Shown: one piece after another, positions 1-27,825 of the stretch
Numbering within the stretch: the stretch's first letter is position 1
Layout of the letters: each line of letters opens with the position of its first letter
Virus record (IMG/VR): IMGVR_UViG_3300044701_003302
Location: 1-27,825 of that record
Reading direction: 5' to 3' (one strand)
Origin: a virus
Length of the DNA stretch: 27,825 bases
Notes under the pieces: model-generated
Database searches by the model: none
The model's input: only the letters and a program-made list of their open reading frames with translations
Told to the model about the DNA's origin: nothing
Program-made: the position numbers and the translations under genes

Positions 1-2
1 TG

Positions 3-785
3 CCAGTTTCTAAAGAAGAGGATCCAACAGGCCGGACCTCTGCTAATCCCCTGGCGGAATCTGTCTTGCGTTACTTTACAGGTCGCAAGGGTGATCCACT
101 TCCTTACTCAGTCTTTAAAGAAGAACGCCCTGAAATTGCTTATCCTACTTACAGCAACTATCTTCGCTATAAGTATTTAAAGCCAGAAGGTTTAGGAAAG
201 ATTGATCCACAAACACAATCTTTTGTTGGGCCACTCGGTATTATCAAAGGAACAGCACAAGGTTTAAATGAACCTGAAATTCAGTACTTTGGCTTCCCTG
301 TAACAGCATCAACAGCTATTGGCACTGGTGCAGCCATTGGTACCACAGGGGCTTTGTATAAAGCTTTACCTGAGTCCATGAAGACAGCTCGCAGCAGCTT
401 AGGCCGTACTGCTGAGATGCAACGGGCTGCTGCTGAGATTGGACAAGAAGCAGCTGTTGCTCGCGCTGGCGTCAAGCTGGGTAAGGTTACTGAGCGTGCA
501 GCTGATGACCTGACGGATATTGCACGGCAATTGCGTAAACCAGAAATCATTAAAACTCCTTCCCTTGCAGCTTCTGCAGGTATTGTGGCAGCTGGTTTAG
601 GTGCTGGTTATTTGGCAAAGAAAGCTTCTCAACAGTTCTTTAACAAACGTGCAGAAGAGAACTTAAAACAGCAACAACCAGTAGAATATTTAAAAAACAA
701 ATACGGCTCTTTCCAAAACGCTAGTGAATCTTTAGGTCAACCTCAAGTTCAAAGCTGGCAGGAACTTACTCCTTATTTACAATAA
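3..785 (+). CDS. Partial hydrophobic-segment virion protein (5' end outside window)
   Basis: The reading frame is open from the first bases of the window, so the true start lies upstream; the TTG at 66 is only an internal codon. The visible part is about 260 residues. It has a hydrophilic front (ESVLRYFTGRKGDPLPYSVF), a small-residue hydrophobic stretch (TASTAIGTGAAIGTTGAL), a charged Ala-rich helical region, and a second membrane-like stretch (AASAGIVAAGLGAGYLAKKA), followed by a basic, Gln-rich tail. I recognise no family. Two Gly/Ala hydrophobic segments in a structural block suggest an internal virion protein ejected into the host envelope, but this is inference. The next gene starts two bases after its stop, so they are cotranscribed. 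Confidence is high that it is a gene, low on function. Confidence 0.7.
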   Translation, partial: PVSKEEDPTGRTSANPLAESVLRYFTGRKGDPLPYSVFKEERPEIAYPTYSNYLRYKYLKPEGLGKIDPQTQSFVGPLGIIKGTAQGLNEPEIQYFGFPVTASTAIGTGAAIGTTGALYKALPESMKTARSSLGRTAEMQRAAAEIGQEAAVARAGVKLGKVTERAADDLTDIARQLRKPEIIKTPSLAASAGIVAAGLGAGYLAKKASQQFFNKRAEENLKQQQPVEYLKNKYGSFQNASESLGQPQVQSWQELTPYLQ

Positions 786-787
786 CA

Positions 788-1300
788 ATGTCGATCTTTG
801 ATACCAAATCTGATTTTGGAGTTTCCTATGGCGGAGTTCCTACTTCTGGTTATGATTGGAGTTCAATAGGTTCAGGCATTGATTATAACCAACCGTTTGG
901 TATTGATCGAACTGGACAGTTTGATTTACCAGGATTAGAAGGAGCTGGAGCTTTAGGTTCTCGTTCCGGAGAAAATGATTTCGTAGGTCTTATTGGCAAA
1001 GGTTTAGAAGCTTTGAGCAAAGCAAGAAGCTATCAACAAATGGGTTCTACTGGTACCTCAAGGCGTAGCGGTACTTATGCTTCAGATGGTCAGGTTTCTG
1101 CTCAAGGCAGAAACTGGACTCTTTATGCTCCACGTACTACTCAGAAGTCTTCTCAATCAGGCGGAAGTAGCGGACTTGGTGGAACAATTGGCGGTATTGT
1201 AGGCACTGGTCTTGGTTTAGCATTAGCACCTGCTACAGGTGGACTAAGCACACAGTTGGGTCCTGTATTAGGACGCGGAGTTGGTAGTTTCTTTGGTTAA
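788..1300 (+). CDS. Gly/Ser-rich protein with C-terminal glycine-zipper segment
   Basis: The protein has 170 residues. The first two thirds are polar and rich in Gly, Ser and Tyr without a recognised domain. The last 45 residues are Gly-rich and hydrophobic, with a GxxxG-like pattern (GGTIGGIVGTGLGLALAP) and end in GVGSFFG. Such glycine zippers often form helix-helix contacts in membranes. The ATG lies two bases after the preceding stop and has no clear Shine-Dalgarno sequence, so translation is probably coupled. Its neighbours on both sides also carry small-residue hydrophobic segments, so a shared role in membrane penetration during DNA delivery is plausible. The function is otherwise unknown; a minor head protein is an alternative. 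Confidence 0.65.
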   Translation: MSIFDTKSDFGVSYGGVPTSGYDWSSIGSGIDYNQPFGIDRTGQFDLPGLEGAGALGSRSGENDFVGLIGKGLEALSKARSYQQMGSTGTSRRSGTYASDGQVSAQGRNWTLYAPRTTQKSSQSGGSSGLGGTIGGIVGTGLGLALAPATGGLSTQLGPVLGRGVGSFFG

Positions 1301-1312
1301 GAATAGTTCTTC

Positions 1313-1318
1313 TAAAAT
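1313..1318 (+). promoter_or_regulatory. Possible -10 hexamer (TAAAAT)
   Basis: This AT-rich hexamer lies 30 bases before the next start codon in a 42-base gap. It fits the spacing seen at the other gaps in this window. There is no clear -35 element. Weak alone; supported only by the recurring spacing. Confidence 0.3.
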
Positions 1319-1342
1319 AATTAGTAAGAAGATTTAGTTATC

Positions 1343-2152
1343 ATGTTGTTTCCTTTAATCGGTGCCGGTTTAGGTGGCTTTGAAGGTTATCGGCGTAGTG
1401 GTGGTGATTTAGGAGCCGCCCTGCTTGGTGCTGGTTTAGGAGCCGTTACTCCAGCTGGTTTGCGAATGGCGGGTACCGCACTTGGTGGTACAAGCTTGGG
1501 CGCAGGTCTCCTGGGTAAAGCAACTGCTCTGGGGAGCAAAGCAATGGCTAGCCCCCTTGGTGCAGGAGCTGCAAAGCTTGGTGTCGGCCTTCCTGCTGGT
1601 CCGATTGCACCACTGACTGCTGCAACCTTAGGTGGCATTGCTGCTGGCACTGGTGTTGCTCTTGGTGTTCCTGCATTAGCAGGTGGTCTTGCTGCTGGTG
1701 TCTCTAAACCAATTGGCCAAGCTGCACGAGCCGCAAGTCAAGCTGCCGGTATTGGTTCTCAAGTTACTGGTGTTGGTAAGCAAGATATGCCAGGTGTTCC
1801 CGGCTATGGCGCTGAGCAAATGACCCCAGCACAACTGAGTCAGTTTGGTCCTCAAAACTTAGCACAGACTTTAGATCCAACTGGTTATCAAATGGCGCAG
1901 TTAGCTCTTCAAGATGAGCAATATAAACGGAACATGTTGAACGCTCTAACGTATGCTCCTTATCAAGAAGCTTATCAACAGCGTTCTAAAGAAGCTGATT
2001 TGATTCGTGGCGCAAAAGCTTCTCAATTAGCAACTGCTCTTGCTACTGATGCAGCGATGCGTCAACAAGGTCAACTGGGTGCACAACGCATGGCAGAAGG
2101 TTTCCTTGGTAATGTCGGACAAGCTGGCGCTACTCAGTATCGCTACTTCTGA
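1343..2152 (+). CDS. Glycine-zipper membrane-active virion protein candidate
   Basis: The protein has 269 residues. Residues 1-125 or so are almost entirely Gly, Ala, Leu and Val with repeated GxxxG/GAGLG patterns (LIGAGLGGFEGY, GAALLGAGLGA, AATLGGIAAGTGVALGVP), enough for several membrane-inserted helices. The remaining half is polar and helical, rich in Gln and Ala (MAQLALQDEQYKRNMLNAL), ending in TQYRYF. A hydrophobic front joined to a long amphipathic helix recalls podovirus ejection proteins in composition, but I see no homology I can name. It lies between two other low-complexity genes; the stop codon is embedded in the Shine-Dalgarno sequence of the next gene. An antisense frame over the Gly/Ala part is a composition shadow. 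Confidence 0.65.
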   Translation: MLFPLIGAGLGGFEGYRRSGGDLGAALLGAGLGAVTPAGLRMAGTALGGTSLGAGLLGKATALGSKAMASPLGAGAAKLGVGLPAGPIAPLTAATLGGIAAGTGVALGVPALAGGLAAGVSKPIGQAARAASQAAGIGSQVTGVGKQDMPGVPGYGAEQMTPAQLSQFGPQNLAQTLDPTGYQMAQLALQDEQYKRNMLNALTYAPYQEAYQQRSKEADLIRGAKASQLATALATDAAMRQQGQLGAQRMAEGFLGNVGQAGATQYRYF

Positions 2153-2153
2153 G

Positions 2154-2169
2154 GAGGTACTTAATCGTG
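2154..2169 (+). promoter_or_regulatory. Strong Shine-Dalgarno fixing a GTG start
   Basis: The sequence GAGGAGGT sits nine bases before a GTG codon and overlaps the TGA stop of the preceding gene. It decides the GTG at 2167 as the start. It is one of the few textbook ribosome binding sites in the window. Confidence 0.7.
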
Positions 2170-2817
2170 CCACAAGGTTTTACTAATCCCTATCCTTACT
2201 TTCAAAATTTAACGGCATCTTCTGGTTTAAATCAGGAAGATTTCTTTAATAGTCCAGAAGCAAGGGAAGCATTAAAGAAATTTGCAGGTCGTTCTGTTGG
2301 AACTGACTTTAGTACTGGCCAACGAGATGTTGATTGGGCAGCAGACATGATGGGTAAACTAAATCCCACTGCAGATCAACTTTCTACTAACCCTTTTACT
2401 GGCACTAAACCTGTTGCTGGTTCTAGTGTCACTGAGAACATATTTGGTTTAGTTCCTTCTACACAAGGTGCAGCTAATTTAACTCCAACCCAACTTGGAG
2501 TTGATGATTATGTTGAACTTTATAAGAAGCTTGAACCAGATATGTTTAAGTCTTCTGTTAAACAAAATCTGCTTGGCTTAGGTTCTGCAGCAGCTTTTGG
2601 CGCAGCTTCCCTACCTTTTACAGAGTACATGCGTAACCAGGAGTTCAACCGCCAACAGCAAGCCTTTAAGATGCGAGAAGAGTCTCCAACCGCACAAGCT
2701 GCTCGTAACCTCAGCCTGCAACAACAGGCTTCTCTAGCTGGCGAATCCTACGCACAGAAGATGGCAGCTCGTTCAGCTGCTCGACGTGCTGCAATTGAAC
2801 CGCTGATTCGCCGTTAA
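2167..2817 (+). CDS. Structural protein of unknown function with central hydrophobic helix
   Basis: The protein has 216 residues and starts with GTG. The front is polar with an aromatic cluster (NPYPYFQNLTASSG). A central Ala/Gly-rich segment (LLGLGSAAAFGAASLPF, about residues 138-154) could insert in a membrane. The last 60 residues are helical, Arg/Gln/Ala-rich and basic (MAARSAARRAAIEPLIRR). No family recognised. The layout of polar front, one hydrophobic helix and basic Gln-rich helix resembles the first gene of the window. It is the last gene before a 105-base gap containing a -10-like site, so it probably closes a transcription unit. A head or ejection protein is the best guess. Confidence 0.6.
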   Translation: MPQGFTNPYPYFQNLTASSGLNQEDFFNSPEAREALKKFAGRSVGTDFSTGQRDVDWAADMMGKLNPTADQLSTNPFTGTKPVAGSSVTENIFGLVPSTQGAANLTPTQLGVDDYVELYKKLEPDMFKSSVKQNLLGLGSAAAFGAASLPFTEYMRNQEFNRQQQAFKMREESPTAQAARNLSLQQQASLAGESYAQKMAARSAARRAAIEPLIRR

Positions 2818-2887
2818 AACTGTTAAGTTGCTTCTATCTTAGGAGCAATACCAGACAGATTTAAATGGTGATAGTTGAATCACAACT

Positions 2888-2897
2888 TTTATAATAG
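2888..2897 (+). promoter_or_regulatory. Promoter candidate (TTTATAATAG)
   Basis: A perfect TATAAT (2890-2895) lies 33 bases before the next ATG in a 105-base non-coding gap. A TTGAAT ends only nine bases before it, too close for a normal -35, and the hexamer at 17-base spacing is not a match. It may be a -10-only or phage-specific promoter. The surrounding ten bases resemble TTTAGAATAA found before fibre genes. Confidence 0.45.
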
Positions 2898-2922
2898 TTA
2901 AAGCATAGGAACGGTTTTAGGT

Positions 2923-4230
2923 ATGGCTAAAAATAATCGCGGTAGTGCGCCACGTCCAGCACCACAGCCCGCCCCAAGACCGGCACCTGCTCCAGCACCC
3001 AGGCCAGCACCCAGGCCAACACCCAGGCCAGCACCGCCTCCGGCACCAAGGCCTGCACCTGCACCCGCACCAAGACCTGCACCTGCTCCGGTATTTCGTC
3101 CAGCGCCTGCACCTGCGCCAAGGCCTGCACCAGCTCCTGCACCTAGGCCGGCACCTGCTGCTGTTTCGAGGCCAGCAGTATTAAATCGAGCTACTCCTAC
3201 AACTGCATTACGTCCTACTCCACAGGTTCAATCTGCAACAGCTTTAGCTCAATTACGAGCTTCAAGCCAAAGGGCATCATCATCGCAACCTGCTCCACAA
3301 GCAGCAAGAGCAGCAACTGGTGCAAATAGAGCTACAGGAGCGACTGGCAATAGGAGCGGCGGTGGAGGTAACAGAGCTGGTGGCGGGAACAGAGGTAACA
3401 GCGGGAACAGACAAAATGCTGGACGTGGAAATACGGCTGGCGGCAATAGAGCCGGCGGCGGCGGTGGTGGCGGTAACAGGGCTGGCGGTGGAGGCGGCGG
3501 CGGTGGTCGTAACAGGGGTGTTAATACTGTTAGATTGCCTGATCTTGGTCGTGTATTCGAAGATATTTTAGGTGTGCTTGGTGCTGGACAAGCTGAAACT
3601 TTCAACGAACGTCAAGCACAAGCTGAATTAGATCTGCAGAATCTGCAGAACCTAAGCCAAGAACAGCTTGGACAATTTAATCTTCAAGGTGTTCTTGCAC
3701 AGGCTGACGCCCAGCGTTTTGCTGCTTCACAGTCAGCAGATGCAACTAAATTTGCTGCAAGCGAATCTACTCGCGGACAGATTGAATCAACGCGTATCAG
3801 TACACAGAGTGCTGAACGTCAGATTGGTTTGTCCGGTGAGCAAGAACGCTTAACTCAAGGACAACGTCTTGAAAGCGAAGAACGGCAAATCGGTCTTCGT
3901 GGAAGGGAAGAACGTTTAACTCAAGCTGATTTACTGGCTAGCCAGGAGCGCCAGATTGGTTTAACTGGACAAGAAGAACGTCTTACTACGCAAGAGCGTG
4001 GTCGTCAGGAGCGCCTTGGTATTGAAACCTCGGGTACTCAAGAACGTTTAACCCAAGGTCAACGGTTAGAAAGTGAAGAGCGTCAGATCGGTTTACGGGG
4101 TGAACAAGATAGACTGACGGTCAGTACACAAGGTCGTGAACAACGCGAAACTGATTTACAGCAAGAGTTGTTCAGGCGCTTTAAAGAACAGAAAGACGCC
4201 GACCAAGCTCAACGGGCATTCCGTGCATGA
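2923..4230 (+). CDS. Pro-rich / Gly-Asn-Arg-rich / coiled-coil mosaic protein
   Basis: The protein has 435 residues in three distinct parts. Residues 9-80 are a Pro-Ala-Arg repeat (units such as RPAPAPAP) likely to be an extended rod, as in TonB-type Pro-rich linkers. Residues 143-199 are runs of Gly broken by Asn-Arg (NRAGGGGGGG), likely disordered and nucleic-acid or surface sticky. Residues 204-222 form a short hydrophobic/amphipathic segment (LPDLGRVFEDILGVLGAG). Residues 226-430 are a highly charged helical repeat with ERQIGLxG and ERLTQGQR units, very likely a long coiled coil. No catalytic motif is seen. It overlaps the terminase small subunit gene by four bases (ATGA). A flexible virion fibre or an internal protein are possible; the function is unknown. 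Confidence 0.7.
   Translation: MAKNNRGSAPRPAPQPAPRPAPAPAPRPAPRPTPRPAPPPAPRPAPAPAPRPAPAPVFRPAPAPAPRPAPAPAPRPAPAAVSRPAVLNRATPTTALRPTPQVQSATALAQLRASSQRASSSQPAPQAARAATGANRATGATGNRSGGGGNRAGGGNRGNSGNRQNAGRGNTAGGNRAGGGGGGGNRAGGGGGGGGRNRGVNTVRLPDLGRVFEDILGVLGAGQAETFNERQAQAELDLQNLQNLSQEQLGQFNLQGVLAQADAQRFAASQSADATKFAASESTRGQIESTRISTQSAERQIGLSGEQERLTQGQRLESEERQIGLRGREERLTQADLLASQERQIGLTGQEERLTTQERGRQERLGIETSGTQERLTQGQRLESEERQIGLRGEQDRLTVSTQGREQRETDLQQELFRRFKEQKDADQAQRAFRA
2947..3162 (+). repeat. Pro-Ala-Arg codon repeat
   Basis: The DNA is a degenerate tandem of short units coding for Pro-Ala-Pro-Arg, with shifting codons (gcacct, gcaccc, gctccg). It encodes residues 9-80 of the mosaic protein and creates spurious open frames on both strands. 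Confidence 0.75.
3841..4101 (+). repeat. Protein repeat with silently diverged DNA
   Basis: Bases 3841-3903 and 4039-4101 encode the same 21 residues (core ERLTQGQRLESEERQIGL). By hand count 12 of the 21 codons differ, all synonymously. Further, looser ERQIGLxG units lie between them. The copies are old or have been kept from DNA-level recombination while the protein sequence was held. Confidence 0.8.
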
Positions 4231-4712
4231 TCGATTGGATCGAAACCCTAAGCGACAACGAAAAAGAATGTTTTTATACATTCTGCAAAAAACACAGTTC
4301 TCCGATTCAGATGTACCTGTATGCCCGCTTCCTTGGGTTTACAGGCAACATTGTGGAGTGCGATCAGTGGCAGCAGTCTGAATTTAAGAAACGTAATCTC
4401 CAACAAATCCTGGAGATTGAAATTGACAATATGAGAGAAGACGTAGAGAAGCTACGTCAGGCCATTGATATGGGAATGGTCAAGCAGGATAACGGTACTG
4501 CTCGAATTGCCATGCTCCAGAAAGAGTTACGTGGCGCCATCAAGCAGATTCAAGATGAACGTTATTTGAGTGACAAGCAAGGTTTGATCCTTGCTGGTGC
4601 GGACCGGGCCTTGCGTGAAGTTGTTCTGATCTTTAAGGACGATCCAATTGAAGGGCCATTGCAGGATGCCGTAATGGCTGTCTGGACAAAAATTCTGGCA
4701 GAAGAATCTTGA
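4227..4712 (+). CDS. terS: Putative terminase small subunit
   Basis: The protein has 161 residues and lies just upstream of the large terminase, the usual place of the DNA-recognition subunit. The front (MIDWIETLSDNEKECFYTF, then PIQMYLYARFLGF) is helical and could hold a helix-turn-helix-like fold. Residues about 50-115 are a strongly charged helical stretch (EIEIDNMREDVEKLRQAI) fitting the central oligomerisation helices of small terminases. The tail is helical and mildly hydrophobic (DAVMAVWTKILAEES). The start codon overlaps the stop of the preceding gene, so expression is coupled. The assignment rests on position, length and predicted helices; small terminases are too diverged to call by sequence motif alone. 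Confidence 0.6.
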   Translation: MIDWIETLSDNEKECFYTFCKKHSSPIQMYLYARFLGFTGNIVECDQWQQSEFKKRNLQQILEIEIDNMREDVEKLRQAIDMGMVKQDNGTARIAMLQKELRGAIKQIQDERYLSDKQGLILAGADRALREVVLIFKDDPIEGPLQDAVMAVWTKILAEES

Positions 4713-4735
4713 GTCTAATGAGTTAGGGTAAGGGG

Positions 4736-6259
4736 ATGGCTAACACTTCCCTTTATGCAGTGTACCGGCGTACAGCGCGTGCCGGTGCAAAACAACAGGT
4801 TGTCAAGAAGACCAGCGACATTGACATTGAGAGGGCAAGGACAGACTTTGCTTACTTCTGTGATGTTGTTGGCGAGAAACCACCAGCAGCACATCATAAG
4901 GAATGGCATAAGTATCTTTGTACTAATACAGATAGTGAATGTTTGATTGGAATTGGTGGACCCAATATTGACATCCTGGCGCCAAGGGGCTCAGCAAAGT
5001 CAACGGTTCTTGGTTTGTTTACAGCGTGGGCAATTGGAATCCATGCTTTAAATAAACGTCCACTCAAGATTCTTTATATTTCTTACACGGTCGATGTTGC
5101 ACGTCCTAAAAGTGCAGCTATTAAAAGAATCATTGAAGAGAATAAATACTACAAAGAAATTTTCCCAATGGTTAAAATTGCCAAAGGGATTAACTCTAAT
5201 GAATACTGGAGTATTGATTGGAAGTTTGCAGGAATTAGATCTACTGGTGAAGAAGAATTTACAGTATGTTGCGCAGGTTTGAAAGGTGCTGTGACCTCTA
5301 AACGTTCTCACCTTTGTATCATCGATGACGCAATTAAGAGTGCCGATGATATTAAGAACAGGGATATACGTGCTGCTATGGAAGATAACTGGAACTCAGT
5401 TATTGTTCCTACTATGTTTGAAGGTGCCAGAGCAATTTGTCTTGGTACCAGGTTCCGTCATGATGATATTCACAATACAACGTTTACTCCAGCCAATGAT
5501 TGGGTACAGATTGTTCAATCTGCCATCACAGTAGATGAGGAAGGCGATGAAAAATCCTACTGGCCGGAGATGTGGTCACTAGAATACCTGCAAGACAGGA
5601 AGCGGCAAGCCCCCATCAGCTTTAGTTTTCAGTATCAAAATCAAATTGTTCAAACCAGTGAACTGTCAATCTCGTCTGATCTAATCATTAAGAGTAAGAT
5701 TCCAACTGAGTTTGATACTCTTGGTGTTGGCGTTGACTTGTCAGCCGGTGTCCGTGAGCGCAATGACTACAGTGTTTTTGTTCTTGGTGGTCGTGTCGGA
5801 AATAAGATCTACATCATTGATTGCAAACGTATTCGGATCATGGGTAACTTGGAGAAGTTAGAAGCCATCATGGATATGATGTACGAGTGGGGGATTGTGT
5901 ATAAGGAAGGCGAGAAATATTTTCCAACAGGCTCAACCGTTGATATTTGGTCAGAAGCAGTTGCTTACCAGGCTTCCCTGGAGGCAGACTTTAAGCGGAT
6001 CTGCCAAGTTGAACACGGTCTTTACAATTTGATTTGGCACCCAGTCAAAGGATTTCGCGGGGATAAATTAGCAAGGTTTAGGGGAATTATGGGTCTGTTT
6101 GAACAGCGTCGTATCTTCTTTAATAAATTCCGTAAGTTCCAAGCACTACAAGACGAGATCGTTAATTTTGGAGTCAGCTCTCACGACGATTGTGTTGATG
6201 CCATGGTCTGGCTTTGCAATGGGCTTATGTCACGAGGTAAATTAGAGCTTGAGTATTAA
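4736..6259 (+). CDS. terL: Terminase large subunit (packaging ATPase-nuclease)
   Basis: This 507-residue protein pumps phage DNA into the prohead through the portal and cuts the concatemer. The ATPase half shows a Walker A-type loop APRGSAKST (residues 82-90), a Walker B strand LCIIDD (193-198, with D197/D198 and the likely catalytic acid there), and a coupling motif CLGTRF (235-240). The nuclease half has an RNase H-like set of acids: D334 in GVGVDLS, E407 in DIWSEAVAYQ, and D484/D485 with D488 in SSHDDCVDAM. The spacing and length are normal for TerL. The ATG follows a purine-rich AGGGTAAGGGG. It is the most secure call in the window. No truncation or frameshift is visible. Confidence 0.95.
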   Translation: MANTSLYAVYRRTARAGAKQQVVKKTSDIDIERARTDFAYFCDVVGEKPPAAHHKEWHKYLCTNTDSECLIGIGGPNIDILAPRGSAKSTVLGLFTAWAIGIHALNKRPLKILYISYTVDVARPKSAAIKRIIEENKYYKEIFPMVKIAKGINSNEYWSIDWKFAGIRSTGEEEFTVCCAGLKGAVTSKRSHLCIIDDAIKSADDIKNRDIRAAMEDNWNSVIVPTMFEGARAICLGTRFRHDDIHNTTFTPANDWVQIVQSAITVDEEGDEKSYWPEMWSLEYLQDRKRQAPISFSFQYQNQIVQTSELSISSDLIIKSKIPTEFDTLGVGVDLSAGVRERNDYSVFVLGGRVGNKIYIIDCKRIRIMGNLEKLEAIMDMMYEWGIVYKEGEKYFPTGSTVDIWSEAVAYQASLEADFKRICQVEHGLYNLIWHPVKGFRGDKLARFRGIMGLFEQRRIFFNKFRKFQALQDEIVNFGVSSHDDCVDAMVWLCNGLMSRGKLELEY

Positions 6260-6266
6260 GGTTGAG

Positions 6267-6272
6267 TATTGT
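6267..6272 (+). promoter_or_regulatory. Possible -10 hexamer (TATTGT)
   Basis: It lies 32 bases before the next ATG in the 39-base gap after terL. The same hexamer recurs 29 bases before the helix-hairpin-helix gene at 13079. No -35 match is seen. Confidence 0.3.
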
Positions 6273-6298
6273 CGGAATTAAACTGATACTAAGTCCAC

Positions 6299-6484
6299 AT
6301 GAGCACCAGTTACTTTGTTGTTGAACTAGAGCAAGACGCGTATGGTTCAGCAATTGTTCCACTCCCCGACGAGCTTTGTCACGACATGGCCCTTCAACCC
6401 GGCACTGAGTTTGAAGTTGAAGTTGAAGATGATGTTATCACTCTTCGTCGTCTTGAAACTGGTTACGAGATTGAAGACAACTAA
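6299..6484 (+). CDS. Small AbrB/MazE-fold-like protein
   Basis: The protein has 61 residues. Residues 17-51 read as a SpoVT-AbrB swapped-hairpin domain: a strand and turn (AIVPLPDEL), a short helix (CHDMAL), then QPGTEFEVEVEDD and VITLRRL, matching the family pattern of IP-x-E-L...L-x-x-G-D/T-x-x-x-V-x-x-x-x-x-I-x-L. AbrB-fold proteins bind DNA as dimers and act as regulators or antitoxins. No toxin partner is adjacent: the neighbours are terL and the portal. It is very acidic, odd for a DNA binder, so a structural or DNA-mimic role is possible. Its own promoter-like site lies upstream. Family match by eye only. Confidence 0.55.
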   Translation: MSTSYFVVELEQDAYGSAIVPLPDELCHDMALQPGTEFEVEVEDDVITLRRLETGYEIEDN

Positions 6485-6497
6485 TTAATTTTTTATT

Positions 6498-8732
6498 ATG
6501 AGCACATCGAGCCACTCTGCCTTAGAAGGAATGCTCAAAGCTGTTGTGAACCGTGAATCCACGGGCTCAGCAGACACGATGCTCATCAATGCCCACTTAT
6601 CCCAAATGAAAATGTTTGGGATTAGGCAAGGTGTTGAATTCTATCCAAATCAAGATAACTTTGGTACGCAACGTTTTGATTTCATTCAACAAGTTATAAA
6701 GTTCAACAAACTTGATGCGCGTTTAGATTCTATTTGGGATAGGTTCCTTGCTTATGGCAAAGGACTTTTTTACATTCGTCCAACAAAGAAAACCTATCGT
6801 TTGTATTGGTTTGATAAAGATGCTTACCGTACTTACTATTCTCCAGATGGTGATTTAGAAGAAGTCATCATTATCTACGCTTACAAAGTTCGGTCATCTC
6901 GTGGTTTTGGTGGCGTTGGTTTGGTAACTGATAAACGCTATATGCGTTTGCGGATTACTCCAACTGAGATTGAAGAACTTCACAGCGAACAGGAATTAAA
7001 CTTTGAATCTGTTGAATCAAGTTTTAATTTTCAAGGAAATAAAACTGTTGAGAATACCTTAGGTTTTATTCCTTGTGTTGAAGTTTTAAATAATCCAGAT
7101 GCCTTTGGTACTGATGGAAGTGGTGAGTTTGAATGGCTTTCTAATCAGATCATTGCTCATGATGAGATGGTTAAAAACATCAGAGCAAACCTTTCATTCT
7201 TTGGTAACCCAACCTTACTGTCCTCTCGTCCAAAGCACGACATTGTAGAAACTGCAAAAGACGGTGCAGTACAAAGGCCAAGCATTGCAAGTCAATCTGG
7301 TTTCCAATCGGACTTTGCTTTATCAAGTTCAACCTATAAACAAGATCCGGTAGATCGTCAGCCCTCTGGATACATTGGACTACCTGGTGGAGGTCTGCGT
7401 GTACCACGTGTAATTGCAAACCTGGAGCCAACAGATCGTGTTGGTTTTATTACACCAAATGCAATCAGTACTGACCAAGCTCGCTACGTGGCTGAGCTGC
7501 GTTCTGAAATCCGCCTTGCGTTAGGTGGTATTGATGATCTTTCGATTACAAACGTTAGTGCTACTGAAATCAAATCAGCGTATGGCCGTGTCAGTGCAAC
7601 TGCAAAGAAAAAGTGTTTACAACTTTATAACTATGGCATTTGCCGCTGCTTTGAGCTGATGATTTACCAGGAAGAACAGCTCTTCCGTAAATCACTTGCA
7701 GTTGCATCAGGATTGACATACCCAGTGTTGCCAGAAAATCCTGATGAAGAAGCACTGGAAAAACACCGCAAAGCAAAAGAAAAGTATGAGAAAGGTTTAG
7801 ATAAAGCTTTAACCAAAGCTTTTGAAACCAAAGATATACCCCCTGGCGTCATTGGTTTAGCGCCAGATGGTGATCGCAGTGTGCTTTGGCGCTGGATGGG
7901 TCCTGTTTATGAGGACACTGCCCAGGACAAAGTTAATCAATCTATCTTCACTCGTAACCTACAAGAATTGGGTGTTGATAGTATTGAGGCACTTAAGTAC
8001 TTGTTCCCATCTAAAACAGATGACGAGGTTGCAGAAATGCTATCTGGTTATCCATTCCGGATGGTTGGCCAAGTACAAAGAGCGTATTCTGCGTTCCTTG
8101 ATCTCATTAATCAAGAGATGCGGACACCTCATCCCCAGCGTCCAGATCTACCCCTGGCAGCTGACCCGCGTCTTGATTTGACGCCATTCCTTTACAGAAC
8201 ACTCGAAAGTCTCCAGAAAGAGGTAACTTATGCAGGCCGATACCGCAGCGCCGATCCAATCGGCACCCCAACAGTATTCGACCCCGCCGACCAGCTACGC
8301 GGCTCCAGTAGCGCAGCAGACGGCGGCACAAGCTCCAGTAGCAACGACAAGTCAATGGGTGGCGCCGTATCAAACAGCGCAGGCTCCGGCCCCGCAGATG
8401 CAGGCGCAGATCTCGGCAGCACCATACGCCCCTATCCAGTCGTACCCGCAAGCCCAACCTTCAGCGGAGAACCCGTACAAGGAGGCATTCAACCGGGTGG
8501 TGTCGCTCCTGAGTTCACCAGTTCAATTCCCGTTCCAGGGTCAACAATCCAACGGGACATCGGGAATCGATCCAAGCAGCTTCAGTTCCCAACAGAGTTT
8601 GGGGTACAGCAACAGTTCGGTAGCCCCGACCTATCCGTCCAGCCAGGGTTACTCGCCCAGCTATTCCCCAACATCGCAGGAAATAACAACACAACAACTT
8701 CTGGCAAACGGAGTAAGTCCGGAAAGTCTTGA
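6498..8732 (+). CDS. Portal protein
   Basis: Portals form the dodecameric ring at one capsid vertex through which DNA passes. This 744-residue protein sits between the terminase and the scaffold/capsid genes. Early residues include a helical and mixed region (RFDFIQQVIKFNKLDARLDSI is split by no motif), then strands with aromatic residues (LYWFDKDAYRTYYSPDGDL), typical of portal clip/wing cores. Residues 345-420 contain long helices (ATAKKKCLQLYNYGICRCFE) likely to be stem and crown. From about residue 578 the chain becomes Ser/Gly/Pro-rich and disordered; this is the part overlapping the next gene in another frame. No Shine-Dalgarno is visible before the ATG. The assignment is from order, length and general sequence character. 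Confidence 0.75.
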   Translation: MSTSSHSALEGMLKAVVNRESTGSADTMLINAHLSQMKMFGIRQGVEFYPNQDNFGTQRFDFIQQVIKFNKLDARLDSIWDRFLAYGKGLFYIRPTKKTYRLYWFDKDAYRTYYSPDGDLEEVIIIYAYKVRSSRGFGGVGLVTDKRYMRLRITPTEIEELHSEQELNFESVESSFNFQGNKTVENTLGFIPCVEVLNNPDAFGTDGSGEFEWLSNQIIAHDEMVKNIRANLSFFGNPTLLSSRPKHDIVETAKDGAVQRPSIASQSGFQSDFALSSSTYKQDPVDRQPSGYIGLPGGGLRVPRVIANLEPTDRVGFITPNAISTDQARYVAELRSEIRLALGGIDDLSITNVSATEIKSAYGRVSATAKKKCLQLYNYGICRCFELMIYQEEQLFRKSLAVASGLTYPVLPENPDEEALEKHRKAKEKYEKGLDKALTKAFETKDIPPGVIGLAPDGDRSVLWRWMGPVYEDTAQDKVNQSIFTRNLQELGVDSIEALKYLFPSKTDDEVAEMLSGYPFRMVGQVQRAYSAFLDLINQEMRTPHPQRPDLPLAADPRLDLTPFLYRTLESLQKEVTYAGRYRSADPIGTPTVFDPADQLRGSSSAADGGTSSSSNDKSMGGAVSNSAGSGPADAGADLGSTIRPYPVVPASPTFSGEPVQGGIQPGGVAPEFTSSIPVPGSTIQRDIGNRSKQLQFPTEFGVQQQFGSPDLSVQPGLLAQLFPNIAGNNNTTTSGKRSKSGKS

Positions 8733-9222
8733 AGTTATTGACCACTTCGGTGCTGATGCACCTGCTGTGCTTAATAACTATGCTTGCACAGTTGAAGACG
8801 CACTGATCTCTCGTTATCAACAGTTAACTGAAGCTGTTGAGTTGCTTGAAGAACTGGCAAAAGAACATCAAGCATACGAAGCAATCCTCACTGATCCTGA
8901 CATCCTGGCTGATTATACTTGCCAGTTCTTTGGTCCTGAAGGTCCTTATCCTGTTGAGGATCAAGGCTACCAACAAGGTTATGAGCAAGGTTATGAACAA
9001 CCTTACGATCAAAACACTTACTATCAAGAACAGTACGATCAACAGCCAGAGCGTGCAGCAATGCCTGTTCCACCTAACCCACAGTTAGATATGGATGCTC
9101 GTGGCTTCTGGGATAATTTTGGAACGGTTGCTGACCGTGATCCCTCCAATGCCTGGCGCTATCTGTCGCAAGCACAACGTAATCCTAGTGTCTTCCGTCA
9201 GAAACTTTTAGTGATGGAATGA
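8230..9222 (+). CDS. Scaffold-like protein overlapping the portal gene out of frame
   Basis: The protein has 330 residues. Its first 167 codons lie within the portal gene in the +1 frame; the rest is unique. A good AGAGGT five bases before the ATG supports real initiation. Residues 1-165 are Ala/Pro/Gln/Ser-rich and disordered. Residues about 170-240 are acidic and helical (AVELLEELAKEHQAYEAI, then ADYTCQFFGPEGPYPVED). A Tyr/Gln-rich stretch with GYEQ repeats follows, then a compact end (FWDNFGTVADRDPSNAWRYL, FRQKLLVME). Acidic helices, disorder and a position between portal and capsid fit a scaffolding protein that shapes the prohead and then leaves. A strong terminator follows. Another assembly factor cannot be excluded. 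Confidence 0.65.
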   Translation: MQADTAAPIQSAPQQYSTPPTSYAAPVAQQTAAQAPVATTSQWVAPYQTAQAPAPQMQAQISAAPYAPIQSYPQAQPSAENPYKEAFNRVVSLLSSPVQFPFQGQQSNGTSGIDPSSFSSQQSLGYSNSSVAPTYPSSQGYSPSYSPTSQEITTQQLLANGVSPESLEVIDHFGADAPAVLNNYACTVEDALISRYQQLTEAVELLEELAKEHQAYEAILTDPDILADYTCQFFGPEGPYPVEDQGYQQGYEQGYEQPYDQNTYYQEQYDQQPERAAMPVPPNPQLDMDARGFWDNFGTVADRDPSNAWRYLSQAQRNPSVFRQKLLVME

Positions 9223-9240
9223 TCTTTTAAAACAAGTAAG

Positions 9241-9250
9241 TTTAGAATAA
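9241..9250 (+). promoter_or_regulatory. Promoter-like TTTAGAATAA overlapping a terminator
   Basis: The ten bases are identical to 21012-21021 and to the reverse complement of 20991-21000. The motif overlaps the left arm of the terminator, so a transcript starting here would lack that arm and escape termination. The distance to the next ATG (47) is longer than at the other sites. Confidence 0.35.
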
Positions 9251-9276
9251 GGGGTAGTAACAACTGCCCCTTTTTT
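9249..9276 (+). terminator. Intrinsic (Rho-independent) terminator
   Basis: AAGGGGTAGT (9249-9258) pairs with ACTGCCCCTT (9263-9272) around an AACA loop: ten pairs with one T-G wobble. The right arm runs into six T residues (9271-9276). It ends the packaging/portal/scaffold unit. Confidence 0.85.
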
Positions 9277-9289
9277 ATTTATAACTAAT

Positions 9290-10003
9290 ATGGCAATGCT
9301 TCCCCAGTCAGCACGTACAGCAGCTGCTTATCTTGGCGGTGGCGTTGCACGTGGGATTGAACAACAAGGTAAACGAGTCGGTGGACTAGCTGCAGGTTTG
9401 GCAGGAAGTGTTGGTAGTGCTGGCCAACAAATTCAAAGTGTTGGTCAAAAAGTTGGAATGTTAGGAGCTAAAGAAGTAGCACTCGGAGCAGCTGGTGCAC
9501 AAGCAATGAAAGGTTTAGCTCAAAATCCACTTGCAGCTAGAGTCGGTAATTTTCTAGAATCTGTTGGTGGTGGTGTCAGTAATTTAGGAACAGGAGCTGG
9601 AGAAGCGGCTACTGGAGTCGGACAATCGATGCAACAATTTGGTAGTAATGTTGCAAGTAATGCAGTTGGATCAATGAAAAAACGTGATCTTGGCCTTGCA
9701 ACTGTAGGTGTTGGTCTTACCGGCGCTTTTGTTGGTGGCATGGGTGCTAATGCTGGTGTTAATCAGCTGATGGGTTATTACCAATCTGATCCACGTACTC
9801 GTGTTGCAAATGAACCACCTGAAGTTCGTGGCAATAAGATGCCTTCGGATTTACAGCAAAGTTATTTAAATCTTGCAGTACCTGGATCTCCACTTGGTCA
9901 GATGAATTATATGCAAACACCTAATATTAAAGAAGCGCAAATGCGGCAACGTTTATTGCGTGCTGCAATGGGTCCTGAATTTGTTGAGCCCGAGAACTCT
10001 TAA
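9290..10003 (+). CDS. Gly/Ala-rich internal virion protein candidate
   Basis: The protein has 237 residues. Residues 1-130 are Gly/Ala/Val/Gln-rich with amphipathic repeat character (GKRVGGLAAGLAGSVGSAGQ, QQIQSVGQKVGMLGAKEV). Residues about 135-155 form a clear hydrophobic segment (LGLATVGVGLTGAFVGGMGA). The last 80 are polar, with MRQRLLRAAMGPEFVEPENS at the end. Composition is like the genes at 788 and 1343, so it may be another member of an ejection set, here placed between scaffold and capsid. No enzyme motif is seen. It begins a new unit after the terminator, and the next two genes follow within three bases and by overlap, suggesting a three-gene operon. Confidence 0.65.
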   Translation: MAMLPQSARTAAAYLGGGVARGIEQQGKRVGGLAAGLAGSVGSAGQQIQSVGQKVGMLGAKEVALGAAGAQAMKGLAQNPLAARVGNFLESVGGGVSNLGTGAGEAATGVGQSMQQFGSNVASNAVGSMKKRDLGLATVGVGLTGAFVGGMGANAGVNQLMGYYQSDPRTRVANEPPEVRGNKMPSDLQQSYLNLAVPGSPLGQMNYMQTPNIKEAQMRQRLLRAAMGPEFVEPENS

Positions 10004-10006
10004 ACT

Positions 10007-10210
10007 ATGGATAAGAAAAAGAAAGCAAAAGAAAATTTAAAATCTTTTGCTATGCAAATTTTTCCAGAGTTAGGTCCAGAAGTTAGCACAATGCAACCAA
10101 TGGATTACAATCCGTATGAGAGGATTGGTCCAATGCCAGCGGGAGAATATAGCATGTGGAATCGCTCTGGTTATAGCAATCCTGCAGAACTAATGGAGTC
10201 TGCAGAGTAA
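10007..10210 (+). CDS. Small Lys-rich to acidic protein, unknown
   Basis: The protein has 67 residues. The first 13 are very basic (MDKKKKAKENLK), the rest is neutral to acidic with Met, Pro, Tyr and Glu (MDYNPYERIGPMPAGEYSMW). No domain is recognised. It starts three bases after the preceding stop and its TAA overlaps the next ATG by one base, so it is translated in a coupled series. The position in the pre-capsid operon suggests an assembly or internal protein. Nothing further can be said. Confidence 0.55.
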   Translation: MDKKKKAKENLKSFAMQIFPELGPEVSTMQPMDYNPYERIGPMPAGEYSMWNRSGYSNPAELMESAE

Positions 10211-10893
10211 TGGATGCTGCTTTAAAAACTGTTCTTGGCGGAAGCGTAGCACTTGCTGGTGCTGTTGGTTTAAAAGACTTACGTCTCCGTGCCGTTCAAC
10301 AATACCAACAGCAAGGTATGAAGGAAACTGGCAGCGGTATTCTTGGCTCTGGGATGGATCGAATTATTAATAAATATGCAGAACAAACTGGAGAAAAACC
10401 AAATATTTTTGTTAATACAAATCCCACAGGTGCAAGCTACTCGGCCCCAGGAAAAGTTTCTTTAAATTTAGAAAAAGCAAGTAAGTTTACACTAGGGCAT
10501 GAACTAGGTCATCAAAGTATTGATGTTGGTGGCGGCATCCCTGGCTATATTCAACGTAATCTTTACAACGGGTTAAATCCAAACGTTGTTGGACTTGCAA
10601 CAATTGGTGCTAGTGCGTTAGCCCCCTCCACCAGGCGTGCAACTGGTCTTGCACTGGCGATGAATTATTTAAATAACAGCGGGCGTATCTTCTCAGAAAT
10701 AGAAGCAACTCGCCGTGGCACAAACCTTTTAAATCAAGCAGGTGTTCCTGTTTCCAATAAGCCTGGCTTCTACCAAGTTGCTGGCTATGCGTTGACTCCT
10801 GCGGTAACAGCATTAGCTGGTGTCGGTGCTGGACGTTTACTTAGGGCATTTGCAGATAACGTTCGAACATCGCAGGCTGCTCAAGCTATTTGA
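10210..10893 (+). CDS. HEXXH zinc metallopeptidase candidate, membrane-associated
   Basis: The protein has 227 residues. It carries a complete zinc-protease signature: H97-E98-L99-G100-H101 in TLGHELGHQSID and a downstream SEIEATRRG in which E163 fits the third ligand. That spacing and the E-x-x-A-[DST]-RR form resemble M48 (Ste24/HtpX, ExxAD) and YugP-type Zn_peptidase_2 proteins. Before the motif lies a strand-like ASYSAPGKVSLNLEKASK. Hydrophobic segments lie at residues about 7-20, 125-150 and 190-208, as in membrane-embedded members of that group. It is the last gene before the capsid promoter. A prohead maturation role is suggested by position only; ejected envelope-acting protease is the main alternative. 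Not verified by profile search. Confidence 0.65.
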   Translation: MDAALKTVLGGSVALAGAVGLKDLRLRAVQQYQQQGMKETGSGILGSGMDRIINKYAEQTGEKPNIFVNTNPTGASYSAPGKVSLNLEKASKFTLGHELGHQSIDVGGGIPGYIQRNLYNGLNPNVVGLATIGASALAPSTRRATGLALAMNYLNNSGRIFSEIEATRRGTNLLNQAGVPVSNKPGFYQVAGYALTPAVTALAGVGAGRLLRAFADNVRTSQAAQAI

Positions 10894-10928
10894 TTTTTAA
10901 TTTATTATTAATAGCAATAAGTAAGTGT

Positions 10929-10937
10929 TGCTATAAT
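10929..10937 (+). promoter_or_regulatory. Extended -10 promoter before the capsid gene
   Basis: TGCTATAAT is a perfect extended -10 (TGnTATAAT). No good -35 is present at 16-18 bases upstream, as is common with extended -10 promoters. It lies about 110 bases before the capsid start and would give a leader of about 100 bases, much longer than elsewhere in the window. Confidence 0.6.
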
Positions 10938-10947
10938 TTTATCAATG

Positions 10948-11039
10948 GGACTAAAGTTCCAGAGGCAAAATCGGATTTAGTCCGATGATCCATGGATCTT
11001 TAGGGTCCTGGTTTCAGCTACACCTTACGCTGAAGAACC
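10948..11039 (+). promoter_or_regulatory. Structured 5' leader of the capsid gene
   Basis: GGACTAAA (10948-10955) can pair with TTTAGTCC (10976-10983). The hairpin ATCGGA/TCCGAT (10970-10975 with 10981-10986) uses the same bases, so only one can form. A 12-base palindrome GATCCATGGATC follows (10987-10998). A last stem pairs GGTT+TCAGC (11010-11018) with GCTGA+AACC (11029-11033, 11036-11039) and ends three bases before the ATG. This suggests leader-level control or mRNA stabilisation; it is not a tRNA. Confidence 0.5.
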
Positions 11040-11042
11040 AAC

Positions 11043-12185
11043 ATGTTTATTGATAACGACTTTCCCAAGCTGTTGGGTGCGGAGCTGTACCGTCCCCATC
11101 CAGCTTATATCGTGGAGATGGCTTGCGAGCCTGTAGTTGTCCACGACTTCACCAAACAGCCGGGTCAAACCGTTCAACTTGACCGTTATCGTTTCTGGGG
11201 TAATCCTGGTACGAAGACCAACCGTGAGCGTACCCAGGATCAAACCATTGGTACTGCTAACAGCCGGTCGATTGTCAAGGACAAAGTGCTGGTGTCTCTC
11301 CGCGAGTACACCGGTCCTGCTGACCCGAACAACCCTAACCTCCCGAGCACCTTCAAGATTGCTCGTGAGACCCTGATGACTGCTCAGCGTCTGCTGCTGG
11401 ACACCGGGAACCTTAACATGTTCCACCAGTCCATCGGTTCGCTGACTCTCCTGGACGACTATCGCCGCTGGCGTGATCGTGTGTTCCTGGACGAGATGTT
11501 CAAATCTGAGTCTCGCGGTCAGTCCTCGGACACCCAGGGTGGTTACTACTATCCGAATAACAAAGCAAAGACTGGTTCTACCACTCTGACTGCTTATACC
11601 GCTACTGAGTATGCGTCTGAGCGTTACAAGTTTAACGTTAAGACTGACCTTCTTGAAGTGGTGAAGAGCCTCCGCAAGCGCAACACCCCTGTGTTTGCTG
11701 ATGGTTACTACCGTTGTATTGCTGATCCTTCCTTCATGAAGGACCTGCGTTCTGATCAGGGCTTCCGTGAAGTGGCTCGTTATCCTGGTTTTGCACCTGG
11801 TAACCCACTGATGAGCGGCATGAACCCTAACGCTGCTATCTACGGTGGTGGTCAGTATGGTCAGGCTCAGTTTGTTGGTGGCGAACCCACCATGCCTTCT
11901 GGCTTTGTGTTTGAAGGTGTGCGTTTCTTCGAATCCACTAACTTCCCCTCTAAGTCCATTACCGTTGACATTGGCGATGGTGCTGGCGCTGTTTCCCACG
12001 ACACTCCTCCTGCTCTGTTCTTCGGTCCTCAGGCCGTTGGTGTAGGTATTGGTGGTCCTAATGCTCAGGTCCTCATCAACAACAATGATGACTTCAGCCG
12101 CTTTATCATCCTGATTTGGCAGCTGTACGCTGGCTTTGCCAACCTGAATAAGGACTTCATTACCACTGCTTTCACCATCGTTTGA
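11043..12185 (+). CDS. Major capsid protein, N4gp56-like (HK97 fold)
   Basis: The protein has 380 residues and builds the icosahedral shell. Its order after portal and scaffold, strong promoter, long leader, and codons ending in C or G unlike most neighbours all point to the most abundant virion protein. The region GYYRCIADPSFMKDLR (221-236) followed by FREVARY matches the N4gp56-type capsid pattern (a strand, His/Asp-Pro turn and D-L-R). The front (PAYIVEMACEPVVVHDF, then TVQLDRYRFWG) is also typical. A long antisense frame over most of the gene is a codon-bias shadow. The ATG has only a weak purine stretch (GAAG) nearby, next to a hairpin. Family named from memory of pattern. Confidence 0.82.
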   Translation: MFIDNDFPKLLGAELYRPHPAYIVEMACEPVVVHDFTKQPGQTVQLDRYRFWGNPGTKTNRERTQDQTIGTANSRSIVKDKVLVSLREYTGPADPNNPNLPSTFKIARETLMTAQRLLLDTGNLNMFHQSIGSLTLLDDYRRWRDRVFLDEMFKSESRGQSSDTQGGYYYPNNKAKTGSTTLTAYTATEYASERYKFNVKTDLLEVVKSLRKRNTPVFADGYYRCIADPSFMKDLRSDQGFREVARYPGFAPGNPLMSGMNPNAAIYGGGQYGQAQFVGGEPTMPSGFVFEGVRFFESTNFPSKSITVDIGDGAGAVSHDTPPALFFGPQAVGVGIGGPNAQVLINNNDDFSRFIILIWQLYAGFANLNKDFITTAFTIV

Positions 12186-12188
12186 GGA

Positions 12189-12206
12189 AGGAGGTAATTA
12201 ACAATG
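12189..12206 (+). promoter_or_regulatory. Strong Shine-Dalgarno for the decoration gene
   Basis: AAGGAGGT lies eight bases before ATG 12204, in the 18-base gap after the capsid stop. It is the best ribosome binding site in the window and predicts high, independent initiation from the capsid transcript. Confidence 0.75.
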
Positions 12207-13022
12207 GCTGCTTACAAAGAAGAAGCCGGTGCAATTCTCCAGCCCGGTAATCAAATCAACCGTCTTTCCTCCTATAACACCGAAGGTGTTTATGGTTGGC
12301 CTGGTGTTGAAGCTTTTGAGCTGATCGGCTACGTCAAAATTGACAACGTCGCTGCTGATAAAGCAAACTTCAAGAGCTTTGATATTGTTGTCCCTTCTCC
12401 TGATCGTCGTCCTGATGATCGGGTGCGTGACAACCGTACCTCTCTTGTTGTGCAGGCTAGCTCTGATCGTCCTGCTTACATCTATGGCGCTTCTATCGCC
12501 ATTGGTCAGGACATTCCAGCTGGTGGCCTTGCGGGCTTCCCTGCTAGCCCTGTAACTGCTGACATTGGTGGTACCTCCACCGAAGGTCTGCTTCTTGGTC
12601 CTAACAATGCTGGTGCTCCTTTTGGCGTGCCTTCGACTCAAGCCAATGGTCTTGCTGCTGCTAGCTCTATCGTGAGTGCTACCAGCTCGCTGTTTGCTCA
12701 GGGTCTGAGCGACACCACCGTTGGTGATCTGCCCTTCTGGACCAGTGTGACCACCGCTGGCATCGTGGCTGCTGATGCTGCCAACTCGATGTTCTACAAG
12801 GTCACTGCTGACACCACCTTCAAGGTGTTCAACGTGAACGGTGTTACCTCCACGACTGTGGATGGTGACGGTGTGTTCATTAGTCAGACTGCTAAAGATG
12901 CTGGTCTCGCTGGCTACATCCTGTGCCGCGTGAACTACTTGCGTCCTGCTAAGTCTGTTGTTTGGGAAGACATCAACGAGATGATCGACTTTGCTTCCCA
13001 GATCGGTGGTACCGATAGCTGA
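12204..13022 (+). CDS. Probable capsid decoration / minor capsid protein
   Basis: The protein has 272 residues, is directly downstream of the capsid gene on the same transcript, and shares its C-ending codon preference, so it is probably made in similar amounts. It begins MAAYKEEAGAILQPGNQINR, then a strand-rich domain (EAFELIGYVKIDNVAADK, ASSDRPAYIYGASIAIGQDI), an Ala/Ser/Thr/Gly-rich middle, and ends with VNYLRPAKSVVWEDINEMID. Such beta-rich proteins after the capsid gene usually cement the shell. I do not recognise a named family. A stem-loop covers the stop codon. An antisense frame across the first half is a shadow. Confidence 0.65.
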   Translation: MAAYKEEAGAILQPGNQINRLSSYNTEGVYGWPGVEAFELIGYVKIDNVAADKANFKSFDIVVPSPDRRPDDRVRDNRTSLVVQASSDRPAYIYGASIAIGQDIPAGGLAGFPASPVTADIGGTSTEGLLLGPNNAGAPFGVPSTQANGLAAASSIVSATSSLFAQGLSDTTVGDLPFWTSVTTAGIVAADAANSMFYKVTADTTFKVFNVNGVTSTTVDGDGVFISQTAKDAGLAGYILCRVNYLRPAKSVVWEDINEMIDFASQIGGTDS

Positions 13023-13036
13023 TCTATTGATCAGTT
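13017..13036 (+). other. Stem-loop over the decoration-gene stop codon
   Basis: AGCTGATC (13017-13024) pairs with GATCAGTT (13029-13036) around TATT, including one G-T wobble. The stop TGA is within the left arm. No T run follows, so it is not a typical terminator; it could protect the 3' end of the capsid mRNA. Confidence 0.45.
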
Positions 13037-13055
13037 AAGTTGAGGTTGGTATTGT
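13027..13055 (+). promoter_or_regulatory. Promoter candidate TTGATC-17-TATTGT
   Basis: TTGATC (13027-13032) and TATTGT (13050-13055) are separated by 17 bases. The -10 lies 29 bases before ATG 13079. It is the only one of the spaced hexamers here with a recognisable -35. Confidence 0.45.
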
Positions 13056-13078
13056 ATTGGTAGTTGTCATTTCCTTGA

Positions 13079-13519
13079 ATGCTCTACCAATACAAACCAA
13101 CTGGTCAACTTGTCGAGATGATTTCGCACCATGGCGATGGCGTCATGATGTGTGTTGATTCTCAAGATGAAGTTCTTTACATTGATCGTGATGATCTTGT
13201 ACCTCATCTTGCTGCAACCAACGAAAAGGATCGAACAGAAGAACGTCTTACTGAAAAGCTAAAAGAAGAAGGCGTTAATCCTCCGATTCCAACTAAGAAA
13301 GAAACTTTTCCTCTTGATACTCGCATCAATATTAATACTGCGAGTGCACGTCAGATTGCTGACCACCTCCCTGGCGTAGGCTTAAAAACCGCACGAGACA
13401 TTAAAGATTTACAAACTTCAATGCCCGGTGAGAAGTTTACCCGTTTAGATCAACTTAAATCTATTAAGCGTGTTGATTGGGACGAAATCATTAAAGAAAA
13501 TCTTATTCGAGTTGAGTAA
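13079..13519 (+). CDS. ComEA-like helix-hairpin-helix protein in the head-completion position
   Basis: The protein has 146 residues. Residues 1-43 are strand-rich (YKPTGQLVEMISHHGDG, VLYIDRDDLVPH), perhaps a small SH3-like barrel. A charged linker follows (EKDRTEERLTEKLKEEG). Residues 81-140 match the ComEA-type tandem helix-hairpin-helix: INTAS (85-89), then LPGVGLKTARDI (97-108) with the GxG hairpin, then FTRLDQLKSIKRVDWDEI. HhH domains bind DNA backbone without sequence preference. Placed after the capsid genes, it may contact packaged DNA at the portal, as a head-completion protein or plug; that is inference. The HhH call itself is clear. Confidence 0.75.
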   Translation: MLYQYKPTGQLVEMISHHGDGVMMCVDSQDEVLYIDRDDLVPHLAATNEKDRTEERLTEKLKEEGVNPPIPTKKETFPLDTRININTASARQIADHLPGVGLKTARDIKDLQTSMPGEKFTRLDQLKSIKRVDWDEIIKENLIRVE

Positions 13520-13528
13520 TAGAGGTTA

Positions 13529-13586
13529 AAAAGCAGGAGACTGCTTCATGTTAAGCTATTAATGGGGGGAAAAACCTTCTGCTTTT
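13529..13586 (+). promoter_or_regulatory. Intergenic RNA element with competing stems
   Basis: AAGCAG (13531-13536) forms a six-pair hairpin with CTGCTT (13541-13546) closed by the GNRA loop GAGA. The longer AAAAGCAG (13529-13536) can instead pair with CTGCTTTT (13579-13586), followed shortly by a T run (13590-13594). The arrangement resembles a weak terminator with an alternative fold, or an mRNA processing site. Confidence 0.4.
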
Positions 13587-13597
13587 AGATTTTTCTA

Positions 13598-14077
13598 ATG
13601 CAACTTGATAACTTCCTCAAGTCGAAGATCCGCTGGCACCTAGGCTATAACACCACGTCTATTCCTGCTGGTGACTTATCTCGACTTGAGGAAGCTCTAA
13701 ATAATGTTCCAGATTCTTTCTGGTATCAGAAATTAGTTGAACAAGTCACAAGGTGCGATGAGGCAGAAAAGCGCACCGATATGACTGGTAGTGTTAATAA
13801 TGATACTGTTCCACGTAACCGGTTAGAAAACATTGCTGGTGACGTTGATCGTACCATCACGACAACTGATTTCAAAGAAACACTTAAAACTTGGACAGAA
13901 ATTTATCTTTATGAAACCGACCGCTTAGCTCTTCATCTGTACGTCGCTAATTATAGAAACCCTATGCAAGCCCGCTATCGCTTCGAGCGGGAAGGTGCTG
14001 AATTCATTCAAGCCTTACCTGGACCCGCAGACGTTTCTATCGGAACCCGCTTCTACTTCGAGTACAACTTCCGATAG
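13598..14077 (+). CDS. Putative head-tail connector protein, unassigned
   Basis: The protein has 159 residues. The front (LDNFLKSKIRWHLGYNTT) and the following SRLEEALNNVPDSFWYQKLV are helical; the middle is Thr/Asp-rich; the end is strand-like (GTRFYFEYNFR). I do not recognise a family. Its size, mostly helical front and place between the HhH protein and the murein hydrolases fit a connector or adaptor that binds below the portal. It follows the intergenic RNA element and ends four bases before the next true start. The function is inferred from position only. Confidence 0.5.
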   Translation: MQLDNFLKSKIRWHLGYNTTSIPAGDLSRLEEALNNVPDSFWYQKLVEQVTRCDEAEKRTDMTGSVNNDTVPRNRLENIAGDVDRTITTTDFKETLKTWTEIYLYETDRLALHLYVANYRNPMQARYRFEREGAEFIQALPGPADVSIGTRFYFEYNFR

Positions 14078-14081
14078 TCCA

Positions 14082-14840
14082 ATGTCTGAACTTCGTCAGC
14101 GGTATGAGCAACTCCTTCAACGTCCTGAAGTAAGGTCGTTGCTCAATACGATTCGTTATGCAGAAGGCACTCCAGGAGAGTCTGGCTATCAAACAATGTT
14201 TGGTGGTGGTAAGTTTGATACTTCCAAAGGCTGGCGCCATCCTGATAAAGCCATCACAGGAGGAGGCTACACGAGCACAGCTGCTGGAGCCTATCAATTC
14301 TTAACACCAACCTGGCAAGGTACTGCAAAAGCTCTTGGTCTTCCTGGCTTTGATCCTAAGTCACAAGATCTTGCAGCTCTTTACTTAATTGATAAAAAAC
14401 GCGGTGCCTTAGATCCATTCCTTAAAGGAGAAAAATTTGGAACTGTTCTTAACAAGCTTGCTCCAGAGTGGGCTTCATTGCCAACATCTAGTGGCGGAAG
14501 CTACTACGGACAACCTTCTAAAAAACTCGGTGACCTGTATAACTACTACACACAGCAAAAACAAAAACTTGGAGAGAGTGCTTCTAGCCAAACACAACCA
14601 CAAACAACATCAACCGTTGCACAAGGTCAACAACCAACAGGTCAACCCGGTATTCCAAACATTAATATCTTTGTAACGGGTAAAGGTAAAGCAACAGCAG
14701 AGCAGACAACAAACCCTTTGGATTTCTTGATGAAATTCACAAGTGGTGCAAGAGCAAGGCAAAGCTCATCTCTACCAAATCCTCTTGAATTAGCGCAAGC
14801 CCTGGTTACCACAGAACCAGTTAATTACTTTAAAATGTAA
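14082..14840 (+). CDS. Lambda-R-like lytic transglycosylase (GH104-type) with C-terminal tail
   Basis: The 252-residue protein cuts the glycan strands of murein. Residues 1-150 align by eye with lambda R endolysin: IRYAEGTPG with the catalytic Glu, AAGAYQFLTPTWQ, FDPKSQDLAALYLI, KRGALDPFLKG, and EWASLP...YYGQ, all in order. After a Gln/Thr/Pro linker comes a separate tail with NINIFVTGKG and ending EPVNYFKM. The next gene has a similar tail, suggesting a common attachment to the virion. I take the ATG at 14082, four bases after the preceding stop; a GTG 87 bases upstream is in frame but would overlap the connector gene heavily. Lysis at the end of infection is the alternative role. Confidence 0.82.
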   Translation: MSELRQRYEQLLQRPEVRSLLNTIRYAEGTPGESGYQTMFGGGKFDTSKGWRHPDKAITGGGYTSTAAGAYQFLTPTWQGTAKALGLPGFDPKSQDLAALYLIDKKRGALDPFLKGEKFGTVLNKLAPEWASLPTSSGGSYYGQPSKKLGDLYNYYTQQKQKLGESASSQTQPQTTSTVAQGQQPTGQPGIPNINIFVTGKGKATAEQTTNPLDFLMKFTSGARARQSSSLPNPLELAQALVTTEPVNYFKM

Positions 14841-14842
14841 TT

Positions 14843-15502
14843 ATGGCAGGAATATTTCAAGCTGGTTACGTTGCAAGACAGGGGGAAGACATCTTCCCTA
14901 CAACTGGACCTCACCTTGATGTTCGTGTTAAAAAAGATGGTCAATACATTGATCCTTCTACCTGGCGTACAGGACTGCAACGTTTAAAAATTGGTGAACA
15001 GAAAACACCACTTTTTGTTCAGGACAAAGACGGATTCAAACCATCTTTCCAAATAACCTCTGGCTTTGGTCCACGTGCTGCCCCCGTTGCTGGTGCCTCT
15101 ACATTCCACAAAGGAATTGACTTTGGCATTCCTGGAGGCACCCCCATTTATTACGAGGGTGCAGGTAGCTTTAAACCGGGACAAGGTTTAGGAACGATTC
15201 AAACGCCAGAAGGTTTTGAAATTCAACTCCTTCATACAAAGGGTGGCAAGGAGGTTTCATTACCTGGTATGGAGCAGATGCCGCAAGTAAAGCCTCCGCA
15301 GCAACCTGCACAGATGGATGCACCGCAGTCCATCAATATTCTTGTACAGACTGGTGGAGAAGAAGAAAGTCAGACTATTAGCCCACAAGACCAACTAAAG
15401 AATTATGTTGCTTCTATGTTTGGTGAAAGCAAGAGCAACATTCCAATCGGAAGCATTGCAAAGATGATTGCTTCTCCAGGTACAACTAACTATTTCGGTT
15501 AA
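14843..15502 (+). CDS. M23-type peptidase with permuted motif order
   Basis: This 219-residue protein is a likely murein endopeptidase. Residues 71-115 match the first part of M23/LytM: SGFGPRAAP, FHKGIDFGIPGGTPI with H89-x3-D93, and later LLHTKGG with H131. The usual last motif (GPHLHFEV...DP) appears instead at the front as TGPHLDVRVKKDGQYIDP (residues 21-38), with H24 kept and the ligand His replaced by D26. The domain thus looks circularly permuted. A Pro/Gln linker leads to a tail (SINILVQTGG... TTNYFG) related to that of the preceding transglycosylase. It starts two bases after that gene. Activity depends on whether D26 can bind zinc. Confidence 0.75.
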   Translation: MAGIFQAGYVARQGEDIFPTTGPHLDVRVKKDGQYIDPSTWRTGLQRLKIGEQKTPLFVQDKDGFKPSFQITSGFGPRAAPVAGASTFHKGIDFGIPGGTPIYYEGAGSFKPGQGLGTIQTPEGFEIQLLHTKGGKEVSLPGMEQMPQVKPPQQPAQMDAPQSINILVQTGGEEESQTISPQDQLKNYVASMFGESKSNIPIGSIAKMIASPGTTNYFG

Positions 15503-15735
15503 TGGCTTACACTAAACCAGGTTTGCGTGAGAGTATTAAAGACCGGATTATGTCCGGTTCTAAAGGGGGTAAGCCAGGTCAATGGAGTGCTAGGAAAGCT
15601 CAGCTATTAGCACAAGAATATAAAAGAAAAGGTGGTGGTTATAAAGGAGAAAAAACAGAGGGACAGGAATCCCTTAAGCGCTGGGGTGATCAGAAGTGGA
15701 TGACAAGAGAAGAGTACGAAAAGAAAGGCAAGTAA
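15502..15735 (+). CDS. DUF5872-like small basic protein
   Basis: The protein has 77 residues, and is strongly basic. The core PGQWSARKAQLLAQEY followed by KRKGGGYKG and SLKRWGDQKW matches what I know as DUF5872, a short family in cyanophages and algal viruses without known function. The ATG overlaps the stop of the peptidase gene by one base. The basic charge and size suggest a DNA-packaging-linked or virion DNA-binding protein, but this is a guess. It begins a run of small translationally coupled genes. Confidence 0.65.
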   Translation: MAYTKPGLRESIKDRIMSGSKGGKPGQWSARKAQLLAQEYKRKGGGYKGEKTEGQESLKRWGDQKWMTREEYEKKGK

Positions 15736-15764
15736 TTTAGACTGTATAAAGATAAAGTTGTACC

Positions 15765-16109
15765 ATGCCTGTTACTTACTTTCAAGACACCATCTTTCAG
15801 ACAGGACCTCTTCTGACTGCACCTGGTCTTGGCACGTTAACTCAAGTTGCTGTTAACAATTTATTTTCGACAGATACCTATACGCTGACTGTTACGGTTA
15901 CAACCATTGATACGAATGTCGTTGTGCAGCTTGATGGAAGTATTGATGGCACCAACTTTGTTCAAATCATTGGGCCGCAAACAATCACAGCAAATGGTCA
16001 ATATGTTTATAGTGTTTCTGGTCGGCCAGTAAAATTGATCCGTCCTCGTTTTGTTAGCGAATCTGGTGGTACTGCTGCTGAGGTACTCTTTAGTATTGCT
16101 GCTGTGTGA
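15765..16109 (+). CDS. Small beta-rich structural protein
   Basis: The protein has 114 residues, nearly all predicted strands (TYTLTVTVTTIDTNVVVQLD, then SIDGTNFVQI, and YVYSVSGRPVKLIRPRF). It reads as one beta-sandwich domain of the kind that decorates capsids or forms adaptor rings. There is no catalytic motif. Start follows a 29-base gap with a TATAAA 20 bases upstream. Its TGA overlaps the next ATG by one base. Function unassigned; virion protein likely. Confidence 0.6.
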   Translation: MPVTYFQDTIFQTGPLLTAPGLGTLTQVAVNNLFSTDTYTLTVTVTTIDTNVVVQLDGSIDGTNFVQIIGPQTITANGQYVYSVSGRPVKLIRPRFVSESGGTAAEVLFSIAAV

Positions 16110-16528
16110 TGGAACCTCAAGCAAAAGTTTTTCTTGGCAAAACTGTTGCCGCTATTAGCCCGTCTTGTCCTAAGGCAACAACTGATATTAAAGAAAATAT
16201 CAAAAATAGAAATTGGACAATTCAAAACTTTGCTTATGGTCCTTTAAATCCAGATCAACCCGATCCTGGTTTTTGGGAGAAGAAAGCTGAGCTTTGGAAT
16301 AGTGATGTAGCTACTGTTCAATCTGCATTATGCGGTAACTGCGCAGCCTTTGATCAGTCGGATAAAATCCTTGATTGCATTATTGAGGGAATCAATGAAC
16401 AAGAAGCAGCTGATCCTTGGGATGTTCAAGAGCTTGCTAACTTAGGTTATTGTCAACTGTTTAAATTTAAATGTGCAGCTGCACGTACTTGTGATGCCTG
16501 GCTACATGGAGGACCGATTGAGGACTGA
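16109..16528 (+). CDS. Cys-rich protein, possible metal or Fe-S binder
   Basis: The protein has 139 residues, seven Cys: C20, C75, C78, C90, C115, C122, C128. The last six form C-x2-C (CGNCAAFD), x11, C, x24, C, x6, C, x5, C (RTCDAW), ending GGPIED. Cys followed by F and the GYC and CDAW segments recall the HiPIP-like Cys-rich proteins I remember from marine phages; a zinc or Fe-S site or disulphides are all possible. I choose ATG 16109, overlapping the previous stop (TGATG), over an in-frame GTG three bases earlier. Role unknown; it is odd inside a virion block. Confidence 0.65.
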   Translation: MEPQAKVFLGKTVAAISPSCPKATTDIKENIKNRNWTIQNFAYGPLNPDQPDPGFWEKKAELWNSDVATVQSALCGNCAAFDQSDKILDCIIEGINEQEAADPWDVQELANLGYCQLFKFKCAAARTCDAWLHGGPIED

Positions 16529-16740
16529 TGGCAGACAAAGCAATTGAACCTGGACAAAAAGAAACAGAACGATATCTGCCTCAAAAAGCTTGGGCAAAAC
16601 TTTCGCCAGAGGAGCGTCGCAAAACAGATGAAAAGAAGCGACGTGAATCGAGAAGCGGCAAACAGTTTGTCAGCAATACTGAGTCAGCACGTAAAGCACG
16701 TCGTGCTGTAGAGCTTTCAACAAAACGTAAAGGTCAATGA
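16528..16740 (+). CDS. Small Lys/Arg-rich protein
   Basis: The protein has 70 residues and is strongly basic. The segments ERYLPQKAWAKLSPEERRKT and GKQFVSNTESARKARRA look like a short helical family that I have seen beside DUF5872-like proteins in phages. The ATG overlaps the preceding stop by one base and its own stop overlaps the next ATG by four bases. A DNA-binding or packaged internal protein is plausible. There is no further evidence. Confidence 0.6.
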   Translation: MADKAIEPGQKETERYLPQKAWAKLSPEERRKTDEKKRRESRSGKQFVSNTESARKARRAVELSTKRKGQ

Positions 16741-16946
16741 TCAATCCAGATGATCGCTTCTTGCCAGATCCACGTGGCCGTGGTCTTGGTGCCATGCCAG
16801 GTGATTTTGAACCAGGCCTACGCGGCCTCCCTGGAGATGTGGAGCCCGGTGTTCGCCCTCTCCCTGGAGACATTCGTTTTGCAGGCAGCCGAATCAAGGG
16901 TTTAGAGCAGGTTGATCCAACCATTTATGCAAAGCTTTTTGCTTAA
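16737..16946 (+). CDS. Small protein with PGD-EPG repeats
   Basis: The protein has 69 residues. Three near-repeats of about ten residues are visible: MPGDFEPGLRG, LPGDVEPGVRP, LPGDIRFAG. The end (IKGLEQVDPTIYAKLFA) is a possible amphipathic helix. ATGA overlap with the preceding gene indicates coupled translation. No family recognised. Pro-Gly-Asp repeats suggest an extended linker or adaptor. It closes the run of small genes before a 43-base gap with a promoter-like site. Confidence 0.55.
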   Translation: MINPDDRFLPDPRGRGLGAMPGDFEPGLRGLPGDVEPGVRPLPGDIRFAGSRIKGLEQVDPTIYAKLFA

Positions 16947-16957
16947 CGCAGCTGCGC

Positions 16958-16963
16958 TACAAT
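16958..16963 (+). promoter_or_regulatory. Possible -10 hexamer (TACAAT)
   Basis: It lies 32 bases before ATG 16990 in a 43-base gap. Just upstream is GCAGCTGC, a short palindrome. The -35 region is only T-rich. Confidence 0.35.
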
Positions 16964-16989
16964 AGCTTTAGCAGATAAAGTTTAATTCA

Positions 16990-17763
16990 ATGGCAAGTAC
17001 TTCTACCAACAAACAACCAGCAATGGTTGACCGCCCGCTTTTAAATAGCTCGTTGGTAACAGTAGCATCTGGTCAATCTTTTTCTACCAGTTTGATTCCA
17101 ACCGCTGTTGGTAATGCCACTGTTGTTGCTGACATTGATAGTTCACTTGTTGATAGTTCTATTAGTGGTGCTTACATTGATGAAATTTGGTTACGTTATA
17201 GCAAAGAGCGTAATGTATTTCTTGATCCAACAACGGCATCTGTTGGTACTTATAGTCAATCAGGATCAACCGCACTTCAAGTAACGCTTGCTAACCATAA
17301 CGTTAAAGTTGGTCAATCTATTTATTTAGATTACACCAGCGGCAGTGCTGCTGATGAAGTTGCAACAGTAACTGCCGTTACAACTGGTACATTTACAGTA
17401 ACAAGTGCTGCTAGTTTAACGACTAGTGGTGGCGTTAATGTTTATCTTCCTACTGACTTTTGTTTTTATTTAGTTAATACAAACCAAGTTACAAATACAA
17501 ACCAGTTTTTCCCTTTATTTACTGTTAGTGTCCCAAGTGGCTCTAGCTCTCAGAACTTTAGTTTGACTTTAAATGAAATCCTGCCGTTGATTAATCATCC
17601 AGTTCCCCATGCTGGTGGTAACTTTACTTCGGCAACTAGCACGATTGCTCCTAAAACTCGTGGCTTAATCATTCAACGGGGCCAAGCAATCTACTGCGCA
17701 GTTGGTGGTACAACATCCTTAACAAACGGTTTCTACGTCTGTCTGCAAGGCGGTTACTATTGA
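16990..17763 (+). CDS. Tail/receptor-complex protein with FCCH-like domain
   Basis: The protein has 257 residues and is strand-rich. Residues about 87-152 form an inserted domain (YSQSGSTALQVTL, VGQSIYLDYTSGSAADEV, GTFTVTSAASLTTSGG) of the type often labelled ubiquitin-activating E1 FCCH-like in phage proteins. The same domain occurs three times in the 790-residue protein downstream. The flanks (SSISGAYIDEIWLRYSKE, NFSLTLNEILPLINHPVPHA) form the host domain into which it is inserted. A tail or head-surface role is likely. It begins a new unit and the tiny gene at 17767 follows after three bases. Confidence 0.7.
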   Translation: MASTSTNKQPAMVDRPLLNSSLVTVASGQSFSTSLIPTAVGNATVVADIDSSLVDSSISGAYIDEIWLRYSKERNVFLDPTTASVGTYSQSGSTALQVTLANHNVKVGQSIYLDYTSGSAADEVATVTAVTTGTFTVTSAASLTTSGGVNVYLPTDFCFYLVNTNQVTNTNQFFPLFTVSVPSGSSSQNFSLTLNEILPLINHPVPHAGGNFTSATSTIAPKTRGLIIQRGQAIYCAVGGTTSLTNGFYVCLQGGYY

Positions 17764-17766
17764 TCT

Positions 17767-17916
17767 ATGGATCGGTATACAGCTGCTGGTTTCGATGCTT
17801 GGGAGCGCGAGCAGAAAAGAAAAAACTGGCAGCTTGCTGTAGAGGTTGCAAACCAGTGGCGCCGCACCCTTGGTGTTCCAGAAGTTAGTTATCCTTATCC
17901 ATCTACATTACGTTAA
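17767..17916 (+). CDS. Short 49-residue protein
   Basis: An ATG four bases after the preceding stop opens a 49-codon frame that fills the gap before the next gene. The product (MDRYTAAGFDAWEREQKRKN, then WQLAVEVANQWRRTLG, and VSYPYPSTLR) has an amphipathic charged helix and a Tyr/Pro end. It has coding-like composition and tight packing on both sides. There is no known family; a small partner of the flanking tail proteins is possible. Confidence 0.6.
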   Translation: MDRYTAAGFDAWEREQKRKNWQLAVEVANQWRRTLGVPEVSYPYPSTLR

Positions 17917-17928
17917 ATAAGGTGGAAC

Positions 17929-20301
17929 ATGGCAAAAAGAAAAGATAGTTTTGGCGGTAGATTTGATGCAAGCTTTAAAGCTTTTAGTGACAAGATCAAT
18001 AAACAAGTAGTCAAATCAGATTTTAGTGTAGAAGATAATCCGTTTGATTTTGAACCGACAAGTCAAAGTCAAATCAGTCGCATTAGGTTTTATAACCACG
18101 ATTCAATGTGGAATCGCTGGAGGCGTGGTTATGAACTCTATACCCTGACTCAAACTGTTCTTGGAACATCAGCTAAAAACCGCAATACCCGTGGCGACTT
18201 CCGGATGTATTGCGCATTTGAACAGTTTCCTGGGGTCTTTATTCCTGCAAGGATGTTTACATTCCCAAGCTCTAACTCAGAGATTGGTGAACAGATGGTG
18301 GGAGTACGTGATGTTAACTCAATTAATTTCTATAGTTTTGGTTTACCTATTCTTAATGTTCGTTATCTACAAACAGCAAAAAGTGGACAGTACGTTCAAA
18401 GTGGCACAACCTTAACTGTAACAATCAATAGCCACGGTTATGTAGCAGGAGATAGTTTATACCTTGATATTGAAACAGGTGCTGCTTTAAATGAAACATT
18501 AACAGTCGTATCTGCAACTACAAATACGTTTGTTTGTACGGCATCAACGTCGCTGACTACAACTGGTAATTTAACGGCTTCCAGAGTTACTTCCTTTACA
18601 GATCCTCTTTGGACACAACAACGTGTTGAAGTTCAATCAATTCCAACAGTTGCCAGCTTTTTACAAGGTGAGCGTTTAGTTGACCGTGTTGTTGAGCGTG
18701 ACCCAGGTCTTAGCGCTACCTACAGTTCTACCGGCTATACCGTTACTGTCACCTGCAGCAGTGCACATGGTCTGTCAACAGGTGTGCAGGTTTTACTTTC
18801 CATGGGAAGTGGGTCTGTTCAATCTGGTTTATACAATGTGACCGTATTAAACAGCACGCAGTTCACAGTCACCACCGTAACAAGTGCAAGCACAACTGGC
18901 TCCTTAACAGTTCAACGCCGGATCCGGGGATATGACTATAACAACTATGTTGGCTATACATCAACTGGCGTAGATCTAGCTACAAATGAAATTCTTTTTC
19001 AGCGGGATGATAGTTATGGAACAAGGATGTTTGATCCTGTAACAAACTTACCCTCACCAACAGGTCAGGGTGTTCCTAAAACTGTTGTTCCAGCCCATCG
19101 AGGTTTTATTGTTGGTCGCTATTTAACAACAGAAGTTCGTTATCAATGTACTTGCCAAGATTATTTAAAGCGTGAAACATACAACTTTTATAAAGAACAG
19201 AACAAAAGAAAGTTTCCAAACACATTAGCAGGATCTGTACGTCCCGGGTTTAATTTAAATCGAGATGGAACTTTAGTACCAACTAGAGATGATGTTGGTG
19301 TTTATTCTGACTTTGGTTATGTTGTAATCAATAACTTTTACCAGTTACCTGGTTATGAAGATGATGCCAATCTGTCTAGGCCTTTATTAGCTTATTACCA
19401 GTTGCGCTGGTGCAAACATATTTATGCAGCCATGTGGTCATTGGTTCATGATGAAGGAAATGATCCGTTTAATTTAACCGCTTACTACACCCAATCTGGA
19501 CCAAACATTACACTTAAAACAACAGAACCCCATGGACTTAGCTTAAATACTAGGGTTAACATTGACTTTAAAGGGGGTACAGCTCTTGCCGGAGAGTACG
19601 TTGTTAGTCAGGTTATTGATGATAATAACTTTGTTATTATTTATCCCTTTAGTGAAACAACCAGTGGTTATTGCACAATCACTAATTTAAAACCACATGA
19701 GTATGTTGGCACTTGGTTACTTGAACCAAATGATCCACCAGTGGGAGATAGTGCAGAATTCTTCTATAAGAAACTAGAAAAGGAAAATGAATCGCTTAGA
19801 AGAGCTGCTGAACGATTGATAATGATGGGTTATGGGATGCCTTGGATTGGATCTAAATCAATTACTGGCAATAGAAATTTACCAGCACAATCTATTAATT
19901 TTGATACTAACTTAGTTACACAAATGGTAACGGATAGTATAAGAAGAAATCCTCAATATGATCCTAATGATTTAAATAGTAATCGTTTAAGTGAAACCGG
20001 GATTCCAGTTAACACGACAACAACGATGTTAACTGTGATGCAAAAGATGTTGAATATTGATATGACCTTGATCCAAAGCGCTAAGTTTGGAATGCTTGAT
20101 CAACCGTTAATTGATTATGCAGACAACTTCAGAACAGGTGAAATTGAATGCGGAACTTATCTTAACGGTAATCCATTAGATTATGATTCCTCTACAGGTA
20201 CACGTGTCACTGAAACATTGAACTGTGGGACCTATACCAACGGCGTACCTACAACACCAACCACAACACAGATTGATTGCGGCACGTACATTAGCACCTA
20301 A
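17929..20301 (+). CDS. Large virion protein with FCCH-like repeats and SWIM-like zinc motif
   Basis: The protein has 790 residues. After a basic front (MAKRKDSFGGRFDASFKAF) come three FCCH-like beta domains at about residues 150-220, 263-330 and 518-586, each with a hydrophobic strand, H-G-L/Y-x3-G, a V-x-L-x-F/I strand and a closing T-T-x-G. C407-x-C409 (CTCQDYLKR) and C495-x-H497 (WCKHIYA) form a CxC...CxH pattern as in SWIM zinc fingers, with an unusually long spacer. A charged coiled coil follows (KKLEKENESLRRAAERL). The tail has three CGTY motifs (ECGTYLNG, NCGTYTNG, DCGTYIST). It may be a central tail/nozzle protein. AAGGTGG precedes the ATG. Confidence 0.75.
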   Translation: MAKRKDSFGGRFDASFKAFSDKINKQVVKSDFSVEDNPFDFEPTSQSQISRIRFYNHDSMWNRWRRGYELYTLTQTVLGTSAKNRNTRGDFRMYCAFEQFPGVFIPARMFTFPSSNSEIGEQMVGVRDVNSINFYSFGLPILNVRYLQTAKSGQYVQSGTTLTVTINSHGYVAGDSLYLDIETGAALNETLTVVSATTNTFVCTASTSLTTTGNLTASRVTSFTDPLWTQQRVEVQSIPTVASFLQGERLVDRVVERDPGLSATYSSTGYTVTVTCSSAHGLSTGVQVLLSMGSGSVQSGLYNVTVLNSTQFTVTTVTSASTTGSLTVQRRIRGYDYNNYVGYTSTGVDLATNEILFQRDDSYGTRMFDPVTNLPSPTGQGVPKTVVPAHRGFIVGRYLTTEVRYQCTCQDYLKRETYNFYKEQNKRKFPNTLAGSVRPGFNLNRDGTLVPTRDDVGVYSDFGYVVINNFYQLPGYEDDANLSRPLLAYYQLRWCKHIYAAMWSLVHDEGNDPFNLTAYYTQSGPNITLKTTEPHGLSLNTRVNIDFKGGTALAGEYVVSQVIDDNNFVIIYPFSETTSGYCTITNLKPHEYVGTWLLEPNDPPVGDSAEFFYKKLEKENESLRRAAERLIMMGYGMPWIGSKSITGNRNLPAQSINFDTNLVTQMVTDSIRRNPQYDPNDLNSNRLSETGIPVNTTTTMLTVMQKMLNIDMTLIQSAKFGMLDQPLIDYADNFRTGEIECGTYLNGNPLDYDSSTGTRVTETLNCGTYTNGVPTTPTTTQIDCGTYIST

Positions 20302-20303
20302 CC

Positions 20304-20726
20304 ATGACTGTTCAGATTCTCCGTTTACGCTCTGGGCTTCTTTATGACCGGATCTTCCCCAATCGTTTAGGGCTTGGCGAACTTGCTATCAACTACAACC
20401 AGACAGAGCCTGGTTTGTTCTTTAAAGATTCAGCTGGGACACCAAACTTAATTAAGGTTGGTCCAACTCATGTCGGTTCAACTGCTCCTAACCTCACACC
20501 CACTGGCCACATCACCTTGAGCAAGGGTGAAAGCTGGCTTGATACGGCAAGCACTCAGATCTATAAAATCTATGATGGTGCTGCTTGGCAGGTCTCCAAA
20601 GCAGTAGCTTCTACATCAACATCTGGTTTTCCCAGTAACCCGATTGATGGCCAGCTTCATTACGATAAGTCAGCACCTGGCCTTTATATTTACAACGCAA
20701 CAGTACCTGGTTGGGTTTCTGTTTAG
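20304..20726 (+). CDS. Fibre-type protein (GELAINYN domain)
   Basis: The protein has 140 residues. The front (RLRSGLLYDRIFPNRLGLGE continuing into LAINYNQTEPGLFFKDSAG and LIKVGP) is the common phage fibre attachment pattern in which a GELAxNxx motif is followed by a strand ending in K-V-G-P. The rest is strand-rich with two W/Y-containing hairpins (QIYKIYDGAAWQVSKAV; APGLYIYNATVPGWVSV). It is short for a whole fibre, so it may be an adaptor or tip. It starts two bases after the 790-residue gene. Its TAG stop overlaps the stop of the minus-strand gene. Confidence 0.7.
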   Translation: MTVQILRLRSGLLYDRIFPNRLGLGELAINYNQTEPGLFFKDSAGTPNLIKVGPTHVGSTAPNLTPTGHITLSKGESWLDTASTQIYKIYDGAAWQVSKAVASTSTSGFPSNPIDGQLHYDKSAPGLYIYNATVPGWVSV

Positions 20727-20971
20727 ATGTGGTGGTTCATCATGTGATCCCAGATGCGATCTAGCTTCTGATGAACAGCCTGCATCTCACGAAAGAAATC
20801 TTGCTTAAGCACGTAATCGTGCATAATTGTGTTTTCTAAACGATTAAAATCGTTTTCAACTCTTTCAAATCTTTTATCAATCTTTTCGTTGTAGTTAGAT
20901 AAAGATTTTGACAGCCCCGTAAATGCAGCAAGGCCAGCTGTAATTGCAGCAATAATTACTTCTGGAGCCAT
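20723..20971 (-). CDS. Membrane-anchored coiled-coil protein, possible holin-like (minus strand)
   Basis: This is the only minus-strand gene. Its 82 residues comprise one membrane helix (VIIAAITAGLAAFTGL, residues 5-20) then a charged coiled coil (YNEKIDKRFERVENDFNRLE) and HDYVLKQDFFREMQAVHQKL, ending DHMMNHHI. This matches in outline the small cyanophage proteins with one membrane helix and a YVxKxD coiled coil, and also the XhlA type linked to lysis. AGAGGT lies upstream on the minus strand. The stop codons of this gene and the plus-strand fibre gene overlap (20723-20726). A holin or spanin-like role near the murein hydrolases is inference. Confidence 0.75.
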   Translation of the reverse strand: MAPEVIIAAITAGLAAFTGLSKSLSNYNEKIDKRFERVENDFNRLENTIMHDYVLKQDFFREMQAVHQKLDRIWDHMMNHHI

Positions 20972-20990
20972 TTCATATTTGTACCTCTAA

Positions 20991-21021
20991 TTATTCTAAA
21001 GGATTTAACGATTTAGAATAA
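20991..21021. promoter_or_regulatory. Inverted repeat, candidate divergent promoter
   Basis: TTATTCTAAA (20991-21000) and TTTAGAATAA (21012-21021) are perfect 10-base inverted copies separated by 11 bases. Each arm reads TTTAGAATAA towards a gene: TAGAAT is 27 bases before the minus-strand ATG and 29 bases before the plus-strand GTG. Divergent -10 boxes or a dimeric operator fit; both genes start from here, so a terminator does not. Confidence 0.6.
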
Positions 21022-21042
21022 GGATTAAGACCAGGAAGATCT

Positions 21043-21570
21043 GTGGCAACAGGATACGATCCTAATATTGAAGGTGCCATTACTGTCCTGGTTGATTTAA
21101 TGCTGGGCGAGGGTTTTACTATGTCTCGGATGCCTTATGCTCCTAACTACCGTGGCTTAGTTGATGCCCTTATTGATTTAAAAGAAGGCTTCCCGGCACG
21201 GGCTGCAAGTAGTCTTGACATTACATTAGTTGCTGGTGAAAGCATCATGCAAGGTCAAGCACTTTATGTTCATGATGCAGCAGGCCGCGCTTTTAAAGCG
21301 GTTGCCAATGCTGATGTTCATTCAGCTAATGTGATTGGATTTGCAAAAGAAAGTAGAAATATTGGTCAGAGTATCAGTGTTCAGGTTGCTGGAGTTTTAA
21401 CATTTGCAGGTTTAGATCCAGGTGAAGTTTATTTCTTATCTGCCGCTTCTCCTGGCGCCATTACACTAACACCTCCTTCTACTCCAGGGCAGTATGTAAC
21501 GCGTGTTGGAGAAGCAGGTAGTGCAACGCAACTTATTATTAAGCCAGAGCCAGCAATTCTTCTGAGTTAA
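21043..21570 (+). CDS. Fibre/decoration protein with beta domain shared downstream
   Basis: The protein has 175 residues, GTG start after CCAGGAAGA. The first 55 are mixed helical (GAITVLVDLMLGEGFTMSRM, YRGLVDALIDLKEGFPAR). Residues about 57-170 form a beta domain (LVAGESIMQGQALYVHDAAG, VIGFAKES, EVYFLSAASPGAITLTPP, GQYVTRVGEA) also present in the next gene. Such domains occur in phage capsid-decoration and fibre proteins. It begins the fibre operon. The role is probably a fibre base or adaptor. Confidence 0.65.
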   Translation: MATGYDPNIEGAITVLVDLMLGEGFTMSRMPYAPNYRGLVDALIDLKEGFPARAASSLDITLVAGESIMQGQALYVHDAAGRAFKAVANADVHSANVIGFAKESRNIGQSISVQVAGVLTFAGLDPGEVYFLSAASPGAITLTPPSTPGQYVTRVGEAGSATQLIIKPEPAILLS

Positions 21571-21572
21571 TA

Positions 21573-22985
21573 ATGACTACACGTAAACCCATTTCTTTAG
21601 TTGGTGGTTACTTCCAAGAAGTTAATACTCCGACAGATAAAATTGATCTAGCAGGTAACACAACTACAGATCTTGCTGAAGGTACTAATCTTTATTACAC
21701 AGATGCAAAGGCACGTGGAGCTGTTTCAGTATCCACTGTTGATCCTTCCCCTGCAACTGGTTTAGGTTCTCTTACCTACAGCAGTTCCACTGGCGTTCTC
21801 ACATTTACTCAGGTTACAAATAGTGGTGTACGTGCACTGTTTAGTGCTACTACTGCTACTGGCATTACCTATAACTCTGGTACTGGTGACTTCTCTTTAG
21901 CCAGTATTCCAAACAGTTCTCTAACCAACAGCGCCGTCAATATTATTGATGCCTTTGGTGTTACAACTGCTGTTGCTTTAGGTAACTCACCTGCTTATGA
22001 CATTGGGCCTGCAGCAACAATCATTGAGCTGGTCCGCAACGAAACTGGCTCTGCTATTCCTCGTGGCACCCCTGTTGCCATTGTTGGATACGCTTCTAGC
22101 CGCCCTCTGGTGGCCCCTGCAGATGCCAATGATCCAACCAAAATGCCAGCCATTGGTCTTGCCTATGAGCAAATTGCTGATGGTTCAAATGGCAGTGTTG
22201 TAGCAATTGGCATTGCAAAACAAATTGATACCAGTTCTTTTACAGTTGGTCAAACTCTATATGTCAGTACGACTCCAGGTGTTCTTACAGTAACACCACC
22301 CACCGGTGAAACTGGTTTAATTCAGAACATTGGTAAAGTTACTGACGTTGGTGTTAATGGCCGTGTTCTTGTACTAGGTCCTGGTCGTACCAATGCAGTT
22401 CCTAACTTAGATAGCGGCAAAATCTTTTTAGGTAGCGTTGGTAATCAAGCTGTTTCTACAACACTCAATACAACCGTTGTACCGGAAGGTACAAATGAAT
22501 ACTTCACTCAAGCACGAGCACGCACATCAATCAGTGTCACTGATGCTGGCGGTCAAGGCAGTCTTGCGTATGACAACACAACTGGGGTCATTACTTATAC
22601 AGGGCCTGCAGATGGTGACATCCGTGGTTTGTTTAGTGTTGCTGCTGGTTCTGGTTTAACTTATAACAACACAACCGGTGAGTTTGGTACAAGCAGCATT
22701 CCTAATAGCCAGCTACAGAATTCATCTGTAACCATTGGTAGTACAGCTGTTGCGTTAGGCAGCACGGCAACAACAATCTCTGGTTTACTATCGATTAGTT
22801 CGACAGGGATTACAACAACCGATTCTGGATTTAGGGTTCAGGATAATGTTGATAGTTCAAAGCAACTTGCTTTTGAATGTAGCGGTATCACAACAGCAAC
22901 GACAAGAACATTGACTGTTCCAGATGAAACCGGAACAATTGCTACACAAGATTTTACAACAGCAATTGCAATTGCATTAGGATAG
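21573..22985 (+). CDS. Tail fibre protein with EGTNLYYT repeats
   Basis: The protein has 470 residues. Two fibre repeats are seen: TTDLAEGTNLYYTDAKARGA near the front and VVPEGTNEYFTQARARTSIS past the middle, each followed by a strand-turn-strand (GLGSLTYSSSTGVLTFTQV; GQGSLAYDNTTGVITYTGP) and then SIPNSSLTNS or SIPNSQLQNS. Between them lies the beta domain shared with the preceding protein (GQTLYVSTTPGVLTVTPP). The end has a typical fibre tip (TRTLTVPDETGTIATQ, then AIAIALG). This pattern is common in receptor-binding fibres of phages. It is two bases after the preceding gene. Confidence 0.8.
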   Translation: MTTRKPISLVGGYFQEVNTPTDKIDLAGNTTTDLAEGTNLYYTDAKARGAVSVSTVDPSPATGLGSLTYSSSTGVLTFTQVTNSGVRALFSATTATGITYNSGTGDFSLASIPNSSLTNSAVNIIDAFGVTTAVALGNSPAYDIGPAATIIELVRNETGSAIPRGTPVAIVGYASSRPLVAPADANDPTKMPAIGLAYEQIADGSNGSVVAIGIAKQIDTSSFTVGQTLYVSTTPGVLTVTPPTGETGLIQNIGKVTDVGVNGRVLVLGPGRTNAVPNLDSGKIFLGSVGNQAVSTTLNTTVVPEGTNEYFTQARARTSISVTDAGGQGSLAYDNTTGVITYTGPADGDIRGLFSVAAGSGLTYNNTTGEFGTSSIPNSQLQNSSVTIGSTAVALGSTATTISGLLSISSTGITTTDSGFRVQDNVDSSKQLAFECSGITTATTRTLTVPDETGTIATQDFTTAIAIALG

Positions 22986-22989
22986 ATCC

Positions 22990-23394
22990 ATGGCAACGCA
23001 AGTACAGTTCAGACGGGGTTCAACAGCAGAAACTGCTGTTTTTGCAGGCGCTAATGCTGAAGTTACAGTTGATACAAGCAAACATGTTTGCGTTGTTCAC
23101 GACGGCACAACAGCTGGCGGTTACCCCTTATTGCGTCAAGATGGCGTTAACATGGGGCTATCGCCAGGTAGCCTATCAAGCTGTGCTCTGAAGTTTGGTT
23201 CTGATCCCAATACTGGAATTATTAGTCCAGGTCCGGATCAACTTACTTTAGTAACAGGAGGGGTTGCTAGAATTACAATAGATTCATCGGGCGCAGCAAT
23301 TTTCACTGGCAATGTTTCAATTGCTGGCGATCTAACGGTTACTGGTTCGACACAAACATCTGACAGTATTGCACTTATTGTTGCTCTAGGTTGA
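22990..23394 (+). CDS. Short fibre protein with Mtd-like N-terminal domain
   Basis: The protein has 134 residues. The front (QVQFRRGSTAETAVFAGANA, EVTVDTSKHVCVVHDGTT, AGGYPL) is the familiar head-binding domain of fibres such as Mtd. The rest contains DPNTGIISPGPDQLTLVTGG and RITIDSSG, which recur in both large fibres downstream, and ends TSDSIALIVALG, similar to the end of the preceding fibre. It lacks a long shaft, so it is a short fibre or an adaptor. Four-base gap to the preceding gene. Confidence 0.75.
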   Translation: MATQVQFRRGSTAETAVFAGANAEVTVDTSKHVCVVHDGTTAGGYPLLRQDGVNMGLSPGSLSSCALKFGSDPNTGIISPGPDQLTLVTGGVARITIDSSGAAIFTGNVSIAGDLTVTGSTQTSDSIALIVALG

Positions 23395-23395
23395 T

Positions 23396-23740
23396 ATGGC
23401 AAACACTTTTAAGAACAATACCAAATCTAGCTTGGTTACCGCAGCCATTAGTGACCCTAGTGCAAACGTAGTCACAACTGGTGGTACAGCTACATTAATT
23501 GTTTTAAGTATCTTAGCTTCCAATAAAACAGGAAGCAGTGTAAACGTTGATATTTATCTGGATCGTAATACTGGTGATGATGTTTATTTAGTTCGTAATG
23601 CCCCAGTGCCCGCTGGTTCGACAATGGAAATGATCACGGGCAATAAGATTATTATGCAATCAAGTGATAAGTTGCAAGCACGTTGTGATACTGGTAGTGC
23701 TGTTGACATGATGGTTAGTTACCTTGAGCAGACTCCATAA
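23396..23740 (+). CDS. Small beta-sandwich tail protein
   Basis: The protein has 114 residues. It has alternating strands (TGGTATLIVLSILASNKTGS, VNVDIYLDRNTGDDVYLVRN) then APVPAGSTMEMITGNKIIM and closing MMVSYLEQTP. The layout, with a closing SYLE, is like small Ig-like virion proteins I know from marine phages. No catalytic motif. It is one base after the preceding gene and two bases before the fibre chaperone, in the fibre operon. Confidence 0.65.
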   Translation: MANTFKNNTKSSLVTAAISDPSANVVTTGGTATLIVLSILASNKTGSSVNVDIYLDRNTGDDVYLVRNAPVPAGSTMEMITGNKIIMQSSDKLQARCDTGSAVDMMVSYLEQTP

Positions 23741-23742
23741 CA

Positions 23743-24075
23743 ATGGGCTTAACCAGTAATTCAGATATTGAACAACTGAAAAAAGAAGTTTTTGTTTTAC
23801 GGAATCATATTGAATTATTAACAAATAAAGTTTTTGAAGATGCTGATATTCTTCTTCAAGATGATAGTACTTGGGAGAATGTCAGAGAAAAACGTGATTA
23901 TCTTCTGAAGTTAACTGATTGGGTGATGACACCTGGGTCAACCATTGATCAGGGAGCCTGGTCTAGTTATCGTCAAACTCTTCGTGATTTGCCTCAAACA
24001 TTTAAAGGTTGTAAATCTGAACAAGTCGTTTGGCCTAAAGCACCAAGTACAGCTGGTCCTAATACAGTCCAGTAG
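23743..24075 (+). CDS. Tail fibre assembly chaperone-like protein (Phage_tail_APC type)
   Basis: The protein has 110 residues. The front is a coiled coil (IEQLKKEVFVLRNHIELLTN). Residues about 47-96 match the tail assembly chaperone pattern: REKRDYLLKLTDWVMTPG, then AWSSYRQTLRDLPQTF, then VVWPKAP, i.e. RD-x-L-L-x-x-x-D-W ... W-x-x-Y-R-x-x-L-R-D-L-P ... W-P. Such proteins help fibre folding or sit at fibre bases. It lies before the two large fibres that it may serve. Its TAG stop forms part of the next promoter-like TAGAAT. Confidence 0.8.
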   Translation: MGLTSNSDIEQLKKEVFVLRNHIELLTNKVFEDADILLQDDSTWENVREKRDYLLKLTDWVMTPGSTIDQGAWSSYRQTLRDLPQTFKGCKSEQVVWPKAPSTAGPNTVQ

Positions 24076-24079
24076 AATA
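24073..24079 (+). promoter_or_regulatory. Possible -10 (TAGAATA)
   Basis: TAGAAT overlaps the preceding stop codon and lies 32 bases before the GTG of the first S74 fibre. No -35 is seen. Same hexamer and spacing as before the other two GTG-started fibre-region genes. Confidence 0.4.
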
Positions 24080-24104
24080 GGACAATAGTAGAGAGTAAAA
24101 GACT

Positions 24105-26036
24105 GTGCCTTACATTGGTAACAATCTCCAGTTTGCTTTTCCTTCCTATCGCAACATTGACGATATTTCAGGAAGTTTCAATGGAGTCACAACAAGCTTT
24201 CCTTTAACGGTTAGTGGCTCTACACCAGTACCACTGCCGGTTAGCTCTAACCAATGTTTAATTTCAGTTGGTGGTGTTGTGCAAAGGCCAGATGATTCTG
24301 GTACTGAAGGATTCCGTTTAAGTGGTGGCAATATTATTTTTAGTTCAGCACCTGCAGCACTTGCAGATTTCTTTGGCGTTATTTTAGCTGGTGCAGATTA
24401 TGCCAATGCTGGCACAAGTTTTCCAGCAGGCTCTGCTAGTAACCCTAGTATTACCTTTGATTCTGATTTAGATACTGGTTTATATACACCTGGTGCAAAT
24501 GAAATCGGATTTACAAACGGTGGTACAACAAGTTTAGTTGTTGGCTCTACTGGACAATTAAGGTCAGGAACTATTGGTTCTGCTGGCACTCCTACCTATA
24601 GCTTTAATTCAGATCCGAATACAGGACTTTATTCTCCTGGTGCAGATCAAGTAGCAGTTAGTACCGGTGGCACTGGTCGATTATTTATTGATTCTTCAGG
24701 GCGAGTAGGTCTGGGGACTAGTAGCCCTACAAACAGGCTAGAAGTGAATGGAGCGGTTTCGGTAACTGGGACACAAACCGGCTTTACCGCTGGTGCTTTG
24801 GTTATTGAGGGAGATGCAGCAAATACGCGGACACGTTTTCTGTCTGTCGGACCTAACGCATCTTCTTATACAAACACTGTATTTGGCAGCCTTTACTCAG
24901 ACGGATCAAACTATGTAGAGCGCATGAGGATTGACTCCTCAGGCCGAGTAGGGATTGGCACTGCGACGCCTGCAGTTGCACTTGATGTTTACGGCGCAGT
25001 TAACTTAAGGTCGCAGTACAACCTGACTTGGGGTGGTGTATACGGAGCGGGAATCCCAACGATTGTTGGAGACTCTTCTGCTTCTTATTTAGCTATCTAT
25101 CCAGCCGGATCTACCTCGGGAGAAAAACTCAGGGTGGACTCTTCGGGTCGCCTTTTAGTTGGCACGTCTACTGCGCGTAGCAACATTGATGGTGGAAATA
25201 CACCGCAAACGCAATTTGAAGGTGTTGGCTATCCAGGTGCAACAATATCGCTTACACGCAACAGTGCAGATTCTGGCGCACCAAGTTTTTATTTTGCAAA
25301 AACTCGTTCAGCAAGCGTTGGCGGTATTACAGCAGCTCAGTCAGGTGACACTGTTGGTCAAATTATCTGGACTGCTTCTGATGGCACAAATACAATTAAA
25401 GCTGCAACAATCGATGCCTATGTAGACGGCACCCCCGGTACTAACGACATGCCGGGCAGACTAGTGTTCTCCGTTACTGCCGATGGCTCGGCATCACCAA
25501 GCGAGGCGATGCGGGTAATAAACGGTGGGAATCTTTTAATTGGATACACCGCATCGCAGGGTGCTTCTTACAAGCTGCAAGTCAATAGTCAGATCTTTGC
25601 CACCAGCTCAACCATTGCGACTTCAGACGGTCGCTATAAAGAAAACGTCACAACTCTTGGCGGATGCCTAGATCTAGTAAAAGCTTTGCGTCCGGTTAGC
25701 TTTACTTGGAAACCACAAGAAGACATCACTCGCACTGACAGCAATGGCAATGAAGTACTGGTGCGCGAGGGGCATAATTTTCCTGTAGGCACTCAAGTTG
25801 GATTTATCGCCCAAGAAGTGCAGGAAGTCTTGGCGGACAAGCCTTGGCTTGATAGCGTTATCAAAAACAACGTTCGCCCTGCTATCAAGGATAACGAAGG
25901 ACGTGAACTAGCCCCAGAGGAGCAATTTTTTGGGATTGCTGAAGGCAACCTGATCGCTGTTTTAACAAATGCGCTTCAGGAGGCTGTTGCTGAGATCGAA
26001 AGCCTCAAGGCTCGTTTAACTGCGGCAGGCATCTAA
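24105..26036 (+). CDS. Tail fibre/spike with C-terminal S74 self-cleaving chaperone
   Basis: The protein has 643 residues, GTG start. Residues 1-105 are the attachment domain (YIGNNLQFAF, ISGSFNGVTTSFPL, LISVGGVVQRPDD, FFGVILAGADYAN). Then repeats: DxDTGLYTPGANEIGFTNGG and DPNTGLYSPGADQVAVSTGG, and SSGRVGLGTSSP / SSGRVGIGTATP / SSGRLLVGTSTA units alternating with strands. The end is a peptidase S74 domain: S507-D-G-R-Y-K512 with the Ser-Lys pair five apart, GFIAQEVQEVL, and a closing helix (IAVLTNALQEAVAEIESL). S74 domains fold the trimer and cut themselves off. Codons become more G+C-rich after about 24700, hinting at an exchanged distal part. Confidence 0.88.
   Translation: MPYIGNNLQFAFPSYRNIDDISGSFNGVTTSFPLTVSGSTPVPLPVSSNQCLISVGGVVQRPDDSGTEGFRLSGGNIIFSSAPAALADFFGVILAGADYANAGTSFPAGSASNPSITFDSDLDTGLYTPGANEIGFTNGGTTSLVVGSTGQLRSGTIGSAGTPTYSFNSDPNTGLYSPGADQVAVSTGGTGRLFIDSSGRVGLGTSSPTNRLEVNGAVSVTGTQTGFTAGALVIEGDAANTRTRFLSVGPNASSYTNTVFGSLYSDGSNYVERMRIDSSGRVGIGTATPAVALDVYGAVNLRSQYNLTWGGVYGAGIPTIVGDSSASYLAIYPAGSTSGEKLRVDSSGRLLVGTSTARSNIDGGNTPQTQFEGVGYPGATISLTRNSADSGAPSFYFAKTRSASVGGITAAQSGDTVGQIIWTASDGTNTIKAATIDAYVDGTPGTNDMPGRLVFSVTADGSASPSEAMRVINGGNLLIGYTASQGASYKLQVNSQIFATSSTIATSDGRYKENVTTLGGCLDLVKALRPVSFTWKPQEDITRTDSNGNEVLVREGHNFPVGTQVGFIAQEVQEVLADKPWLDSVIKNNVRPAIKDNEGRELAPEEQFFGIAEGNLIAVLTNALQEAVAEIESLKARLTAAGI
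25149..25169 (+). repeat. 21-base exact repeat shared by the two fibre genes
   Basis: The bases are identical to 27059-27079 and encode the RLLVGTS part of the SGR repeats. Other shared runs include a 17-mer at 24624-24640 and 26540-26556. They can allow recombination between the fibres. Confidence 0.8.
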
Positions 26037-26053
26037 GTCCTACTCACTACTTT

Positions 26054-26090
26054 GTCCAGCGTACCTGTGGCTACTGCAGATGCGCTGGAC
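26054..26090 (+). other. Hairpin between the two fibre genes
   Basis: GTCCAGCGTA (26054-26063) pairs with TGCGCTGGAC (26081-26090), ten pairs with one wobble, loop of 17. No T run follows, so it is not a standard terminator. It is the main content of the 104-base gap, with the promoter-like site after it. Confidence 0.5.
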
Positions 26091-26109
26091 AGCCGCCTGA
26101 ATAAGTTGA

Positions 26110-26118
26110 TTTAGAATA
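26110..26118 (+). promoter_or_regulatory. Possible promoter (TTTAGAATA)
   Basis: The nine bases match 9241-9249 and 21012-21020. TAGAAT is 29 bases before the GTG of the last fibre gene. No -35 match. Confidence 0.45.
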
Positions 26119-26140
26119 GCAAAATCAATAAGGTATTACT

Positions 26141-27825
26141 GTGAGTTACATCGGAAACGAACCTACAGTTGGTCAGTGGCGGAAGCTTACCGATATTTCT
26201 TCTAGTTTTGATGGGGTTACTACAACCTTTACAACATCTGTACCGCCAGGTACTAGTGCTTATTATGTTACTGCTGGTAGTGCCAGCCAGTTAATTATTT
26301 CTCTTGGTGGTGTTATCCAAGAACCTGATGTTGATTATACCGTTAGCACAAATAGTATTACTTTTACAACCGCTCCAGCCAGTGGTTTAAGTTTCTTTGG
26401 TGTTCTTTGTGGTGATGCTTTAAATGTTGGTACACCTGGTGATGGTAGTGTTACAACTTCTAAGTTAGGTAGTAATCTTAGTGTTGATTTAACATCTGGT
26501 AGTGCAGCAACACCTTCTTTAACTTTTGATGCAAATACCGGACTTTATTCTCCTGGAGAAGATCAGGTTGCTATTTCAACAGGTGGTACTGGTCGATTAT
26601 TTGTCGATTCTTCAGGCCGTTTAGGTCTGGGGACTTCTAGCGTTAGCGCAAAATTACATATTCGTGATGGCACTACCGAAGACGTTTCTGGCTCGATTAT
26701 CAGGCTGGATCTTGCGGGCACTAATCCCTATTGGGAAGTCCAGGCTGTCAATGGCGTCAACTCAGCTAGTCGACAGTTAAGATTTTCACATTCTGCTTTA
26801 GGTGGCGCAACACCATTAACTATTACACAGGAAAACCGAGTAGGGATTGGCACTACTGCGCCTAGTAGTCAGTTTTCCGTAGGCGCTGGTGCAGGCGGTA
26901 CGCCAACAATCAGCCTCGATTACACGGTCAGTAACACTTCAATTGCCTCTATAAGCGCAAGTCACAATACTGGAGAAGTCCGCTACTCTGCAATAACTAA
27001 CTACTTCCCCACCTTCTACTCAAGCGGATCTGAGCGGGCCAGGATTGATACTTCGGGACGCCTTTTAGTTGGCACGTCTTCTGCTGCTACGGGGACAAAC
27101 ACCCAGTACCCATCCTTTCAAGTTGTAGGCAATAGCGCTGGCGGGGCGAACTATGGTGCTATCGCCATTCTTAGAAACGAAAACACCACCGACATAACTA
27201 CTGACGAAGTTATTGGCCGCATTGAGTTTGGCGATAGACAGGCTGGCGAGTACGCAAGTATTCGTGTTAGCGCTGATGGAAATGCTGGGGCAAGTGATTA
27301 CCCTGGACGCATCACTTTCCATACCACCGCCGATGGAGCGAGCAGCCCGACGGAGCGGATGAGGATTAGCAACGATGGGAACGTATATACATATACTTCG
27401 GGCAGCGATGCTCTTGTCGCAGGTACTTCGTCCGCTGCTGGCACAACAAACGCAGTGTTTGCTGGTGTTTACAACCGCACAGGCACAACTACAGGTGGAT
27501 CGGTAGGAATCAAGATCTACACCAATGGCAACATTGAAAACATCAACAACTCTTACGGAACTTTATCTGACGCAAAACTAAAAGAAAACATTGTCGATGC
27601 TAATTCCCAGTGGAATGACTTAAAGGCTATCAGGGTTCGCAACTTTAACTTCAAAGAAGGCCAGACCCATAGGCAGATCGGCGTCCTTGCTCAAGAGCTG
27701 GAGCAAGTTTCTCCCGGCCTTGTATATGAAACACCAGACCGAGACGCTAAAGGCAACGACCTTGGCACTGTCACCAAAGGCGTCAGCTATTCAGTGCTCT
27801 ACATGAAGGCAGTTAAGGCGCTGCA
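26141..27825 (+). CDS. Second S74 tail fibre/spike (3' end outside window)
   Basis: The frame opens with GTG after AATAAGGT and stays open to the window edge, 561 full codons. It is a paralogue of the preceding fibre: attachment domain (SYIGNEPTVG, ISSSFDGVTTTFTT, LIISLGGVIQEPD, FFGVLCGDALNVGT), then DANTGLYSPGEDQVAISTGG, SSGRLGLGTSS, TSGRLLVGTSS, and an S74 domain starting S476-D-A-K-L-K481 with IGVLAQELEQVSPGLVYE and YSVLYMKAVKAL. Only the last helix is missing. The middle differs wholly from the first fibre and has more G+C-rich codons. Having two such fibres suggests branched or alternative receptor binding. Confidence 0.88.
   Translation, partial: MSYIGNEPTVGQWRKLTDISSSFDGVTTTFTTSVPPGTSAYYVTAGSASQLIISLGGVIQEPDVDYTVSTNSITFTTAPASGLSFFGVLCGDALNVGTPGDGSVTTSKLGSNLSVDLTSGSAATPSLTFDANTGLYSPGEDQVAISTGGTGRLFVDSSGRLGLGTSSVSAKLHIRDGTTEDVSGSIIRLDLAGTNPYWEVQAVNGVNSASRQLRFSHSALGGATPLTITQENRVGIGTTAPSSQFSVGAGAGGTPTISLDYTVSNTSIASISASHNTGEVRYSAITNYFPTFYSSGSERARIDTSGRLLVGTSSAATGTNTQYPSFQVVGNSAGGANYGAIAILRNENTTDITTDEVIGRIEFGDRQAGEYASIRVSADGNAGASDYPGRITFHTTADGASSPTERMRISNDGNVYTYTSGSDALVAGTSSAAGTTNAVFAGVYNRTGTTTGGSVGIKIYTNGNIENINNSYGTLSDAKLKENIVDANSQWNDLKAIRVRNFNFKEGQTHRQIGVLAQELEQVSPGLVYETPDRDAKGNDLGTVTKGVSYSVLYMKAVKAL
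27059..27079 (+). repeat. Second copy of the 21-base fibre repeat
   Basis: Identical to 25149-25169 and in the same reading frame relative to the encoded LLVGTS motif of the second fibre. Confidence 0.8.

Follow-up and report, generated by a model that had tools for sequence, protein, structure and literature searches.

A predicted YugP-like membrane zinc peptidase as an optional neighbor of the capsid gene in S-EIV1-like cyanophages

The gene lying upstream of the capsid gene in a fragment of cyanophage DNA probably encodes an optional, YugP-like membrane peptidase that does not mature the capsid and that would cleave a membrane or membrane-inserted protein. The DNA analyzed here (the window, meaning the whole stretch of 27.8 kb) is the complete IMG/VR virus record IMGVR_UViG_3300044701_003302. 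Because its portal and capsid proteins match Synechococcus phage S-EIV1 (KJ410740), the one isolate that they match in the phage collection, with 52% identity for the portal protein and 69% over the whole length of the capsid protein, we consider the window to be a fragment of an uncultured S-EIV1-like cyanophage. Its genes follow the order terminase, portal, scaffold-like gene, two small genes, peptidase and capsid (Table 1). The reading frame, with HELGH at residues 97-101 and E163 within SEIEATRRG, is present as first described, its product is very probably a zinc metallopeptidase, and it was correctly placed between the scaffold-like and capsid genes, although two small genes intervene on the scaffold side. 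The original prediction had also stated that no other protease is visible in the head module, and this stands for proteases of the maturation type, but lysozyme-like and M23-like ORFs are found downstream in the virion module.

Table 1. Coordinates in the window of the peptidase gene, its motifs and the surrounding genes
Feature	Position	Strand	Basis or remark
Portal protein, 744 aa	6498..8732	+	phrog_20475, E 6e-211, and weak portal PHROGs; 52% identity to S-EIV1 protein
Scaffold-like gene	8230..9222	+	other frame, ~500-base overlap with portal gene
Gly/Ala-rich small virion-like protein with hydrophobic segment	9290..10003	+	hydropathy; length comparison among loci
67-aa gene, stop overlapping the peptidase start	10007..10210	+	TAATG overlap
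YugP-like membrane zinc peptidase gene (predicted), 227 aa, ATG start	10210..10893	+	26-member conserved family; AlphaFold model
Codons of N-terminal long hydrophobic helix (residues 3-40)	10216..10329	+	model helix; hydropathy 1.57 over residues 3-21
Codons of HELGH (residues 97-101), predicted two zinc ligands and catalytic Glu	10498..10512	+	invariant in 26 homologues; model helix 92-107
Codons of SEIEATRRG (residues 162-170), Glu163 motif E-x-x-A-[ST]-x-R, predicted third ligand	10693..10719	+	E163, A166 and R168 invariant; YugP column match
Promoter-like site TTAATA-18-TATAAT	10908..10948	+	after the peptidase, before the capsid gene; relatives keep the -10
Major capsid protein (MCP), 380 aa	11043..12185	+	phrog_1357 major head protein, E 4e-16
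Lysozyme-like ORF	13995-14840		virion module, after head genes
M23-like ORF	14843-15502		virion module, after lysozyme-like ORF

Scanning viral contigs three times, with the peptidase and its alignments, yielded about 50 loci, and the homologues, which are stand-alone proteins of about 220-277 aa, were examined in an alignment of 26 members whose identity to the query ranges from 74% down to ~23% (several at 23-36%). Loss of the motif in homologues had been named as an observation that would speak against the zinc site, and no such loss was found: H97, E98, H101 and E163 are invariant in all 26 sequences, together with L99, G100, R142, Y153, A166, R168 and G178. E165 varies among these homologues and, not being conserved, leaves E163 as the predicted third zinc ligand. 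When the two most distant rows were left out of the hidden Markov model, it recovered both of them all the same (E 1.4e-35 and 4.5e-21). The median pairwise dN/dS was 0.15 for the whole gene and 0.10 in residues 61-180, the core bearing the motif. Judging from these sequence comparisons, the gene is under purifying selection and the HEXXH motif is not due to chance. That the protein is a degenerate or purely structural, non-catalytic zincin-like protein is highly improbable, given the invariance of all four catalytic residues and the low dN/dS of the core. One locus (L006) carries the peptidase gene in tandem duplicate (9320-9988 and 9992-10726), with HELGH and E-x-E-A in both copies.

The AlphaFold2 model of the phage peptidase, run with the 26-row alignment (pLDDT 94.1, pTM 0.85), has a zincin core preceded by a membrane-type helix at the N-terminus, and it also has a helical hairpin, the elements being H3-40, H49-60, E65-69, E77-79, E82-86, H92-107 (with the HEXXH), H109-118, H124-137, H141-176 (with E163) and H184-226. 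The hydrophobic segments reported at the outset could be confirmed, though they are modest: residues 3-21, 121-139 and 190-208 are Gly/Ala-rich, have mean Kyte-Doolittle values of 1.0-1.6 and lie in long helices of the model, and the peptidase is predicted to insert in the membrane. Foldseek returned no match at E<=0.001 for this model against either the PDB or viral models, but because the model of a bacterial YugP used as a control likewise had no PDB match at this threshold, we do not take the null result as evidence of a new fold. The weak matches among the viral models included several large polyvalent proteins and one M48-domain protein. The PDB sequence search with the peptidase profile gave nothing significant.

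The suggestion of M48/YugP-like kinship was right, and the closest family by motif and predicted fold is YugP (M65). Bacterial YugP homologues were fetched with a YugP-like sequence used solely as bait; one of these proteins was modelled with 19 rows (pLDDT 93.5) and the phage and YugP models were compared by their DSSP strings. The YugP model consists of H2-29, H39-49, E56-60, E67-69, E74-78, H87-104 (HEXXH), H108-136, H140-177 (E164) and H184-224. Both proteins are of nearly the same size (227 aa in the phage, 226 aa in YugP) and, according to the models, their helices and strands follow the same order at near-equal positions, with the HEXXH at 97 versus 95, the Glu at 163 versus 164 and the last helix at 184-226 versus 184-224, so that long helices stand at the N-terminal and C-terminal ends of both. 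Residues H97/E98/H101/E163/A166/[ST]167/R169/G178 of the phage protein match the YugP columns H95/E96/H99/E164/A167/S168/R170/G179, and the Glu helix common to the phage family and YugP reads E-x-x-A-[ST]-x-R-[GA]...L...G.

Profile comparison of the phage protein with M48 and Zn_peptidase_2 had been proposed as a check alongside AlphaFold. Over whole proteins the scores for YugP, M48 and M78 were similar and modest (probability 58-87%, with 58-69% for YugP by hhalign), since the HEXXH helix is generic. Once the HEXXH was masked, only the YugP profile outscored every one of the 60 column shuffles (23.9, the largest shuffle reaching 20.1), whereas the score was exceeded by 1 of the 60 shuffles for M48, 7 for M56, 22 for M78 and 11 for M50. 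The comparison families M56, M78 and M50 were discarded, as their scores vanish with the HEXXH block masked, and M91 was discarded too, its match (E 0.06) being limited to the HEXXH region.

The two groups also differ. The DHYDPR ahead of the HEXXH helix is invariant in 19 YugP sequences and absent from the phage family, the spacing from HEXXH to Glu is 66 residues in the phage and 68-74 in YugP, and the phage version is encoded beside a capsid gene. In addition, the PF04298 profile (Zn_peptidase_2, MEROPS M65, clan MA(E)) did not match the phage peptidase family. Due to the missing DHYDPR and the lack of a PF04298 match, we label the phage proteins as YugP-like and do not file them as members of M65. 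Searches of Pfam, PHROGs and NCBIfam with single members likewise found no curated family claiming the peptidase, the only hits being sub-threshold ones to M91, M48 and phrog_87. The phage peptidases would hence form a new, YugP-like family, with a kinship based on the motif and the predicted fold. Phage records matching the bacterial YugP are unannotated and some are 2-4 kb long. When genome contigs were scanned with the phage peptidase profile, none of the 347 pattern matches was a relative, which gives no support for a recent host origin.

With the M48 peptidases (HtpX/Ste24/Oma1 type, PF01435) the phage family shares the HEXXH, a downstream helical ExxA and membrane-type helices between them, and 4 of the 26 members have weak Pfam matches (best E 0.019, far below the cut-off). 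However, the Asp of ExxAD is S, T or N in all 26, and little signal is left outside the HEXXH helix. A further likeness concerns the zincin-like MPTase domains of packaged and ejected phage polyvalent proteins (N4 virion RNAP, P1 DdrB, ArdC; Iyer et al. 2017, PMC5512222), whose zincin core is made up of an N-terminal helix, three strands, the HEXXH helix and the Glu helix, an order found as H-E-E-E-H-H in the phage model. Those MPTases are domains of giant soluble multidomain proteins, whereas the peptidase studied here is small, stand-alone and provided with membrane-type helices.

The known capsid maturation (prohead) proteases of tailed phages are of the S14, S49, S78 or U9 type, and their position between a scaffold-like gene and the capsid gene is also that of the peptidase, which is of another catalytic type, is dispensable in its lineage and shows no sign of capsid processing. 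A new class of capsid protease had accordingly been suggested, that is, a metallo-type substitute for the serine enzymes that becomes part of the prohead, where it trims the scaffold or the capsid protein, and both the order portal, scaffold, peptidase and MCP and the absence of any other visible maturation protease in the module speak in its favor. We consider this reading very unlikely, as it fails on the distribution of the gene. Using the capsid protein as query we obtained 80 lineage loci, and among the 85 distinct loci that include the scaffold end and the capsid gene, the peptidase occurs in 32 and is absent from 53, the interval between scaffold and capsid measuring about 1620-1815 bases when the gene is there and mostly 350-1050 when it is missing. 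The MCPs of the loci lacking the gene are 88-93% identical to that of the window, and in loci with and without the peptidase alike they start with MFIDNDFPKLLGAELYRPHPAY and are 380-382 aa long, so that relatives build a near-identical capsid, with unchanged N-terminus and length, in the absence of the gene. Moreover, the MCP begins at the N-arm, with no removable N-terminal domain (no delta domain is visible ahead of the N-arm in the window), and the predicted fold resembles that of a membrane-bound peptidase.

The gene is equally absent at the genome scale. S-EIV1, which as the nearest isolated relative shares the head-gene order, has no peptidase homologue anywhere in its genome, and none was detected in 12 further records of 32-78 kb, some of which may be incomplete. 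A different S-EIV1-like genome (G017, locus L317, terminase 86% identical) does have a homologue, located at 9.7-10.4 kb amid replication genes of opposite orientation and ~50 kb from the head genes, while its scaffold-capsid interval has no HEXXH gene. On the portal tree, obtained by a quick search without bootstraps, peptidase presence and absence is clade-specific and needs only two changes, with a single sister pair differing in the trait (L130 and L029). So optional and relocatable a distribution, as read from the genomes, would not be expected of a maturation protease.

Several observations on the lineage were made in passing. The scaffold-like ORF begins inside the portal gene, whose 3' end it overlaps (8230-8732 of the window), and it has a start that is conserved in the relatives L127 and L317; in S-EIV1 the scaffold-like gene is annotated merely as its last 133 aa. 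The annotation of KJ410740 (locus L007) also seems to be wrong at 59863-61989, where two further hypothetical ORFs, one of them on the opposite strand, cover the capsid ORF (60859-61989). The capsid gene is interrupted by ~1 kb within its first few codons in L019 (~9000-10067), L039, L087 and L317, the insert being a group I intron (RF00028, 89-99 bits) whose opposite strand carries an HNH-like ORF. The second gene past the capsid (13079-13519 of the window) encodes a small helix-hairpin-helix protein (HHH_3, E 1.4e-6) that is conserved in G017. Another S-EIV1-like genome carries on its minus strand (L142, 14795-15811) what we take to be an ArdC-like antirestriction protein, whose C-terminal part resembles a metallopeptidase and has a HELGH.

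The operon context places the peptidase at the end of a block of genes. The stop codon of the 67-aa gene ahead of it runs into its start, overlaps of this kind, 1-4 bases long, are found in most peptidase loci of three groups, and the gene arrangement shows translational coupling to the upstream gene at the level of sequence. Between peptidase and capsid gene, a TATAAT (10932-10937 in the window) is kept in relatives with and without the peptidase; given this conservation irrespective of the peptidase, transcription of the capsid gene probably starts from a separate promoter, and the peptidase is probably the last gene of the upstream block. In the window the TATAAT is followed by a hairpin-like leader directly upstream of the capsid gene (10908-11042), an arrangement kept across the lineage and the only such motif in the window.

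Two genes upstream of the peptidase lies the Gly/Ala-rich neighbor, which has a median length of about 186 aa in 33 loci with the peptidase and 143 aa in 51 loci without it. This difference, and the location of both genes in one operon, would fit a dedicated processing enzyme that cleaves the neighbor, whose extra N-terminal part occurs mainly alongside the peptidase. Such an explanation is nevertheless unlikely, because long neighbors exist without the peptidase (L043, L058, L074, L075) and a short one with it (L130), and because the correlation is confounded with phylogeny: the two changes on the portal tree suffice, and the association may reflect shared history.

The mechanism that we infer for the YugP-like peptidase, a small membrane-anchored gluzincin by prediction, involves zinc binding, proteolysis, membrane insertion and late timing. 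H97, H101 and E163 would hold the zinc and E98 would activate the water, while the N-terminal helix, the helical hairpin and the long C-terminal helix of the predicted fold would set the active site at the membrane. The peptidase would be an optional cargo of some S-EIV1-like cyanophages, presumably made late as the final, coupled gene of the portal, scaffold and small-protein block, and its substrate would most likely be a membrane or membrane-inserted protein. As to a more specific role, our leading guess and the one that we find most plausible is the virion-ejected protease acting in the host envelope contained in the original prediction, with the peptidase packaged and ejected, or partnering the Gly/Ala-rich neighbor, at DNA entry; the neighbor might also be its substrate. 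The established phage theme of packaged and ejected zincin domains (PMC5512222) speaks in favor of this guess. That a membrane-integral zinc protease is carried in the tailed-phage particle and put into the cyanobacterial envelope at infection, there to cleave a membrane protein of host or phage origin and so aid DNA entry, is put forward as a tentative proposal.

The main rival to ejection is an unpackaged membrane protease that acts inside the cell late in infection and remodels or clears proteins of the host inner membrane or thylakoid, blocks superinfection or aids lysis. The predicted membrane-type fold would suit this function equally, YugP is a putative metalloprotease of the spore inner membrane in B. 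subtilis (PMC13393411), and the gene is optional and mobile in the lineage like accessory host-interaction genes. However, in almost all loci it is coupled to and placed among small virion-like genes, a setting that one would not usually expect of a gene directed purely at the host, and we regard this alternative as possible but rather doubtful.

Placing these results in the context of the lineage, we describe a previously unnamed phage family of predicted YugP-like membrane zinc peptidases, unassigned in Pfam, PHROGs and NCBIfam, in a widespread group of cyanophages, and we correct a natural misreading, as position alone would give this gene the label of prohead protease. The existence of close relatives with and without the gene makes its role directly testable by comparison. 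An ejected membrane-integral zinc protease would be, to our knowledge, a kind of ejected enzyme without earlier description, and if the peptidase is indeed ejected, membrane-embedded proteolysis would join the activities that phages deliver together with their DNA.
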